From Desulfitobacterium dichloroeliminans LMG P-21439 (GTDB lineage Bacteria > Bacillota > Desulfitobacteriia > Desulfitobacteriales > Desulfitobacteriaceae), in NCBI RefSeq assembly GCF_000243135.2, contig NC_019903.1:3262001-3326000 (forward strand): DNA of 64,000 bases. The letters run 5' to 3'. Below the pieces are notes generated by a model. It had not been told where the DNA came from. It worked only from the letters and a program-made list of their open reading frames with translations, and searched no databases. The translations under genes were made by a program, and so were the position numbers. Positions 1 to 64,000 of this stretch are shown here, in pieces (the stretch's first letter is position 1; every line of letters starts with the position of its first letter).

Positions 1-170
1 TTGATAGTCAGCTTTTGCAGCGTTCTTTGACAGAAGCATACCTAATTGAGCAGTTTGAAATTTAACAATATCTGCTCCGCATCGTTTTGCTTCAATTATC
101 ATTCTTTTTGCAATTTCTATAGATCCATTATGATTAACGCCAGCTTCCGCTATGATTAATGTTTTCATTT
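1..170 (-). CDS. NeuB-family nonulosonic acid synthase, N-terminus only (cut by window edge)
   Basis: Read on the minus strand, the first 56 codons begin MKTLIIAEAGVNHNGS and continue through IVKFQTAQ. This is the start of sialic/legionaminic/pseudaminic acid synthases, which condense phosphoenolpyruvate with a 6-carbon amino sugar in a TIM barrel; the EAGVNHNG stretch is a family signature. The start is ATG at 168-170, behind a GGGGAAAG ribosome site and 15 bases after the stop of the NeuD-like gene, so it is translated with that operon. The rest of the gene lies before coordinate 1. The neighbouring dehydratase and aminotransferase favour a legionaminic-type product (LegI) over sialic acid. 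That choice is inference, since the substrate cannot be read from the N-terminus. Confidence 0.85.
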
Positions 171-185
171 TTCAGCTTTCCCCAT

Positions 186-839
186 TTATTTCTTTTGCCT
201 TATTACTTTAGCTGGATTTCCCACCGCGGTACAATTATTAGGTGTATCTCGAATTACAACTGATCCTGCACCTATTATCGTATTTTCTCCAATACTTAAT
301 CCTTGGATTATCTGCGTTCCTGTTCCAATTTCTGTTTCTGCTTTGATGTGTACATTTCCTGAAACATTCACACTTGGATATAAGGTAACATAGTCCTCTA
401 ATTCCGCATCATGTCCAACAGTACAATCATAAATAATAGTAACAAAATCTCCTAAACATATATCGACCGTCAAAATACTATTCGACCAGATAATACAACC
501 CTTACCCATTCTTACACTATCAGATAAAATCGCATTGCGGGATATAATGTTGGGGAATATAATATTCTCTTTATTTTTGAACTTCTGTACTATTTCTTTT
601 CTTAAAGATGCGTTAGCTACACCGCACACCACATGTATTTCATCCTCATAGTTAGCCAGCCACTCATCATCTCCAAGAATGCAATATCCGTGAATCTGCT
701 CTGAATTGAAAGTATCCAATCGGTCTACAAAGCCCAATATATTCCACTCGTTTTCAATCTTATTGTTTTCCTCAAGCAACCATAGTACTTCTTTTGCAAA
801 TCCCCCTGTACCTAAAATTACTATGTCCTTCTTATTCAT
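186..839 (-). CDS. NeuD/PglD-type sugar O/N-acetyltransferase
   Basis: A 217-residue protein with an N-terminal PglD-like Rossmann domain (DIVILGTGGFAKEV, residues 4-17) followed by left-handed beta-helix hexapeptide repeats. The latter include the GHDAELED stretch that carries the usual catalytic histidine. It ends in NPAKVIRQKK, as these acetyltransferases do. A reading frame upstream adds nine residues, but a good AAAGGAGA site lies just before ATG at 837-839, so that start was chosen. Lying between the CBS-nucleotidyltransferase and the NeuB-type synthase, it is the best candidate for the acetyltransferase acting on the 4-amino sugar of a legionaminic-like pathway (LegH/PglD role). An O-acetylating NeuD role is the alternative. 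Confidence 0.85.
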   Translation of the reverse strand: MNKKDIVILGTGGFAKEVLWLLEENNKIENEWNILGFVDRLDTFNSEQIHGYCILGDDEWLANYEDEIHVVCGVANASLRKEIVQKFKNKENIIFPNIISRNAILSDSVRMGKGCIIWSNSILTVDICLGDFVTIIYDCTVGHDAELEDYVTLYPSVNVSGNVHIKAETEIGTGTQIIQGLSIGENTIIGAGSVVIRDTPNNCTAVGNPAKVIRQKK

Positions 840-913
840 TGACTTCTCCTTTAACAACAAATCCATCCACCTATACTCACCATCAAGTCATTATTGAAAT
901 TGACCAACATCTT

Positions 914-1993
914 TTATCTAATCGACCTATCTTTACTCTCCTCTTTATCCTCTATCTTTTTTCTCATTTCTTCCATTTCATCGAGCTGACCCATATCCAT
1001 CCATGAGTTCTCACTGATAGGGTATACGCCGACTTTTTCTCCAGATTTTTTATACTTTTCAATAATATCCGGAAAGCCAATATCCGTATCAGTATCCAGT
1101 TCCTCAATTACCTTAGGCTCTACGATATAACATCCTGTATTCGTAAAAAAGGATAATTCTGGTTTCTCCTTCATGCTATCTATTTCGCCATGTTCGCCAA
1201 TCTTAATTACGCCGTAGGGTATTTTTATATTCTTTAACGAACAAACCATGGTAATTAGGTTTTTCTCTTTCTTATGATATAGATACATCTTTTCATAGTC
1301 TTCCTCTATGAGAATATCGCAGTTAGAAAGAATGAATGTCGTTTCAATTTGCCCTTTCAGTAGGCTTAAGCCTCCTCCAGTTCCGAGTGGCTTATCCTCT
1401 TCGATATAAGTCACCTCGTAATCTCGTTCTATCTCATTGAAATAGGCCTTAATCATATTCTTTTTATGATTCACAATTAAGAAAAAATCCTTACATCCAT
1501 AGTCATTAAATCTATTGATGATATGCTCAGCAATTGGAATATCACCTATAGGTATTAACGGCTTAGGAAGTATCTTTGTATATGGATATAGCCTTGTCCC
1601 AAGTCCTCCAGCCATAATAACAACCGGAATATTCAGCACTCTCTTAGTTGCTATCTCCTTATCATTCCATAGCATAACAGAGATAATCTTCATATTTTTA
1701 TCAACAACAGGCAGTGCTTCCACCGATTTCCTTCTCATATAATCTCTCGCAGTTGAACTATCTCTTTCGTATATGAACTTCGGATTATAATTAGCAATAT
1801 CCTTGACCCTAGCATCAAGGTTTCCTTTTTTCAAGATCCATCTTCTGATATCTCCATCCGTAAGTGCAGCTATTAGCTTTTCGTCTTTCTCAACAAAAAG
1901 TACTTTTTGGGCGGCCTTATCTAGGGCTTGCATCGCTTCTATCATTGTGTTCTCTTCATTTATTAAAATATCTTTGATGTTCACGGCAACCAC
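914..1993 (-). CDS. CBS-domain sugar-1-phosphate nucleotidyltransferase (PtmE-like)
   Basis: Residues 1-115 form a CBS pair (for example EKDEKLIAALTDGDIRRWIL and SVEALPVVDKNMKII). A nucleotidyltransferase domain follows, with VVIMAGGLGTRLYPYTKILPKPLIPIGD-like signature residues for the GGLGTRL phosphate loop and the LPKPL lysine. Campylobacter PtmE has this same architecture and makes GDP-glucosamine for legionaminic acid, so a guanylyl- or other nucleotidyltransferase feeding that pathway is likely. The frame opens at TTG 2011, but its codons 2-4 are the GGAGGT ribosome site itself. The real start is most likely GTG at 1991-1993, six bases after that site, giving 359 residues; GTG at 1984 is the alternative. 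The nucleotide and sugar specificity is not visible. Confidence 0.85.
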   Translation of the reverse strand: MVAVNIKDILINEENTMIEAMQALDKAAQKVLFVEKDEKLIAALTDGDIRRWILKKGNLDARVKDIANYNPKFIYERDSSTARDYMRRKSVEALPVVDKNMKIISVMLWNDKEIATKRVLNIPVVIMAGGLGTRLYPYTKILPKPLIPIGDIPIAEHIINRFNDYGCKDFFLIVNHKKNMIKAYFNEIERDYEVTYIEEDKPLGTGGGLSLLKGQIETTFILSNCDILIEEDYEKMYLYHKKEKNLITMVCSLKNIKIPYGVIKIGEHGEIDSMKEKPELSFFTNTGCYIVEPKVIEELDTDTDIGFPDIIEKYKKSGEKVGVYPISENSWMDMGQLDEMEEMRKKIEDKEESKDRSIR

Positions 1994-2027
1994 ACATCCA
2001 CCTCCTATCAAGGATTTTTAGATTATA

Positions 2028-3188
2028 TTAAATATTTCTTAAGCACTCCACAACATACAGCGCATCTTCTTTTGCCAAATTAGTACTGCAAGGGATATTC
2101 ACTATACAGGCTAAGTAATGCTTCGCCTTCTCAATCTTATAGGTCCGGCTGGTCAAATAAGGTTTCTGCTCACTTATAAGTCCCCAAATTGGCCTTGACT
2201 GAATATTTTTTGACAATAGGTATTGTATAATTTCGTCTCTACTCAGCGAACATTCTCTATCGCATTTCAAAGCATAAAACCAGTAGTTAGATCTAATACC
2301 TGATTTGAAATCCAATAACGACAATCCAGGTATCTCTTGGATCTTTTCTTTATAAAGGTTATAGTTCTCTTCCTTTATCTTAATAAAGCTCTCAAGCTGC
2401 TCAAGTTGAGCTAGGCCCAGCGCCGCCTGCAAATTAGTCATTCTATAATTGTACCCTATCTCATCATGGGTGTAATATAACTCATTACTCTTGGCTTGAG
2501 TTGTCAGATGCTTTGCCTCTTTTAATAAGGCTTCATCATTTGAGACAATCATACCTCCACCACCTGTTGTGATGATTTTATTCCCGTTGAAGGAGTACAC
2601 ACCAAAGCTTCCGATAGTTCCCGCAAATTTACCTGTATATATTCCTTCAGTATAATAGGTACCGATTGCTTCTGTAGCATCCTCCACAACCTTTAGATTA
2701 TACTGCTCTGCTATAGCCATAATCTTTTCCATGTTGGCCATATTGCCGAAGACATGTACCACCAATACAACTTTGATATGTTTTTGTGTCTTATTGTTAA
2801 TCAACTTTCTATCAATAAAGCTACACTCATTCTGACAGAACTCCAACAGCTTGTTTGCGTCCATGGTCAGTGAATCGTCGCAATCCATAAATATTGGCTC
2901 AGCTCCGATATATTTTACAGGGTTGACTGCCGCTATAAATGTCAATGTCGGTACAATTACTTCATCTTCTCTAGTCACGCCGCAAACCAGCAATGCTATA
3001 TGTAATCCTGATGTCCCATTCTGACAGGATACAGCTCCTTTTACTTTTACGTACTCGGCGACCTTTAATTCAAAATCATTTACATACGGACCGCCGGTGG
3101 ATATCCACTCAGCTTCTACCGCATGTGTCACATACTCTAATTCCTTGCCTTTTAAATTCGGCACTGATAGAGGAATAAATCTACTCAT
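2028..3188 (-). CDS. LegC-like PLP-dependent sugar aminotransferase (DegT/DnrJ/EryC1 family)
   Basis: 386 residues, normal length for the family. The PLP lysine is in SFNGNKIITTGGGG. Upstream are the conserved cofactor-binding stretches NGTSGLHIAL and the EDATEAIG aspartate. The N-terminus IPLSVPNLKGKELEYV and AEWISTGGPYVNDFE resemble LegC/PseC-type aminotransferases, which aminate the 4-keto sugar made by the neighbouring dehydratase. ATG at 3188 has a GGGTGAAAG site. It lies 33 bases after the acetyltransferase gene and before the nucleotidyltransferase, in the same operon. Confidence 0.88.
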   Translation of the reverse strand: MSRFIPLSVPNLKGKELEYVTHAVEAEWISTGGPYVNDFELKVAEYVKVKGAVSCQNGTSGLHIALLVCGVTREDEVIVPTLTFIAAVNPVKYIGAEPIFMDCDDSLTMDANKLLEFCQNECSFIDRKLINNKTQKHIKVVLVVHVFGNMANMEKIMAIAEQYNLKVVEDATEAIGTYYTEGIYTGKFAGTIGSFGVYSFNGNKIITTGGGGMIVSNDEALLKEAKHLTTQAKSNELYYTHDEIGYNYRMTNLQAALGLAQLEQLESFIKIKEENYNLYKEKIQEIPGLSLLDFKSGIRSNYWFYALKCDRECSLSRDEIIQYLLSKNIQSRPIWGLISEQKPYLTSRTYKIEKAKHYLACIVNIPCSTNLAKEDALYVVECLRNI

Positions 3189-3221
3189 GCTTTCACCCTA
3201 ACTTGTTATAATCTCATCAAA

Positions 3222-3878
3222 CTATCTTACCCAGAAATGTGATATAAGCTCATCCATATACTGCTCATCTTTTAGTTTGATTATTAGGTTTGGCGAATGC
3301 CCAAAAACTAAACAACTACCGGGAATTGTCTCATCTTTAATCGTAGTGCCAGTCGATATTACTACGTTATCACCTATCTTTGCGTCTCCTAGAACAGTAA
3401 CATTTGAATACAGAATTACGTTTTTCCCCATCTCAGGATATTTACCTTTGTTACCTCCAACCGTACACCCTTGGTAAAAGAAGAAACCATTATTGTACTT
3501 AGCTCTTCCTAAAACACTGCTCATAGGATGCTCGACACCCCAGTACTCCGGCAATTCAATTTCATAGTACCAATCAACAGAATGCATGATTTTATTTAGG
3601 TAATAAATCTTTGTCGCCAAATTTTCATCGCCGCCAACGCGCTTTATCGTATTTGCTAGATAGTACAAAAAAACCGCATACTGCCCTGAATGATAAGGTG
3701 AAAAGTACTCCTCTTCATTCTTCTGATAATACTTATTCAGACTTGCTTTAAAACACCTTTGGGCTCTTTCCAACGTGATATCTAGATATGGCTCAATATC
3801 TCCGCAAAAACCAAAATTATTTGCTAACTGTCGATTGATGTGAGCTATAAGTTCTGATCTATTCAATTCCATCTCCAT
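3222..3878 (-). CDS. Serine-acetyltransferase-like hexapeptide acyltransferase
   Basis: 218 residues. An alpha-helical N-terminal half (about 1-120) is followed by a short left-handed beta-helix with hexapeptide turns (MGKNVILYSNVTVLGDAKIGDNVVISTGTTI). This is the layout of CysE-like O-acetyltransferases. The usual CysE active-site HxxxG signature is replaced by FFFYQGCTVGGNKGKY, so cysteine synthesis is unlikely. Lying between LegB- and LegC-like genes, it probably acetylates an intermediate or the finished glycan. The exact acceptor is unknown. Confidence 0.75.
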   Translation of the reverse strand: MEMELNRSELIAHINRQLANNFGFCGDIEPYLDITLERAQRCFKASLNKYYQKNEEEYFSPYHSGQYAVFLYYLANTIKRVGGDENLATKIYYLNKIMHSVDWYYEIELPEYWGVEHPMSSVLGRAKYNNGFFFYQGCTVGGNKGKYPEMGKNVILYSNVTVLGDAKIGDNVVISTGTTIKDETIPGSCLVFGHSPNLIIKLKDEQYMDELISHFWVR

Positions 3879-3891
3879 AGTTTGATCATCC

Positions 3892-4872
3892 TTATAAATT
3901 ATAAATATCAGTTTTGTACTTATCCAAGTTGTGTTTAAAAAACTCTATGGTCTCAGCCAGTCCCTGTTTGAAAGTGTACTGCGGTTTCCATTGGGTTAAT
4001 GTTTTAATTTTTTCATTAGAACCAAGCAGACGGTTAACCTCACTCTTGTCTGGTCTCAGTCTTTGCTCATCACATACAATCTTAGCATTAGGATTAATTT
4101 GCCTAATAAGTTCCTCTGCGATCTGACCAATTGAAATCTCCTGCTGGGTTGCGATATTGATCTCTTCACCGATGGTATTTGCGCACTTAGACAATTCAAT
4201 AAAACCATTCGCTGTATCCTTGACATAGTTAAAGTCTCTGGTCGGTGTTAAAGACCCCAACTTGATTTCTTCTTTTCCAGCAAGCAGTTGAGTAATAATT
4301 GTTGGGATAACTGCCCTATTAGATTGTCTAGGACCGTACGTGTTAAACGGCCTTACAATTGTAATAGGCATATTGAAGCTCCTATAAAAGGACTCCGCTA
4401 ATCTATCGGCGCCAATCTTTGTTGCGGAATATGGCGATTGCCCTTGAAAAGGATGCTTCTCATCAATCGGCACATACTGAGCGGTACCATATACCTCTGA
4501 AGTAGAGGTAACTAGTATACGGCTTGTTCCCAAGTCCCTTGCCGCCTGTAACACATTGAGCGTTCCTTTGATGTTAGTGTCAACATAAGTATCTGGTGAA
4601 TGATAGCTAAAGGGTATCGCTATCAGAGCCGCTAAGTGGAATACCTCATCCACACCCTTGATTGCATCCTTCACACCATTTGGATCTCTGATATCCCCCT
4701 GAAATATTTCAACTTCATTCATAATCTCTGCAGACAAAGTATCCAGCCATCCCCAATTATTAAATGAGTTGTACAGTGTAAATGCCTTAACTTTGTATCC
4801 CAGTTTAACTAATTCCTCTGTTAGGTGGCTTCCGATGAAACCGTCTGAACCAGTTACTAATACTCTCTTCAT
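3892..4872 (-). CDS. LegB-like NAD-dependent nucleotide-sugar 4,6-dehydratase
   Basis: 326-residue extended short-chain dehydrogenase. The Rossmann motif is GSDGFIGSH (residues 8-16). The catalytic set is TSTSEVYG followed by YSATKIGADR (Tyr-x3-Lys). The opening KVKAFTLYNSFNNWGWLD is typical of LegB and related GDP/UDP-HexNAc dehydratases. The product, a 4-keto-6-deoxy sugar, is the substrate of the LegC-like aminotransferase two genes downstream. An AAAGAGG ribosome site precedes ATG 4872. It starts 92 bases after the preceding glycosyltransferase gene; no strong terminator is visible in that gap. Confidence 0.88.
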   Translation of the reverse strand: MKRVLVTGSDGFIGSHLTEELVKLGYKVKAFTLYNSFNNWGWLDTLSAEIMNEVEIFQGDIRDPNGVKDAIKGVDEVFHLAALIAIPFSYHSPDTYVDTNIKGTLNVLQAARDLGTSRILVTSTSEVYGTAQYVPIDEKHPFQGQSPYSATKIGADRLAESFYRSFNMPITIVRPFNTYGPRQSNRAVIPTIITQLLAGKEEIKLGSLTPTRDFNYVKDTANGFIELSKCANTIGEEINIATQQEISIGQIAEELIRQINPNAKIVCDEQRLRPDKSEVNRLLGSNEKIKTLTQWKPQYTFKQGLAETIEFFKHNLDKYKTDIYNL

Positions 4873-4963
4873 TCCAATTCTACCTCTTTATTGTATTTTC
4901 TGTTATATTCAATCTTTCTTCTCAAGGGAACCAGAGCGGTCCGTGGGTAATATGTCAAGTACT

Positions 4964-6109
4964 TTAAGAATTAGAGTGAACCCTCACATTCTTATAAAGC
5001 CACTCATACCATTCTCTCAGTTCATCTGCTGCCGTTACAATATCGTACCCTGACTGACGCAGTTCGTTATTTCTCTGGCGCCTTTCATTCCCATCATAGC
5101 AGTTAAGCACGATCTCTGCCCAGTATCTAGCTGGCTGCGATAGACTACAATACTCGAATAAATCTGTAAGCTTCGCTTCTTCTGGTATCGCTTCCGAAAC
5201 TATTGTCCTCAACCCCGCTGCTTGTGCTTCAATTACAACCATTCCCAAACCTTCATAGTGGGATGGAAATACAAATACATCCATGGCTTGCATGAGTTCT
5301 GACACATCTTCTCTTAACCCTAGGAATAAAACAGAATCAGTTAATCTAAGGGTTGCAACCTTTTCTTTAATCGACTGTTCTAAACCTCCTGAACCGATTA
5401 ACATAAGAATTGTATTTTTATTTCGTTTATGGATTTCATAAAATATATCGATCAAAAAAGCATGATTTTTCTGGTAAACAAATCTACCAACATGACCAAT
5501 AACAAGTTTTTCTTTGAGATTTAAATCATTACGGATTCGGTCTCTTACTTGCTTATTAAATGAAAACTTCTCTATATTTATTGCGTTGTTTACTAATTTT
5601 ACTTCCCCTGAATCATAAGAATAATCCCCGAACAGCCACCTCCCGGCAACGGTTGAACAAGCACTATAATGGGTAGCAAATTTTTTTGCAAATGGCTTTA
5701 ACATGTATTTCATTACTGTCTTTTTTACTTCACCATTCGCGGCAGTACTGTGATTATGAGCGATGCGGACAGGGATTTTTGCTCGCCATGCTTCATAAAG
5801 CGGAAATACGCTGAGTGTATTCAAGTGCGCATGGACAATCGAGTACTGATTTTCTCTTAAAATCTCATAACACTGTTTCATATTTTTTTTTATATTATGT
5901 TCATACGGATCAACTTTATAAACACGCCCCCCCAACTCTTTTATTTCTTGATCAATTGGGGTTTCGTTATCTCCATCCATAATAAAATCAAATTGAATTC
6001 TGCTACGATCAATATTGCGATAATACTCCATAACTATGACATCCACACCGCTTAAAAGCACTTTACCAACAATTTGAGCCACACGTATTGGTTCATTATT
6101 GCAATTCAT
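4964..6109 (-). CDS. GT4-family glycosyltransferase
   Basis: 381 residues with the two Rossmann domains of GT-B enzymes. The C-terminal nucleotide-sugar site shows the E-x7-E motif in HYEGLGMVVIEAQAAGL, preceded by IGHVGRFVYQKNHAF. The N-terminal domain carries HNHSTAANGEVK, as in EpsF-type capsular enzymes. It probably adds the second sugar onto the lipid carrier loaded by the upstream sugar-phosphate transferase. The donor cannot be told. It lies 95 bases after that transferase and is transcribed in the same direction. Confidence 0.85.
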   Translation of the reverse strand: MNCNNEPIRVAQIVGKVLLSGVDVIVMEYYRNIDRSRIQFDFIMDGDNETPIDQEIKELGGRVYKVDPYEHNIKKNMKQCYEILRENQYSIVHAHLNTLSVFPLYEAWRAKIPVRIAHNHSTAANGEVKKTVMKYMLKPFAKKFATHYSACSTVAGRWLFGDYSYDSGEVKLVNNAINIEKFSFNKQVRDRIRNDLNLKEKLVIGHVGRFVYQKNHAFLIDIFYEIHKRNKNTILMLIGSGGLEQSIKEKVATLRLTDSVLFLGLREDVSELMQAMDVFVFPSHYEGLGMVVIEAQAAGLRTIVSEAIPEEAKLTDLFEYCSLSQPARYWAEIVLNCYDGNERRQRNNELRQSGYDIVTAADELREWYEWLYKNVRVHSNS

Positions 6110-6204
6110 TTGATTCTTTTGCCTCTCATCTAACTCTTCCTTCCTGATGGGCGTTTTCTATCTCACTCTCCCTAAATAAACCTTCTTAGAGCTCACAATC
6201 AGCT

Positions 6205-7596
6205 TCAATAAGCATTCTTATTAACAAACCCCTTAAACAACGTCATAAGGAGAATCTTTACATCAAATAAAAACATCCAATTCTCAATATAGTAAATATC
6301 ACATTCAATCCGTTTTCGAATTGATGTATCCCCACGCCAGCCGTTGACCTGGGCCCAGCCCGTTATGCCGGGGCGAACTTGGTGTTTAACCATATATCTT
6401 GGAATCTTCTCCTTGAACTGAGAAACGAAGAAGGGCCGTTCAGGGCGGGGGCCAACTAAGCTCATATCCCCTTTGAGGACGTTCCAGAGCTGAGGTAACT
6501 CGTCAATGCTTGTCTTACGCAAGAGGTTGCCTAATCTCGTCTTTCGATTGTCCCCTTTTATGGTCCACTCCTTATCTGAGTCCTCAGAAGTCTGCACTTT
6601 CATAGTACGGAATTTGTACATCTTGAAGTGCCTTTTATTTAGCCCTACCCTTTCTTGGGCAAAAAAAACAGGACCTGGGGAGTCTATTTTAATACCGATA
6701 ATTATCAGCGCCAATAGGGGCAAACAAATTAGTATACCTACAAACGAAAATGCAATGTCAAAGGTCCGCTTAGAAAATGCCTTCAGGAAGTTGTCCAGGG
6801 GGACATGTCGGATGTTAATAAGGGGGATGCCGTCGATCTCATCCATCTGAGGTTTCGCAGGGATGAAGCGCGCATAATCAGGAACGATCTGGGTTCGAGC
6901 ACCACTTTTCTCACAGACCTTGATAATCGTTCTGAACTTATCGTAATCCTTTGTGGAAATGGTTATAAAGATTTCATCAATTTTGCCTTCTCTTATGACG
7001 TCTTCCAGGTCAGCTACTCCACCAGTAACTGCTATCCCAGCCAATTTCTTGCCTATTTCGATGTTATCATCAATAATCCCAATGATTTCATAACCTAAGT
7101 ATCGATTTTCTGTGAGTGCACCAATCAGTCTTTTAGCGAGTCTTCCCGTGCCGATAATTAAGACGTGTTTCTTATTATAGCCATTTTTTCGAATATTATA
7201 GAGGATAGCCCTGAGTGCTACCCGTTCGCCTATGGTAAGTACACTGGTAAGGACCACAAAATAGATAAGAACTTGACGAGAATAATCAATCTCCTTGAGG
7301 AAGTAGAGCAGGGCAAGTAGGATCATTGTGCTCAGAAGATTAGCTCGGATAATCCTTCCAACTTCTAAGGTGATGCTTTGACGTCTTCTTGGTTCGTAAA
7401 GACCCAAAAAATAATAGAGCAGGAAGTGCAAGGGAACCAGCAAGATAAGTGCTGGAACATAGCTTTCAAACCCCAAATGGCTCTCTTCATAATTATAGAA
7501 CCTGAGCCAATAGGCTAGGACAAGGGCAGTGACTACCATTGCCAAGTCGAGAACGATCTGCAATTTATTCAGCGTTTCTTGGTTCTCCCTGATCAT
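6205..7596 (-). CDS. Undecaprenyl-phosphate sugar phosphotransferase (polyprenyl glycosylphosphotransferase)
   Basis: 463 residues. Four to five membrane segments lie within residues 1-130, then a CoA-binding-like Rossmann domain (HVLIIGTGRLAKRLI), then a membrane segment near 280 and the bacterial sugar transferase domain. That domain has SPGPVFFAQERVG, FKMYKFRTM and ELPQLWNVLKGDMSLVGPRP, the core of the WcaJ/CpsE/EpsE family. It transfers a hexose or HexNAc 1-phosphate to undecaprenyl phosphate at the inner face of the membrane and so starts repeat-unit synthesis. It is the first gene of the minus-strand glycan operon. ATG 7596 follows GGGGAGAAG. Confidence 0.93.
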   Translation of the reverse strand: MIRENQETLNKLQIVLDLAMVVTALVLAYWLRFYNYEESHLGFESYVPALILLVPLHFLLYYFLGLYEPRRRQSITLEVGRIIRANLLSTMILLALLYFLKEIDYSRQVLIYFVVLTSVLTIGERVALRAILYNIRKNGYNKKHVLIIGTGRLAKRLIGALTENRYLGYEIIGIIDDNIEIGKKLAGIAVTGGVADLEDVIREGKIDEIFITISTKDYDKFRTIIKVCEKSGARTQIVPDYARFIPAKPQMDEIDGIPLINIRHVPLDNFLKAFSKRTFDIAFSFVGILICLPLLALIIIGIKIDSPGPVFFAQERVGLNKRHFKMYKFRTMKVQTSEDSDKEWTIKGDNRKTRLGNLLRKTSIDELPQLWNVLKGDMSLVGPRPERPFFVSQFKEKIPRYMVKHQVRPGITGWAQVNGWRGDTSIRKRIECDIYYIENWMFLFDVKILLMTLFKGFVNKNAY

Positions 7597-7716
7597 CTAC
7601 TTCTCCCCAGTGGCATTATTCGCTATTGCGTCCCCTTTTTTATTCGACAAGAATAATTATAATCCTTTAATTACTTTGTTTTTTGCCCCTATTTCATGAT
7701 GTCGCATAAAAACTCA

Positions 7717-7743
7717 CCCCGATTTTACTAAATAAAATCGGGG
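7717..7743 (-). terminator. Rho-independent terminator of the TolC-like operon
   Basis: An 11-bp perfect stem (CCCCGATTTTA with TAAAATCGGGG, loop of five) is followed on the minus strand by TGAGTTTTTATG. It lies 86 bases after the stop of the last TolC-like gene, just beyond the large palindrome at 7754-7797. It closes the operon before the sugar-phosphate transferase operon begins. Confidence 0.75.
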
Positions 7744-7753
7744 TACACTCCCT

Positions 7754-7797
7754 AGCCTGTCCCAAATACGAAGGCGCCTTCGTATTTGGGACAGGCT
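7754..7797. repeat. Perfect 44-bp palindrome containing a CCTGTCCC half-core
   Basis: Two 22-base arms meet without a loop: the left arm begins AGCCTGTCCCAAATACG and the right arm is its exact reverse complement. The CCTGTCCC/GGGACAGG ends match the core of the dispersed repeat seen at several other sites in this window. It lies between an operon's last stop codon and its terminator. Confidence 0.8.
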
Positions 7798-7828
7798 GTT
7801 TATATGAAGTTTATAATACTTGTTGAAT

Positions 7829-9001
7829 CTAGTTATCCAAACTATTTGTAAAGCTAGCCTTGGCTGCCATATAGGAATTGATATCCTGCAGCAGAGCATA
7901 TTGATCATTGAGAAGCTTATTTTGTATCTCGATAATCTCGATACTACTGGAAACTCCTACATCGATTTTCTTTTGTAGAATTTCCATATTGATTTTATCG
8001 GCTTCCACTGCAAGTCTAGCTGCTTCGATGGAGTTTTCCAGGGACTTTAGGTCATTATAGGCTGTCCGTAGTGAAACCTGCTTGGTCACAGGCAGTGCTT
8101 CTAGAGTGGCTTTCTTATCTTCAACACTAATTTGGAACTGGTCTGCGGAGGGGTTATCGTAGTAAAAGGCGATGTCGTACTCGATTTGAGTGAGTTCAAT
8201 ATCCTGCTCATACCGCTGGTTATCATAGTCGTTTTCAATTGCTTTTGCTATTTGTTCTTCCAGCTTGGCATCATCAAACTTCTCGTAGGTGAGTAAATCA
8301 GAGGTCAATACTACTTCTCGATTGAGATCGATACCCAGATCTCGTTTGAAGGCAATCATTGAACTCTTGACACTATTCTGAGTAGCTTTTAGTCCTGCCT
8401 CCAAGGAACTCCTTTGAGCGTTTAATGAATATATCTGCGATTGGATTGTCATTCCCAAATCAATTTGTAAATTAAGCTGGTTGATAAGGGTATCTACATT
8501 TTTCAATTGAACCTTAAGATTCGCTTCCTGTTGCTGAAGTGCTAAGATGCTTTGATACTGATTTGTAATCAGAACCTTTAGATTCTCTAATTGGGTGTCC
8601 CGATCGTGTTTGGCATTTTCTAAGGTCCAGAGGGTCCGCTTATGATTCAACTTCCTCGCTTTGGCAGAGTCTTCATCGACTTCTGAGTAATTGGCATTAT
8701 GCCGGGCTAAGGCTTGCTGATATTGCTTTTCGTAGATCAATATTTTGCTATCGGTTAACTGTAAAGTGCTATTTCCGGTTTCGATGGATTTGAGAGCGTC
8801 TTCGAGAGAGAGCCGTAAGACGGAATTTCCATCAGTATTTTTGGGTGTCTCAGTAGCACTTGAGGATTGAGATGATTCTGCTGAGGCCGGTGGAATGTTC
8901 TGGCTATCAGAAGCTAATGATTGATTGGTCGTAAAGACAATGGATCCAGCTAAGATAGGCGTGACGATCAGCGTAAATATCTTAAGTTGTCTCTTTTTCA
9001 C
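7829..9001 (-). CDS. TolC-like outer-membrane-efflux-family protein (second copy of a pair)
   Basis: 390 residues with a signal peptide (KKRQLKIFTLIVTPILAGSIVF...SLASD), a serine/threonine-rich linker to about residue 60, then long heptad-rich helices. It shows the two-fold TolC pattern: LSLEDALKSIETGNSTLQLTDSKI opens the first half, and LRTAYNDLKSLENSIEAARLAVEAD with GVSSSIEIIEIQNKLL closes the second. The start is GTG 9001, six bases after GGAGGT. It lies 27 bases after its paralogue. In diderms this family forms the export channel; here no other gene suggests an outer membrane, so the role is open. Possibilities are an envelope coiled-coil adaptor or a channel through the S-layer/wall. Confidence 0.72.
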   Translation of the reverse strand: MKKRQLKIFTLIVTPILAGSIVFTTNQSLASDSQNIPPASAESSQSSSATETPKNTDGNSVLRLSLEDALKSIETGNSTLQLTDSKILIYEKQYQQALARHNANYSEVDEDSAKARKLNHKRTLWTLENAKHDRDTQLENLKVLITNQYQSILALQQQEANLKVQLKNVDTLINQLNLQIDLGMTIQSQIYSLNAQRSSLEAGLKATQNSVKSSMIAFKRDLGIDLNREVVLTSDLLTYEKFDDAKLEEQIAKAIENDYDNQRYEQDIELTQIEYDIAFYYDNPSADQFQISVEDKKATLEALPVTKQVSLRTAYNDLKSLENSIEAARLAVEADKINMEILQKKIDVGVSSSIEIIEIQNKLLNDQYALLQDINSYMAAKASFTNSLDN

Positions 9002-9028
9002 ATGGGCACCTCCAAATTAGTAACCTAG

Positions 9029-10147
9029 TTATTGCATGTTCGTTGGTTGGAATCCTACGCCACAGGCCAGATCCATCATGACTTGCATCACCCATGTATC
9101 TAGTTCAGCGTTTTTGTAGTTTATGTCGGCTTGAGCTTTAGCCATTTTAGCGTCATTCAGTTCGATAAAAGTGATCATAGTATTCTCATATTGGATTTGG
9201 GCTGCTTGGTAATTCTGTTCAGCTTGCTGAGCGAGATACCCCATAGCTTCCATCTTTTCCATAGAGCTTTCTAAGCCGGTATACAACTCGGCAATGTTTT
9301 GCTGAACATTGATACGAGCGAGCTCCAAATTGTTCTGGGCGTTTGCAATCTCATATTCTTGTTGCTGCTTGTAGAACTCATAATCCGTAGGAATTTCTGC
9401 ACTACCATAGAGATACTGTTCTTCCAGTAAGTCCAGTGTACTTTGAGCGTTGCTGACCTCCGCGCGATTGGCTAAAGCTTGCTCCATATATTCTTCAGGG
9501 GGTTGGATTTCTGACGCTGGTATGACGTTATAATCCTGCAAAGTAGCGTATTGCTTAGAGATATCTTCACCCATCATGTTATTGAGAGCCATGTAAGCCG
9601 AATCTTTACTATTTTGGGCACTGAGATAGTTGTAGCGGATTTGTTCGTAGGCGATCTCAGCTAACCTTAGCTGAGATTCTGTAATCATGCCCTGTTCTTG
9701 TTGAAGGCGAGCTTTCTTGAAGTCCTCATAGAGAGAATTCATAAGCTCGCTTTGAGTTTGCAGGGCATAGTCTGCTTTGAGTAAGGTAATGTATTCATTA
9801 TAGGCTGAGAGACGAACGGCATTGGTTAAGACTGCTTGCCCATTGTTAAGTTGAATTAGGTAATTTTCAAAAATCTTAGGCGTTAAGACATAGGTCTTAA
9901 CCAACTCAAAGGAATTAGGCATAAAGGGTATGAGTCCTTTGAGTCGGCTCATTTGTCCTTTTGTATTGGCATAGTTTCTTTCCATCTGCTCGACCCTGAG
10001 GCCATTTGTCTTAAGGATTTGGGAATTCTTGATCGAGCTTATGGCTGCTTTTTCAATATCCAAAGTATCCTCAGCTGCCTGTGCAATATGGGTTGTGCTT
10101 GCCAGTATCAGCGTGACCAGCAGAATGGCTGCGAGCATTCTTTTCAA
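9029..10147 (-). CDS. TolC-like outer-membrane-efflux-family protein (first copy of a pair)
   Basis: 372 residues. A signal peptide (KRMLAAILLVTLILASTTHIAQA) precedes almost entirely helical sequence rich in Gln/Glu/Ala, with the TolC-type repeats LRLAEIAYEQIRYNYLSAQNSKDSAYMALNNMMG and ENTMITFIELNDAKMAKAQADINYKNAELD (paraphrased positions about 160-195 and 320-350). The frame starts at TTG 10147, seven bases behind AAAGGAGG; an in-frame ATG three codons later is less well spaced. It lies 32 bases after the CWB2-FN3 gene. It is about the same length as the following gene but clearly diverged from it. Confidence 0.72.
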   Translation of the reverse strand: MKRMLAAILLVTLILASTTHIAQAAEDTLDIEKAAISSIKNSQILKTNGLRVEQMERNYANTKGQMSRLKGLIPFMPNSFELVKTYVLTPKIFENYLIQLNNGQAVLTNAVRLSAYNEYITLLKADYALQTQSELMNSLYEDFKKARLQQEQGMITESQLRLAEIAYEQIRYNYLSAQNSKDSAYMALNNMMGEDISKQYATLQDYNVIPASEIQPPEEYMEQALANRAEVSNAQSTLDLLEEQYLYGSAEIPTDYEFYKQQQEYEIANAQNNLELARINVQQNIAELYTGLESSMEKMEAMGYLAQQAEQNYQAAQIQYENTMITFIELNDAKMAKAQADINYKNAELDTWVMQVMMDLACGVGFQPTNMQ

Positions 10148-10179
10148 GTAGCTTCCTCCTTTGCTATGACTCCGATTCT

Positions 10180-12564
10180 CTAATTCGTCGTACCGAATAC
10201 TGTACTGGATTGGCTACCTGTTGTCGTAGTATTGCCGGCCTGAACTTTATAATAATAGGTCTGTCTGGACGTAAGGCTATTATCCGAGAAGTACGGGGTA
10301 TTAACGGTACCGACTATGCTATAGGTTCCATTACTGGTGGTAGCTCTATAAATATTATAATACGTTGCATTAGTCACTGTATCCCAATTCAAGAAGATCT
10401 GGCTCGCGCTTAGTGGAGTCACCTTGATGTTTGAAGGTATTCCCATATTACTAATACTATACTGAGTGGCTACATAAACGACATTTGAGTAATTCCCTAC
10501 GCCCACAGTATTACCCGGCTGTACCTTATAGAAGTACATCGTTCCAGGAGCTAATGATGTCTCAATGTGGAAGGGAGTTACCACTGATGCGACCAGCTCA
10601 TAGGTTCCTTGTAGGGTCGTAGAGCGATACACATTATAGTAGGTAGCATTAGTAACACTATCCCACTTCACTTGGATCTGACTTGGGCTGAGGGCAGTCG
10701 CTGTTACGTTGGCTGGTATGGCAAGAGTATTATTGTCCAACAAAGTCTGGGCGTGGACAATGACGGAGTAAGGGCTAGTGGAAGAAGTGTTGACCGCTTG
10801 AATTTTATAATAAAAGGTAAGTCCTGCGGTTAGGTTCGTGTCCGAATAGTAGGGAGTGTTAACTGAGGCAACACTGGTATAGGTACCATTAGGGGAGGTT
10901 GATCGATAGACATTATAGTAGACGGCACTGCTGACAGTATCCCAGGTTAAGTTAATCTGATTAACATTGAAGATTGTTGCCGCGACATTTGTTGGTTGGG
11001 TCAGAGCACTATTGACAGTAAGGGTGGTGGCATAAACCACATTCGAGTAGGGACCGGTTTCGTTACTGTAAACGGCCTGAACTTTATAATAATAGGTAGT
11101 TCCTGTGGACAGAAAAGCATCAGAATAATAAGGGGTAGAAGTGGTAGCAATTCTCTCGTAGTTGCCGGAATAAGAGTTAGATTTAAAAACATTGTAAGCG
11201 GTAGCGTTGTTCACTGTGTTCCAAGTGAGATAGACTTGGCTGGCGCTTAAGGGAGTTGCTGATAAATTAGTGGTCGTCTGATTATAATTATTGCCTTTTC
11301 CGACCTTGGAAGTTATGGTATCAAGCAGACTCTCAGATATAACGCCTGTTCCCCCAAAAGCCACTACCTTGCGGATCTCTGAACTATAGTCTTCGAGGAA
11401 ATCAAGGGTGGCTTGCTTCAGGGGATTACTTACTAAGATCACGGGAGAGCCTGATAAAGAGGCCAAGACTGAACCGGCTAACGCATCAGGGTAAGCTGAC
11501 CCCGTGGCTAGGTAAATGGTGTTTAGATCTAATTGGTTTTCAAATGCCTCCAGAATATTGACATTCAGCTCGTACCAATTCGCCCCTGTCAAGCGTTCTG
11601 GTGAAGGGAGCTGCAAATAGACGTTATTGCTGATGGTCCCCGTGTCTCCCAAAACATAAGTGTCCTCAGTGTTTTCATCCAAAAGCCTCTTAAGTTCATT
11701 AGAGACTCTGTCCTTAGGAGTCAAGAGTATCGGCATGCCAGCCTCGGCAGCGATGGGCGCGATGGATAAGACATCTTGATAATTAAGACCTGAAGCAATG
11801 ACGGCTTGGTCAAAGTTGCCCATTTCTTTAGCAACCTTCAATGAGGTTTCATAGCGATCAGCTCCTGCAAGCCGGGATACGCTGATTCCTAGGTTCTTAA
11901 TGGTATTGGCTACGTTTTCTGTGACTACACCGGTACCGCCAATAATCACAGCGTTTTTCACGTTCAGAGCCAACAGTTGTTTCTTCGTTTCTGTGGACAA
12001 GGAATTCTTGGCGGTGAGGAGAATTGGTGCATTGTATCTTTTGGCCAGTGGTGCTGCGCATAAAGCGTCAGGGAAATTCTCCCCGCTAGCTATGATGGCA
12101 TAGTAGGAGGTGTTCCACCCCACTTTAGCGATTTCTACGGCTGTCTTGTAACGATCTGCTCCGGATATCCGTTCGTCTGAGATCGGTAAATTGCTTCCTG
12201 AGCCAGAGGGCCCCGAAAGAGTCACCGCCCAAGCCTCAGTTGAGTATGCACTAGCACCGCTGCTGTTTAGGGCCTGAACTCTGTAATAATAAGGTGTGTT
12301 GGACTTCAATGCCGTATTCACGTAGCTGGTGGCATTGCTTGCACCTATGTATGTGTAAGTTCCCGACGGTGAATTGGCCTGATAGATGTAATACTGGGTA
12401 GCTGTGTTCACAGGGTCCCAAGACAAATTGATTTGGGTAGAACTAATCACTGTGGCCTTTAAGCCAGTAGGAGTTGTGGGATTACTCGCAGCCAAAGCAT
12501 TCATAGGCAGAATCAGCATCGACAATACGATACATAAAATCAACGTTAGTCTTCTTTTTCTCAT
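10180..12564 (-). CDS. Cell-wall surface protein with three CWB2 repeats and five fibronectin type III domains
   Basis: 794 residues. After a signal peptide (RKRRLTLILCIVLSMLILPMNALAA) comes one FN3 domain (about 28-115). Three CWB2 repeats follow (about 135-430; ISGADRYKTAVEIAK, FPDALCAAPLA and VIIGGTGVV mark the first). Four more FN3 domains fill 435-794, each with a TYYNVYRST-like strand and YYYKVQAVN. CWB2 triplets bind anionic wall polysaccharide and hold the protein non-covalently; the FN3 array is probably displayed outward. The longer frame to 12615 lacks a ribosome site, while GGGAGGAAA precedes ATG 12564. It is the third gene of the operon that starts at 16362. Confidence 0.9.
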   Translation of the reverse strand: MRKRRLTLILCIVLSMLILPMNALAASNPTTPTGLKATVISSTQINLSWDPVNTATQYYIYQANSPSGTYTYIGASNATSYVNTALKSNTPYYYRVQALNSSGASAYSTEAWAVTLSGPSGSGSNLPISDERISGADRYKTAVEIAKVGWNTSYYAIIASGENFPDALCAAPLAKRYNAPILLTAKNSLSTETKKQLLALNVKNAVIIGGTGVVTENVANTIKNLGISVSRLAGADRYETSLKVAKEMGNFDQAVIASGLNYQDVLSIAPIAAEAGMPILLTPKDRVSNELKRLLDENTEDTYVLGDTGTISNNVYLQLPSPERLTGANWYELNVNILEAFENQLDLNTIYLATGSAYPDALAGSVLASLSGSPVILVSNPLKQATLDFLEDYSSEIRKVVAFGGTGVISESLLDTITSKVGKGNNYNQTTTNLSATPLSASQVYLTWNTVNNATAYNVFKSNSYSGNYERIATTSTPYYSDAFLSTGTTYYYKVQAVYSNETGPYSNVVYATTLTVNSALTQPTNVAATIFNVNQINLTWDTVSSAVYYNVYRSTSPNGTYTSVASVNTPYYSDTNLTAGLTFYYKIQAVNTSSTSPYSVIVHAQTLLDNNTLAIPANVTATALSPSQIQVKWDSVTNATYYNVYRSTTLQGTYELVASVVTPFHIETSLAPGTMYFYKVQPGNTVGVGNYSNVVYVATQYSISNMGIPSNIKVTPLSASQIFLNWDTVTNATYYNIYRATTSNGTYSIVGTVNTPYFSDNSLTSRQTYYYKVQAGNTTTTGSQSSTVFGTTN

Positions 12565-12604
12565 GATTATTTCCTCCCTTTCATATTGGCACTTTCTAAT
12601 AGAT

Positions 12605-14512
12605 CTAGAGGTCAAAATCCTTCTCGATTAGCTGGTCATAATACAGCCGTGTTGGGCTATAGTCTTGGGTCGCATTCCCCTTTATAGATAAGGACGTAAG
12701 GCGAGTCAAATCTCTGATGGGGGAAAAGTCTTTAATTTTATTAAGGCTGATATCTAGTTGGGTTAGGCTCTTCAGACTGGTTAATGAGCTGATTAGATCT
12801 AGATCATTATTCATAAGGTCTAGTGATTTGAGGTTGGTAAGCCTTGAAATCTGAGATAGATTTGTACTCTTCAGGAAATTGTTGCTCATATCTAGAGTTT
12901 GCAGATTCGTGAAGGAATCCAGACCGGTAAGATCGCGTATTCCATAACCCTTCAGATCTAGGCTAGTGATTTCTAACACTTCACTTAGGTACACGGGCTG
13001 CGCGGAAGATTGCTTGCCTAGAGAAAACTTAACTGCCCATTCAAAGCTACTATCTTTAAATTCGATGGCTTTATCAACTGAGACTTTTAAACTCAAGTTA
13101 GTAGTTTGATTTGTACCTTCTACAACACCTTGAAAAGTATAGGTGCCTATTTTATTAAGAATCGTTACGTTTGGTGTGGAACTCCATTTAATAGCCATCT
13201 CCCTCGTGCTATTATCGCTCTTGGTGACGATGACCGTTTCCGGGAGGGTATAGGTACCACCTTGGATGACTTCCGCCTGGAAAGTATCTACACCTGTAAT
13301 TCCTGGCTCTACAGTCAGTGCTAAGCGCATGGTTCCATCGTAGCCATTCACTGTACCTGAATAGTAGTATGTTCCAGCCTTATCCGTGGAAACGTCCGTT
13401 AGATTCCAAGTAACCGGAACCTGAGCCAAGTTTCCTTTACTGGTTTTTGCTGCAATTGACACGGGCAACGCATAACTCTGATTTTCCAGCACTTTTACAT
13501 CAATATCTTCTACTTCTGTTATAGTTGGAGTCAGATTCGCTAAGCGAGTCACGGTAGTAGATGAGATAATTCTCTCTCCGCCGAGAACCATGATTTGGTT
13601 GATTACTTTAGTAGAAAAATAGCTTTGAACCGCTGAAGTAATCTCGTTACCCTTCAGTAAAACCACAGGATTGTAATCCTGCTGCGCAAGCGCGGCCGCT
13701 GCTAAGGCATCAGGATAAGTCTGCCCGGTAGCTAAAAAAGCCTTCTCCGTTCTGATATTTACTTCAAAATACTTAAGTAGGGCGCTATTCCGAACGTAAG
13801 CATCTACACCTTCGATATTCTCGGCCCCTGTGAACTGGCTCCGAATGTTCTGTGGTATATCCGCTTTGCTTCCGACGATAATTACTCTGCCTAATTTAGC
13901 TTTACTAAAATAGGCCTTTTGGCTCTTGGTGAAATCATCTGCAGGCACCGGAACAATGGGCATTCCTTCGGCTGCAGCGATCGGCGCTGCAGATAAGGCA
14001 TCAGCAAAGCTGAAGCCCGGTACAAAGAATACTCCTTTGCTCAATCCTACAGATCGGGCAACTGCCATTGCTGTTTCATAGCGATCTTTACCCGCTAAAC
14101 GCGAACTGGAGATTCCATTCGCTGTGAGTTGACTATCTACGCTGTTAGGGATCACTCCAGTACCGCCGACGATATAAGCCTTTTTGGGATTCAAGCGTTT
14201 TAGCTCAGTGAGGGCTTCCGGACTTAATCCCTTCAAGCTAACCAACAAGATAGGAGCATCATATTTACCTGCTAAGGGTGCTGCACTTAAAGCATCCGGG
14301 TAATTCTCCCCTGTCGTCAGAATGACTTCTGCTGCCCCTTCCGGCCAGCCACTTTGACTAATGGCTATCGCTGTAAGATAACGATCAGCACCCGCTAGCC
14401 GTGAAGTAGTCGTTGAGGCTAATACGCTTTGTGATAAGGTTAATATAAATATACTTATGCTTATGCTTACTAACATGAAAGCAGGCAAAGAAGTATGTTT
14501 CTTCCAATTCAT
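12605..14512 (-). CDS. Cell-wall surface protein with CWB2 repeats, Ig-like domains and leucine-rich repeats
   Basis: 635 residues. A signal peptide (to about residue 33) is followed by three CWB2 repeats (about 35-330; RLAGADRYLTAIAISQ, YPDALSAAPLAG, AYIVGGTGVI). Two bacterial Ig-like domains follow (about 340-490; VPVTWNLTDVSTDKAGTYYY and MAIKWSSTPNV). About four 22-residue leucine-rich repeats end the protein (520-630; LTGLDSFTNLQTLDMSNNFL, TNLKSLDLMNNDL). The LRR face suggests a protein- or host/substrate-binding role. AAGGAGG lies upstream; TTG 14515 and ATG 14512 are both possible starts, and ATG is given. It starts 15 bases after the O-antigen-ligase-like gene. Confidence 0.9.
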   Translation of the reverse strand: MNWKKHTSLPAFMLVSISISIFILTLSQSVLASTTTSRLAGADRYLTAIAISQSGWPEGAAEVILTTGENYPDALSAAPLAGKYDAPILLVSLKGLSPEALTELKRLNPKKAYIVGGTGVIPNSVDSQLTANGISSSRLAGKDRYETAMAVARSVGLSKGVFFVPGFSFADALSAAPIAAAEGMPIVPVPADDFTKSQKAYFSKAKLGRVIIVGSKADIPQNIRSQFTGAENIEGVDAYVRNSALLKYFEVNIRTEKAFLATGQTYPDALAAAALAQQDYNPVVLLKGNEITSAVQSYFSTKVINQIMVLGGERIISSTTVTRLANLTPTITEVEDIDVKVLENQSYALPVSIAAKTSKGNLAQVPVTWNLTDVSTDKAGTYYYSGTVNGYDGTMRLALTVEPGITGVDTFQAEVIQGGTYTLPETVIVTKSDNSTREMAIKWSSTPNVTILNKIGTYTFQGVVEGTNQTTNLSLKVSVDKAIEFKDSSFEWAVKFSLGKQSSAQPVYLSEVLEITSLDLKGYGIRDLTGLDSFTNLQTLDMSNNFLKSTNLSQISRLTNLKSLDLMNNDLDLISSLTSLKSLTQLDISLNKIKDFSPIRDLTRLTSLSIKGNATQDYSPTRLYYDQLIEKDFDL

Positions 14513-14529
14513 CAATTTGACTATCCTCC

Positions 14530-16362
14530 TTAACTTTTCAGTTTAGCTGTCCTTTTATTAAGCATATGATTAATGCTTACTCCTAGTCCTAGTAAACACC
14601 AAAAGACTGGAGCCACGGAAACGACACTATCATTAAATACTGCCGCTCCCAGATAGCCTATAATAGCGACAAAGACCCCTACTCCTGCCTGGGATAGAAA
14701 ATCCTCAAAGGGGTTGGACACGTAGAGTCTGAAACTCTTCACGAGGTAGAAACCAACGAGAAAAAGAAATGCAAGTAAGGAAACAACTCCAGTATTGATG
14801 GCAATTTGCAGATATTGATTATGAGGCTTGTCAACTAGCTGCCACATATCTCCGTAATAAGCATACATCTTCCCAAAGATATCATGCTGTGGAAAGGCAA
14901 TAGCAAAGGTATCCGGCCCATAACCCAAGATGATAGTGTTTTTTAGAAGCGGCAGTGATCTAGACCAAATATATCCACGTGAGGAGCCAAGCCGTTCATT
15001 ACCTTCAAAGCCCCAAGCTTCCACTGGCTCTAAGCTGACCTCATTACCTTTATTATTAATCAATGTTATGCGATCGGGATCAAGGTCGAAAATAAGGCTT
15101 ATCGATCCTTTATCTATTCTAAGGATAACATTCTTACCTGTATCTCCATAAATCAAGCTATAATCTTGGTATGCTTGATTTTCCAAGGTTATCTTTCCAC
15201 TATTCATGTCATAGTTTGATTCTATGGCTTTATTGTTGCCATCTGTGAACGTAATCTCATCACTCATAAAAATAAAGTTCAATGTTTCCGTATCGGTAAC
15301 CACTGTACCTTGGGTGCCATTTACAATGACATCTTTCAGGGGGATGCTTTCTCTAGCTGGAGCTACATTTTCAGATAATCCCATCAAAACTTTCACATCT
15401 GTGAATAGACTACCTACCCGTGCGCTTACAAAACCGCCGGATATTTGATTGAGACCAATAAAAATGGCAAGAATTACTAGCAGGCCTGCAGTAAATTGTT
15501 TCCAATATTTACGAATGATTTTATTGATGGCAAACAGAAAGACAAGTAAAGCCAATCCACCCCCGACAATACCTGAGCGAGCATTACTACCTAGCCAGAT
15601 AATTCCCATTAATACTGACATAAAGATCATAAAAGCCTTAAATCGCTTATCCTTCACTAATACTGCCAAGGCGAAACAGAGGGGGAAGAGCATTGCCGTA
15701 TAACTGCCCACATAGTTGTAATGATAAAGTGTGGCATAAACAGTATATTTATCAAACTGAAATGCTAACTGTTCGGCAATATTCATATATTGCTCAGGTA
15801 GAAATAAGCCTTTAGCAAAATCAGTCTTTAGGAGGTCATAACCAATATATTGGAAGAATCCAATTAGTCCTATGGTTAATGCACCAACCATCAGAGAACC
15901 TAGAACAATTTTGACATGCTTCTCATTAGAAACGAGTGTAGTCGTTGTAAGAAACAGTACTAAGTAGGCTACTAAAACATATAAGCCCTCGTAACGATCG
16001 GGAAAGCCAGTTAATGCTACACTTCGATAGTAGGAAAAAAACGTTGAGCCAAGGATACTCAGCAGATATACCCCAGTTGCTATGTATATGGGTTTTAGGT
16101 CCTTATTAATAAGGTTGTTGTCATATTGGAAGAAGCGGGTTACGACCGCAGCTAGAGCCGTTAGTGAGATTATTATTAAAACTATCCCTTTATAATAGGC
16201 GAAGAAATCATAATTCTCTGTTGTACCAAGCCAATAATTGTAACTAGCTCCAGTTAGGGGCATTACCTTGAGATATACGATTAATGGCAGAATAGTAACA
16301 ACGAATATAAGCGGTATGAGATAGTACCATTCTGCATAACTTACACGTTCCCTTGCTTTCAC
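14530..16362 (-). CDS. O-antigen ligase / Wzy_C family membrane glycosyltransferase
   Basis: 610 residues with roughly a dozen hydrophobic segments. The core SNARSGIVGGGLALLVFL and the later GYGPDTFAIAFPQHD and DKPHNQYLQIAINTGVVSLLAFLF are hallmarks of the Wzy_C/WaaL/PglL superfamily. A large extracytoplasmic insert (about residues 300-460) is richer in polar beta-strand sequence than usual. The start is GTG 16362 behind AAGGAGGAAAA. It is the first gene of an operon with two CWB2 surface proteins and two TolC-like proteins. It may therefore transfer lipid-linked glycan to one of those proteins or to the wall; this is inference from context. Confidence 0.82.
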   Translation of the reverse strand: MKARERVSYAEWYYLIPLIFVVTILPLIVYLKVMPLTGASYNYWLGTTENYDFFAYYKGIVLIIISLTALAAVVTRFFQYDNNLINKDLKPIYIATGVYLLSILGSTFFSYYRSVALTGFPDRYEGLYVLVAYLVLFLTTTTLVSNEKHVKIVLGSLMVGALTIGLIGFFQYIGYDLLKTDFAKGLFLPEQYMNIAEQLAFQFDKYTVYATLYHYNYVGSYTAMLFPLCFALAVLVKDKRFKAFMIFMSVLMGIIWLGSNARSGIVGGGLALLVFLFAINKIIRKYWKQFTAGLLVILAIFIGLNQISGGFVSARVGSLFTDVKVLMGLSENVAPARESIPLKDVIVNGTQGTVVTDTETLNFIFMSDEITFTDGNNKAIESNYDMNSGKITLENQAYQDYSLIYGDTGKNVILRIDKGSISLIFDLDPDRITLINNKGNEVSLEPVEAWGFEGNERLGSSRGYIWSRSLPLLKNTIILGYGPDTFAIAFPQHDIFGKMYAYYGDMWQLVDKPHNQYLQIAINTGVVSLLAFLFLVGFYLVKSFRLYVSNPFEDFLSQAGVGVFVAIIGYLGAAVFNDSVVSVAPVFWCLLGLGVSINHMLNKRTAKLKS

Positions 16363-16520
16363 GCTTTTCCTCCTTAATTCCGCAGATTCATCCTTTCTTT
16401 CTGTTATATTATATCAGAGAAGACAAGCTAAATATACTTTAAACTTCTTTTACTATTTCCTGCAAATGTTAGGGCTATGCCGCTTGTCCGATAGTCTTAA
16501 TCAGTAATTCGTTCTTACAG

Positions 16521-16572
16521 AAAAGGGATCGCTGCTTAATGGATTTTGGTCCATCTTGCAACGATCCCTTTA
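16521..16572 (-). terminator. Terminator after the S-layer gene
   Basis: A ten-base outer stem (AAAGGGATCG at 16522-16531 with CGATCCCTTT at 16562-16571) encloses an inner ATGGA/TCCAT hairpin. On the minus strand it is followed by TTTTCTG. It lies about 70 bases after the stop of the S-layer gene and is the only strong hairpin before the next gene. Confidence 0.6.
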
Positions 16573-16640
16573 TGTGTTGGCTCAGCACCTAGTTGTCACC
16601 AAGCAAAGAGCTATACAGAATTCAGTTGGAATCCAATGAC

Positions 16641-19600
16641 TTAAGGTACGATCTTAATTTGGACGGTCTTAACGAATCCGCCAACAACTGCACTGATCTT
16701 AGCAGTTCCAGCATTCAGAGTACCACCAATTTTGCCATCAGCATCAACAGTCATTCCAGTTGTACCAGCATCGACCAATACGATCCGGTCAAATGCCATA
16801 CCCTTCTTACCGTATTGATCTACAGCATAGAAGTATACTTCGGAAGCTGTTGCAGTTCCAGTGGTATCGTACTTAGTGAGGTAGTTGCCAGCAACTAAGC
16901 CATTAGCAACAAGAGATCCAGCTTTGACAGTCAGGGTACCACTAGCGTAAGAAACACCAGCGAAAGAAGTGTCATAAGCGAATTCAATAGACTTAGCTAC
17001 AGGGCTCTCTTTAGTGGACTTGATTGCTGTAGTTAGAGCGTGAACAGCATTATCTGCACCAAGAACGGTTACGTTAAGGTTAGCAGTAGCTTCAGTCGTA
17101 GTATCTGGTAATTTGTTGGCAAGAACTTTGACACTCTTATAGTTGCCACCAGATGCTCCAGCAGATACTACGAAGCGAGAGGAATCAACGGAAGCGCCAA
17201 GTACCGGAGTACCTCTTAAGACAACTTTTGCTCCGGAGGTAGTAGTACCATAGACTTTAGGATTGGCAGTATATGCTTTTTCTTGATCTGTGAGCGCAGA
17301 TCCATCCACATTTACTGTGTAGAGGGCGCTGCTTACTGCATCGATAGTGTAACCTTTAATATCTTTGTCTTGAAGTACGGTGAAGGTTTGAGCTTTAGAA
17401 TCGATCACTACATCATCAGTTGTAGCAACTGTGCCAGCTGTGTCAATCAGATCAAAACGTACGGTTGCAGTTCCAGCAGCAAGCGCATTAACTGTGATTG
17501 CAGTTTTACCTGATGTTGCCGCACCTGTAGCAGTGATGACACTTGTTGCGTCAGAATAAGCCGTAACTTTGTATGGTTGTGCTTTATCAGCTGTAGTCAT
17601 ATCAATGACTCGGCCATATTGGTCTTTGACTTCAAAGCCACCTGCATCATATCCAAAGTCGATGGTTTGGATTGCGCCTGGAGTTGTTGCAGAAGATGCT
17701 TGCATCAAGCTCTTCAGAACTGTGGAATCCAGACTCAAAGCATCTGCTTTAACAGGTTTCTGAATGTTAATGGTAAGGCTACTGAAGCTACCAGTTTTGG
17801 TAACTGCAGAGATAATTGTCGGAATAGTACTTGTGCTGTTGTTTGTTACTGGGTCATTCTTGATTGAAGCGGTTCCGTCAAGATTTTTAACCCAATACGC
17901 GCCAGTGAGTTTTACAATTTGCTCACCAACAATATCACTTCCTACTAAGTCGGTCCATTTGGTAAGCTGTTTTCCGTTTTGATCGTAAGCAGCAAATGGA
18001 ATTACTTTTGATTCTGTAGAAGCAATTGCATCCGCAGGTGCAAACAAGGTAATTTTATCAACTTCAGCTTGTTTCTTCAGGGTTGTGCTCAGTTGAGAAG
18101 TTTTTCCGGTCCAAGTCATCGCTGTGATAACAACTGGCATATCAAGTGTAATCGAAGCAGAAGTAGTTGTTACTTTGATTAAACCTTTGGAGGAATCTTT
18201 AGGATCTTGAACAAGCTCAGCCTTTACATATGGGCTAGAGGTTGTCAGTAGATCTCCAGTTTGGAGAATCAAGCCTTGTTTCAAGAGGGTATAGCTGTTT
18301 GTAAGATTACCGCTGATGTCTTTAGCAGTATAGTCTACATAGAATACATCAGTAGTGCTTCCAGCAACTAGCTCTTTTCCGTCAGCGTTGGTCAACTTTG
18401 TGAGTTGAATATCGCTTAGGGTTCCAATTTGTGAGGTAGCTGCCAAAGTAGCACTTGTGGAAACTCCAGAAGACATGTCGTTAGCGGTGATCACAATTCC
18501 ACCTGTGAAGGTCAGGAGGTTCAGGCCAGTAGTAGGAGTAATTGTCAGTAATCCTTTTCTTCCGGTTACATCACCTACTCCAGATTGGAACTGAACATTG
18601 TTTGCCAAAGCAGCATTGGTAATATCAATACCGTACTGGTCAACGATTTTGTAGGTTGCATAACCTGTTTGAGTTGTAATACCAGCACTTGAGGTGTTGA
18701 CAACACCTAGTTTGGTGGAGGTAATTTCAATCTTAGCAACTTTTTGTTCTGTTACTTTAACTTCACTGGTTCCTAAGCTAGTTGCGTCATTTTTCACAGC
18801 AACAGTATAGGTTCCTGTTACAAAATTAGAAGATTTAGCTAAAGTAGCTTCTGTTTTAGCTTCATTCCAAGAAACCGATACGGTTACAGGAGCAGTAGCT
18901 TGTTTCACTTCGAAGGTAACCTTAGCAGTATCAGCAGGTGCCTTACTAAACTTAACTTTGAAAGTGCTAGCACTAGCTGCAGTCACGCTTTCAACTTTGA
19001 ATTCTCCAGTGGAAGGAGCACCATTCTTAACAGCATCAAGAGCTGCATTGCTAACAACAGCTGCGCCACCAAGAGCAACGATAACGCTGTCATCAGCTAA
19101 ATCAGCAGACACATCAGCTTTAACGGTTTTTCCGTCAGTTAAGATGATTGGGGAGTTGGTTTGAGCAGCAAGAACAGATCCTACGAGAGCATCTGCCAGA
19201 GTAGCTCCATTACCAACATAGACTTTGCCGAATTCGAAATCAAGAGCTTCGATTACAGCAGCGTTAGTTGCGTAACGATCAGCACCGTAGAGACGGTCAG
19301 CGCCAGTGATGTTCTTAACGAGTGTAGGTCCACCGATGATGTAATCGGCTTCAGTACCAGCAGGTACGGAACCATCACGGTCAGCAACAACGATAGCATA
19401 GTTGTTAGCAGCAGCGTAAGAAGCTACGGACATAGCATCAGCAACGCCGTTATAACCAACAACAATGTTTCCTGCAGGAGCAGTTAATTTTGCGTTGATT
19501 TTAGCAGCAGTTTCTACACGGCTAGCGCCTTGGATAGCTTCAACATTGAAGCCAGCAGCTTTTAGCTCGTCAACTACAGCTTGGCTAGCAGCAGCACCGA

Positions 19601-19931
19601 CAACGATAACATCTTTCACGCCAAGGTCTTTGAGTGAATCAACAACCTTATTGTTCATGTCTGCTTTGTCAGTTAGATAAATAGGAGCATCTTCTTGAGC
19701 AGCTAAGGGAGCTGCAGCAAGAGCATCAACGAGGTTAGCGGGGTTACCAGCTGCAACAACAGCTGTGTCTGCAGAAGCATATGCTTTTTCTGCGATTGCA
19801 ATCGAGGTTTCGTATCTGTCGGCACCTGCTAAGCGTTCAGTCGTAGTAGCTGCGAAGACGCTTGCTGGAGCCATAGACAGTACCATACCGGCGATAGCTA
19901 AGGAGGCTAAAGCCTTTTTTGTCTTTTTCAT
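16641..19931 (-). CDS. Probable major S-layer protein with three N-terminal CWB2 repeats
   Basis: 1096 residues. The signal peptide KKTKKALASLAIAGMVLSMAPASVFA is followed by three CWB2 repeats (about 28-310; RLAGADRYETSIAIAEKAY, LVDALAAAPLAAQ, VIVVGAAAS). About 780 residues of Ser/Thr/Ala/Val-rich beta-strand sequence complete it. Cysteine appears absent and tryptophan is rare, as in S-layer proteins. Codon choice looks more uniform than in its neighbours (GCA/GTT/ACT rich), consistent with very high expression. The longer frame from 19952 is discarded because GAGGAGAAA precedes ATG 19931. It has its own long leader and terminator and so is monocistronic. Export would be by the general secretory route, with anchoring by CWB2 to wall polymer. 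That it is the main array-forming protein is inference from size, composition and leader. Confidence 0.85.
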   Translation of the reverse strand: MKKTKKALASLAIAGMVLSMAPASVFAATTTERLAGADRYETSIAIAEKAYASADTAVVAAGNPANLVDALAAAPLAAQEDAPIYLTDKADMNNKVVDSLKDLGVKDVIVVGAAASQAVVDELKAAGFNVEAIQGASRVETAAKINAKLTAPAGNIVVGYNGVADAMSVASYAAANNYAIVVADRDGSVPAGTEADYIIGGPTLVKNITGADRLYGADRYATNAAVIEALDFEFGKVYVGNGATLADALVGSVLAAQTNSPIILTDGKTVKADVSADLADDSVIVALGGAAVVSNAALDAVKNGAPSTGEFKVESVTAASASTFKVKFSKAPADTAKVTFEVKQATAPVTVSVSWNEAKTEATLAKSSNFVTGTYTVAVKNDATSLGTSEVKVTEQKVAKIEITSTKLGVVNTSSAGITTQTGYATYKIVDQYGIDITNAALANNVQFQSGVGDVTGRKGLLTITPTTGLNLLTFTGGIVITANDMSSGVSTSATLAATSQIGTLSDIQLTKLTNADGKELVAGSTTDVFYVDYTAKDISGNLTNSYTLLKQGLILQTGDLLTTSSPYVKAELVQDPKDSSKGLIKVTTTSASITLDMPVVITAMTWTGKTSQLSTTLKKQAEVDKITLFAPADAIASTESKVIPFAAYDQNGKQLTKWTDLVGSDIVGEQIVKLTGAYWVKNLDGTASIKNDPVTNNSTSTIPTIISAVTKTGSFSSLTINIQKPVKADALSLDSTVLKSLMQASSATTPGAIQTIDFGYDAGGFEVKDQYGRVIDMTTADKAQPYKVTAYSDATSVITATGAATSGKTAITVNALAAGTATVRFDLIDTAGTVATTDDVVIDSKAQTFTVLQDKDIKGYTIDAVSSALYTVNVDGSALTDQEKAYTANPKVYGTTTSGAKVVLRGTPVLGASVDSSRFVVSAGASGGNYKSVKVLANKLPDTTTEATANLNVTVLGADNAVHALTTAIKSTKESPVAKSIEFAYDTSFAGVSYASGTLTVKAGSLVANGLVAGNYLTKYDTTGTATASEVYFYAVDQYGKKGMAFDRIVLVDAGTTGMTVDADGKIGGTLNAGTAKISAVVGGFVKTVQIKIVP

Positions 19932-20091
19932 GTAGTGAATTTCTCCTCTCATTTACGTGGTAACGTTTTTGTGTCTTCCGAAGTCGCGGCCACATTGTGT
20001 TTTTCTTAATTAAGAAAGTAACCTATGTACCGTACCTCTCACCTGCGATGATCAGTGGTCGTCACTCACCCCCTTAATATAAGCCGCAAAT

Positions 20092-20186
20092 CTTTAGACA
20101 TTGCGCAATATCTAAAGGCATCCCACCCCTTAACGGGGGCGTCCCCCCTAGGAGGCTTACGCCTCTCGGGTGGCTTACCCTTTAGA
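20092..20186 (-). ncRNA. Structured leader of the S-layer gene, riboswitch-like
   Basis: On the minus-strand transcript an 8-bp stem (TCTAAAGG with CCTTTAGA, 20179-20186 with 20111-20118) encloses a 6-bp stem (CCACCC/GGGTGG) and two hairpins: GAGGC-GTAA-GCCTC with a GNRA loop, and GGGGG-ACG-CCCCC. Together they form a three-way junction. The 3' strand of the closing stem can instead pair with a second TCTAAAG at 20092-20098, forming a perfect hairpin over ATTGC/GCAAT. The two states exclude each other. The element lies about 160 bases before the S-layer start. It matches no riboswitch class I know well; the c-di-GMP-I core motifs were looked for and are absent. Confidence 0.5.
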
Positions 20187-20347
20187 CAAAGTTAATGAAG
20201 AAACCCTAAACGGGTTCTACACTCGTATAACTATTCGATGCGGAAAACAATATTCCTGCATTCTCTCGGAAATTTTCGCAAGAAAATATTGGGAGATTCG
20301 AATCCTACGAGTTGCATAGATTAGTTTACCTAATAATCAAGGTTTTT

Positions 20348-20376
20348 TCTATACCTTTTGTAAATTATTTTATTAA
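20348..20376 (-). promoter_or_regulatory. Possible promoter of the S-layer gene
   Basis: In the AT-rich stretch on the minus strand, TTAATA and TATAGA are separated by 17 bases. Each matches the sigma-A consensus at four of six positions. It would give a leader of about 400 bases that contains the structured element. The match is weak and other AT-rich sites are possible. Confidence 0.3.
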
Positions 20377-20421
20377 CTTTTTCTTAATTACCATGCTTTT
20401 GTCCATAAATTCGGGTTTTTT

Positions 20422-22053
20422 CTAATAACCCCGGTAAATTAGAATGCCTCGATAGATCCCTAGAGCTGCTTTTTGTTGGAATTCTGGACTAATGATCAAT
20501 TTCTCTTCTAGAGGGTTTGAAATAAAGCCTAGTTCTACAAGAATGGCCGGCATGGTGGTGTTCTTAATCACATAAAAGTTGGCCGTCTTGACTTTGCGGT
20601 CCTGAAGCTCCACTTGCTTGATCACTTCTTGCTGAACTGCTGTAGCCAGTTTTCTTCCTTCTTCACCTCTGGGATTCCCCGCGGAAATATAAGTCGTCAC
20701 TCCCCCTGCTTCTGGATTGGAAAAAGCATCGTTGTGTATAGAGACGTAAACATCGGCACGAATCTGATTCGCAATTTTGACCCGAGTTTGTAAATCTTTT
20801 AACTCTACATAACTTGAGCCGGAGGGCGGGACATCCCCGGTACGGGTCATCACAACTTTGGCTCCCGCTTGGCGGAGTAGATTCGTTAGATTTAACCCCA
20901 CCGGGAGGGTTGAGTTCTTCTCATAGGAGCCACTGGGCCCTACCGCTCCCACATCCTTTCCCCCATGCCCCGGGTCCACCACCACGGTGAGGCCGGCTAA
21001 GAGATAGGGCGGCTGAAGGGTTCCGGCGACGATCCCTCTGACACGGTCGGAGAGTATAACTTCCCCACCGATCATCGTAACCAAGAGCTGATTCTCTGTG
21101 GCATTGCCCATGGCGGAATAAGTGATGGCCGGTAGTCCGGCGTGACTGGACATAAACAGGTGGGCATTCTGCTTGACGGCTAAGGCACCGGTGACTAAAG
21201 CATCAGGGAAATTCTCGCCTGTGACGAGAAAAGCCCGTTGCTCCCCAGAAGCGTCAGCCGGGTCCGTCCCGAACTCTTCTTGAGTAAATAAAAAGGCTTG
21301 GGCAGCGGTCGCATAGCGGTCTTTGCCGCTCAGTCGCGTCATTCCGGTTAATCCTTCTACTATAGTAGGGGCAATGACTCCCTCTCCTCCGACCACGATG
21401 GTCCGGGTCACGGCTTCAGCCTCTTCATTGAGCTGGTAAGCGCCGAACCCTTCTAGCCTATGCCGAGTGATTGTGGGTAGTTCTTGGGCTTTCGTGAGCA
21501 GGATGGGGGTCTCGGTGATACCGGCATAGGGTCCGATAGCTAGGGCATCGGGGAAATTCTCGCCACTGGTGAGGACCACTTGGCCATTACCTCCTAAGTG
21601 ATCGGCCACCAGTGCGGCGGTCTCATAGCGGTCCGCTCCACCGATGCGTTCCCAAGTCAGTCCGGCAGTTTCTAGAGCCTCGCTAATCGGTGTTCCCATC
21701 ACCCCGGCCCCTCCCAGTAGGATTACATGACTGGCCTTGAGCCGTTGAATTTCCACTAAAACTTCTTGGTCCAAACCCTTCGAGCCAGTCAGGAGAATGG
21801 GTGCATCATAGCGCTTGGAAAGGGGGACCGAGACCAAGGAATCTGGGAAAGCATCCCCGCGGGCCAGGAGAACGGTCTGAGCTTCGCTCCAGCCTTCTTG
21901 GGAAATCATTATTGCTGTCTCAATGCGCGTTGCTCCGTAGAGGCGATCGACTTCTGCTGTCAGGGGAGCTGCTCCAACCGGTGCTTGACCTAATAGCCAA
22001 AGACTAAAGGAAGCGGCGAGGAGAGCGCTCCATCTTTTCGGTGGTAACCACAC
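20422..22053 (-). CDS. N-acetylmuramoyl-L-alanine amidase with three CWB2 repeats
   Basis: 543 residues from GTG 22053. A signal peptide (WLPPKRWSALLAASFSLWLLG...VGAA) is followed by three CWB2 repeats (about 35-330). A C-terminal Amidase_3 domain (about 360-543) has the zinc ligands DPGHGGKD, the glutamate of YEKNSTLP and the histidine of VSIHNDA, plus the catalytic glutamate in LVELGFISN. It cleaves the peptide-glycan amide bond in peptidoglycan and should act in wall turnover or separation. The open frame continues 63 codons upstream through a nine-base tandem repeat, but an AAGGAGGG site six bases before GTG 22053 and the immediate signal peptide argue for this start. Confidence 0.9.
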   Translation of the reverse strand: MWLPPKRWSALLAASFSLWLLGQAPVGAAPLTAEVDRLYGATRIETAIMISQEGWSEAQTVLLARGDAFPDSLVSVPLSKRYDAPILLTGSKGLDQEVLVEIQRLKASHVILLGGAGVMGTPISEALETAGLTWERIGGADRYETAALVADHLGGNGQVVLTSGENFPDALAIGPYAGITETPILLTKAQELPTITRHRLEGFGAYQLNEEAEAVTRTIVVGGEGVIAPTIVEGLTGMTRLSGKDRYATAAQAFLFTQEEFGTDPADASGEQRAFLVTGENFPDALVTGALAVKQNAHLFMSSHAGLPAITYSAMGNATENQLLVTMIGGEVILSDRVRGIVAGTLQPPYLLAGLTVVVDPGHGGKDVGAVGPSGSYEKNSTLPVGLNLTNLLRQAGAKVVMTRTGDVPPSGSSYVELKDLQTRVKIANQIRADVYVSIHNDAFSNPEAGGVTTYISAGNPRGEEGRKLATAVQQEVIKQVELQDRKVKTANFYVIKNTTMPAILVELGFISNPLEEKLIISPEFQQKAALGIYRGILIYRGY

Positions 22054-22121
22054 GGAAAACCCTCCTTGATCATTATTAACCATAGTTACAGTTGGTGGTT
22101 TAGATAACACCTGGTTCATTA

Positions 22122-22183
22122 GGTACTTTTGGTACTTTTGGTACTTTTGGTACTTTTGGTACTTTTGGTACTTTTGGTACTTT
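22122..22183. repeat. Nine-base tandem repeat, about seven copies
   Basis: The unit GGTACTTTT is repeated six full times plus eight bases without a mismatch. It lies about 70 bases before the chosen start of the CWB2 amidase, in its leader. Read in the amidase frame it would encode repeated Tyr-Gln-Lys and introduces no stop. Perfect short tandem repeats of this kind change copy number by slippage. Confidence 0.95.
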
Positions 22184-22242
22184 GCATGTTTCGACGAGAG
22201 ATTACTGAATCCTTTTGGGAATCTTGACCATCTACTAGGCAA

Positions 22243-22584
22243 GTAGTAGTCATGTCAGCCTCTTTGCGGTTGCTGAGAACTGCAAGTCCTTATATAGTAA
22301 TAGACTAACTAGGGTCCACTTTTCTTCCTCTTAGATATGTTAAAAATTTATTAACTCTTGCTCTTCCTATTTTTTTGTAAAGGGATTCTTTGCTTTTTAG
22401 CGAAGTATTCGCAGAGACGACAGAGAACTGTCCGTTAAATGTAGATTCGTGTCAGATTTCATTGACTGTAGTAGTCTAAAATCAAGGGTGCTTCCTAGTT
22501 ATGTTCTTATGTAAAGTACGTATGTAGGGGCGACCTAAGTGTCGGTCATCCTAGTATTGAAGTGTAACGAAAAAGGAGAGAAAA
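22243..22584. other. Divergent intergenic region between amidase and GH18 genes
   Basis: About 340 bases carrying the start signals of two divergent CWB2 hydrolase genes. It is AT-rich with several sigma-A-like hexamers, but none is convincing. Nothing coding was seen. AAAAAGGAGAG before 22585 is the plus-strand ribosome site. Confidence 0.5.
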
Positions 22585-24645
22585 ATGAAAAGAACTACAA
22601 AAACCGCCGTCGTGGTTTTGACAGCATTCACCCTTTTATTCACAAGCCCAATGATGATGCCTTTGGCACCTCAAGCGGTTCAGGCGGAAACTTCCATAAC
22701 TCAACCTTTGCGCTTAGCGGGGACCTCTCGCTACGATACGGCGATCCAAGTTTCCCAAGGGGGATGGAATTACGCTGAGTCCGTTGTTTTGGCTCGTGGG
22801 GATGATTTCCCCGATGCTTTGGCCGGTGTGGTGCTGACCAAGAGCGTGAATGCTCCCTTGCTATTAACAGAAACTAAACAGCTAACCACTGGAGTATTAG
22901 ATGAGATACAGCGCTTAGGGGCATCGACAGTTTACATCTTAGGGAGCCGGGGGGCTGTCTCTGAAGAAGTGGAAAATGCTCTGATTAATGAAGGATTGCA
23001 AGTGGAGCGTCTCGAAGGGACGGACCGTTATATTACAGCCAGTGAAATCGCTAAGGTTGCTGTGCCCCAGACTGAAAAGGCCTTCCTGGCTTTGGGCACG
23101 GATTTCCCCGATGCTTTAAGCATCTCCTCTTATGCTGCTGCTCAAGGAATTCCTCTACTTTTGACCGAGAAGAAAAAGGTCCCTGAGGTGACATTGGAAA
23201 CCTTGCAAAGCTTAGGAGTCAAAGAAGTGACCCTAATCGGGGGTGAAGGGGTTATTCTTCCCGAGGTAAAAGTTCAGTTGGAAGAATTGGGCTTTGGGGT
23301 GGATCGTTTAGCCGGAACCGATCGCTATGGAACGAATCTGGAAATCCTCAATGGGTTAAGCTTTAATAATGAAGCTATTTATGTCGCTACGGGCACAAAG
23401 TTTCCGGATGCCTTGGCCGGAGCTGCCTTAGCCGCTAAGAACAATAACCCGATTGTTTTGGTCCCGCAAAAGGATCTTAAGGAAGAAAGCCTAGATTATC
23501 TGGGAGCACGCCGAGGGGATGGATCGCACTTTACCCTGCTGGGTGGCTGGGGAGTGATTAGCTACGGTATGGAAAGCATTATTCGCACGGGGAATCTGCA
23601 TCCCAAGATTTCCCTGCAATACTGGGATGGTTATGCCAAATACGAAACCTATCTCAATCAACTCTCGATGATCCCTAATCAAGCTACGGATTATGTGGAC
23701 TATGTCTCCCCCAACTGGCGCTCCTCCATCGGTGCGGATGGAACCTTGAAGCTGGTTTGGGAGGAAGGCTCCAGCAATTATCGTCAGCTCACCAATATGG
23801 CTCATGGCCTAGGGATGAAGGTTCTGCCTCTGATCAATGGTAGCGGCGCCACCATCAATACTCTGCTGAAGAGTCCCGCAGCTCAAGAAAAATTGATTGC
23901 CGAGATTGTGAAATTGCTTAATGATACCCGTTCTGATGGGGTGATCATCGATTTTGAGACACCTTTAGATTATGGTGATGCTAAGGACCCTTATGATGGG
24001 GTGAGAAATGACTTAACTCGCTTTATGGAATCGCTTTACGCCGAGTTAAAGCCCATGAATAAAATTGTAGTAATGACTGTGATGCCGCGGATGTCCTCCA
24101 GTCAATATTGGCTGGATGCCTTCGATTATGAAGCACTCTCTCATACTGTGGATTATATGCATGTCATGACCTACGACCATCATTACCGAACCTCCGCCCC
24201 GGGGGCGATCGCTCCTTATCCATGGATCAAACAGGTTCTTACCTATGTAAAAGATCAAGGGGTGGATATGAGCAAGGTCATGATGGGACTGCCCTACTAC
24301 GGACGGGATTGGGTGGTCACCGGGAAGGATACGAACGGCAATCCCACTTATAATTCCACCGCTTTTGGCTATTCTAAGGCCTTGGAGATTGCGGATGCTT
24401 ATGGTGCGGAGATCACTTACTCCAAGGACAATGATAAAGACCCTGTCGGTACCCCAACCTTTAAGTATACGGACGATAAGGGTGTCGAGCATACGGTGTT
24501 TTTCGATGATTTCACCAGTTGGAATGCCAAGCTGGGGGTCATCAATGAGTTTGGCCTAGCCGGTGTCGGTCCTTGGGCCATGGGCTGGGTGGATGAAGAA
24601 ACTGCTGAAGGTCTCTATCCTCTGCTCAATCAGCATCTACGGTAG
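22585..24645 (+). CDS. CWB2-anchored glycoside hydrolase family 18 protein
   Basis: 686 residues: signal peptide (to about residue 34), three CWB2 repeats (about 38-335; RLAGTSRYDTAIQVSQGGW, FPDALAGVVL, LIGGEGVI), then a GH18 TIM barrel (about 345-686). The barrel's catalytic strand is DGVIIDFETP, with the acid/base glutamate present. YMHVMTYDHHY and GLPYYGRDW follow, and it ends with GVGPWAMGW. The form is closest to YaaH/SleL-type N-acetylglucosaminidases that cut peptidoglycan or cortex glycan. The single FETP glutamate and the lost second aspartate of the DxxDxDxE pattern are worth noting. It is transcribed away from the CWB2 amidase and probably works on the same wall. Confidence 0.88.
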   Translation: MKRTTKTAVVVLTAFTLLFTSPMMMPLAPQAVQAETSITQPLRLAGTSRYDTAIQVSQGGWNYAESVVLARGDDFPDALAGVVLTKSVNAPLLLTETKQLTTGVLDEIQRLGASTVYILGSRGAVSEEVENALINEGLQVERLEGTDRYITASEIAKVAVPQTEKAFLALGTDFPDALSISSYAAAQGIPLLLTEKKKVPEVTLETLQSLGVKEVTLIGGEGVILPEVKVQLEELGFGVDRLAGTDRYGTNLEILNGLSFNNEAIYVATGTKFPDALAGAALAAKNNNPIVLVPQKDLKEESLDYLGARRGDGSHFTLLGGWGVISYGMESIIRTGNLHPKISLQYWDGYAKYETYLNQLSMIPNQATDYVDYVSPNWRSSIGADGTLKLVWEEGSSNYRQLTNMAHGLGMKVLPLINGSGATINTLLKSPAAQEKLIAEIVKLLNDTRSDGVIIDFETPLDYGDAKDPYDGVRNDLTRFMESLYAELKPMNKIVVMTVMPRMSSSQYWLDAFDYEALSHTVDYMHVMTYDHHYRTSAPGAIAPYPWIKQVLTYVKDQGVDMSKVMMGLPYYGRDWVVTGKDTNGNPTYNSTAFGYSKALEIADAYGAEITYSKDNDKDPVGTPTFKYTDDKGVEHTVFFDDFTSWNAKLGVINEFGLAGVGPWAMGWVDEETAEGLYPLLNQHLR

Positions 24646-24660
24646 AACCCATCGCATGAA

Positions 24661-24706
24661 AAAGGGAGTGTTGTCTACTACTTATATAGTAGATAACGCT
24701 CCCTTT
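24661..24706. terminator. Bidirectional terminator between GH18 and toxin genes
   Basis: A long hairpin: AAAGGGAG pairs with CTCCCTTT, and TCTACTA with TAGTAGA, around a short loop, starting 16 bases after the GH18 stop. Convergent genes on both sides would share it. Confidence 0.75.
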
Positions 24707-24711
24707 AGTAA

Positions 24712-24978
24712 CTAGCTTTTATATACCTCTCTTCTATGGCCGATACTCACTATTAATAGGGTGATTTTACTATCCTGTATCTCAGCAAGCAAACGATAAT
24801 CGCCCACCCGATAACTCCATCTACTGTCTAAATTGCCCTTAAGCGCTTTGCCGTGGAGACGGGGATTCTCGCACCCCTCCAAATTCTTGCGTATCCAAGC
24901 CAGAATAAGAAGGGCCGTCGGTCTATCCATATTTTTTATTTCCTTTTTGGCTCCTTCAGTAAGGACGACGTGATACAT
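24712..24978 (-). CDS. RelE/ParE-family toxin
   Basis: 88 residues, typical for the family. MYHVVLTEGAKKEIKNMDR opens it, and the conserved strand-helix end RWSYRVGDYRLLAEIQDSKITLLIVSIGHRREVYK has the basic and tyrosine residues that RelE enzymes use for ribosome-dependent mRNA cutting. Its ATG overlaps the antitoxin stop in TGATG, so the two are translationally coupled. Confidence 0.9.
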   Translation of the reverse strand: MYHVVLTEGAKKEIKNMDRPTALLILAWIRKNLEGCENPRLHGKALKGNLDSRWSYRVGDYRLLAEIQDSKITLLIVSIGHRREVYKS

Positions 24979-25199
24979 CAGCTTAAACCCAGTTCCTTTT
25001 CAACTTCCTCTAGCGAGTAAGTCACGGGATTTTTACGATATTCGGCCATTGCTTTTTCATATACTTCAAGATCATATTCATCTTCGATCTGCTCAAGGAT
25101 TGCTTTCCTCATAACATCAGATACGCTTTGTTTTTTTAATGTTGCATAACTCTTAATGAGTTCTGCTTCTGCAGGACTCAGTCGAATAGAAATCGTCAT
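24978..25199 (-). CDS. Ribbon-helix-helix antitoxin (RelB/CopG-like)
   Basis: 73 residues. TISIRLSPAEAELIKSYA is the DNA-binding ribbon-helix, SVSDVMRKAILEQIEDEYDLEVYEKAM the second helix and linker, and the acidic C-terminus should wrap the toxin. ATG 25199 has GAAAGGTGG upstream; the frame extending to 25274 runs through the promoter and is rejected. It probably represses its own promoter through the palindrome at 25220-25251. Confidence 0.88.
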   Translation of the reverse strand: MTISIRLSPAEAELIKSYATLKKQSVSDVMRKAILEQIEDEYDLEVYEKAMAEYRKNPVTYSLEEVEKELGLS

Positions 25200-25219
25200 T
25201 AGGCAAACCACCTTTCGTT

Positions 25220-25270
25220 TGCAATACTCTATTGAAATACATTGTATTGCAGGACCCTGTCTTTTGTCAA
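25220..25270 (-). promoter_or_regulatory. Promoter and operator of the toxin-antitoxin pair
   Basis: On the minus strand TTGACA (25265-25270) and TACAAT (25241-25246) are 18 bases apart, a near-consensus sigma-A promoter. TGCAATAC (25220-25227) and GTATTGCA (25244-25251) form an inverted repeat that overlaps the -10 box. This is where an antitoxin would be expected to bind. Confidence 0.75.
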
Positions 25271-25404
25271 CCACGCGAACAGCAATTTATCAAGCAGTAT
25301 CCTTCGCCCGCACACAGGAAGATGCTATGCTACTTTTTTAGACAGAAACCCTAGGACGGTCCTTGAAAAGTGACCTTATTCGTTGTACCCTTAAGTGTAG
25401 AATT

Positions 25405-25433
25405 TTGTCCCATTTAACCGAACTAATTATAAA
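25405..25433 (+). promoter_or_regulatory. Promoter of the second glycan operon
   Basis: TTGTCC and TATAAA are 17 bases apart, 32 bases before the aminotransferase start. The region also separates this operon from the divergent antitoxin gene. Confidence 0.5.
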
Positions 25434-25465
25434 GCACTATGTTATGATGAAAGGACGAATCGACT

Positions 25466-26578
25466 ATGTCTATTCCATTGTTAGATTTGAAAGCCCAATA
25501 TCTTGCGATTAAAGAGGAAATTGACCAGGCCGTCTTAGGGGTTCTGGATTCAAGTAAATTTATTTTTGGCCCTGAGATGAAAACCTTTGAAGAGGAAATT
25601 GCCGCCTACTGCGGTACGAAACACGCTGTTGCTGTGGGCAATGGTACGGATGCTTTAGTCATTGCTTTAAAGGCTTGCGGAATTGGCCCAGGGGATGAAG
25701 TGATCACCAGTCCCTTTACATTTTTTGCTTCTGCGGAGAGCATTGCCCAAGTAGGGGCAACCCCGGTGTTTGTGGAGATTGATCCTCAGACCCTGAATAT
25801 GGACGTGGCCAAGCTGGAAGCGAAGATCACGGCTAAGACCAAAGGGATTATTCCAGTACATATTTTTGGCCAAATGGCGGATATGGATCCGATCTTAGGG
25901 CTGGCGCAAAAGTACAATTTAAAAGTGATTGAGGATGCAGCTCAAGCTATAGGGGCAGAATATAAAGGGCATAAAGCTGGCTCTATGGGAGATGCGGGGA
26001 CCTTTAGCTTTTTCCCGACCAAGAATCTGGGCGGATATGGGGACGGCGGGATGATCGTCACCAATGATGATGCTTTGGCAGAAGAAGCTCGCGTCCTGCG
26101 TTTCCACGGTTGTAAGACGAAGTATTATCATGATGAGATTGGCTATAACAGCCGTCTTGATGAGCTGCAAGCGGCGATTCTGCGGGTGAAGCTGCGCTAT
26201 ATAGATGAGTGGAATCAAGGACGGGCTCATAAGGCCGCTGTCTACGATCAACTCTTAGCTCCTTTGGCTGCCGAGGGGAAGGTTATTTTACCTTATCAAG
26301 AGGCTGAGCTGAAGCATGTGTTCCATCTTTATGTGCTGAGAACCGCTGAACGGGAAAAGCTAATGGCAGCTTTGACAGCCAAGGGTATCGCTAACGCCAT
26401 CTATTATCCGGTTCCTCTACACCTGCAAAAAGCCTTTGCGGATCTCGGCTATCAGGTAGGGGACTTCCCGCTGGCTGAAGAAGCTTGTACTCAAGCTTTG
26501 GCCATCCCTTGCTATCCCGAATTAACGGATAGTCAGCTACATGAGATTGCTCAAGTCATCCTTGAGGTTTTGGGTTAG
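25466..26578 (+). CDS. WbpE-like nucleotide-sugar aminotransferase (DegT/DnrJ/EryC1 family)
   Basis: 370 residues. The PLP lysine is in SFFPTKNLGGYGDGGM. VGNGTDALVIALKACGIGPGDEV and VIEDAAQAIGAEYKG supply cofactor contacts. The sequence around SSKFIFGPEMKTFEEEIAAYCGTKHAV resembles WbpE/WlbC enzymes that aminate UDP-3-keto-GlcNAcA. WbpA-, WbpB- and WbpD-like enzymes are encoded 10-14 kb away in this same window, which supports a UDP-2,3-diacetamido uronic acid pathway. First gene of a five-gene plus-strand operon. Confidence 0.85.
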   Translation: MSIPLLDLKAQYLAIKEEIDQAVLGVLDSSKFIFGPEMKTFEEEIAAYCGTKHAVAVGNGTDALVIALKACGIGPGDEVITSPFTFFASAESIAQVGATPVFVEIDPQTLNMDVAKLEAKITAKTKGIIPVHIFGQMADMDPILGLAQKYNLKVIEDAAQAIGAEYKGHKAGSMGDAGTFSFFPTKNLGGYGDGGMIVTNDDALAEEARVLRFHGCKTKYYHDEIGYNSRLDELQAAILRVKLRYIDEWNQGRAHKAAVYDQLLAPLAAEGKVILPYQEAELKHVFHLYVLRTAEREKLMAALTAKGIANAIYYPVPLHLQKAFADLGYQVGDFPLAEEACTQALAIPCYPELTDSQLHEIAQVILEVLG

Positions 26579-26611
26579 TCCGGTATTGAATAGGGTACTG
26601 AGGAGGAATTT

Positions 26612-27943
26612 ATGTTTTGGAATAATGGACTGACTAAAGGTAACGATAGCCGTTTAATCCTTTTGCTTCTGGTGATGCTTTCGGCCATGCTGCTTCCTTC
26701 CTTTGAAATCCACCCAACGCTCCCGAACATCCGGGTCGATGAGTTGCTTTTATTCGGAGTATTTGGTCTGAATATCTTGGCTTTTATTTTTAAAGGCTTT
26801 CGCTTTTCGCCAAATGCCCGGGAAGAGCTGCGTCTTCAGAATAAGGCCCTAAGGCGAATTGTTCTCATTTTTGGCTGCTTGGTCCTTTCCTATGCTATTT
26901 CAAACTTTTACGGGGTTGTCATTCTCGGAGCCGGAGCATACGGTTTACGGGATGTTATGGAGCTAGTGACGTTTTTTAAGTACTTTCTCGTGGTTACCTT
27001 AGTCCTCTCCATCAACTTACGGGATGCTGAGTTTGCTGTCCTAAGCTATACCTTCTTGGGGGCTTTATCCTTCTTGATTCTTTTCAGTTTTGCGCAAAGT
27101 CTTAACCTGTTTAATCTGAACACTTGGTTCTCGCCCTTTTTCAACCCGAACCACTGGGAAACCATGATTCTCGGCAACCCAGCGCGGGTCTTGGGAACCT
27201 TTGATAACCCCAATGTGTTCGGAACGTTTACCGTCATGACTTTAGCTTTCTTGGTGGCCCGTTACTATTTTGTGGAATCGAAGATTTACTTCCCCTTACT
27301 TCTGCTGATTCTGATCGGGTTGGTTATTAAGGTCGAGTATTTGACCATTTCCCGCACGGCCTTAGCAGGGATCGGGATTGTTTTGATGATCTTAAGCATT
27401 TGGGCTTTCTTCTATTATAGGAGAAGCAAAGGAATCTTACTGAGGATAGGAGCCTTGTTCCTCGTGACCATGGTGCTTTTTGCCACGGCCTCTGATGGTT
27501 TCTTCGTCCGCTTAACGGACGGCTTCAACTTCTCCACAAGCAACTCCTTCATCGGCCACGTGGAGCGTCTGGGGGCCGCTGTCGGTTCTATATGGCAATC
27601 TCCGGTTTTCGGCTGGGGTACCCAAAAGTATGCCATGACCACCGTGGTGGATAATGAGTATGCTCTTTTCACCCGTCGTTATGGGTTTGTGGGGCTGGCC
27701 GTTTATCTGTGGTTCTTCATTCAACCTTGGCTGTTGGGCTTGAAACGCTATCGTGCCGAGGCGGCAGGTCGGATGAAGGAGTATTTCGATGTAAAGACTT
27801 GGATTGGTATGGGGTATATGGCTCTTTTGCCGGCAGTTTTCCTCTATAATTTTATGGCTGGGGTGTTCTATAACCTTCAGCTAATGACCATCTTCTGCAT
27901 TATAATCGGCTTGGTGTATAACACTGCGAGGGATGACTATTGA
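26612..27943 (+). CDS. Wzy-like O-antigen polymerase/ligase
   Basis: 443 residues, strongly hydrophobic with ten to twelve membrane segments. The conserved region FGWGTQKYAMTTVVDNEYALFTRRYGFVGLAVYLWFF has the His/Asp-containing loop style of the Wzy_C family, and EYLTISRTALAGIGIVLMIL the preceding arginine. It probably polymerises lipid-linked repeat units on the outer face of the membrane. GAGGAGG precedes ATG 26612. Its TGA stop overlaps the next gene's TTG start. Confidence 0.82.
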   Translation: MFWNNGLTKGNDSRLILLLLVMLSAMLLPSFEIHPTLPNIRVDELLLFGVFGLNILAFIFKGFRFSPNAREELRLQNKALRRIVLIFGCLVLSYAISNFYGVVILGAGAYGLRDVMELVTFFKYFLVVTLVLSINLRDAEFAVLSYTFLGALSFLILFSFAQSLNLFNLNTWFSPFFNPNHWETMILGNPARVLGTFDNPNVFGTFTVMTLAFLVARYYFVESKIYFPLLLLILIGLVIKVEYLTISRTALAGIGIVLMILSIWAFFYYRRSKGILLRIGALFLVTMVLFATASDGFFVRLTDGFNFSTSNSFIGHVERLGAAVGSIWQSPVFGWGTQKYAMTTVVDNEYALFTRRYGFVGLAVYLWFFIQPWLLGLKRYRAEAAGRMKEYFDVKTWIGMGYMALLPAVFLYNFMAGVFYNLQLMTIFCIIIGLVYNTARDDY

Positions 27944-29331
27944 AAATCTGCGTTTTAACCTCGGCCCATCCACCATTGGATGCCCGCATCTTTTATAAGG
28001 AAGCCTGCTCTTTACGAAGGGCAGGCTATGATGTCGTACTCATCGCCCCATATCCCCGACAGAGGCAGGGAGGCGACAGTTCTTGCGAAACGGGGTCATG
28101 CGAAAAGGGGTCAGGTCCCAGTTCTCAGGGTCCCAATTCTCACGAGGCTGGGGTGTCCGAAACGAGAAGGTCGGGCGCGGCGGGGTACCCGCAGGAAGAA
28201 ATCGTAGAAGGAATTCGGATTCGCTATGTTCCCCCTTTCGCCTCGAGGCTCCAGCGGGTTCGCAATTTGCGGGCCATCTATCACGCCGCTGTGGAGGAAC
28301 AGGCCGACCTATATCATTTTCATGATCCTGATCTGATCTGGACGGGATTAACCCTCCAGAAAAAACTGGGCAAGCCGGTGATCTATGATGTCCATGAGTA
28401 TTATGCCGACAGCCTGAAGACACGGTATTGGCTACCCGCACCCTTGCGCAAAACAGCCGCAGCTGTATTCGAACGACTGGAGAAAGGTGCCGCGAGCCGC
28501 TTTGCCGGAATCATGACGGTAAACCACCACATGGAGGGTTTATTTAAGCAGTATAATCCGGTGGGGGCCAGCTTGTTTAACTTTCCTCTGCAAGAGCAGT
28601 TCCAGTTTGAACGACCGAGTTCGAAGTTCGGCGCAAAGTGCGAACTGGGGACAGGTCCCAGTTTTCAAGAAATCTCTGAGGAAGTCACTGAAGGGGCCGA
28701 TGAGGAAGCTCAGGAAAGCTTTGATAGCTCTGACTGCTCTGGCGTCCCCGTGGGCACTGTTGCCCCAGTTATATTGTACCTAGGGGGAATCAATCGGGAA
28801 CGGGGCTTAGAGGTCATTCTAGAGGCTATGCCCCTCGTGCGCGAGAAGCATCCCGATGCGGTGTGTAAGCTAGTCGGCCCCTTGGAGCTGGGAGGAATCT
28901 CTGAGAAATATCTTCCTATGGAGAATTGGCTGGAAAAGGGCAATATTCAGGTCCTAGGGAAAGTCCCCTATAGCCAAGTCCCCGCCATCCTCAGAGACAG
29001 TCATATAGCACTTGTGCCCTTACTCCCGACCCTAAATTACACAAAGGCCATCCCTGTGAAGCTCATAGAATACATGGCCGCTGGCCTGCCTGTGGTCGGC
29101 TCTCGCTTCGGCTACATAGAACAGATTTTACGCGAAGATGAATGCGGCAGCCTAGCCGAGCCCGGCGAACCCCAGTCTCTCGCCCAAGAGATATGCACCT
29201 TGATCGAAAACCCCGCTCAAGCCCTAAAATACGCCCAGAACGGCTGGGATGCTTTCCATGAGAAGTACTCCTGGGAAAGCGAAGAAAAGAAGCTCCTGGC
29301 GGTGTATGAACAGGTGCTTGGGGGGCAGTAA
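27940..29331 (+). CDS. GT4-family glycosyltransferase carrying two repeat-derived insertions
   Basis: 463 residues from TTG 27940. The GT-B fold is clear: SAHPPLDARIFYKEACSLRRAGYDV at the N-terminus, then YHFHDPDLIWTGL and KPVIYDVHEYY. The donor domain has LYLGGINRERGLEVILEAM and PVKLIEYMAAGLPVVGS. Two stretches do not belong to the family: about residues 45-88 (Gly/Ser/Arg-rich, from 28070-28200) and about 228-265 (acidic, from 28610-28750). The DNA of both contains the GGTCCCAG repeat core. They keep the frame open, so the enzyme may still work with two surface loops. Confidence 0.8.
   Translation: MKICVLTSAHPPLDARIFYKEACSLRRAGYDVVLIAPYPRQRQGGDSSCETGSCEKGSGPSSQGPNSHEAGVSETRRSGAAGYPQEEIVEGIRIRYVPPFASRLQRVRNLRAIYHAAVEEQADLYHFHDPDLIWTGLTLQKKLGKPVIYDVHEYYADSLKTRYWLPAPLRKTAAAVFERLEKGAASRFAGIMTVNHHMEGLFKQYNPVGASLFNFPLQEQFQFERPSSKFGAKCELGTGPSFQEISEEVTEGADEEAQESFDSSDCSGVPVGTVAPVILYLGGINRERGLEVILEAMPLVREKHPDAVCKLVGPLELGGISEKYLPMENWLEKGNIQVLGKVPYSQVPAILRDSHIALVPLLPTLNYTKAIPVKLIEYMAAGLPVVGSRFGYIEQILREDECGSLAEPGEPQSLAQEICTLIENPAQALKYAQNGWDAFHEKYSWESEEKKLLAVYEQVLGGQ
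28085..28150. repeat. GGGACAGGTCCC-family repeat inside a coding region, copy 1
   Basis: Contains GGGGTCAGGTCCCAG and a second GGGTCCCAATTCTCA, variants of the dispersed core. It lies in frame in the glycosyltransferase gene and codes for a low-complexity stretch. Confidence 0.6.
28618..28672. repeat. GGGACAGGTCCC-family repeat inside a coding region, copy 2
   Basis: A small GTTCG/CGAAC hairpin is followed by ACTGGGGACAGGTCCCAGT, a near-perfect copy of the dispersed core. It is in frame within the same glycosyltransferase gene. Confidence 0.7.
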
Positions 29332-29804
29332 GGCAATCTCCAGCGACACTGATGATGCAAGCCATCGATAGAAAACCCAATAACTAGAACAGCTACATAT
29401 AATCGACTCTCACTTAAAAGAATACCCAAGGATTTTGATATACAGAAGAGAGCGACTTCAAAGCGAGCAGCTACCCGTTCTTCGCGAAAAGCTTGCAGCG
29501 GAGTCGGGTTGGAAACAGGACGTTTCCAACCAGCTAGAGAGCCAAACAAGTGCGAAAAGCTCGCCCGCTTTTCGGGATGGCGATTTAGCCGACGAAATCC
29601 GGATGAGGATTTCGGCCAAGCCGCAAACCCCAAAGACATCTTATGCGGCGCAGGCCCACCCGACGGAGCCGAAAGCTTGAGTGCTAGAACGGGTGCGCGC
29701 AGCTTTCTAAGCGAACGTGTATAGCAAAATCCTGGAAACTCAACCCGAAGGCACGTAAATGCAAACAGGTACCTGTCCCCACTTTTCATCCAAGGAGGCC
29801 CACC
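29332..29804. other. Gene-free structured island between two glycosyltransferase genes
   Basis: About 470 bases with no convincing gene; open frames here have no ribosome sites and low-complexity products. It holds four clear hairpins: 29507-29531 (ten-base stem), 29553-29574 (CGAAAAGC/GCTTTTCG), 29593-29614 (CGAAATCC/GGATTTCG) and 29671-29707 (GAAAGCT/AGCTTTC). A GGTACCTGTCCCC copy of the dispersed repeat lies near 29767. A structured RNA is possible. Confidence 0.5.
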
Positions 29805-31064
29805 ATGAACGTTCTCGTGATTTCCCACCTCTACCCGACGGCAGCTCAGCCACTGAGTGGGATCTTCGTCCAACAGCAAATCGAGGCCATCCACGCTCAA
29901 GGTATCGAAGTCACACTGGTGAATCCGACTCCTTGGTTTCCGCGTGCCCTCAAGGGGCTAGGGAAATGGGGAAAATACGCCCAAGTACCCGATTATGAGC
30001 TCCATCAGGGCATGGATATTTACCACCCAAGAGTTCTCGAGTTTCCACGTGGCTATTTCTTTGCTCATTATCCCCTGACCTATCGCCTGGGGATGGGCAA
30101 GCTGATCGCTCGACTCGTACGCGAAAAGAAACCCGATCTGATTCATGCTCATGTGGCTCATCCCGACGGTGCTGCGGCTGTGGCTTTGGGAAAACAATAC
30201 AATCTACCTGTGGTGGTCACCATTCATGGACAGGATTTTGCTCATACCTTGAACCGCTCGCCCCGCTGTGCTGAGAGCGTGAAGGACACCCTGCGCCAAG
30301 CTCGTCGCGTGATTCTCGTCAGTGATAAGCTGCGAGAGAATTATGGTCTGGAGCACTGGGCCGATAACCTTAGTAAGTATCGGGTGATTTACAACGGTGC
30401 GGAATTTGAGGATATAGATAACCAGACACAGGCGGAAGTGCAGAAGTCAGCTAGTAGCGAAAATGCTATTCCTAACGAACGGTGGCCGGTGCTGTTGACG
30501 GTGGGTTTTTTGCGGGAACCTAAGGGACATGCTTATGTCTTAGAGGCTCTTGCTCATTCCGAGCTGCTGAAGACTTATCCGGATTTGCTCTACCGCATCG
30601 CCGGTGATGGAGCGGAACGGCGGAACCTCGAAGCCAAGGTGAGTGCATTAGGTTTAGAAAAGCATGTGGAGTTTTTGGGGAGCCTCCCCCACCCCCAAGC
30701 CATGGCGGAGATGGCTCGCTGTGATATCTTTGTGATGCCCAGCTGGAACGAGGCTTTTGGGGTGGTTTATCTGGAAGCGCTCTCCCAAGGGAAACCGATC
30801 ATCGGTACGAAGGGCGAAGGAATTGCCCCCCTCATCCATCGGGAAGAAGTTGGCTTGACTGTCCGTCCCCGCAACGCTGAGGATATTCGGCTTGCCATTG
30901 AAAAGCTATTAAGCAATCCGGACTTGGCCCAAGAGATGGGCAAAAAAGGACAAACTCTGGTGCGGGAGAACTTTACCTGGTCTCACAATGCCCGCCAGAC
31001 CATCGCTTTATATCGTGAAGTCTTAACCGAAGGGAACCAAGGGTTAGGAGCTGAGCTAGTTTAA
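29805..31064 (+). CDS. GT4-family glycosyltransferase
   Basis: 419 residues. The N-terminal domain starts MNVLVISHLYPTAAQPLSGIFVQQQIEAI and includes PDLIHAHVAHPDGAAAV and VVTIHGQDF. The donor domain has VGFLREPKGHAYVLEAL and PSWNEAFGVVYLEALSQGKPIIG, with the family E-x7-E motif. AAGGAGG precedes ATG 29805. Its TAA shares one base with the flippase ATG, so the two are coupled. Unlike the glycosyltransferase upstream, it shows no repeat-derived insertions. Confidence 0.88.
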   Translation: MNVLVISHLYPTAAQPLSGIFVQQQIEAIHAQGIEVTLVNPTPWFPRALKGLGKWGKYAQVPDYELHQGMDIYHPRVLEFPRGYFFAHYPLTYRLGMGKLIARLVREKKPDLIHAHVAHPDGAAAVALGKQYNLPVVVTIHGQDFAHTLNRSPRCAESVKDTLRQARRVILVSDKLRENYGLEHWADNLSKYRVIYNGAEFEDIDNQTQAEVQKSASSENAIPNERWPVLLTVGFLREPKGHAYVLEALAHSELLKTYPDLLYRIAGDGAERRNLEAKVSALGLEKHVEFLGSLPHPQAMAEMARCDIFVMPSWNEAFGVVYLEALSQGKPIIGTKGEGIAPLIHREEVGLTVRPRNAEDIRLAIEKLLSNPDLAQEMGKKGQTLVRENFTWSHNARQTIALYREVLTEGNQGLGAELV

Positions 31065-32473
31065 TGGATACACGCCTTATTGCAAAAAACGCAACAGCCT
31101 TGGGGGTTTCTAGCCTCCTCGCCAAATCCATCGCAGCAGTGCTGGGGATTTTTGTGACCCGCTACTTAGGTCCCGGGCCTTTTGGTGATTACTCGACAGC
31201 CTATGCTTATGTGGGCACGATTATCATTTTTGCCGAGCTGGGGATTAGTCAATTGATGGTTCAGGAAGGTTCTAAAAATGCGAAGGTACTGCCCCAATAT
31301 TTCGGCAATACCCTCTTGGTGAAGACCCTTTTGTGCGCGTTATGTTACCTTATCATGCTGCTTTTTATGTTTCCCTATAATGAAACGGTGCGAGCCATGG
31401 TCCTGGTTGTGGGGGTCGCCGTATGCTTTAATGCGATCAACCAATCCATCTATAATTACTATCAAGCTGTGCAGAAGATCTATATAGCTGCACTCTATCA
31501 GTTCCTAACGACCGTCTTGATAGCCGTCTTCACGATTATCGTGCTGGTGGCCGGTTTAGGGGTGGTCTCCATTACCTTTACCCATTTACTTGCTTATGCG
31601 ATAACCACCGTCCTGCTGTATTTGGCTTTAAGAAAGGAAATTAAGCCTAGGGTGGAGTTGCCGACCCTGCCAAACATGGTAGTCCACGGTCTGCCCTTTG
31701 GGATTCATCGGATATTTTACAATGTTTTTACCCAATTCAGCATTTTAGCCCTCTCTTGGACTGCCACGAGTGAGGAAGTGGGGATTTTCTCGGCAGCCTA
31801 TAAGCTGATCCTGATTCTGGTCTTTATCCCCAGTATGATGACCAGTGCTCTTTATCCCGTTCTCTACCAGCTGGGGGATTCCGACCGCAACCAGCATCAA
31901 GGGGTGATCGAAAAGGTGTTTAAGGCCCTGTCAGCAGTGGGTATCGCCGGTAGTACCTTATTCTTCGTCTTAGCCGGTCCACTGACGGTATGGCTTTATG
32001 ATGGAAAGTTTAATGCCTCCATCCCCATCCTGATGATTGTCTGTTGGTTTTTAGCTCTGGAATGTATGAGCTTTTCCTTAGGGGATATCCTGACTACCAC
32101 CGGTCGGCAAATGCAGAGAACGATAATTCAAGGGATTTCCCTAGCCCTTTTGGCAGGCTTGATCTTTGGCTTAAGGCCTTGGCTAGGATTATACAGCGCC
32201 GCCTATGGGATTATCATCGTGGAGATTTTCATCTTCTTGGCCTACTATGTGCTCATTCGCAAGAATGTCTATAAGATTCGCTTGTGGCGGCAGCTTCCTA
32301 GTACGATCATCTCGGCACTTTGCATGGCTGGGACGGCTTGGCTGCTTATCGACCTTCACCCTCTCCTTTCCGCTTCCGTGGCGGGTGTGGTGTTTTGCTT
32401 AGTTATCGTGGCGATCGATAAGGATTTCCGCAAAATCGGTGCTTATGTGGTGAGACGGGTGCTGAGACGGTAA
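31064..32473 (+). CDS. Wzx-like polysaccharide flippase
   Basis: 469 residues with about twelve to fourteen membrane segments. It begins TRLIAKNATALGVSSLLAKSIAAVLGIFVTRYLGPGPFGDYS, the N-terminal signature of the polysaccharide transport (PST/MOP) family that moves lipid-linked repeat units across the membrane. It closes the plus-strand operon with Wzy-like and glycosyltransferase genes. A diverged copy of residues about 395-415 is found at 34087-34149. Confidence 0.88.
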   Translation: MDTRLIAKNATALGVSSLLAKSIAAVLGIFVTRYLGPGPFGDYSTAYAYVGTIIIFAELGISQLMVQEGSKNAKVLPQYFGNTLLVKTLLCALCYLIMLLFMFPYNETVRAMVLVVGVAVCFNAINQSIYNYYQAVQKIYIAALYQFLTTVLIAVFTIIVLVAGLGVVSITFTHLLAYAITTVLLYLALRKEIKPRVELPTLPNMVVHGLPFGIHRIFYNVFTQFSILALSWTATSEEVGIFSAAYKLILILVFIPSMMTSALYPVLYQLGDSDRNQHQGVIEKVFKALSAVGIAGSTLFFVLAGPLTVWLYDGKFNASIPILMIVCWFLALECMSFSLGDILTTTGRQMQRTIIQGISLALLAGLIFGLRPWLGLYSAAYGIIIVEIFIFLAYYVLIRKNVYKIRLWRQLPSTIISALCMAGTAWLLIDLHPLLSASVAGVVFCLVIVAIDKDFRKIGAYVVRRVLRR

Positions 32474-32486
32474 AGAGTAGTGAAGC

Positions 32487-33926
32487 TTAATCTGCTTTAC
32501 CTAAAAGATATAGGAGAATTAGTGCCGGAATTCTTACGACGGGCACTTGTGTATCATGATTACTGGCCCCATAGTCAGTAAGCTTTTTTGTTGCGATAAA
32601 GGCACTTGTAACCTGAGAGTTTGGATCTGATGCTAAGGTAACTACGGCATCTGAGGCAAGCACGGATGAGTCATTTCGGTATTTTACTTCACAGAGTACT
32701 TTCCCTGCCGGTTGATCGATAACAACATCTACTTCTTTTTGATTATCCTTTAGCTTTCTGAAATAACCAATTTTTGCAGTTTTTCCTTCATAAAATGAAA
32801 CGAAGTGTTTAAATACTGCAGTTTCTACCATGATGCCCATTTCTCTTTCATTTGACTGTACGTTATCAATCATGAGCACAGCATTGCGTATCGCTGGGTC
32901 TGCAACATAGATTTTGGGTCTGCCTTTTAAGGCACCTTTGCTCCCAACATCGATGGGATTAGAGCGATAAATGAGATTTGACTTCTCTAGAAATTCGAGA
33001 TAGTTTTCCAGTGTTGTGACACTTATATTACCCAACTCCTTAGTTGCGGTTTGGGCATTAAAGATTCCAGATGAGTTTATACACAGATATAAAAATAACT
33101 TTTCCATCAGTAGTGGGTTCCTCACGTTGAACAGGGTCAGAACATCTCTTTTGATAACCTTATCCACCACATCTTCACGGAGTAATCTTTGAGCATAAGT
33201 GTCATCATCCGATAGTACAAGCTCGGGAAAACCACCAATTAGTAAATAGCGATTAAAGTGCTGGACTAATGGTGAAAAAACATTTGCGAGCTCCGCAAAT
33301 TCACCTTTTGTTAGATTTGCCAATTCTGACAGATGAATATTACTATTGAGGGCTGGACGTTCCTTTAACTGAAGTAATTCACAGTATTCATAAAAGGATA
33401 ACGTCGGAATCTTGAGCATTGTCCATCTTCCCGCACCACTGTCTGCTGCTCCCTTTTGAATAATCGGACTAGCAGATCCGGTTGCTGTTAAACAAATATC
33501 TTGGCGGGAATCATATAATACCTTCATCCATAGCTCCCAGTTATTTGTATATTGAACCTCATCGAAGAACAAATATTTCTTCCCCTCAATTGGATAGAGC
33601 GATTCATAGATGTTTAAAACGTCATCAATGCTGATAAGCTTTACTAATGGGTTGTCAAACGTTATATAGAGAATATTTCTCGGTGCAACACCTTGTTTTA
33701 AAAGATCCTCAATCATTTGAAACATAATTGTAGTCTTCCCTACTCGTCTAGCACCAGACAATACCACAAACCTTCGAATTGAGGGATGGGTTAAAAACTT
33801 CATCGCTTCATTATAGGCAACTCTTTTCTGAGGCTTAGTTAGTGATTGGATTTTCTCTGGTTCCTTCCACCACTGGTTATAGTGTTGTAAGACTTTAATT
33901 ACTTGTTCTTCGGATACCAAAGCCAT
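32487..33926 (-). CDS. AAA-family ATPase with DUF4143-type C-terminus
   Basis: 479 residues. The Walker A is LSGARRVGKTTIMFQ (about residue 57) and Walker B is KKYLFFDEVQY. The C-terminal half matches the DUF4143/nuclease-like region (KIGYFRKLKDNQKEVDVVIDQPAGKVLCEVKY, which has the D-x-E-x-K spacing of PD-(D/E)XK folds). Such proteins are widespread accessory ATPases of unknown role. The start is ATG 33926, eight bases after AAGGAG; a GTG three codons earlier sits too close to that site. The gene is convergent with the flippase and unrelated to the glycan genes. Confidence 0.8.
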   Translation of the reverse strand: MALVSEEQVIKVLQHYNQWWKEPEKIQSLTKPQKRVAYNEAMKFLTHPSIRRFVVLSGARRVGKTTIMFQMIEDLLKQGVAPRNILYITFDNPLVKLISIDDVLNIYESLYPIEGKKYLFFDEVQYTNNWELWMKVLYDSRQDICLTATGSASPIIQKGAADSGAGRWTMLKIPTLSFYEYCELLQLKERPALNSNIHLSELANLTKGEFAELANVFSPLVQHFNRYLLIGGFPELVLSDDDTYAQRLLREDVVDKVIKRDVLTLFNVRNPLLMEKLFLYLCINSSGIFNAQTATKELGNISVTTLENYLEFLEKSNLIYRSNPIDVGSKGALKGRPKIYVADPAIRNAVLMIDNVQSNEREMGIMVETAVFKHFVSFYEGKTAKIGYFRKLKDNQKEVDVVIDQPAGKVLCEVKYRNDSSVLASDAVVTLASDPNSQVTSAFIATKKLTDYGASNHDTQVPVVRIPALILLYLLGKAD

Positions 33927-34031
33927 AAAATCCACTCCTTATACTTTATACTATAATTATATCACGGAATAATTGATACTATACTATTAATTATTCTAGG
34001 TAAACTACAAGTGTGTTAAAATACGCGGAAA

Positions 34032-34072
34032 AGGTCAAGGGATTAGCTTGTATACAAGATAACCCTTGACCT
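34032..34072 (-). terminator. Terminator of the second ATPase gene
   Basis: AGGTCAAGGG pairs with CCCTTGACCT around a CTTGTATACAAG palindrome, and on the minus strand it is followed by TTTTCC. A closely related hairpin (GTCAAGGGAT) lies at 35678-35721 on the other side of the ATPase gene. Confidence 0.7.
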
Positions 34073-34086
34073 AACCTTCTTACCAT

Positions 34087-34149
34087 TATGTGTTAATCCG
34101 CAAGAATGTTCATAAGATTCGCTTATCGCGGCAGCTTGCCAGTATGATG
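34087..34149 (+). pseudogene. Fragment of a second Wzx flippase gene
   Basis: The plus strand encodes YVLIRKNVHKIRLSRQLASM, then Met and a stop. This aligns with YVLIRKNVYKIRLWRQLPST in the intact flippase (32246-32308). About 51 of 63 bases agree and many differences are silent, so it is a remnant of a diverged homologue rather than a recent copy. Nothing before or after it aligns. Confidence 0.75.
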
Positions 34150-34172
34150 TAGAATACGCACTTAAGGTTTTT

Positions 34173-35561
34173 TTACGATGATAACACGATGTCTGCTCGT
34201 TCTTTTGCCAAGATTTGCATTGCTTCACTAAACCCGTTTATACTGAACAAAACGTACCAGTTTTTACGCTCGCTTTGTTTCCAGGTCACGGCTTCTGATT
34301 TTTTAACTAAAGCGTAAAAAATGTCAGTGTCTACAGGTTTTTCATGATACTTACATTCGCCAAAAATCATATTCGTGCCCTTAGAATCGTAGGCAACAAG
34401 ATCAATTTCTGTTTGGTTATCCCACCAACGCCCAGCTCTATTAAAGTAAAAGGGCCATTGTCCTTTGCTATTCAGATGCCATAATTCGCTAAGGCAGACC
34501 TCTTCATAAACATAAGCAACATGGTTATCGATGAAGTTTTCGCGTATTTTTCGCATAACAATATCTACTTGGTCGCGTTCCAAAAAGCTTAGATTAGGAT
34601 AAACGAATCGAAACCAAAAACTAATGAAATTGTCCTTAATCTTATATAAACCACGCTTGCTCTTCTCGGGATGATCCTCGGTAATGGGTACCTGACGTTC
34701 TAATATATCCAGATCAATAAGTGTCCTTAGATATTTGGAAAGGCCTGTCTGCTTTACTTCCAAGGTGGCGGCTATTTTCGACAACTTTTGGTTGCCTGCG
34801 GCTACAGCCTTAATTACTGAAAAATAGCTCCCGATCTCTGAGACTTCGTTTTGTAGTAGGAAGTGGGGCTCTTCATATAAAAAACTGGCTTTATTCAAGA
34901 CGTTTTTCCTAATGGCTGTGTAGATGTCACTATCCCCTTGAAACTGTTCAATATACTTCGGAACACCACCCGTGACCGCATAGCGTTCTATTAGTTCCTT
35001 TTTACTCTTATCTTTGAAGAATTCATTATAATAACGGAAATCAATCTGTTTTAACTTCTTTTGTCCCGTTCTTCTACCATATAAGGGACTGCTATAGGCT
35101 AAGGTTTGAGACTCCATCATTGAAATTAAGGAACCACACAGTACGATCATAATATTTTTATTCATTAAACTTGTATCCCATATCTTTTGGAATACAGAGG
35201 GAAAAGCCGAATTCGTTTTGCCTAAATATTGAAACTCATCGATAATTATCAGTAGCTTGGTTTTTGAGAGATACTCCATTAACGTATTAAATAGTGTCGC
35301 CCAGTCATTAATAACCGCTGTCTTCAGTAAAGAATTCTGCAAAAAATCTGCGACCGTGTCTTTAAAGGCATGGCGATTTTCCGTCTCAGACTCTTGGGTT
35401 GCCAAAAAGTAGATACTCGGCTTATTCTCCATAAACTTTGTCAAAAGCGCAGTCTTGCCTACACGTCTTCTTCCGTAAAGAACTACCAAAGATGATCCAT
35501 CGCGTGTATATTCTCCATCTAAGAAATCTAATTCATCATGACGGTCAATAAATTCTTTCAT
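34173..35561 (-). CDS. AAA-family ATPase with DUF234-type C-terminus
   Basis: 462 residues. Walker A is VLYGRRRVGKTALLTKF and Walker B is KLLIIIDEFQYLGKT. A winged-helix region (KIAATLEVKQTGLSKYLRTLIDLDIL, about 270-300) and a DUF234-like nuclease-type end (DNQTEIDLVAYDSKGTNMIFGECKYHEK) follow. The start is ATG 35561, eight bases after AGGAGG; GTG 35570 lies too close. It is a different subfamily from the ATPase at 32487-33926. The two neighbours with the flippase scar suggest a patch of acquired genes. Function unknown. Confidence 0.8.
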   Translation of the reverse strand: MKEFIDRHDELDFLDGEYTRDGSSLVVLYGRRRVGKTALLTKFMENKPSIYFLATQESETENRHAFKDTVADFLQNSLLKTAVINDWATLFNTLMEYLSKTKLLIIIDEFQYLGKTNSAFPSVFQKIWDTSLMNKNIMIVLCGSLISMMESQTLAYSSPLYGRRTGQKKLKQIDFRYYNEFFKDKSKKELIERYAVTGGVPKYIEQFQGDSDIYTAIRKNVLNKASFLYEEPHFLLQNEVSEIGSYFSVIKAVAAGNQKLSKIAATLEVKQTGLSKYLRTLIDLDILERQVPITEDHPEKSKRGLYKIKDNFISFWFRFVYPNLSFLERDQVDIVMRKIRENFIDNHVAYVYEEVCLSELWHLNSKGQWPFYFNRAGRWWDNQTEIDLVAYDSKGTNMIFGECKYHEKPVDTDIFYALVKKSEAVTWKQSERKNWYVLFSINGFSEAMQILAKERADIVLSS

Positions 35562-35677
35562 GGATGCCACCTCCTAGAATTTATTATATCCCGAATTATT
35601 ATAATTTAAAGTATAATAATTTCTTGATTTTTCGACAACCCTCTTCAATTGCCAAGGACCTAGCGCGCAGAACAAAT

Positions 35678-35721
35678 AAGTCAAGGGATATCTCCTCGAT
35701 GATGAGTAGATCCCTTGACTT
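35678..35721 (-). terminator. Terminator of the WbpD/WbpB/WbpA/CapD operon
   Basis: A 12-base stem (AAGTCAAGGGAT with ATCCCTTGACTT) lies 22 bases after the stop of the acetyltransferase gene. It is the end of the 35.7-41.4 kb minus-strand group. Confidence 0.7.
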
Positions 35722-35743
35722 TTACTTTTTATAACTATAGAGC

Positions 35744-36670
35744 TTAATCCTCAGGAAGCAATTCTTCCTCTGGTACTTCCCGCAACTCTTGGGCTGGGAA
35801 GCCTTTGACCACGCGCTTTTCTACAGTATCCTTGGTGACCAGTGCCCCGGCGGCGACAAAGGTCTCTGATGCAACGCGGACACCCGGCAGAAGAATAGAA
35901 CCTCCACCCACTCGAGCTCCACGGCAGATCGTCGCTCCTCTGAGGGACTTAAAGCGTTTTTCGGTCCGGCCCATGTAATTATCATTCGTGGTGGTGACCA
36001 TAGGAGCGATAAAGACCCGTTCTTCAATCTCCATATAGGCCGTGATGTAGGATCCGGTCTGAATCTTAGTGTAGGCACCGATGCGCGTATCATTTTCGAC
36101 AGCGGCCCCGCTGCCGATGACCACATTCTTACCGATAGTGCAGCGTTCACGTACTAAGGCACCATCCCCTAGGAAGACCTGATCGCCGTAAGTAGTTCCG
36201 GCGTAGAGAACTGTAGAACAGCCTATAGTGTAACCCATCCCCATCTTCAGCGGTGGTAAATCCGCTTGGGTCTTCACCGTACTGGTAGCTGCTGCTTTGG
36301 GAAAACGTCCTACGGAGGCACTGCTGCCGATAAAGCCATCCTCACCGAGCTCCGTTTGCGGATAGATTGAGGTATGCTCTCCTATGCGAGTGCGTGCCCC
36401 GATACGAGCTCCAGAGCCCATGCTCACATGGGCGGCCAGTTGGCACCCTTCTCCGATAGTGACACCGGCAGCAACCGTCACGTGATGGCCTAGGGTAGAA
36501 CCTGCGCCAATCGTTGCTCCTTCTTCGATGACACAGCCCACCCCTAGGGTAACATTCTCACCGAGGGTAACATTCCCTTGAATCACACAGAAAGGTGATA
36601 TTGTTACGCTGCCAGGAACGATCGCTAAGGGGTCGATATAGACGGAGGGTTTGTTAGCTTGATCTTGCAT
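35744..36670 (-). CDS. WbpD-like UDP-amino-uronate N-acetyltransferase with extended beta-helix
   Basis: 308 residues, longer than the usual 190 of WbpD. Residues 1-120 are an extra run of perfect hexapeptide repeats (for example VTIGEGCQLAAHVSMGSGARIGARTRIGEH). The second half matches WbpD/WlbB (VFIAPMVTTTNDNYMGRTEKRFKSLRGATICRGARVGGGSILLPGV) with the expected catalytic-site region. It would acetylate the 3-amino group produced by the WbpE-like enzyme. A doubled or extended helix is unusual and may bind a second substrate or build a larger trimer. Confidence 0.82.
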   Translation of the reverse strand: MQDQANKPSVYIDPLAIVPGSVTISPFCVIQGNVTLGENVTLGVGCVIEEGATIGAGSTLGHHVTVAAGVTIGEGCQLAAHVSMGSGARIGARTRIGEHTSIYPQTELGEDGFIGSSASVGRFPKAAATSTVKTQADLPPLKMGMGYTIGCSTVLYAGTTYGDQVFLGDGALVRERCTIGKNVVIGSGAAVENDTRIGAYTKIQTGSYITAYMEIEERVFIAPMVTTTNDNYMGRTEKRFKSLRGATICRGARVGGGSILLPGVRVASETFVAAGALVTKDTVEKRVVKGFPAQELREVPEEELLPED

Positions 36671-36994
36671 ATGTGCGACCTCGTTTCTAGAGACTTTAAA
36701 GCACGTAAAAGTAGTTTTTGGAGAGTTGGTCAGAGATATTTCTACTCCTATAAAAACTGCAAAAACAACTCATTAAGACCTGTAAGAGTAGCTTCTCGCA
36801 CAGAAGCGAACGATTTTAGCGGAAGGGCGGTCGGGCAAATGATGCTTCAACGGCATAGGATTGCCACCGGTTCACATCAGGTATTACCCTGAGGTTTGGC
36901 AAATCCTGCGGTTGAAGCGAGTTCGCCAGCCCCGTAGCTACTGAGTGAGTGTTGTGCGAGAAGCTACACGACCCGAGCTAAAGGCTGTTAAGAG
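36671..36994. other. Gene-free region with a 180-base nested inverted repeat
   Basis: No gene was found. Outer arms GTAGCTTCTCGCACA (36788-36802) and TGTGCGAGAAGCTAC (36953-36967) are exact complements. Inside, GCGAAC/GTTCGC and GCTTCAAC/GTTGAAGC nest in order, and the last continues into an imperfect stem of about 20 more pairs capped by TCAGG/CCTGA. A smaller hairpin lies at 36712-36757. It separates the WbpD- and WbpB-like genes of one operon. Confidence 0.65.
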
Positions 36995-38038
36995 CTACTC
37001 CTCGACCGGAAACACCACCGGCTCCTTCGTCTCTTGACATTTATATATGGCTAAAATAATCTCCAGAGCCTTGCGCCCCTCTTCTCCAGGAATGGCCGGA
37101 GTGCGATCCTCATGGATAGAGTCAATCATATCCTTGATTACTTCCCGATGGCCAAAGCCATAGACATTGGGGGGATCATTTTCCTGACCGGCGAAAATCT
37201 TCTTTTTCTCCTCTTCGTTGTCGGAGAACTCCCAAGCCTCAACACGGTTCACGGCGATTCCGCCGATGATGACTGAGCCGGTCTCCCCGAAGACGTTCAG
37301 AGTTTCTTCGATGTTTTTGGGATATATGGTAGAAGCCGCTTCGATCACACCGAGGGCTCCGCTCTTAAACTTGATAACTGCGACTCCCACATCCTCCATC
37401 TCGATCTTGCGCAGAGCTGTGCGGGTATAGCCGAAGACCGATTCAACAGGCCCAAAGGTCCATTGGAGTAGGTCAATATTGTGGATGGACTGATTCATCA
37501 GAACTCCGCCATCTTGAAGCTTGGTACCCCGCCAAGGGGCCTGAGAATAGTAGGCATCATTGCGGTTCCAGCGCACGCTGGCTTGTCCGTGGGTGAGTTT
37601 GCCAAAGCGGCCCTCTTCTAGGGCTTGGCGCATGAGCTTAATGGATTTATTGTAACGGTTTTGGTGGATTACCGAGAGCTTGACGCCTGCTTCGTGACAG
37701 GTACGAATGAGCTCATCGGCACTGGCTAAGGTCATAGCCATGGGTTTTTCGACCATGACGTGTTTACCGGCTTTCGCACAGATGATGCCGATAGGAGCAT
37801 GAAGATCTGATTCCGTGGCGATGGTCACCACATCAATCTCTTCCTTTTCAAGCATTTCTTCATAAAAGAGATAGGGTTTCGCTCCGTATTTATCTGCAAA
37901 GGCTTGGGCCTTCTCCGGAACAATATCACAAACGGCTACGAGCTCTGCTTCTTCAAGAGCTAAGATTGACTCCGCATGTTTGGGGGCGATGCGTCCACAG
38001 CCGATGATGGCAAAGCGCATCTTCTTTTGCTTATCCAT
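36995..38038 (-). CDS. WbpB-like Gfo/Idh/MocA oxidoreductase
   Basis: 347 residues. An NAD-binding N-terminus (RFAIIGCGRIAPKHAESI) is followed by the family signature VEKPMAMTLASADELI (EKP lysine) and HQNRYNKSIKLMRQAL. The next stretch, GGVLMNQSIHNIDLLQW, contains the catalytic histidine region. WbpB/WlbA enzymes oxidise C3 of UDP-GlcNAcA so that WbpE can aminate it. ATG 38038 follows AAGGAGTG. A large copy of the dispersed repeat lies between it and the WbpA-like gene. Confidence 0.85.
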   Translation of the reverse strand: MDKQKKMRFAIIGCGRIAPKHAESILALEEAELVAVCDIVPEKAQAFADKYGAKPYLFYEEMLEKEEIDVVTIATESDLHAPIGIICAKAGKHVMVEKPMAMTLASADELIRTCHEAGVKLSVIHQNRYNKSIKLMRQALEEGRFGKLTHGQASVRWNRNDAYYSQAPWRGTKLQDGGVLMNQSIHNIDLLQWTFGPVESVFGYTRTALRKIEMEDVGVAVIKFKSGALGVIEAASTIYPKNIEETLNVFGETGSVIIGGIAVNRVEAWEFSDNEEEKKKIFAGQENDPPNVYGFGHREVIKDMIDSIHEDRTPAIPGEEGRKALEIILAIYKCQETKEPVVFPVEE

Positions 38039-38056
38039 GATTCCACTCCTTGCTAT

Positions 38057-38132
38057 TTGAAAACTGGGGACAGGTCCCTGTTTTCAAAAAATGAAAACTG
38101 GGACCTGTCCCCTTGATTCACTTGGGGACCTG
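38057..38132. repeat. Double copy of the GGGACAGGTCCC-family repeat
   Basis: ACTGGGGACAGGTCCCTG and, 20 bases later in inverted sense, ACTGGGACCTGTCCCCTTG, with flanking GAAAAC/GTTTTC arms, then TTGATTCACTTGGGGACC. It starts right after the stop of the WbpA-like gene (minus strand) and can fold into a long hairpin. Confidence 0.85.
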
Positions 38133-38133
38133 A

Positions 38134-39489
38134 CTATAGTTTAACGATTTTCTCGCGGTTGGTTTCGACATTTTTGGTGGCGTTACGGGTATCGACGACG
38201 AGGTTAGCTTTGTCGACGATGCGGTCGTAATCGATGCTGCTGTGGTCGGTAAGGATGAGGACGCAATCAGCAGCTGCTAGGGCCTCGTCAGTGAGCTCGA
38301 TGCTATCTAAATGCATGGTGGAGCCGCCATGGGGTTCGATGACCGGAATATAGGGGTCATGGTAACTGATATTGGCACCGTTCTTACGAAGGAGCTCCAT
38401 GATTTTGAGAGCTGGCGATTCACGAACATCGTCGATATCCTTTTTATAAGCTACACCAAGGATCAGAACCTTGGCATCCTTTAGGCTCTTATTCTCGCCG
38501 TTGAGGGCACGGATCACTTTATTGATGACATGATAGGAAACTTCCACATTGATCTCTCCCGCTAGCTCGATGAAGCGGGTATGGAAGTCGTATTCACGGG
38601 CTTTCCAGGTCAGATAGAAGGGATCAATGGGGATGCAGTGACCGCCGACCCCGGGACCGGGCCAGAAGGTTTGGATGCCGAAGGGTTTGGTTCCAGCGGC
38701 TTCCACCACTTCCCAAATATCGATGCCCATGCGATCGCAAAGGAGCATCAGTTCATTCACTAAGGCAATATTGACGGCCCGATAGGTATTTTCAAAGACC
38801 TTAGTCAACTCTGCCGCCGCAGGGCTGGAGACGGGCACTACATTGACAATCGTTTGGTTATAGAAGGTATAGGCCACTTCCAGACACACCGGGGTCATGC
38901 CTCCCACAACCTTGGAGGTATTGTTGGTGGTAAAGCGTTTGTTACCTGGGTCAACCCGTTCCGGTGAAAAGGCTAAGAAAAAGTCCTTGCCTACCTTCAG
39001 CCCGCTTGCTTCCAGCATGGGTAAAATCACTTCTTCAGTGGTTCCTGGGTAGGTGGTGCTTTCTAGAGTGACCAACTGCCCTGGCTTCAAATATTTAGCG
39101 ATTTGTTCGGAGCTGGCTCGAATATAGGAAATGTCCGGATCCCGAGTAACGGTCAGGGGGGTCGGCACGCAGATGACAACCACATCACACTCGGTCAGTC
39201 TGGCATAATCTGTGGTAGCCGTAATCTTACCCTTTTGGGTTAAGGCTTGGAGTTCTTCATCCTTAACGTCCCCGATATAATTGTCACCGGCATTGACTTT
39301 GGCTACCCGAGCAGCGTTAATATCGAAGCCGATAACCGGAAAGCCTACTTTACCCTTCTCGACTGCTAAGGGGAGTCCCACATAACCAAGACCGATGACA
39401 CCAACCGTTGCTGTATGGTCGAGGATTTTTTTCTTAAGGCTTTGTGCTAAAACATCTTCGCTGGTAATGACTTCTTTCATACGTAACAT
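38134..39489 (-). CDS. WbpA-like UDP-N-acetylglucosamine 6-dehydrogenase
   Basis: 451 residues of the UDP-glucose/GDP-mannose dehydrogenase family. The Rossmann motif is VGVIGLGYVGLPLAVEKG, TLESTTYPGTTEE is conserved, and the catalytic cysteine is in GPGVGGHCIPIDPFYL. The C-terminal domain starts VLILGVAYKKDIDDVRESPA. The length and the IPIDP form fit WbpA/WbpO-type enzymes that oxidise UDP-HexNAc to the uronic acid. It supplies the WbpB-like enzyme encoded next. GGGGGAAAT precedes ATG 39489. Confidence 0.88.
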   Translation of the reverse strand: MLRMKEVITSEDVLAQSLKKKILDHTATVGVIGLGYVGLPLAVEKGKVGFPVIGFDINAARVAKVNAGDNYIGDVKDEELQALTQKGKITATTDYARLTECDVVVICVPTPLTVTRDPDISYIRASSEQIAKYLKPGQLVTLESTTYPGTTEEVILPMLEASGLKVGKDFFLAFSPERVDPGNKRFTTNNTSKVVGGMTPVCLEVAYTFYNQTIVNVVPVSSPAAAELTKVFENTYRAVNIALVNELMLLCDRMGIDIWEVVEAAGTKPFGIQTFWPGPGVGGHCIPIDPFYLTWKAREYDFHTRFIELAGEINVEVSYHVINKVIRALNGENKSLKDAKVLILGVAYKKDIDDVRESPALKIMELLRKNGANISYHDPYIPVIEPHGGSTMHLDSIELTDEALAAADCVLILTDHSSIDYDRIVDKANLVVDTRNATKNVETNREKIVKL

Positions 39490-39503
39490 GGAATATTTCC
39501 CCC

Positions 39504-41366
39504 TTATTGATTGGCAACTGCTTTGGAAGCTTGCTTTCTAAATGTAGGCACCACGGATTGTAACTGAGCGATAACTTCTTCCCGTGTAAGGTAAGAGCCG
39601 CGTTCCCGGATAAGGTGAATGAGCTCCTCCAGCTGCGAAACATTAATGTTGTTGGGTTTGGCTACAAAAATCCGTTTATGTTTCGTCGCGGAAGTTCCTT
39701 CTTCAGCGGTTAGGAGTTCTTCATAGAGCTTCTCACCGGGACGCATCCCGGTAAACTTGATTTTAATATCCACATCGGGCTCAAATCCCGAGAGGCTAAT
39801 GAGATCGCGGGCCAAATCCAAAATCTTCACGGGCTGACCCATGTCGAGAATGAAAATCTCGCCCCCTTCAGCCATGGAGCCGGCTTGGATGACCAACTGG
39901 GAGGCCTCGGGTATGGTCATAAAGAAACGCACCATGTCGGGGTGGGTCACGGTGACCGGACCCCCTTTGGCGATCTGTCGTTTAAAGGTGGGGATGACAC
40001 TGCCGCGACTGCCTAGCACATTGCCAAAGCGTACCGCTACAAACTTGGTCTCGGAACGCTTGTCCATGCTTTGAATAACCATCTCGGCCACCCGTTTGGT
40101 GGTTCCCATGATACTGGTGGGGTTGACGGCCTTATCGGTGGAAATCAGGACGAAGGTCTTAACCTTCGCTTCATCCGCGGCTTCTGTAAGGTTGCTGGTA
40201 CCCATCACATTGTTCTTTAAAGCTTCTTCCGGGTTCTTTTCCATCAACGGGACATGTTTATGGGCTGCCGCATGAAATACCACCCCGGGCTTGTAACGTT
40301 GGAAGACAATATGGACCTTATCGCGGTCCTTAACATCCAAAATCTCAGTGGCCACATCAAGAGTGGGGTTATCAACGCGAAGCTCTTGTTCAATATCAAA
40401 GACGCTATTCTCACCATGCCCGACCACTACTAGCTTGGCGGGGTTAAAGCGGGCGACTTGGCGACAAAGCTCAGAGCCGATGGAGCCGCCACCGCCGGTG
40501 ATAAGGACCACCTCTCCAGTCAGATAGCCGGCGACATCTTCAAGATTCACACTAACGGGTTCACGACCCAATAAGTCTTCGACCTGAACTTCACGGATCT
40601 CGTTGGTATCTAATTGACCGCTAACCATATCGAAAACTCCGGGCATAATTTTGAGATCCACCCCGGTCTTTTCACAGATGCCCACGATTTCCCGGATAAC
40701 CTCTCCGGAGGCCGAAGGCATAGCAATAATAATCTTATCAATATTATGGTTCTTGACCACTCGAGGAATGTCCTTGCGAGTCCCTAAGACAGGGATCCCC
40801 ATAAGCTGTAGTCTTTGCTTTCTGACAGCATCGTCGATATAGCCCACCGGACGACCTTCCCGATAGTTCTTGTTTTTTAACTCCCGGGCGGCCATGACAC
40901 CAGCGTCCCCGGCACCGATAATCAGGACTTGGTTCTGGGAACCGGGCACATGTTGGGTAAAGATATTATCTTGGAAAATTCTCCAGATGAACCGGGATCC
41001 TCCGATTAAAAAGAGGGTGGTAAACCAGAGTAGCGCCGATACAGAGTGGGGAAAACGCAAGGGTGCAAGGAAATACACCAGGGCCACTGTTCCGGCCGTT
41101 CCCACCGTCACTGCAAAGATAATCGATACGAGCTCGCCGATACTGGCATATTGCCAGAGCTTGTTGTATAAGCCAAAGATATAGAACACCGCCAAGTAGA
41201 CCAGGGTGGCCGTCCAGGCGGAATGGGTCAGGGTCAAGAGATACTCTTCCGGTATCTTGCCATTGCCCTCAAAGCCAAAACGAATATAAAAGCTTAAAAA
41301 CGCTGCGAGATTCACCAACACAGCGTCAATAGCCATATGTAACAGAGTCCTTCTACGCCATATCAT
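39504..41366 (-). CDS. CapD/WbpM-type membrane nucleotide-sugar 4,6-dehydratase
   Basis: 620 residues. Four membrane segments (about 10-115) and a first Rossmann domain (VLIIGAGDAGVMAARELKN) precede the catalytic short-chain dehydrogenase domain. That domain has ITGGGGSIGSELCRQVARF and STDKAVNPTSIMGTTKRVAEM, in which the SMxTTK-like form replaces the usual Tyr-x3-Lys with Met-x3-Lys, as in WbpM/CapD. It makes UDP-4-keto-6-deoxy-HexNAc, often the first step to QuiNAc, FucNAc or bacillosamine. It opens the minus-strand group that includes WbpA-, B- and D-like genes. Confidence 0.9.
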   Translation of the reverse strand: MIWRRRTLLHMAIDAVLVNLAAFLSFYIRFGFEGNGKIPEEYLLTLTHSAWTATLVYLAVFYIFGLYNKLWQYASIGELVSIIFAVTVGTAGTVALVYFLAPLRFPHSVSALLWFTTLFLIGGSRFIWRIFQDNIFTQHVPGSQNQVLIIGAGDAGVMAARELKNKNYREGRPVGYIDDAVRKQRLQLMGIPVLGTRKDIPRVVKNHNIDKIIIAMPSASGEVIREIVGICEKTGVDLKIMPGVFDMVSGQLDTNEIREVQVEDLLGREPVSVNLEDVAGYLTGEVVLITGGGGSIGSELCRQVARFNPAKLVVVGHGENSVFDIEQELRVDNPTLDVATEILDVKDRDKVHIVFQRYKPGVVFHAAAHKHVPLMEKNPEEALKNNVMGTSNLTEAADEAKVKTFVLISTDKAVNPTSIMGTTKRVAEMVIQSMDKRSETKFVAVRFGNVLGSRGSVIPTFKRQIAKGGPVTVTHPDMVRFFMTIPEASQLVIQAGSMAEGGEIFILDMGQPVKILDLARDLISLSGFEPDVDIKIKFTGMRPGEKLYEELLTAEEGTSATKHKRIFVAKPNNINVSQLEELIHLIRERGSYLTREEVIAQLQSVVPTFRKQASKAVANQ

Positions 41367-41561
41367 GGTAAAGTTATCCCTTCCTTAGTCTCTCAGGGAG
41401 ATGGGTAAAATCCCTTTATTTGTTTATTTGCAGATATTTGCACCGTTCTTCAGTTTACTATAATTTCTGCCATTTTACAACCAGATATACTTGCCGAGCA
41501 TGAAGCTACAAGTATGGATGCGTGATATTTTTTATGAAGCTTCTTCCTGGATCACTCTTCT

Positions 41562-43319
41562 TTAAGTCCCCAAAAGCACCTTTAATTCCTGGACCCTTTC
41601 ACTTGATATTGCTCCGTTCCCCCCAAAAATATACTGCTTGGCTTCGGGATTGTAGGGATGTTGGGCAATCGTCTCCTTGAGTCTTGGGTAGGCTTCGATG
41701 GGGCCTTGAGGAATGAGGATGACCTTCGAATTGAGGCGAACAGCCAGAGCGGCTCCGGTTAAGGCATCGGGGAAATCCTGCCCGGTAGCAAAGGCTAAGC
41801 CCTGACCTTCCCCGGCAAAGGCTGCTGCCACAGCGGCCATGGTATCGTACCTTGATGCACCGGATAAGCGCTCAATCACCGGGCCGGCTAGCTTGAGCTG
41901 TTCTTGGAGATCGGTAGCAACTGCCGGTGCAATGACTCCTTCACCGCCGATGAGATAGATTTTTTTGGGATTTAAAGCTTTTAAGGCTGTCCACGTTTCC
42001 TGAGGCAGCGCTCCCGACTCCGTCAAAAGAATCGGCATCTGCTTGATACCGGCAATAGAGGCAATGCTCAGAGCATCGGGGAAGTTGAGACCTGTAACAA
42101 TGGCTACAGCCTCTTCAGAGTGGTTTGGGTCGGTCAGTATATCTCGAGAAAGCCCTGCGGTCTCTAGGGCGATGGCCGCTGCTGTCTCATAGCGATTCAA
42201 TCCGTTGATCCGTTGTAATCCTTCGCCACTCCAGCCTAAGCTCTCCAGCTTCGCTGCCACTTGGGGACCGAGGGCCCCTTCTCCTCCTAGCAAAAGAACT
42301 CGATCAGGGTTTAAAATCTTCAAGGCCTGTTCCACTTCACTATTCAAGGCTTCGCCGGAGGTGAGGAGAATGGGTGCATCGTAACGCGCCGCCAAGGGCA
42401 CCCCGGCCAAGGCATCGGGGAAACGATCGGCGCGAGCCAGGATCACAGTCTCCGCTCCAGTCGGCCAGCCTTCCAGGGCTTGCTGCACAGCAGTTTCAAG
42501 GCGTAGAAATTCAATGGTTTGAGGTTCTTGGGGAGGGTTTAGGTCCGGCACTCCTCCCCGGCTCGGTGGGTATACGGGGACTGTCGGTATCTCAGGGCTT
42601 ACCACCACCGCCAAATCTCCGTAATGAATGGGTTCGGGGGTTGCCCAAGCAACGGTTTTAAGAGGGAGCCCCGTTGCTGGTAAGGACTCTGCAGGAATCC
42701 GGGTGATTCCAACCGGCTCAATATACTGGGCCAAAAAACCCTCAGGATGTGCGATAAGATTGAAGACCTTCTCCTGATAAGTCAGGGTTGAAGGGTCGCA
42801 GACATTGGGGTTGTTTTTATCGGTCCAGACGTTATAGGCCCAGAGAGCAAAATACCAGTTCTCCAGTTTATTGCGATCTCCATCCCCAATGGTCGGGGTG
42901 AATCCCCATTTTTCATTAAGTAGATCGGCACCCCTGCGAATGTTAAAGCCGATATCGGTTTTGAGCTTCTCGATAGTTTCCAGATCATTATCGTTATAGG
43001 TAGCCACCTGCATGATTCCGATAGCGGGATGGACCGGTCTGGACACAATAGCCTCTCCCAGCTTATCAAATTGACGCCATGAGCTTTCCTTAAAGGCAAT
43101 GGCCTTCAGAATAGCGCTGGGGATTCCTTTTTCCTTGGCGACCTCTTCAAGCAATTGGTTAATCTCATCATACGATGGATTCACAAAGGTATTCGCTGCA
43201 ACTTGGGTACTGCTCCCTTGATAGGTAGGAGCAGCCTGAAGCAAGGCGGGTTGTCCAAGGGTGGAGGTTGTTAACAAGGCACAAACCATTACACACGATA
43301 AAGCATGACGACGGATCAC
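41562..43319 (-). CDS. Lytic transglycosylase-like wall protein with three CWB2 repeats
   Basis: 585 residues from GTG 43319 behind AGGAGGAG. A signal peptide (to about 30) precedes an SLT-type lysozyme fold (about 48-200), with AIAFKESSWRQFD holding the catalytic glutamate, then AIGIMQVATYNDND and LENWYFALWAYN. Three CWB2 repeats fill about 275-585 (FPDALAGVPLAARYDAPILL, VLLLGGEGALG). Unlike most CWB2 enzymes here, the catalytic domain comes first and the wall anchor last. The first CWB2 repeat lacks the normal LAGxDRYxTA start. Likely a peptidoglycan remodelling enzyme of the S-layer zone. Confidence 0.87.
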   Translation of the reverse strand: MIRRHALSCVMVCALLTTSTLGQPALLQAAPTYQGSSTQVAANTFVNPSYDEINQLLEEVAKEKGIPSAILKAIAFKESSWRQFDKLGEAIVSRPVHPAIGIMQVATYNDNDLETIEKLKTDIGFNIRRGADLLNEKWGFTPTIGDGDRNKLENWYFALWAYNVWTDKNNPNVCDPSTLTYQEKVFNLIAHPEGFLAQYIEPVGITRIPAESLPATGLPLKTVAWATPEPIHYGDLAVVVSPEIPTVPVYPPSRGGVPDLNPPQEPQTIEFLRLETAVQQALEGWPTGAETVILARADRFPDALAGVPLAARYDAPILLTSGEALNSEVEQALKILNPDRVLLLGGEGALGPQVAAKLESLGWSGEGLQRINGLNRYETAAAIALETAGLSRDILTDPNHSEEAVAIVTGLNFPDALSIASIAGIKQMPILLTESGALPQETWTALKALNPKKIYLIGGEGVIAPAVATDLQEQLKLAGPVIERLSGASRYDTMAAVAAAFAGEGQGLAFATGQDFPDALTGAALAVRLNSKVILIPQGPIEAYPRLKETIAQHPYNPEAKQYIFGGNGAISSERVQELKVLLGT

Positions 43320-43478
43320 GTTATCTCCTCCTAATTCGTGTCGATTCGTACTTATTTCAACATATTCCCCTGTGTTTCCTTCCTTAAAGACCCCGATATA
43401 GAGAATAAATAAAATAAAAAATCACCCTCCCTAATCGGGAAGGTGCCACAGATATGAAAATCATCGATAATGTTAAAA

Positions 43479-43500
43479 AGGACATCCGTAGATGTCCTAA
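43479..43500 (-). terminator. Terminator of the secreted-protein gene at 43522
   Basis: AGGACATC-TACG-GATGTCCT, followed on the minus strand by TTTTTAACATT, 22 bases after the stop codon: a textbook intrinsic terminator. Confidence 0.85.
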
Positions 43501-43521
43501 TGGGTTCCTTCTATGCTTTAA

Positions 43522-44274
43522 TTAGGGAAGCATTGTTTCTCCGGCCGTTAACCAACGGTCATTATTCTTGACCATATTGACGCGAACCTTGACTTGGTGT
43601 TCTGTGTTTCCACCCATAGCTACTTGGTTGCCGATATCATAGTCCTTGGCAATATAACTATAGTAAGCGGTAAGAGTAGCCGAGGTCGCCGTGGCTGCCT
43701 CGATAGTGACACTGTCAAAACGGATATCGCTCACTTCGATTCCCACCCCTTGCGCAATAAATCGCTCCGCTTGGCGGGCATGTTTTTCGAAAAGTTCGCC
43801 AGTGTAGGCCTCACTGATTTGGGCACGGAAGCTTACCATATCGGTGGATTTCCATGCTTCGAACAAGCTGGCCAGATTGAGTTTATAATCAGAAATAATG
43901 AGTTCTGCTAATTCAGTGGGTATATTCTTGGGAGTACTCGTCGTGTTGGGGGTGTTGGGGGTGTTGGGGGTGTTGGGGTCATGGGTATCAACAACCTCCG
44001 TTGGATCAAGATTCTCTAGTTCAGGATCAGCTGACAACATCCCGCCCGTCGCTACCGGGTCGTTGGGATCGAGTGGATACCCTGTATCGCCTGGCGCCAT
44101 CACCCCTAGCTCTGAAGGATTGATGAGGTCGGCGGGTTCAAGATCTTTATTCTCCCAGAAAGCAAGTCGTGGATTGCCATCAGCCGGTGTCGTCGCCAGT
44201 GCGTAGCCCACGATCCCGATCACTAAACCGACCCCAAGTGCTATTGAGCCAATCAATACATACATCTTACGCAT
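43522..44274 (-). CDS. Membrane-anchored extracytoplasmic protein of unknown function
   Basis: 250 residues. One N-terminal membrane segment (YVLIGSIALGVGLVIGIVGYALA) is followed by a low-complexity acidic linker with Asn-Thr-Pro repeats (about 100-120) and a folded end. The end (LIISDYKLNLASLFEAWKSTDMVSFRAQISEAYTG... to HQVKVRVNMVKNNDRW) looks like a small NTF2/SnoaL-like alpha+beta domain. The frame running to 44379 has no ribosome site, while AAAGGAGA precedes ATG 44274. I do not recognise a named family. Confidence 0.7.
   Translation of the reverse strand: MRKMYVLIGSIALGVGLVIGIVGYALATTPADGNPRLAFWENKDLEPADLINPSELGVMAPGDTGYPLDPNDPVATGGMLSADPELENLDPTEVVDTHDPNTPNTPNTPNTTSTPKNIPTELAELIISDYKLNLASLFEAWKSTDMVSFRAQISEAYTGELFEKHARQAERFIAQGVGIEVSDIRFDSVTIEAATATSATLTAYYSYIAKDYDIGNQVAMGGNTEHQVKVRVNMVKNNDRWLTAGETMLP
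43943..43978. repeat. Nine-base tandem repeat in a coding region, four copies
   Basis: Four identical units of GTGTTGGGG; on the coding strand they give repeated Pro-Asn-Thr in the linker of the anchored protein. Copy-number change would lengthen the linker without a frameshift. Confidence 0.9.
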
Positions 44275-44349
44275 AAATAAAATCTCCTTTTCCTGGATTC
44301 TACTCATAGCTTGACCAGGGAAAAGAGATTTTAGACACAAGCCCCTAAT

Positions 44350-44376
44350 TTTTTTCTTGAACCTGACCCCTTGCTT
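44350..44376. repeat. Partial GGGACAGGTCCC-family repeat
   Basis: ACCTGACCCCTTGCTTCACTTG is the tail half of the dispersed element in shortened form. It lies 14 bases beyond the stop of the SdpI-like gene. Confidence 0.55.
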
Positions 44377-44389
44377 CACTTGATTGTTG

Positions 44390-45055
44390 CTATCCTACTA
44401 TTTTTCTGTGGACTATATAGGAATAGGCCATGGGTACGATTGCTATGAGAGCCATAACGATTCCAAAGAGGGTGGCCGTCCAGCTTGGCGGCGCAAATCC
44501 TGTCAGACACATGATGATTCCGCCCACAATCCAGATGGGTCCAGCAAAACGATGGGTTTTTAACCAGACTTCTTCATTGGCTAAGGTCCAAGGGGTCCGA
44601 ATGCCAAAGGTATAGTTGTACTTGATCTTCCCGAAATAATTCCCCATAAGGATGAAGAGGACGCCAATGCCGGAGAAATACCACCGGGGTAAGGTTTCGA
44701 GGTAACCCAGAGCTATAGCGATGGTTCCCCAGTACATGAAGGATAGGAACACGACCAAGGTTAGACCGACAATCCAAAAGACTCGGCCCATCTGTTGGTA
44801 ATTAGCCCGTTTCGGATCAATCTTGGGGAGTGCCCAGAACAGAAGATAAACTCCCAAGATCAGCAGCGGAAAGAGATAGGCTCCCCAAAAAGCGTTTGTA
44901 TATCCATCCACCTGCCCTTGGATGTTCCAATGGGAGGGGACTTGATCCGGCAACTTGGGGTGGGCCCATACACCGACAATGATATTTATGAGCACAAAAA
45001 GGCCGGATAGGATTTTTGCAATTCTACCGCCTCTGTTTTGATTGATATTTTCCAC
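44390..45055 (-). CDS. SdpI-family immunity-like membrane protein
   Basis: 221 residues with six membrane segments. DUF1648 form at the start (VWAHPKLPDQVPSHWNIQGQVDGY) is followed by the SdpI part (GNYFGKIKYNYTFGIRTPWTLANEEVWLKTHRFAGPIW). In Bacillus, SdpI protects against the SdpC toxin and inactivates the repressor SdpR. The start is GTG 45055 with GAGGAAAA upstream, and an ArsR-type repressor gene lies directly upstream as in that system. No SdpC toxin gene is present here, so it may be immunity only or a general sensor. Confidence 0.85.
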   Translation of the reverse strand: MENINQNRGGRIAKILSGLFVLINIIVGVWAHPKLPDQVPSHWNIQGQVDGYTNAFWGAYLFPLLILGVYLLFWALPKIDPKRANYQQMGRVFWIVGLTLVVFLSFMYWGTIAIALGYLETLPRWYFSGIGVLFILMGNYFGKIKYNYTFGIRTPWTLANEEVWLKTHRFAGPIWIVGGIIMCLTGFAPPSWTATLFGIVMALIAIVPMAYSYIVHRKIVG

Positions 45056-45123
45056 AGGTTTTCCTCCTCTGTATAATAGGGTAGGTTACTATCTTAACGA
45101 GTTCTTTTTAATTCTTAGCCTGA

Positions 45124-45465
45124 TTATTTGCTTTTATTCGTCTTTGGTGGTGCTTCCTCAGAATCTTCCTCAGCTTGATGAAAATCCAGCTCATCGGGCT
45201 GCTTCCCAGTAAATTCTAAAAACCAGCCCATAATCCCCTCAAATACGGAGGTATTCAAGGTATAGACGATCGTTTGTCCTTGCCTACGATCACTGATAAG
45301 ATCCGCTTGCTTCAACATATTCAAATGATGAGATATGCTGGGCTTGGTCATGTCAAAGTGATCGGCTATTTCTCCTGCGTTCAAATCTCTGGCATGCAAA
45401 AGCTTGAGAATCTGACGTCGCGTCTTATCCGAGAGTGCCTTAAACGTCTCATTGAGTGGAGACAT
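45124..45465 (-). CDS. ArsR-family repressor, SdpR-like
   Basis: 113 residues. A winged-helix domain begins LNETFKALSDKTRRQILKLLHARDLNAGEIADHFDMTKPSISHHLNMLKQADLI, closely following SdpR. There are no metal-binding cysteines, so this is not an arsenic sensor. The acidic lysine-containing tail is unlike SdpR. AAGGGGGG precedes ATG 45465. It and the SdpI-like gene form an operon with a palindrome in the promoter. Confidence 0.88.
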   Translation of the reverse strand: MSPLNETFKALSDKTRRQILKLLHARDLNAGEIADHFDMTKPSISHHLNMLKQADLISDRRQGQTIVYTLNTSVFEGIMGWFLEFTGKQPDELDFHQAEEDSEEAPPKTNKSK

Positions 45466-45498
45466 GGAATCCCCCCTTTATTTAGTCTAGTTAGATGT

Positions 45499-45555
45499 TT
45501 AGATAATTATCTAATACTCTAATATTAGTTTACCTTATCTTTGGTTATTCGTCAA
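45499..45555 (-). promoter_or_regulatory. Promoter and operator of the sdpRI-like operon
   Basis: On the minus strand TTGACG (45550-45555) and TAAACT (45527-45532) are 17 bases apart. Just downstream is the perfect 16-base palindrome TTAGATAATTATCTAA (45499-45514), with a related half-site TTAGATG beside it. This fits autorepression by the ArsR-type protein. Confidence 0.7.
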
Positions 45556-45600
45556 CCAAAAGACGCTACTTCACGCATGGCTGAAAAGCGAATACACAAA

Positions 45601-45631
45601 AAAAGATCTGACCCCGCTGGTCAGATCTTTT
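45601..45631. terminator. Bidirectional intrinsic terminator
   Basis: AAAAGATCTGACC pairs with GGTCAGATCTTTT around CCGCT. T-runs follow on both strands, longest on the minus strand. It would end transcription of the structured island at 45640-46080. Confidence 0.8.
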
Positions 45632-46103
45632 TCATTAAAGCGCGCATTTATCATAGCTTCACCTGAAGCGAATCTACTTCACCGCTTCAACCTCTCTGTC
45701 ATTTTGAGACTCTCGGCTTTAAGCGCTTAAAGCCGCCCTCACCCGACTCCATCGATTTTTCGCACACGTTTTTTCGCCTGTTCTTCACGCCGGCTGGTGC
45801 GTAGGCCGTTACTTTTAGAATAGGCTCAGTATCAATTTAATCAGAATTAATCTGAGCGCCGTAACCCGTATAGGGTTCCCTTCATACGTTTCCCGTACTT
45901 CTCAAGCAATATTCAGTTGTCAGTCGTCCCCTTAAATTGATCTCTATCTCATGCATAATTGCTCTCCAGTGAATCGAACGGTCCTCTGCCCGTCACGGTG
46001 TTGCATTCAAACCTTCGTGGAAACTCAGCCGCGTTTGCTATCCTAATCCTTGCTTTAACTATAGTGCATCTCGTTCCTGTAGCTGTTATAAAAGCTGAAT
46101 ACT
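45632..46103 (-). other. Gene-free structured island of about 450 bases
   Basis: No credible gene. Folding signals include a perfect palindrome of 22 bases at 45714-45735 (CGGCTTTAAGC half), GAAGCG/CGCTTC at 45665-45688, and ATCAATTTAA/TTAAATTGAT at 45831-45840 with 45932-45941. That last pair encloses AACCC-TATAC-GGGTT. The minus strand ends at a strong terminator. It may be a large noncoding RNA transcribed leftward; function unknown. Confidence 0.5.
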
Positions 46104-46829
46104 CTACCGTTTCGTAGCAAATGGGGTGGCCCCGTAAATCTTCGCACTTTGATCATCACGCAAGAGATGAGCGTCCAAATCATGAAGCTCCTGATGGAAT
46201 TGCTCGATGCGGACTTTGTCTTTCGCATTAAACGCATCAGCGCCACGATTCAATAAGGCACTCACGTATTCTTTAAATTGTGCCGCTTGATTCGGTTCGT
46301 TCTTTAGTCGTTGATCCCACAGTGATTTGTGGAAAACGATGTAGCGTTTAATGTCATCTTCGTTCATCTGCGGACCGGAATTCGGTCCGTATAAATATCC
46401 ATCCACATATTGATGGATATTCCAAGCCGCACCAAACACAAGATTTTGGGCATCTTGACTCAAACCATTCTCGCTAAAAAAGCCGGCGACAGATGGGGCT
46501 AAATTGATGTCCTTTGTATCGGGCTCTTTATATTTCTGTGGCCCTGAGACATCTCCCTGTGGAGTGGCATTAATTCCCGGTGGATCAGTCACAGTGACTG
46601 CAGGGCTTACCCCAGAGGTTTCCCCGGGTGGACTCTCAGTTGTACTGGGATCCTGAGGGTTCGCGCCTTCAACAGGTGGTGTCTGAATAACGACAGAGTC
46701 TCTTTCAGGCGCTGCCTTATTCATAAAGACCTTCCAGGCACTCGGTCCATAGATCCCGCCGACAACCACCGCACCGGCCAATACGAGGGTTCCCGCCAGA
46801 GATAGGACCTTCTTTTTGTCGAACTCCAT
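46104..46829 (-). CDS. Membrane-anchored protein of unknown function
   Basis: 241 residues. One membrane segment (VLSLAGTLVLAGAVVVGGIYG) is followed by a Pro/Thr/Ser-rich linker (about 35-115) and a C-terminal helical domain (about 120-241) that includes AAWNIHQYVDGYLYGPNSGPQMNEDDIKRYIVFHKSLWDQRL. AAGGAGGGAG precedes ATG 46829. Layout resembles the protein at 43522 (anchor, linker, small domain), but the domains are unrelated. I do not recognise a family. Confidence 0.75.
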   Translation of the reverse strand: MEFDKKKVLSLAGTLVLAGAVVVGGIYGPSAWKVFMNKAAPERDSVVIQTPPVEGANPQDPSTTESPPGETSGVSPAVTVTDPPGINATPQGDVSGPQKYKEPDTKDINLAPSVAGFFSENGLSQDAQNLVFGAAWNIHQYVDGYLYGPNSGPQMNEDDIKRYIVFHKSLWDQRLKNEPNQAAQFKEYVSALLNRGADAFNAKDKVRIEQFHQELHDLDAHLLRDDQSAKIYGATPFATKR

Positions 46830-47074
46830 GAATCTCCCTCCTTTATCAAGTAATCAATAGCTCTCTAATATATTACCAATTTTTAGGAGGAAAACCTGTC
46901 GCTTTTCCTGCATGTCTCTACCCTTTTTCCGCCCTCAGCTTGTCCGATCTGTCAGGAGTTTACTCTTTGATACAAACATTCGCGAAATAATAACAGCAAA
47001 CCCCAGATGAAAAATAAAAAGACAGGCACCCGTTCTCTAATGAAAACAGGGACCTGTCCCCTTGCTTCACTTCT
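46830..47074. repeat. Intergenic region with a GGGACAGGTCCC-family repeat
   Basis: At 47020-47068, GACAGGCACCCGTTCTCT and ACAGGGACCTGTCCCCTTG, followed by CTTCACTTC, form a copy of the dispersed element. It begins a few bases after the galU stop. The rest is AT-rich with nothing recognisable except the upstream region of the anchored protein. Confidence 0.7.
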
Positions 47075-47944
47075 TTACTTGATAAGCTGTTTCAGGTAGT
47101 GCATGAGGGGTTCGGAGAGATCCTCCCGACGGAGGGCATATTCGATGGTGGCTTGAACGAAGCCTAGCTTGTCTCCCACATCGTAGCGCTGGCCATCGAA
47201 TTGATAGGCAAGAATCTCTTGGGATTTCGCCAGTTCCTTTAGTCCATCGGTCAGTTGAATTTCTCCCCCCTTGCCGGGAGCGACGTTCTCGAGGATGTCA
47301 AAAATCTCGGGGTTAAGGATGTAGCGGCCCATAATGGCTAGGCGGGAGCTCGGGGCATCTTCAGGGCGGGGTTTTTCCACCAAATCCAGGGCCCGATAAA
47401 GACTCTCGTCAAAAGGAACGGCGTCAACAATCCCGTACTTTGAGGTATCTTCAAGGGGGACTTGCTGTACTCCTACAATGCTGGCACCATGTCGTTCGTA
47501 AACTTGGATCATTTGTTTCAGACAGGGCACTTCCGAATGGATGATATCATCACCTAGGAGCACCGCGAAGGGTTCATCCCCGATGAATTTCCTCGCACTG
47601 TAGATTGCATGACCTAGACCCAAGGCTTCTTTTTGACGCACATAGTAGATATCCACCAGTTGCGCGATATCTTGGACCATGCCTAAGAGCTCGTTTTTAT
47701 CGCTCTTTTGCAAAAAGGTCTCTAGCTCAATAGAACGGTCGAAATGATCCTCAATGGCCCTCTTATTGCGTCCGGTGACGATAATAATATCTTCGATTCC
47801 TGAATTAACAGCTTCTTCAACGATGTATTGAATAGTTGGTTTATCCACGATAGGCAGCATCTCTTTGGGTTGAGCCTTCGTTGCTGGCAAAAAACGTGTG
47901 CCTAACCCTGCTGCCGGAATGATGGCCTTCTTGATTCTTCGCAT
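47075..47944 (-). CDS. galU: UTP-glucose-1-phosphate uridylyltransferase
   Basis: 289 residues. [38 protein letters not shown] is the GalU nucleotide-binding signature. [20 protein letters not shown] and [14 protein letters not shown] complete the active site. It makes UDP-glucose for wall and surface glycans. A TTG two codons upstream starts a longer frame, but GAGGGG is better spaced for ATG 47944. A repeat element follows its stop codon directly. Confidence 0.93.
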
Positions 47945-48140
47945 ACTCAATCCCCTCTAATCCTTCCTAAGACGAAGCTCTCTAAATAGATAAGGTTATG
48001 TATAGTATAACTATATTATAATGCCTTGTATATCTTTTCCAGTCGTTCCTTAGCGAATACCCTATTCCCTATAGTCGTCGGATAAAGATAGGGACCGGTT
48101 TCTTTGACGACTTCCTCGTTCAAAACCAGTCCCCAATTCC

Positions 48141-48749
48141 TTATTTTTTTGCTTGTAGCGGTTTTTCCAAGACTTCATCGATAAGACCGTAGGTCTTCGC
48201 TTCTTCAGCGGTCATGTAGCGATCACGGTCTGTATCCGCTTCAATCTGTTCGAACGCTTGGCCCGTACGTTCAGCCAAAATGCGATTCATCCGTTCTTTG
48301 ATACGGAGTAAATGCTTGGCATGAATTTCGATTTCGGTAGCTTGACCGGAAATGCCCCCGCCACCAATCAATGGCTGATGGATGAGTATTTCTGCATTGG
48401 GAAGTGCTGTCCGTTTTCCTTTTGCTCCGGCTGTTAAGAGGAAGGCTCCCATACTGGCTGCCAATCCGACGCAGATGGTATGCACATCCGGACGAATGTA
48501 TTGCATGGTATCATAAATAGCCATGCCGGCTGAGATGGATCCACCGGGACTATTAATGTATAAGAAAATATCCTTTTCCGGATCTTCAGCTTCTAAGAAC
48601 AGCAGTTGAGCGACAATCACATTGGCCACATCGTCGCTGACCGGTCCACCCAAAAAGATAATCCGATCCTTAAGCAGCCGGGAATAAATATCGTAGGAAC
48701 GCTCTCCACGATTGGTTTGTTCAATAACCATAGGTACCAAATAGCTCAT
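48141..48749 (-). CDS. clpP: ATP-dependent Clp protease proteolytic subunit
   Basis: 202 residues. The catalytic serine is in [12 protein letters not shown] and the histidine in [11 protein letters not shown]; the aspartate lies in the following [15 protein letters not shown]. It assembles into the two-ring chamber that works with ClpX, ClpA or ClpC. AAGGGGGATT precedes ATG 48749. No clpX or tig is adjacent, so it may be a second ClpP copy; that cannot be settled from this window. Confidence 0.93.
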
Positions 48750-48879
48750 TATGAATCCCCCTTGTATTCTTTATCCGATTTTTTTGTCTCAGTCTATCCT
48801 GTCCTGATATTCTTATTTTAGTATAAAGGTCAAATAAGGTCAAATAAAAAATACCGACAAATTATTAATCATAATGAGT

Positions 48880-49737
48880 TTATAGAGCATCGGCTAACTG
48901 TGTCAATTGCTGCCCCACCTTTTTAACTCCTTCGACCATTTCCGAAATGTCTTGAGTATGTTTGGCTTGCTCGAGGTTGATTTTGCCGCTCTCGGTCACG
49001 CCCTCGGTGACTGACTCGATGGTATCTTGGAAGTTCTGAAGAAGCATCTGGATATCATTAGCTGAACGGTTGCTGTCTTCGGCCAGCTTGCGGACCTCTC
49101 CCGCTACGACTTGGAAGCCTCGTCCGTGTTCTCCCGCTCGGGAAGCTTCAATGGCCGCATTCAAGCCGAGAAGGTTCGTCTGCTTGGATACGCGGCGGAT
49201 AAATTCCAGAATCTCTTCCGTTGCTTTAACCTGTTCATATCCCTGCTGAGCTTTCGTGGAGACAGATTGGCTGATGGAGGCCACTTCCTGTGAAGAAGCG
49301 ACCATTTCCTCAATAGCTGTCGCAGCTTGACCCAAGGCAGCGGTCAGACTATGGACTTGATCGCGAAGGGTTTGTTTGACTTCATCTTCTCTGAGGGTCT
49401 TAATGACCATTCCTGCAGCGACCTTAGCGATGGGTGTAACAATGGCTAAGGGGCCGGCAATACCGAAACTACCTATCTTCTCTCTATTCACCTTGATGGC
49501 AAGGCTGTAGCCTTCCTTCATGGTTCCCCCGGATTTCTCAGCATCTTCGGCAGTAATGACAGCTACCTCTTGGTTGCTCGTAAGAATTCTTTGACTTCCG
49601 CTATGAGCCACACCAAGTCGTGTCTTCGCCGAATCACCAATAATCCGCGCTGATTTATCACAGACAATACTATGATACCCACATTGCTCATAAATAAAGT
49701 CAACAATTTCATTAGCGATAACCGCTGTTAAATCCAT
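48880..49737 (-). CDS. Soluble methyl-accepting chemotaxis-like protein
   Basis: 285 residues with no membrane segment. The N-terminal 120 residues ([40 protein letters not shown]) resemble the sugar-diacid recognition domain of CdaR-type regulators. A short MCP signalling domain follows, with the hairpin tip [49 protein letters not shown]. It should control a CheA kinase from the cytoplasm in response to a small ligand. The neighbouring glycolate/lactate oxidase genes hint at a 2-hydroxy acid, which is inference. Confidence 0.88.
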
Positions 49738-49893
49738 GTCTTCACTCCTTCATAGTATTACCAGTATGTAAAATAAAACTACAACCAGCTCATAAAATCA
49801 TAATTGCTTTATTTCTACAAGAATAAGAGTTTTTCCTCTTAATTAGCAATACTTTGTTATTTTATGGGGGTAGGTGTGTAATTCACATAAATG

Positions 49894-49923
49894 GAGCAGT
49901 GCAAACTTGCGTTTGCACTGCTC
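49894..49923 (-). terminator. Hairpin after the glycolate/lactate oxidase operon
   Basis: A 13-base perfect stem, GAGCAGTGCAAAC with GTTTGCACTGCTC, loop TTGC, lies 60 bases after the stop of the iron-sulfur subunit. No good T-run follows on the minus strand, so termination may be partial or it may act on the plus strand. Confidence 0.5.
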
Positions 49924-49981
49924 TTTCTTCGCTCAGGATTGCTTAGCCATTTCCTTGTTTGCACATGTTATGGTTAGGTGC

Positions 49982-51265
49982 TTATCTTTTTCCTGCTTCA
50001 TAGGATTCAGCGAGGATTTGCACGGTATGCATGACATTTTCAGTTATGCCTGCGTTCATGACGCCGCTGGTCAGCTGTAAGCGACACGCGGGACAACCGG
50101 TGACTACGGTATCGGCATGAGTTTGCGCAATATCCGCGGTTTTCTTTTCGCCGATCTGACCGGACAGATCCGGGTGCACCAAGTAGAAGGATCCGGCCAT
50201 TCCACAGCAACGATCTGGTTTCTTCATTTCAATAAATTCAAGATCGGGAATGGATCTGAGGATATCACGGGGTTCTTTATTGATTCCTTGTCCACGGTTT
50301 AAGTGACAAGGATCGTGATAGGTTACTTTACGCTTCACAGGTCCCAGACCTTCTTTTTTGAAGGGTACCTTATGAATGAGGAATTCAGCGATATCATAGG
50401 TCCGTGCTGCCCATTTGTCGGCTAAGGCTTTCATTTCCGGCTCATCGTCGAAAAGCTGTGGGAAAGTGTGTTTCCAAGCTTCGCCGCAGGATGAACAGTT
50501 GGAGATGATGACGTCGGGATTCAGTTTCTCGAAAGCTCGCAGGTTGCGTCGCCCGCATTCCTTAGCTGACTCCACATCGCCATTGACGGCAGCAGGAGTT
50601 CCGCAACAGCCTTGATCCTTAGGAACGACGATTTCACAGTCGTTTTCTTTGAGGACTGCGACAACCGCTTTACCCATATCGGTATAGAAATAGTTGGTCA
50701 TGCAGCCAATATAGTAACCTACCCTCATTTTGGGGTTTTCGACTTTAGTGACTTCAGGCAGTTCATCTTTTAAGGGACGAGGTGCCAGATTCGGCAAGAT
50801 ATTTTCTTTACCAAGACCGATATTGATGCGCAGACGCGCGCCTTTATCGCTGCCATGGACACGTTTCATAACTAGCCCTTGGAAGGTACTGCCAACTTTC
50901 ATGCCAAAGTCAAAGAGTCGATAGGCTTTGATCGTGTTGAAAGCAATTTTCTTAATCGGATGTAAGCCCTTTTTACGAACAGCTTCGGCCCGAGCGGCCA
51001 AAATAATTTTGTCAAAACGGACTCCACAAGGACAAATCTTATTGCACGCCATACAGGTGGTACAGAGGGATAAACGATCAGCGATTCCTTCCGTGAGATC
51101 AACTTCGCCACTCATGACCATCTGAATCAAGCTGATTTTACCCCGGGCCACCGAGACTTCGCGGCGGTTTTCTTTATAGATAGGGCAAACCTCTTGACAG
51201 TTTCCGCATTTCATACATTTACTTAATTCGTCTTGGATGGAGTCAAGTGAACTGAATATACTCAC
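49982..51265 (-). CDS. Glycolate/D-lactate oxidase iron-sulfur subunit (GlcF-like)
   Basis: 427 residues. Two [4Fe-4S] motifs lie near the N-terminus: CMKCGNCQEVCPIY and CTTCMACNKICPCGV, the latter with an unusual Cys-Pro-Cys end. Two CCG domains follow (CCGTPAAVNGD, SNCSSC, CCGMAGSF, GCPACRLQL). Electrons from the flavin subunit pass through these to the quinone pool or a partner. GTG 51265 lies one base from the preceding stop, with GAGGAGGG upstream, so the pair is strongly coupled. Confidence 0.88.
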   Translation of the reverse strand: MSIFSSLDSIQDELSKCMKCGNCQEVCPIYKENRREVSVARGKISLIQMVMSGEVDLTEGIADRLSLCTTCMACNKICPCGVRFDKIILAARAEAVRKKGLHPIKKIAFNTIKAYRLFDFGMKVGSTFQGLVMKRVHGSDKGARLRINIGLGKENILPNLAPRPLKDELPEVTKVENPKMRVGYYIGCMTNYFYTDMGKAVVAVLKENDCEIVVPKDQGCCGTPAAVNGDVESAKECGRRNLRAFEKLNPDVIISNCSSCGEAWKHTFPQLFDDEPEMKALADKWAARTYDIAEFLIHKVPFKKEGLGPVKRKVTYHDPCHLNRGQGINKEPRDILRSIPDLEFIEMKKPDRCCGMAGSFYLVHPDLSGQIGEKKTADIAQTHADTVVTGCPACRLQLTSGVMNAGITENVMHTVQILAESYEAGKR

Positions 51266-51266
51266 C

Positions 51267-52655
51267 TTAGTCCCTCCTCACCATTTTGCCAGGGTTGATA
51301 CGATAATCTGGGTCGCAGGCTTCTTTTATATCCCGGAGGAGTTTTACTCCAGCTTCCCCAAACTCTAATGGTAAAAATTTAGCTTTAGCCATGCCGATCC
51401 CGTGCTCTCCGGAGAGAGTACCACCGAAGGATACAGCCACTTGGAAGATTTCTTCGACTGCCTTTTCTACACGTTCCATTTCTTCCTTGTTATTTTCATC
51501 GGTTAAAATGGTGGGATGCAGATTACCATCCCCTGCGTGTCCGAAGGTTCCGATGAGCAAGTCGTATTTGTCAGCGATACGACGAATCTCCTTGATCATA
51601 TGCGGAATCTTACTGCGGGGTACGGTAGCATCTTCTAATACGGTGGTGGGTCGGCGTTGGGCAAGTGCCGGGAGGGCCTGACGACGAGCAAACCAAATCT
51701 TATCCCGTTCTTCGTCGGTCTTAGCGATATTGACTTCTATAGCACCCTGCTCTTTAAGAATCTTCTCTACTAGGGCAGCTTCACGCTCCACTGCTTCTAT
51801 ATAACCATCCACTTCACAGAGCAGAATCGCTTCAGCATCGACGGGAAGCCCGGCATGGGTGAAGTTTTCCACGGTGCGAATGGTGATATTGTCCATAATT
51901 TCTAGGGTTGCCGGAATAACCTTGTTGCGAATAATCGCTGAGATCGCATTACCGGCTTTATCGATATCATCGAATACTCCGAGGAGGGCTTTTCTGGATT
52001 CCGGTACGGGGTTTAGTTTAACAAGGATCTCTGTAATAATACCTAGGGTGCCTTCCGCACCTGTGAATAAGGCGGTCAGATCATATCCGGTCACATTCTT
52101 CACAGTTTTGCCGCCCCATTTAATGATATCTCCGTTGGCACGGACTAGCTTCATACCCATGACATAGTGTTTCGTCACACCGTACTTCAGTCCACGTAAG
52201 CCGCCGGAGGACTCGGAAACTGAGCCACCCATGGTTGCAGTGTTCACTGTACCTGGATCGGGAGGATAAAATAGACCATGCTCCATAGCGGCATTGTTCA
52301 AATCAGCGATAATGACACCGGGTTGTACCGATGCTGTGAGGTTCTCATCATCTACTTCTAAGATTTTGTTCATATGCAACATGGACATGACGATGCCCTT
52401 TTCGATGGGGATAGTCCCACCGCTGAGATTTGTGGCTGACCCACGAGGATAAACAGGCAGATTGTATTTCGCAGAGATCTTCATAACTTCAGAGACCTGC
52501 TCGGTGGTCTGGGGGGTGATGAATACATCCGGAGTTTGACGGGGCATTGCTGCAGTCGCGTCGTAGGAGTATGTCAAAAGTTCTTCATGTTCCGTGATGA
52601 CATGTTCTTTTCCCAAAACCTGGATGAGTTCATTCAAAGCTTCCGCTTTTAACAT
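51267..52655 (-). CDS. FAD-linked 2-hydroxy acid dehydrogenase (GlcD / D-lactate dehydrogenase type)
   Basis: 462 residues. An FAD_binding_4 domain (PRGSATNLSGGTIPIEKGIVMSMLHMNKIL, then PPDPGTVNTATMGGSVSESSGGLRGLKYG) precedes the FAD-oxidase C domain with GTFGHAGDGNLHPTIL and the final GTLSGEHGIGMAK histidines. It oxidises glycolate or D-lactate. The partner iron-sulfur subunit is next in the operon. AAGGAGGA precedes ATG 52655, and a GntR-type palindrome lies 32 bases further upstream. Confidence 0.88.
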   Translation of the reverse strand: MLKAEALNELIQVLGKEHVITEHEELLTYSYDATAAMPRQTPDVFITPQTTEQVSEVMKISAKYNLPVYPRGSATNLSGGTIPIEKGIVMSMLHMNKILEVDDENLTASVQPGVIIADLNNAAMEHGLFYPPDPGTVNTATMGGSVSESSGGLRGLKYGVTKHYVMGMKLVRANGDIIKWGGKTVKNVTGYDLTALFTGAEGTLGIITEILVKLNPVPESRKALLGVFDDIDKAGNAISAIIRNKVIPATLEIMDNITIRTVENFTHAGLPVDAEAILLCEVDGYIEAVEREAALVEKILKEQGAIEVNIAKTDEERDKIWFARRQALPALAQRRPTTVLEDATVPRSKIPHMIKEIRRIADKYDLLIGTFGHAGDGNLHPTILTDENNKEEMERVEKAVEEIFQVAVSFGGTLSGEHGIGMAKAKFLPLEFGEAGVKLLRDIKEACDPDYRINPGKMVRRD

Positions 52656-52686
52656 AGCATTAAATCCTCCTTAAAAATGACCTTAG

Positions 52687-52697
52687 TGGTCTGACCA
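52687..52697. promoter_or_regulatory. FadR/LldR-type operator before the oxidase operon
   Basis: TGGTCTGACCA is a perfect palindrome of the TGGTnnnACCA form bound by FadR-subfamily regulators such as PdhR and LldR. It lies between the oxidase start and the divergent regulator gene. The rest of 52698-52998 is AT-rich and holds no visible gene. Confidence 0.6.
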
Positions 52698-52998
52698 TCC
52701 TATGATAGGTTAAGTACTTACTGTAGTTTATTCGCTCTAATTAGATAGATTCCTACTTTGCGAAAAAAAGAACTTTTTGGATTAGCGAAAACTTTCAGAT
52801 TTTCGGATTTTATTTAGTTCGCGTTTTCACTAGTTACTTCTTCACCTTTTGTGGTATACTTTTAAAATAAGTAAGAATTATACAAAAGATAGAGGACTCT
52901 GCGGAAACATGATCACGATTACGGAAGCGAATACGCAGGTTATGACTTTATGCACTCTGATGACACGACGCACTCTTTTGAATTTGTGAGGTAGAAAG

Positions 52999-53721
52999 AT
53001 GGATATTCGACCCATTAAGAGTAAACGCACCACGGAAATCATTTTAGAGCAGATTAAGGGCCTAATTGTGAAGGGGGAACTCTGTGCCGGTGATCGCCTT
53101 CTTACCGAGAACGAGCTTGCTGAGCGCTTCGAAGTCTCGCGCACCTCAGTACGCGAAGCATTAGCTGCTCTTAGCTTAACCGGTATTCTAGAGATTCGCC
53201 AAGGCGGGGGCATTTTTGTGAAAGCTAATGCTTCCAACGCCATTATTGAACCCCTGACTTTTATTCTCCTTTTGGAAAAAGATAAACTGCAGAATATTCT
53301 CGAGGTTCGTAAGGCTTTAGAGGTGGAAGCTGCCGGTTTAGCGGCTCAGCGCCGCAAGGAAGAGGACCTAGCTATTCTCAAAGAACTCATCGAACAGATG
53401 GAGGCGGACCTGCCTGAAGCCAAAAATAGTGAAGCACTTGATCTCAAATTCCATCTGACCTTAGCCAAGGCCACCGATAATCCCCTTCTCGATCGAATGA
53501 TGAATACTGTACAGGAGATTATGGGGCAGACGTTGCAAGTGACTCGTGCTCTGTGGATGTCGGCTACAGCGGGAACTACCGCTCGTCTCTTAGAGGATCA
53601 CCGCAGTATCTATGAGACGATTCGTGATCAGAATGCTGATCTGGCTCGCCGCTTGACCTATGAGCATCTGCGGAAGGTTGAGATGGAGTTTAGTAAGTAT
53701 AAGGATGAGGATGAGGAATAA
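52999..53721 (+). CDS. GntR-family (FadR subfamily) transcriptional regulator
   Basis: 240 residues. A winged-helix domain (IILEQIKGLIVKGELCAGDRLLTENELAERFEVSRTSVREALAAL) is followed by an FCD all-helical ligand domain (residues about 90-225; DLKFHLTLAKATDNPLLDRMM has the metal-binding Asp and His). Divergent from the glycolate/lactate oxidase pair, it probably represses those genes until a 2-hydroxy acid binds. Confidence 0.9.
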   Translation: MDIRPIKSKRTTEIILEQIKGLIVKGELCAGDRLLTENELAERFEVSRTSVREALAALSLTGILEIRQGGGIFVKANASNAIIEPLTFILLLEKDKLQNILEVRKALEVEAAGLAAQRRKEEDLAILKELIEQMEADLPEAKNSEALDLKFHLTLAKATDNPLLDRMMNTVQEIMGQTLQVTRALWMSATAGTTARLLEDHRSIYETIRDQNADLARRLTYEHLRKVEMEFSKYKDEDEE

Positions 53722-53742
53722 CAGAATAAATGAAAGTAAAGA

Positions 53743-53763
53743 TAACGGTTTTGAAGACCGTTA
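53743..53763 (+). terminator. Short hairpin after the GntR regulator
   Basis: TAACGGT pairs with ACCGTTA around a seven-base loop, 22 bases after the stop. The T-run is weak; the larger hairpin at 53799-53854 probably completes termination. Confidence 0.4.
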
Positions 53764-53798
53764 GTGTAGGCCCTTTTCGCGAATGAATAATGGGAATG

Positions 53799-53854
53799 AA
53801 AAAAGGGGGCAGGTACCGATTCTCAGATGAATCAAGGTACCTGTCCCCTTTTTT
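53799..53854. terminator. Repeat-derived bidirectional terminator
   Basis: AAAAAAGGGGGCAGGTACC and GGTACCTGTCCCCTTTTTT form a long hairpin with T-runs on both strands, between the convergent regulator and RND pump genes. The core is the GGGACAGGTACC variant of the dispersed repeat, here serving as a terminator. Confidence 0.8.
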
Positions 53855-53858
53855 ACTT

Positions 53859-56800
53859 TTATGCTTGAACTTCAGTCGGCATAGAGGGTACGCCTTTCGC
53901 TTTGCGTTTGCCTTTGCGTTTTAAGAAGTTTTTGAAGTCGTCGTTCATGGTGTAGATTACTGGCACGAGAATGAGTGTTGAGACAGTGGATAGGGTTAGA
54001 CCAAAGACTACCACAACGGCCATGGGTGCCATGGTCTCTGAGCCCTCTCCCATGCCTAGGGCCATAGGTATCAGGCCTAGAGCTGTGGTCAATGAGGTCA
54101 TGATGATGGGACGCAAACGAACAGGACCGGCGTTTTCAATGGCTTCTTCGCGAGTATCGCCCATCTCTAGGCGTTTGTTGATATAGTCCACTAGAACGAT
54201 GGCATTACTGACCACGATACCCGTCAAAAGAATGAGCCCGATAAAGGCTGGAACGCTGATTGAGCTACCGGTAATAAAGAGTCCGAGCATTCCTCCTGAG
54301 AAGCCCATGGGTAGGGAGAAAATAATCGTAAAGGGATGGATCAAGGACTCAAACTGGGCGGCCAGAATCATGTAGACGAGGACAATAGCCAGGACTAGAG
54401 CCATAGCTAAATCTGCGAAGGATTGCATCATCTCTTCGTTTTCTCCGCCCATTTCATAGACATAGCCATTGGGAAGTTGGTAGCCATCCAGCTTAGTTTG
54501 AATAGCGCTGGTGATACCAGCCAAATCGCTACCTACAATATCACTGGTGACTCGCACGACACGAGCTTGGTCTTCCCGTTCAATAGCCGTGGGTCCGCGT
54601 TCGATGCTGACTTCAGCAATCTGGCTTAAGGGTACGCTAATACCCAGAGGGGTTGTAATAGGCGTTTGCTCTAAGTTGGCAATGGACTGTTTGAAGGTCT
54701 CATCGCCTGAGATGACGACGTTAATTTCTTTTCCTTCGTAGCGATATTGGGTAGCCGTAGTTCCCGAGAGGGTCCCTTTTAGTCCGTTGGCGATTTGATA
54801 CGCTGTAAGACCATACTTGGAGGCTCTTTCTCTGTCAATGGCGACTTGAACCTCGGGAATCCCTTCGCCCATACTGGTCTTGACTTCCCGGGTGCCTTCC
54901 ACAGAAGCTACCATGGCTTGAATATCTGTGGCAACCACTTCCAGTTGGTCAAGCTCATCTCCTTTGATAGCGATACTAATAGGAGAGGACGTTCCCATGG
55001 ACATCATATCAGTAATGGCGACATCGATCTCGGCACCGGGAATATCCTTCGTCAAGGCCCGCAGCTCCTCAGCTACATCCGTGACGCTGCGATTTCGTTC
55101 GGCAAGGGGAATCAACTGAATCATGACCGATCCCGAATTTCCGGAAGCACTTCCGAAGGTATTGAGACCGCCTGAGCCGACTTGGGTGAAGGCCGTTTGA
55201 ACCTCGCTGATTCCTTCCAATTGCTTTTCAACTTCGGCAATGACGGCATCCGTATCTTCTAGTTGAGCTCCATCCGGCAGCTTAACATTGACCGTAAGCT
55301 GTCCGGCGTCGGAAGCGGGCATAAATTCCGCTCCGACGAAAAAGGTCGTTGCCCCGGAGAGGATAAAAATCAAAACCGATCCGATGACAATGGTTTTACG
55401 ATGGCCGAGTGCATAATGTAAGAAGCGTCGATAGCTTTTTTCCACTCTGCTGAATCCGTTGTCAAAGCCTCTGCCAAATCGATCAAAGAGCCCTTTGAGA
55501 CCGGTGCGGCCTTCCGGGATTTCGCCGACTTTCATAATCTTGGCGGATAAAGCGGGGACCAAGGTTAAGGAAACGAGTAGGGACGCTCCTAAGGAAACAC
55601 CTACGGTGAGTGCTAAATCCCGGAAGAGAGTTGCGGTTAATCCTTCTACAAAGACGATGGGCAAGAATACCGCGACTGTAGTGAGCGTCGAGGCGGTAAT
55701 GGCCATGCCGACTTCCGAGACCCCTTTAATGGCAGCTTCAACTTTCGAGTGCCCCGCTTGTCGGTAGCGGTAAATGTTCTCTAGGGCCACGATATTATCA
55801 TCGACTAGACGCCCCATGGCCAAACTCAGGCCACCTAAGGTCATCATGTTAATGGTGACATCCAAGAAGTAAAGACAAGCAAAGGTTGCCATGACGGCAA
55901 TCGGAATGGCGGTTGCGGTAATAAAGGTGGTACGTAGATTATGGAAAAAGATAAAGAGGATGACGATAGCTAAAAGGCCGCCAAGAAGTGCTTCACGAGA
56001 CACGGTATCGATAGTTTGTTGGATATACACCGATTCATCGTATACTACATCCAGGGACAGGTCTGGGTATTCGCCCTTTAATTCATTAATGGCCTGAGCA
56101 ATATCCTCAGCCACCGCGACGGTGTTCGTTCCTGATTGCTTTTGAACGGAAATGCTAACGCTTTGTACCCCATTGGTGCGAGAAACTCCAGCCAATTCGG
56201 TATGTCCGAGTTCGACATCAGCAATATCCTTCAAGCGAACCTGTCCTCCTGTGTTCAGGGGGATGAGGAGATTTTCAATCTCTTCTAGAGATTGGAATTC
56301 TCCCGTGGTACGAATGGTAAGATCCTGATTTCCTTTTTGGACTTCCCCTGCTGGAGAGTTGAGGTTCTCCGCCCCAAGGACACCGGCCAAGGCGCTGATG
56401 CTGAGCCCATAGCCCTGCATTTTCTCTTGGTGGGTTGAAATTTTTATTTCATTTTCATAACCGCCACTGATCGAGACGGAGGCAACCCCCTTAACCCGTT
56501 CAATACGCGGTTTGACGTCATCTTCAGCCAAGGCTTGCAGCTGCGCTAAATCTGCACTCTCGGAGGTCATGGTGAGCTGCATGATAGGCATCATGGAGAT
56601 GTCAAGTTTCAGAACCATGGGGGAGCTGGCCCCTTCCGGCAAGGCAAACTTGATCATATCAATCTTTTCGCGCATCTGCAGAGTGGCAAAGTTCATATCG
56701 GTGCCCGTTTTAAAATTAACCATAATGATGGAGGACCCTTGCGTAGTGGTAGAGGTTACCGAGTCAATATTTTCCACGGAGGAGACGACACCTTCAATGG

Positions 56801-56996
56801 GATTGGTAATCAGCTTTTCAATTTCTTGAGGACCAACTCCCGAATAATCCGTCATGACAATGGCCATAGGTAGCTCAAACTCCGGGAAAAGGTCAATAGG
56901 AAGACGTGACAAGGAAACGGTCCCTAAGAGAATCACGATTAGAACCGTCATAATAATGGTGACAGGGCGCTTGACGGAGGTTTCCGCTAGTTTCAA
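53859..56996 (-). CDS. RND-family efflux permease (AcrB/HAE1 type)
   Basis: 1045 residues, full family length, with twelve membrane segments and two large external domains. The proton-relay aspartate pair is in GRLVDDNIVALENIYRYR of the fourth segment. SVKRPVTIIMTVLIVILLGTVSLSRLPIDLFPEFELP is the usual N-terminus. It pumps drugs or lipids with the lipoprotein adaptor encoded just upstream; the two overlap by four bases (ATGA). It is one of two RND pumps in the window. Confidence 0.93.
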   Translation of the reverse strand: MKLAETSVKRPVTIIMTVLIVILLGTVSLSRLPIDLFPEFELPMAIVMTDYSGVGPQEIEKLITNPIEGVVSSVENIDSVTSTTTQGSSIIMVNFKTGTDMNFATLQMREKIDMIKFALPEGASSPMVLKLDISMMPIMQLTMTSESADLAQLQALAEDDVKPRIERVKGVASVSISGGYENEIKISTHQEKMQGYGLSISALAGVLGAENLNSPAGEVQKGNQDLTIRTTGEFQSLEEIENLLIPLNTGGQVRLKDIADVELGHTELAGVSRTNGVQSVSISVQKQSGTNTVAVAEDIAQAINELKGEYPDLSLDVVYDESVYIQQTIDTVSREALLGGLLAIVILFIFFHNLRTTFITATAIPIAVMATFACLYFLDVTINMMTLGGLSLAMGRLVDDNIVALENIYRYRQAGHSKVEAAIKGVSEVGMAITASTLTTVAVFLPIVFVEGLTATLFRDLALTVGVSLGASLLVSLTLVPALSAKIMKVGEIPEGRTGLKGLFDRFGRGFDNGFSRVEKSYRRFLHYALGHRKTIVIGSVLIFILSGATTFFVGAEFMPASDAGQLTVNVKLPDGAQLEDTDAVIAEVEKQLEGISEVQTAFTQVGSGGLNTFGSASGNSGSVMIQLIPLAERNRSVTDVAEELRALTKDIPGAEIDVAITDMMSMGTSSPISIAIKGDELDQLEVVATDIQAMVASVEGTREVKTSMGEGIPEVQVAIDRERASKYGLTAYQIANGLKGTLSGTTATQYRYEGKEINVVISGDETFKQSIANLEQTPITTPLGISVPLSQIAEVSIERGPTAIEREDQARVVRVTSDIVGSDLAGITSAIQTKLDGYQLPNGYVYEMGGENEEMMQSFADLAMALVLAIVLVYMILAAQFESLIHPFTIIFSLPMGFSGGMLGLFITGSSISVPAFIGLILLTGIVVSNAIVLVDYINKRLEMGDTREEAIENAGPVRLRPIIMTSLTTALGLIPMALGMGEGSETMAPMAVVVVFGLTLSTVSTLILVPVIYTMNDDFKNFLKRKGKRKAKGVPSMPTEVQA

Positions 56997-58132
56997 GATT
57001 CATTACCCCCTACCACCTTGACTTTACTTCCGTGCTCAACCAAGGTTTGCCCTTTAATAATGACTTGTTCTCCAACTTGCAGTCCTTCGAGGATCTCCAC
57101 CTCAGCTCCCGTATCCAGACCGGGGGTCACTTTTTTAGCGACAGCACGCTCTTCTTCAACCACAAAGACAACAGATTCGCCGTTTTTCAAAACCACTGCT
57201 TCACTTTGGAGAGCGAGGACATTCACTTTGGTCTCGATGGGAATCTCAACTTTGGCGAACATGCCCGGCTTGACCAGGTTGGCGGGGTTGTCAATAGTCA
57301 CTTCGACCGGGTAAAGATTTGTCTGGGGATTTGCGGCGGGTGCAAGGCTGGTCAAGGTTCCTTTGAGCTCTTTTTCCCCTGCTGAATTAATGATGATGTT
57401 AGATACTTGCCCAACTTTGAGGTTATTGACGATATTCTCAGGTACGCTCAAGGATACGTAAAGGGCATCCATCTGGGTGATGGTCACGGCGGCCATAGCT
57501 TGCGAAGCCATTTGTCCGACAACCACATTGATCGCCGAGATGGTGCCAGCCACTGGTGCAGTCACCGTCATATCGTTGATGGCCTTTTGAGCTTGAGCTA
57601 AACCGTTCTTGGCTTGTTCCATCTGGACCTCTACTAATGCTAAGGAATTTTCCGCGGCAGCTGCTTGGCTTTCTACGCCTTCCATCTGGACCTTGGAAAT
57701 AGCACCTGCTTCGAAGAGAGCCTTCTGACGTTCCAAATTCGCTTTGGCGGTGTCTGCAGAATCCTTCGTCATTGCATAATTGATCTCGGCACTGCGCACC
57801 CCAATGGATGCTGAATCTACAGATGCTTGCAAGTCACTGGTATCCATTGCGAAAAGCGCTTGCCCAGCTTGAACTTGGTCTCCAACTTTGACACTGATGC
57901 TTGACACTTCACCTGGCATTTTAGGGATAAGGGATACTTCTTGGTCGGAGGTCACTTTACCGCTGAACACGGCACTCTCTACCAAGGTTTTCGATGCTGC
58001 AGATTGGATTTCAACAGGTACATAGGATTCCTCTTCCGCCACTGTAGCGGACGCTTGGGGGCTACACCCCGCACTCGTTAGGTTTAAACCAAGTACTAGT
58101 ACATAAGATAATACGCGAAACCTTAGCTTCAT
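56993..58132 (-). CDS. RND membrane fusion lipoprotein (AcrA type)
   Basis: 379 residues. The signal ends in a lipobox (LNLTSAGCSPQ), so it is a lipoprotein. A biotinyl-lipoyl half (EVSLIPKMPGEVSSISVKVGDQVQAGQALFAMDTSDL), a coiled-coil hairpin (about 95-180) and a beta-barrel follow. The frame from 58150 has its ATG next to GGAGG, so ATG 58132, ten to eleven bases after GGAGG, is the likely start. The leader contains an AC/T-rich hexamer repeat. Confidence 0.88.
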   Translation of the reverse strand: MKLRFRVLSYVLVLGLNLTSAGCSPQASATVAEEESYVPVEIQSAASKTLVESAVFSGKVTSDQEVSLIPKMPGEVSSISVKVGDQVQAGQALFAMDTSDLQASVDSASIGVRSAEINYAMTKDSADTAKANLERQKALFEAGAISKVQMEGVESQAAAAENSLALVEVQMEQAKNGLAQAQKAINDMTVTAPVAGTISAINVVVGQMASQAMAAVTITQMDALYVSLSVPENIVNNLKVGQVSNIIINSAGEKELKGTLTSLAPAANPQTNLYPVEVTIDNPANLVKPGMFAKVEIPIETKVNVLALQSEAVVLKNGESVVFVVEEERAVAKKVTPGLDTGAEVEILEGLQVGEQVIIKGQTLVEHGSKVKVVGGNES

Positions 58133-58160
58133 ATAGTTATAATCCTCCATTTGGGCTAAG

Positions 58161-58218
58161 CCCTATTAGTTTTAGTTTTAGTTTTACTTTTACTTTTAGT
58201 TGTAGTTTTAGTTTTAAT
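58161..58218. repeat. Hexamer tandem repeat upstream of the RND adaptor gene
   Basis: About nine imperfect copies of TTTTAG/TTTTAC, read as CTAAAA or GTAAAA on the transcribed strand. It lies 30-90 bases before the adaptor start, between it and the TetR gene. Homopurine/pyrimidine-like runs of this kind slip. Confidence 0.85.
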
Positions 58219-58245
58219 GTGATCTTATGAGTGTTGATTTTAGGT

Positions 58246-58821
58246 CTACTGTTTAAGCCCTGCAATCATCAATTGGGCAATTCCAGCATGATTGATTTCC
58301 TCAGGAGTTAAGTTATCTCCGAAGAGTTTTTTCACGGAGTATTGATTCAAGCCACCAATAATTATGGCTGTAATCATCTCTGGATCGAGGTCTGAGCGAA
58401 TCTCTTGGGATAGCATGGCCTTGCCAACTTCTTCCTCGATGGTCGCGAAAAAAGCATTCCAATCCTTCTTGATCTGTTCCTTGGTTTCTTCCGGAAAGGA
58501 TTGATGGGCCACGGGCGCATTGAAGAGTAAGGCATGAGATGCGATAAAATGTGCATTATGTGCGGATAGATTGCGAATTTTCTCTTCGAGGTTTTTTCCA
58601 TCTGCCAAAGTGTCCGCTAATCCATCTTGAAATAGCTTAGTGCAACTATGGACCATCTCTGTAAATAAAGTATTCTTGCTCTCAAAATACTCATAAATCG
58701 TGCCTTTGCCGACTCCTGCTCCTTTTGCTATATCCTCCATCTTAGCCCCTTCAAAGCCCATCTCCGAGATGACTTTAAGGGCAGCCTTGAGGATTTCTAA
58801 CCTTTTTTCTTCTTTTGCCAC
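58246..58821 (-). CDS. TetR-family regulator of the RND pump
   Basis: 191 residues. The helix-turn-helix is GFEGAKMEDIAKGAGVGKGTIYEYFESKNTLF. The ligand domain is all helical. The start is GTG 58821 behind GGAGGATCC. It is the first gene of the operon with the adaptor and permease. The operator is likely the palindrome at 58992-59009. Confidence 0.9.
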   Translation of the reverse strand: MAKEEKRLEILKAALKVISEMGFEGAKMEDIAKGAGVGKGTIYEYFESKNTLFTEMVHSCTKLFQDGLADTLADGKNLEEKIRNLSAHNAHFIASHALLFNAPVAHQSFPEETKEQIKKDWNAFFATIEEEVGKAMLSQEIRSDLDPEMITAIIIGGLNQYSVKKLFGDNLTPEEINHAGIAQLMIAGLKQ

Positions 58822-58991
58822 TTAGGGGATCCTCCATTTTCGAGTCTTAATAGTTAATAATGTTTACTGAGTCCTACTATCCATTGGCGTGTGTTTACTC
58901 CTTAAACATCTTCCTCCTCATAGTCGTGCCTTTGTGTGAGCTATGTAATTTCGCACATGAATTAATCATATAAGTTGTCAGTTTTTTCAGA

Positions 58992-59009
58992 ACCGACCGT
59001 TCGGTCGGT
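58992..59009. promoter_or_regulatory. TetR-type operator
   Basis: ACCGACCGTTCGGTCGGT, two perfect eight-base arms around TT, lies 170 bases upstream of the TetR gene. ACCGACCG-type palindromes are bound by many TetR repressors of efflux genes. Confidence 0.75.
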
Positions 59010-59085
59010 CCAATATAATTTATATCATTCCTAACCAGACAGGTCAAATAAACTTTTTATTAATAGTTGTTCGGGGGCAAGCGCA

Positions 59086-60384
59086 TTAGGTCAGTGATAA
59101 AAACTTTAACAAAGGACTATAGCCATAATTCAAAATCACAAAAAGAGCCGCACCGACAATTCCTCCGACTAATGAGCCATTAATGCGAATCCACTGGAGA
59201 TCGTTTCCCGCCTTATCTTCGATAAAACGATTGAGTTCCTCTTCGTTAAGACTTTGAAGCGTTTCACGAACGATTTGACCGATAACAACATGCTCACTTT
59301 GTAGGGCATGAATCAGCAAATCTTGAACGAGCTGATCTAAGCTAAGTTGCAGTGATAAATCCTCTTCAAACTCTGACAACCATTTTTCAAGAATCGGTTG
59401 CAGGAAGGGGGTGAGTTCTTGACCGGTCGGGAGCTTTCCTTCCCGTAAGGACTTAAAGACCTGCTCCAAGAGGATCCTCAGGGGGGCTTCCAGCTTCGCC
59501 TCAGTAATAAAGGTGTTCTTCCAGTTTTCGAGGGCATTTAAGACATCGACGTCCCCCTCTAGTGTCCTAAGCTTGCTTTTCAAAATTTCCTTGAGCTGAC
59601 CACGAACAGCATGGTGGGGAATTTGTAATTCTCTTAAATGGAGAATTAATTCTATCTGCAAAGCTTCCGCTGCTTCCTCTAGGTTGATACCATCCGTCAC
59701 CTGGAAAAGTCCCAGAATAGTTTTCTGTAGTTTCCCACCGTTGCCCACTTGCTGCTCTTGGATTTGCCCAAGGACTTGGACGAGAATTTCCCGGGCTTGG
59801 GGCTGTGTGGCCAAATCGAGGACTTTTTTGAGGCCTTGATCCAGTAGCTGATCGAATTCTTGTTTCTCCAGTAAAAGTCGCCCTTGGGCGAGCATGGGTT
59901 TGGCCAGACCCGCTGTCAGCATCTTATCCTTAAGCAGAGCTTCAATTTTCTTACTTAGCTGCGGGATATCAGCCTTTTTGCACCAGTGTACCAGACCTTG
60001 GCTCAATCGTTCAGCAAGCCATGGTGCTCCGCCTGACTTCTGTATGGTATTTGTAAACCAAGTGCTTAGATGGAAGCTTTGGATTTTTTGACGCATGAGG
60101 TTTTCACTAAGCAATTCATTTTGGACCATGTATACGATGGCTTCTGTCATCTTTTCCCGATTACGTGGGATAAGCGCCGTGTGATAGGACCAACCCAAGG
60201 GTTTGCGAAAGAGAGCAGTCACAGCAAACCAGTCGGCAAGTCCGCCTACCAGAGCAGCTTCACTGACAAAGAGGAAGAAGCGCAACCCTTGGGCAGTTGG
60301 CCATTGGTATCTTAGTCCTATTGCCAAAAGGAATATCAGAAAAACACTGCCTAGAACTAGATTAGCTTTGCGTTGGTAATTCAT
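59086..60384 (-). CDS. DUF445 family membrane protein (first of two in tandem)
   Basis: 432 residues. An N-terminal membrane segment and LVGGLADWFAVTALFRKPLGWSYHTALIPRNREKMTEAIVYMV (the conserved DUF445 block) are followed by a long helical region. The end INGSLVGGIVGAALFVILNYG is a second membrane segment. Function unknown; Bacillus YheB is related. GGAGGACAA precedes ATG 60384. It is separated by 18 bases from its paralogue. Confidence 0.88.
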   Translation of the reverse strand: MNYQRKANLVLGSVFLIFLLAIGLRYQWPTAQGLRFFLFVSEAALVGGLADWFAVTALFRKPLGWSYHTALIPRNREKMTEAIVYMVQNELLSENLMRQKIQSFHLSTWFTNTIQKSGGAPWLAERLSQGLVHWCKKADIPQLSKKIEALLKDKMLTAGLAKPMLAQGRLLLEKQEFDQLLDQGLKKVLDLATQPQAREILVQVLGQIQEQQVGNGGKLQKTILGLFQVTDGINLEEAAEALQIELILHLRELQIPHHAVRGQLKEILKSKLRTLEGDVDVLNALENWKNTFITEAKLEAPLRILLEQVFKSLREGKLPTGQELTPFLQPILEKWLSEFEEDLSLQLSLDQLVQDLLIHALQSEHVVIGQIVRETLQSLNEEELNRFIEDKAGNDLQWIRINGSLVGGIVGAALFVILNYGYSPLLKFLSLT

Positions 60385-60402
60385 AGTTGTCCTCCGTGTC
60401 TT

Positions 60403-61683
60403 TTAAAGCAAGCTACTTGCCAGGTAAATAAGCATTCCGGCTAGACCTCCGACTACTGAACCGTTAATTCTGATCATCTGGAGGTCTTCTCCGGCTTTTG
60501 ATTCGATTAGCTCTACGAGCATTTCATTGGAGTATTTCTCCAAACCTTCGTGGACCAGCTGCCCTATCTTTTGGTGCTTCGAATTAATGAGGGGGATGAT
60601 TTTCGCTTGCACATAAGCATTAAAATCTCCCTGCTTTTCCGGACTTTCCTTGAGGGAGGCTATCCCACTCTCTAGGCCTTCGAGAAGTTGTTCTCCCCGT
60701 TTTGAGGTGGTTGCCATGACATCGAGCTTTTCCAGATAACCCTTGGCGAGCTCTTGCAATAACTTCATCACGGTAGTCGTAGCCCAGTAGGTTGTCTTTT
60801 GGCTGGGGGGGTCGGGTTCCTCCCCTGCTGTTAAACGGTAGGCTTGGTTCTGCGCCTGTTGCTTGAGCCATTGGCCAATCTCTGCTTGGGTTGTTTCTTC
60901 CCTAAGATAATCTGAGATTTGATTCTGGAGCTTTAAAGCCAGGTCCGAGGGCTCGGGCAGAAACATGACGAGGAAGCGTCGGGAGGGGTTCTCACTGATA
61001 TAGCGTTCAATAGCATGTTCTAACCAATGAGTTAACCATAGATGTACCTCTGTTTCTTGAATCCACAGGCCAAGCGTTGTGGCTCCCGCTGTAATCAGCT
61101 TTTTGCCCTCTTCGTTCTCCCATAGTTGAAGCAGTGCATGTCCAACAAGGGGATCGAGTTTCTCACTTAAGCTTTCTTGTCGAAAAAGCGCTTCATTCTC
61201 TTTTTTCAAATCTTCTAAGCTTAGGCTCAGTGGGACCTGGAGTTGCAGTAAAAACTGATCCAGGATGGGTCCTACACGTTCCCGTCCCAAGGCATCCCAG
61301 GTTTTTATGGCCGGAGTTGCAAAATCATAGGTCTCGAGCTTTTTCTGAAGGGCTTCTTGCGAGAGAAGTTCCTTTTCCACCATATCGGTTAAGGCTTGAA
61401 AAATTCGCTCCCGATTCCTGGGAATGATCTCTGTGCGGAACACTTTTCCCGGTCGTACTCCTAAGGGGCGTCGAAAGAGGGCTTTCACAGCAAACCAATC
61501 CGCTAATCCTCCCACTAAAGCTGCCGTGCAGCCACTGGTGAGAAGTCCCCCCCCAAAGGAGCCTTGAAAAGGGTACACGATAGCTAAGCCCAAGGCGGAA
61601 AGCCCTAGGGCGATATTGGCTTTGCGATAGGTTTTACCACGAACTTTCTTTGTCTGGGCAACAGTGGTTGGCACTTCATTCAT
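60403..61683 (-). CDS. DUF445 family membrane protein (second of two in tandem)
   Basis: 426 residues with the same design: ALVGGLADWFAVKALFRRPLGVRPGKVFRTEIIPRNRERIFQALTDMVEKELLS, a helical middle, and INGSVVGGLAGMLIYLA at the end. The two paralogues have clearly diverged in the middle. They are probably co-transcribed, this one first. A membrane role with both ends in the bilayer is likely; nothing more specific is visible. Confidence 0.88.
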   Translation of the reverse strand: MNEVPTTVAQTKKVRGKTYRKANIALGLSALGLAIVYPFQGSFGGGLLTSGCTAALVGGLADWFAVKALFRRPLGVRPGKVFRTEIIPRNRERIFQALTDMVEKELLSQEALQKKLETYDFATPAIKTWDALGRERVGPILDQFLLQLQVPLSLSLEDLKKENEALFRQESLSEKLDPLVGHALLQLWENEEGKKLITAGATTLGLWIQETEVHLWLTHWLEHAIERYISENPSRRFLVMFLPEPSDLALKLQNQISDYLREETTQAEIGQWLKQQAQNQAYRLTAGEEPDPPSQKTTYWATTTVMKLLQELAKGYLEKLDVMATTSKRGEQLLEGLESGIASLKESPEKQGDFNAYVQAKIIPLINSKHQKIGQLVHEGLEKYSNEMLVELIESKAGEDLQMIRINGSVVGGLAGMLIYLASSLL

Positions 61684-61798
61684 ACTTTGTTTTCACCTTA
61701 TTACATACTTAGTTTTCATCTTATATATCAGGGTAAGACTCTGCTTTATCTTAGTTAGCAATCACTAGTATATCACAATGTGAAAAACTGGTGAAAAA

Positions 61799-61822
61799 TG
61801 ACACCTTCCCCCCTTGATTCAC
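61799..61822. repeat. Partial GGGACAGGTCCC-family repeat at a gene end
   Basis: ACCTTCCCCCCTTGATTCACT, the tail half of the dispersed element, overlaps the stop codon of the Crp/Fnr-type gene (stop 61819-61821). Confidence 0.5.
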
Positions 61823-62499
61823 TCGAACATGGAAAGGTCTGTTATCGTGATGGTTTTGGCATCGAATTCGAGCAAACCGTCTTCTCGCATTTTGTTTAAT
61901 TCCCTACTCAGCGAGGATCTTTGGATACCAAGCTTCTCTGCTAGATTCTTTTTGGACATTGTCAGATTTATTCGAGTGTTTTTTTGAATCAGATATTCGT
62001 ATTTTAGAAAATCCATTATGCGCCTTCTTATTGTTTTAAGGGCAATCATATCGATTTTATCGACTAATATAGAAGTCGTATCTGAAATCGTTTTAATTAA
62101 ATAGGTTAGAAAGCGGATATCATTTTGGCAAATATCAATGATACGTTCCTTACGCAAATGCAAGATTGTTGCTTTTGTTGAAGCAAATATGGTCATGGGA
62201 TAGTAATTTCTGCTAGAAAATAATAGATTTGCTCCGATGATATCCCCTTTTAAGAACGTGTTGATTATTAGTATATTCCCGTTTTCTTCTATTTTTTGAA
62301 CAGATACCTGCCCATCTAGAACAATGTCAACGGATTGGCATAGTTCATTATGAAGATGAATAATTTGCCCCTTATCGTATTCACTTACCGCATAATTTGA
62401 GGACACAATGAGCTCGTTCAAATCATCAAGAGAAAAAAAAGAAAAAAAATTGATTCCGGAAATCGCAGTGCTGTATTGATGGATAATTATTTCATTCAC
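61819..62499 (-). CDS. Crp/Fnr-family transcriptional regulator
   Basis: 226 residues. A cyclic-nucleotide-binding-like beta-roll (about 20-120; YDKGQIIHLHNELCQSVDIVLDGQVSVQKIEENG, GDIIGANLLFSS) is followed by an HTH (NLTMSKKNLAEKLGIQRSSLSRELNKMREDGLLEFD). There is no Fnr cysteine cluster. Divergent from an RND adaptor gene, it probably controls that efflux operon. GGGGTGA precedes ATG 62499. Confidence 0.9.
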   Translation of the reverse strand: MNEIIIHQYSTAISGINFFSFFSLDDLNELIVSSNYAVSEYDKGQIIHLHNELCQSVDIVLDGQVSVQKIEENGNILIINTFLKGDIIGANLLFSSRNYYPMTIFASTKATILHLRKERIIDICQNDIRFLTYLIKTISDTTSILVDKIDMIALKTIRRRIMDFLKYEYLIQKNTRINLTMSKKNLAEKLGIQRSSLSRELNKMREDGLLEFDAKTITITDLSMFE

Positions 62500-62506
62500 C
62501 CCTATT

Positions 62507-62522
62507 AGTTACCTTGGTAACT
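62507..62522. promoter_or_regulatory. Palindromic operator between Crp/Fnr and RND genes
   Basis: AGTTACCTTGGTAACT is a perfect palindrome seven bases before the Crp/Fnr start. Likely autoregulation and control of the divergent efflux operon. Confidence 0.6.
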
Positions 62523-62587
62523 TTTTTAACCTGCGTCTTTAGTTATACTTAGAAAGAAATTTTAATGGCGGAGGGTTAAACATAGCT

Positions 62588-63676
62588 ATGAGAAAAAAGC
62601 GTCTTAGATTAATTACAGTTCTTTTGGTGTTGCTAATAGTACTAAGTGGGTGTGCTAAGGAAGAGCTACCACTTCAGGAAAGCTTCAAGAATGTTGAAGT
62701 ACAAGTCATACAGGAAGAAGACAGCCCGGTTACTATCCATTATTCCGGAGTTGTTAAGCCTGATGATTCTAAAGGTTTAAGCTTTAATAAATCCGGTAAA
62801 GTCGTCGAGATTTATGTGGATGAAAATGATTATGTAGAGAGGGGTTCAGTGATTGCTTTATTAGATCAAGAAGTACCTAACTATGAAGTCAAGGCTTCTC
62901 AAGCCAATCTAAATGCAGCAAAGCTAGATTATGACAAAGCAAAAGAATCCTATCTTTATGCAGAAGATCAGCTTGATAAAATGAAAAAACTCTATGAGGC
63001 AGGTGCTGTGTCCCAAGCTGATTATAATAAAGCAAACTTATCCGCGCAAACTGCCAAAATCTCCATAGATCAGGCAGAAGTAAAACATAAACAACTCAAT
63101 GAAGATTATAACTTAAAACTAAGCAACCTGGGCGATACCAAACTAGTTGCTGACATGAGCGGTTACATTCTAGCGGTAAATTACAAAAATGGTGATATGG
63201 TTCAAGCGGGTATGCCCATTGTTACTCTGTCTAATGGCAAAACAAAAATCCTTGTAGGGATAAGTGATAAGGATTTGAAAACGGTTAAAAAGGATATGAA
63301 TGTGACTATCCGATATCAAGAGAATGACCTTCCGGGTAAGGTATCGATGATCTCTCTCACTCCAGATTCTACGACCCGAACTTATCCGGTTGAACTATCC
63401 TTTGATGCAAAAGATGTTCCACTTGGTGCCATTGTAGAGACAAGCTTCACTATTGGTCAACAAACAGCTACCTGGATACCTTTGAATGCAATTTTGGCTT
63501 CAACCATTGATTATGTTTATGTAGCGTTAGATGACAAAGCTGTCAAGAAGTCTGTAGAGATGCTAGATGTTCAAGGAAGCAACGCACGTGTTAAGGGTTT
63601 GGAGGTAGGAGATCAGCTTATTGTCAAAGGAATGAAATCTATTAAGGAAGGCACCGTCTTACAAATAGTCAATTAA
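62588..63676 (+). CDS. RND membrane fusion lipoprotein, second system
   Basis: 362 residues. A lipobox (IVLSGCAKEE) places it on the outer face of the membrane. The lipoyl half (GKVVEIYVDENDYVERGSVIALLDQ), a coiled-coil (about 90-170) and beta-barrel follow. AGGAGG-like GGAGGG lies upstream of ATG 62588. It is the first gene of an efflux operon whose permease follows 11 bases later. Confidence 0.88.
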   Translation: MRKKRLRLITVLLVLLIVLSGCAKEELPLQESFKNVEVQVIQEEDSPVTIHYSGVVKPDDSKGLSFNKSGKVVEIYVDENDYVERGSVIALLDQEVPNYEVKASQANLNAAKLDYDKAKESYLYAEDQLDKMKKLYEAGAVSQADYNKANLSAQTAKISIDQAEVKHKQLNEDYNLKLSNLGDTKLVADMSGYILAVNYKNGDMVQAGMPIVTLSNGKTKILVGISDKDLKTVKKDMNVTIRYQENDLPGKVSMISLTPDSTTRTYPVELSFDAKDVPLGAIVETSFTIGQQTATWIPLNAILASTIDYVYVALDDKAVKKSVEMLDVQGSNARVKGLEVGDQLIVKGMKSIKEGTVLQIVN

Positions 63677-63687
63677 AGGAGACACCC

Positions 63688-64000
63688 ATGAAGAAGAACA
63701 TTTCATATTACGCTATTAAAAATAGTAGATTTACAATTTTTTTAATTATATTAAGCGTCATTGCCGCGGGATATTCTTATTACTTTCTTCCTAGACAGGA
63801 ATCTCCGGATATTAGTGCCCCCAAAGCAATCGTTACGACAGTGTATCCCGGGGCATCACCAGAGGATGTAGAGGAACTCATAACAAAGAAAATTGAAGAT
63901 GTCGTGGTGGAAGTTGAAGGGTATGACTTTCTCAGTTCCACCTCAAAAAACGGCATCTCTATGGTTGCTGTTTTTCTTGAAAATGGAGTTGATGCGGATG
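63688..64000 (+). CDS. RND efflux permease, N-terminus only (cut by window edge)
   Basis: 104 codons: MKKNISYYAIKNSRFTIF, then FLPRQESPDISAPKAIVTTVYPGASPEDVEELITKKIED in family positions. It is the beginning of an AcrB-like pump, closest in style to the divergent MexK/YerP-like branch. AAGGAGACACCC precedes the ATG. The adaptor gene ends 11 bases upstream. Confidence 0.88.
   Translation, partial: MKKNISYYAIKNSRFTIFLIILSVIAAGYSYYFLPRQESPDISAPKAIVTTVYPGASPEDVEELITKKIEDVVVEVEGYDFLSSTSKNGISMVAVFLENGVDAD

What the first reader, a model, noticed from the sequence alone, without database searches (positions are those of the whole stretch)
20092..20186. Riboswitch-like RNA in the S-layer leader with two mutually exclusive folds
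The minus-strand leader can fold into a three-way junction closed by TCTAAAGG/CCTTTAGA, with a GNRA-capped hairpin and a GC-rich one. The 3' strand of the closing stem is also the 5' strand of a perfect hairpin with TCTAAAG further downstream. Closing stem and downstream hairpin cannot coexist. That is the logic of a riboswitch or protein-sensing leader, here on one of the most costly proteins of the cell. I could not match it to a known class.
Basis: partly seen in the sequence, partly recalled or inferred. Interest (0 to 1): 0.75.

Follow-up and report, generated by a model that had tools for sequence, protein, structure and literature searches.

The report
Conserved two-fold RNA before S-layer gene
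The message for the cell's surface-coat (S-layer) protein starts with a folded RNA that can take two nearly equally stable shapes and is kept across a whole order of bacteria; it matches no catalogued RNA family and probably controls how long that costly message lasts or how well it is read.

Summary
Window 20186-20092 (minus strand) holds a closing stem (P1) and a downstream hairpin (P5) that share one strand, plus a P2/P3/P4 three-way junction. Covariance models find it in 53 of 74 genomes of the window's order (three families) and in none of 386 other genomes of the phylum. Copies lie upstream of secreted CWB2 (S-layer-type) genes; in the window's genome only 1 of 17 CWB2 genes has it. P1, P2 and P3 covary strongly. 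P5 is almost invariant, so its covariation is uninformative. The two folds are predicted nearly isoenergetic (window -44.0 vs -44.2 kcal/mol). No Rfam family matches.

There is no terminator, and neither fold masks the real ribosome site. My best reading is a cis-acting leader controlling S-layer mRNA stability through 30S binding (like cry3A STAB-SD), with P1/P5 as a bistable element. A ligand- or protein-sensing switch remains open and untested.

The parts
20231..20257 (-). SigH-type promoter AGGAATA-N11-ATCGAATAG (inferred start about 20225)
   Evidence: 0.26 matches expected per 64 kb window, 3 found; same site at a near-fixed distance in 30/32 family main copies and 15/20 copies of the other two families, chance 0.0016 each. 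Start site not mapped.
20202..20216 (-). P0, hairpin near the predicted 5' end (AACCC-GUUUA-GGGUU)
   Evidence: fold of the 5' region in 47 leaders, median z -1.8; different sequence but hairpin kept in the third family; the alignment-free covariation test was weak
20179..20186 (-). P1 5' strand TCTAAAGG
   Evidence: 6 of 7 P1 pairs with changes on both sides, 0 of 500 shuffles
20168..20173 (-). P2 5' strand CCACCC
   Evidence: 6/6 pairs with changes on both sides, 79 cells vs 25.6 shuffled; alignment-free test 72/73
20152..20165 (-). P3 hairpin GAGGC-GUAA-GCCUC
   Evidence: 6/6 pairs with double changes; alignment-free test 58/68
20135..20148 (-). P4 hairpin GGGGG-GACG-CCCCC with near-invariant GGACGC
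   Evidence: 99% of cells paired; GC, AU and GU types
20123..20128 (-). P2 3' strand GGGTGG
20111..20118 (-). shared strand CCTTTAGA: P1 3' strand and P5 5' strand
20092..20117 (-). P5 hairpin CTTTAGATATTGCGCAATGTCTAAAG, alternative to P1
   Evidence: 94.5% of cells paired over 74 sequences; its U.G pair is C-G or U-A in divergent copies
20066..20075 (-). orphan Shine-Dalgarno AAGGGGGTGA
   Evidence: present in 68/73 leaders; mean anti-SD energy -14.5 vs -9.1 for the real SD; no start codon behind it in 61/68; median 106 nt before the ATG
19943..19950 (-). real ribosome-binding site GAGAGGAG
   Evidence: near-invariant in relatives
16641..19931 (-). S-layer-type protein gene, 3 CWB2 domains (conserved start at 19931, not 19952)
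   Evidence: Pfam PF04122 E 8.4e-41; start set by the ribosome site and alignment

Best explanation
A new cis-acting leader RNA family of the order Desulfitobacteriales, in the 5' UTR of the major S-layer gene. Transcription starts at a SigH-type promoter just upstream, so the message begins with hairpin P0 and then the P1-P5 domain. The domain can toggle between a fold closed by P1 and one in which the same strand is captured by P5, the two being close to energy balance. About 20 nt after P5 lies a strong Shine-Dalgarno with no reading frame. Most likely 30S subunits bind this orphan site and, with the folded 5' region, shield the S-layer message from 5'-3' decay (as in cry3A STAB-SD); P1/P5 would tune how that shield or a processing step forms. 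Shown: conservation, P1/P2/P3 covariation, near-equal predicted folds, orphan SD, promoter motif, gene association. Inferred: transcription start, 30S binding, stabilisation, any regulation of the toggle.
For: Covariance models: 53/74 genomes of the order, E down to 1e-32, no credible hit outside it. Downstream ORFs are secreted S-layer-like proteins; 8 of 9 tested carry three CWB2 domains. Covariation: 22/26 pairs with double changes, 238 cells vs 77.7 shuffled and at most 68 slid. Energies: 71 sequences, P1 fold minus P5 fold median +0.7, 5-95% range -2.5 to +2.4 kcal/mol. Orphan SD without start codon, nearly always A or G at the position facing U of the anti-SD. SigH-type promoter and 5' hairpin. 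Second S-layer copies keep the RNA under a different upstream region, so the RNA is retained independently of the promoter. No terminator. STAB-SD precedent: PMC4113751.
Against: No RNA-level experiment. The orphan SD is about 150 nt from the predicted start, whereas the cry3A STAB-SD sits near the 5' end of the stable transcript, so a processing step is needed. In the window the orphan SD is predicted paired in the full leader. A stabiliser alone does not explain why P1 and P5 share a strand, nor the near-invariant P4 loop and P5 sequence. A few copies lack the orphan SD (e.g. L045).
Confidence: 0.45

Rival explanations
1. A true sensing switch: a metabolite or a protein (possibly unexported S-layer protein or an RNA-binding regulator) binds the P2-P4 domain or P5 and shifts the P1/P5 balance, changing S-layer output.
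For: Shared-strand P1/P5 in nearly all copies; near-equal energies; near-invariant P4 loop GGACGC and P5 beyond what pairing needs; one copy (L099) in which the shared-strand change is matched on both partners.
Against: No terminator, no masking of the real SD in either fold, the junction nucleotides are not conserved as expected for a small-molecule pocket, and one copy (L100) keeps P1/P5 without P4.
Confidence: 0.3
2. A constitutive stabilising leader with no switching: P5 or P1 alone is the functional helix and the other is incidental.
For: Long structured leaders on S-layer genes and STAB-SD-type leaders are known kinds; the P1 fold dominates in silico at nearly all lengths of the window's leader.
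Against: Strict sharing of one strand by both helices across three families and the energy balance would be coincidental.
Confidence: 0.15
3. P5 is a 26-bp near-palindrome read as DNA: an operator bound by a dimeric regulator inside the leader.
For: Near-invariant palindrome CTTTAGATATTGCGCAATGTCTAAAG.
Against: Its off-palindrome position is a U.G pair in RNA in most copies, with C-G and U-A variants; 20 copies carry A or C at one pair and so break the symmetry; P1-P3 covary as RNA.
Confidence: 0.05
4. The orphan SD serves a short leader peptide or a ribosome standby site, and the RNA acts by translational coupling.
For: Strong anti-SD match.
Against: No ATG/GTG/TTG at usable distance in 61/68, and the few candidates give unrelated 5-20 aa peptides.
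Confidence: 0.05

Closest known systems
SLH motif, riboswitch candidate (Stav et al. 2019, PMC6429828)
   Same: Structured candidate cis-regulatory RNA upstream of S-layer-related genes, ligand unknown.
   Different: Reported from Synergistaceae, Clostridia and Negativicutes upstream of SLH-domain genes; ours is upstream of CWB2 genes and confined to one order. The P5 pattern has no Synergistota hit among 84,980 species. Its consensus figure was not available, so the structures could not be compared.
STAB-SD of cry3A, 5' mRNA stabiliser (reviewed in PMC4113751)
   Same: Shine-Dalgarno-like sequence in a long 5' UTR, about 100-140 nt before the gene, matching 16S rRNA but not starting translation.
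   Different: Here preceded by a conserved folded domain with two alternative folds; stabilisation and 30S binding not shown.
Long stabilising leaders of S-layer genes (e.g. Lactobacillus slpA; own knowledge)
   Same: Long structured leader on an S-layer gene.
   Different: No sequence or fold relation tested; different lineage.
Transcription-attenuating or SD-sequestering riboswitches
   Same: Two folds sharing one strand, three-way junction.
   Different: No terminator, no SD sequestration found, no ligand known.

Membership tests
any Rfam 15 family | score at or above the family's gathering threshold | tested here: not met
   window at gathering: 0 hits; permissive scan of the leader: only chance-level hits; 12 diverse members: only an SRP RNA elsewhere in L096
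SLH motif (PMC6429828) | upstream of genes with SLH domains | tested here: not met
   downstream proteins carry CWB2 (PF04122), no SLH hit; note only about 60% of SLH motifs have this association
SLH motif (PMC6429828) | occurs in Synergistaceae | tested here: inconclusive
   the degenerate P5 pattern has no Synergistota hit among 84,980 species; this tests P5 only
SLH motif (PMC6429828) | published consensus structure | not testable with these tools
   figure not held; text only
riboswitch | conserved covarying structured domain in an mRNA leader | tested here: met
riboswitch | expression platform (terminator or masked SD) | tested here: not met
   terminator-like site in 1/73; SD access not consistently different between folds
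riboswitch | binds a small molecule | not testable with these tools
   needs probing or binding assays
STAB-SD 5' stabiliser | SD-like site complementary to 16S 3' end, not starting translation | tested here: met
   68/73 leaders; 61/68 without start codon
STAB-SD 5' stabiliser | lies near the 5' end of the stable transcript | tested here: inconclusive
   about 150 nt from the predicted start; processing not known
STAB-SD 5' stabiliser | 30S binding lengthens mRNA half-life | not testable with these tools
   experiment needed
SigH-dependent promoter | RNAGGAWWW-N11/12-RNNGAATWW (consensus from own knowledge) | tested here: met
   45 of 52 main copies with a slightly relaxed pattern, chance 0.0016 per region; window copy differs from the consensus at the last base

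The most novel reading that the evidence does not exclude
A new class of sensing RNA: the P2-P4 domain, with its near-invariant GGACGC loop, binds a factor reporting on cell-envelope state or on unexported S-layer protein, and moves a bistable P1/P5 strand exchange that sets ribosome occupancy of an orphan Shine-Dalgarno and so the lifetime of the S-layer message.
Probability: 0.2. Interest if true: 0.85.

Novelty: new variant of a known kind. Interest (0 to 1): 0.66.

Why it matters
S-layer proteins are among the most abundant proteins of a cell, and how their supply is matched to growth is poorly known. This is an order-wide leader RNA, tied almost only to S-layer-type genes, with a two-fold architecture and an orphan ribosome site; it makes post-transcriptional control of S-layer synthesis directly testable in culturable, environmental Desulfitobacterium and Desulfosporosinus. 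If the STAB-SD reading holds, it extends that mechanism to a structural gene kept across an order.

Tried and rejected
Rfam at gathering and permissive thresholds on the window and 12 diverse members: nothing. Transcription attenuation: terminator search over 73 leaders, 1 weak hit. Masking of the real or orphan SD by one fold: no consistent difference. Pairing of the orphan SD with the P4 3' strand: considered by eye; its A/G position varies without matching changes in P4 (L093, L109 would mismatch), so dropped. Leader peptide behind the orphan SD: not conserved. Weak model hits outside the order (25-26 bits) lie in unrelated DNA (two next to a purL-like gene), and a lone P5-pattern hit in Confluentibacter also looks like chance. 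P4, P0 and a hairpin after the orphan SD in an alignment-free covariation test: weak or inconclusive. A first promoter tally with a wrong spacer gave zero and was corrected. Papers on Desulfitobacterium or Desulfosporosinus S-layer transcripts: none relevant found.

Full report
WHAT IS THERE. The 95-mer folds at -44.2 kcal/mol (z -4.05). An exact 7-nt strand with its complement both before and after it arises in 3 of 3000 dinucleotide shuffles. The helices are P1 (TCTAAAGG/CCTTTAGA), P2 (CCACCC/GGGTGG), P3 (GNRA-capped in this copy), P4 (GGGGG-GACG-CCCCC) and the alternative hairpin P5 (CTTTAGATATT-GCGC-AATGTCTAAAG).

HOW FAR IT EXTENDS. A BLAST with 171 nt hit 41 of 46 genomes of the family at E <= 1, 35 of them at 1e-13 or better. 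A covariance model R1 from 37 sequences found it in 53 of 74 genomes of the order, in three families, and in none of the nine genomes of the other order of the class. In 398 genomes drawn across the phylum only members of the order matched credibly; three 25-26-bit outsiders lie in unrelated DNA. A second model R2 from 75 sequences gave the same picture with no outsider at 0.001. A degenerate P5 pattern in 84,980 species hit Desulfosporosinus, Acididesulfobacillus, Paradesulfitobacterium, Dichloromethanomonas, Gracilibacteraceae and unnamed Peptococcaceae or Bacillota genomes, with one apparent chance hit in Confluentibacter. The window's genome (3,624,449 bp) looks like a small Desulfitobacterium; this is an inference from size and kinship.

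WHAT IT PRECEDES. Every copy with enough contig left sits upstream of a secreted protein with a similar signal-peptide start, about 170-320 nt from the start of the RNA. Eight of nine divergent downstream proteins carry three CWB2 domains; the ninth (L088) shows none in the 512 residues available. In the window's genome PF04122 occurs 52 times, in 17 genes by my count, yet the RNA occurs once, so it belongs to this gene and not to CWB2 genes in general.

STRUCTURE EVIDENCE. On the 75-row alignment A3, 22 of 26 pairs show changes on both sides; 238 cells change on both sides against 77.7 in shuffles and at most 68 when the partner is slid. A3 was fitted to the structure, so I added controls. 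P1 alone: 6 of 7 pairs double-changed against 0.6, 0 of 500 shuffles. P2 alone: 6 of 6, 79 cells against 25.6. An alignment-free test comparing each 5' strand with its own and with distant foreign 3' strands favours own in 72/73 (P2) and 58/68 (P3). P5 is paired in 94.5% of cells but nearly invariant, so its covariation is not decisive; its U.G pair appears as C-G in L102 and U-A in L100, and in L099 a change in the shared strand is matched on both partners. These are few cases.

TWO FOLDS. With the P2-P4 domain free to form, forcing P1 or P5 gives energies within a few kcal/mol in 71 sequences (median difference 0.7; window -44.0 vs -44.2). In the full leader P1 is favoured by about 1.7-2 kcal/mol. 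Such energies carry errors of this size, so the balance is suggestive only. The exclusion concerns TCTAAA/TTTAGA; the junction survives both ways.

(1) A SigH-type promoter AGGAATA-N11-ATCGAATAG at 20257-20231 recurs at near-fixed distance in 45 of 52 main copies, chance 0.0016 each, but in only 2 of 21 second copies, which keep the RNA under other upstream DNA. This puts the start near 20225 and the whole RNA in the transcript (inferred). (2) A hairpin P0 at the predicted 5' end. (3) An orphan Shine-Dalgarno, AAGGGGGTGA here and AAGGAGGTGA elsewhere, in 68 of 73 leaders, a median 106 nt before the ATG, predicted to bind the anti-SD better (-14.5) than the real site (-9.1), without a start codon in 61 of 68. 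The sites were found with an SD-like pattern, so the energy gap is partly by construction; their position and conservation are not.

HOW IT MAY WORK. No terminator follows (1 of 73), and neither fold masks the real ribosome site. An SD without a gene is the hallmark of cry3A STAB-SD, where 30S binding blocks RNase J1 (PMC4113751). I therefore favour control of message stability, with P1/P5 as a bistable element of unknown trigger (0.45). A sensing switch is the main rival (0.30). Modules can part: one leader (L111) keeps promoter and orphan SD but not P1-P5; L045 the reverse; L100 has P1/P5 and the SD but a different inner hairpin.

KNOWN OR NEW. No Rfam family matches the window or twelve diverse members. 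The nearest published idea is the SLH motif (PMC6429828), which differs in gene family and range; its consensus could not be compared. I found no paper on this leader, in a library that lacks most subscription journals. I rate it a new RNA family, a new variant of a known kind (structured mRNA leader).

Noticed in passing
L036, L037, L041, L046, L047, L048 (Desulfosporosinus-type genomes): Second S-layer gene copies, often 7-14 kb from the main copy and on the opposite strand, keep the leader RNA but lack the SigH-type promoter; several share another upstream stretch (TTTAATATGTTAATCTCTATTT). Possible S-layer gene switching.
   Followed up: partly
L100 404-523 (G046): Minimal version: P1, P5 and orphan SD kept, P3/P4 replaced by another hairpin, still before a CWB2 gene.
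   Followed up: partly
L111 1435-1518 (G023): Leader that lost P1-P5 but keeps the SigH-type promoter, the orphan SD and a following hairpin.
   Followed up: partly
L012, L038 and other relatives, just after the orphan SD: In many relatives a hairpin (GGGACG...CGUCC) directly follows the orphan SD; not evident in the window's genus.
   Followed up: partly
window 19931 vs 19952: The longest ORF starts at 19952 with ATGAGAGGAG, which is the ribosome site; the conserved start is 19931.
   Followed up: yes
window 12605-24645: Cluster of CWB2 proteins (amidase, GH18, LRR/Big_4 protein, S-layer); only the S-layer gene has the RNA.
   Followed up: partly
L096 1618-1772: A large SRP RNA gene lies just upstream of the leader on the opposite strand in a Gracilibacteraceae-type genome.
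   Followed up: no
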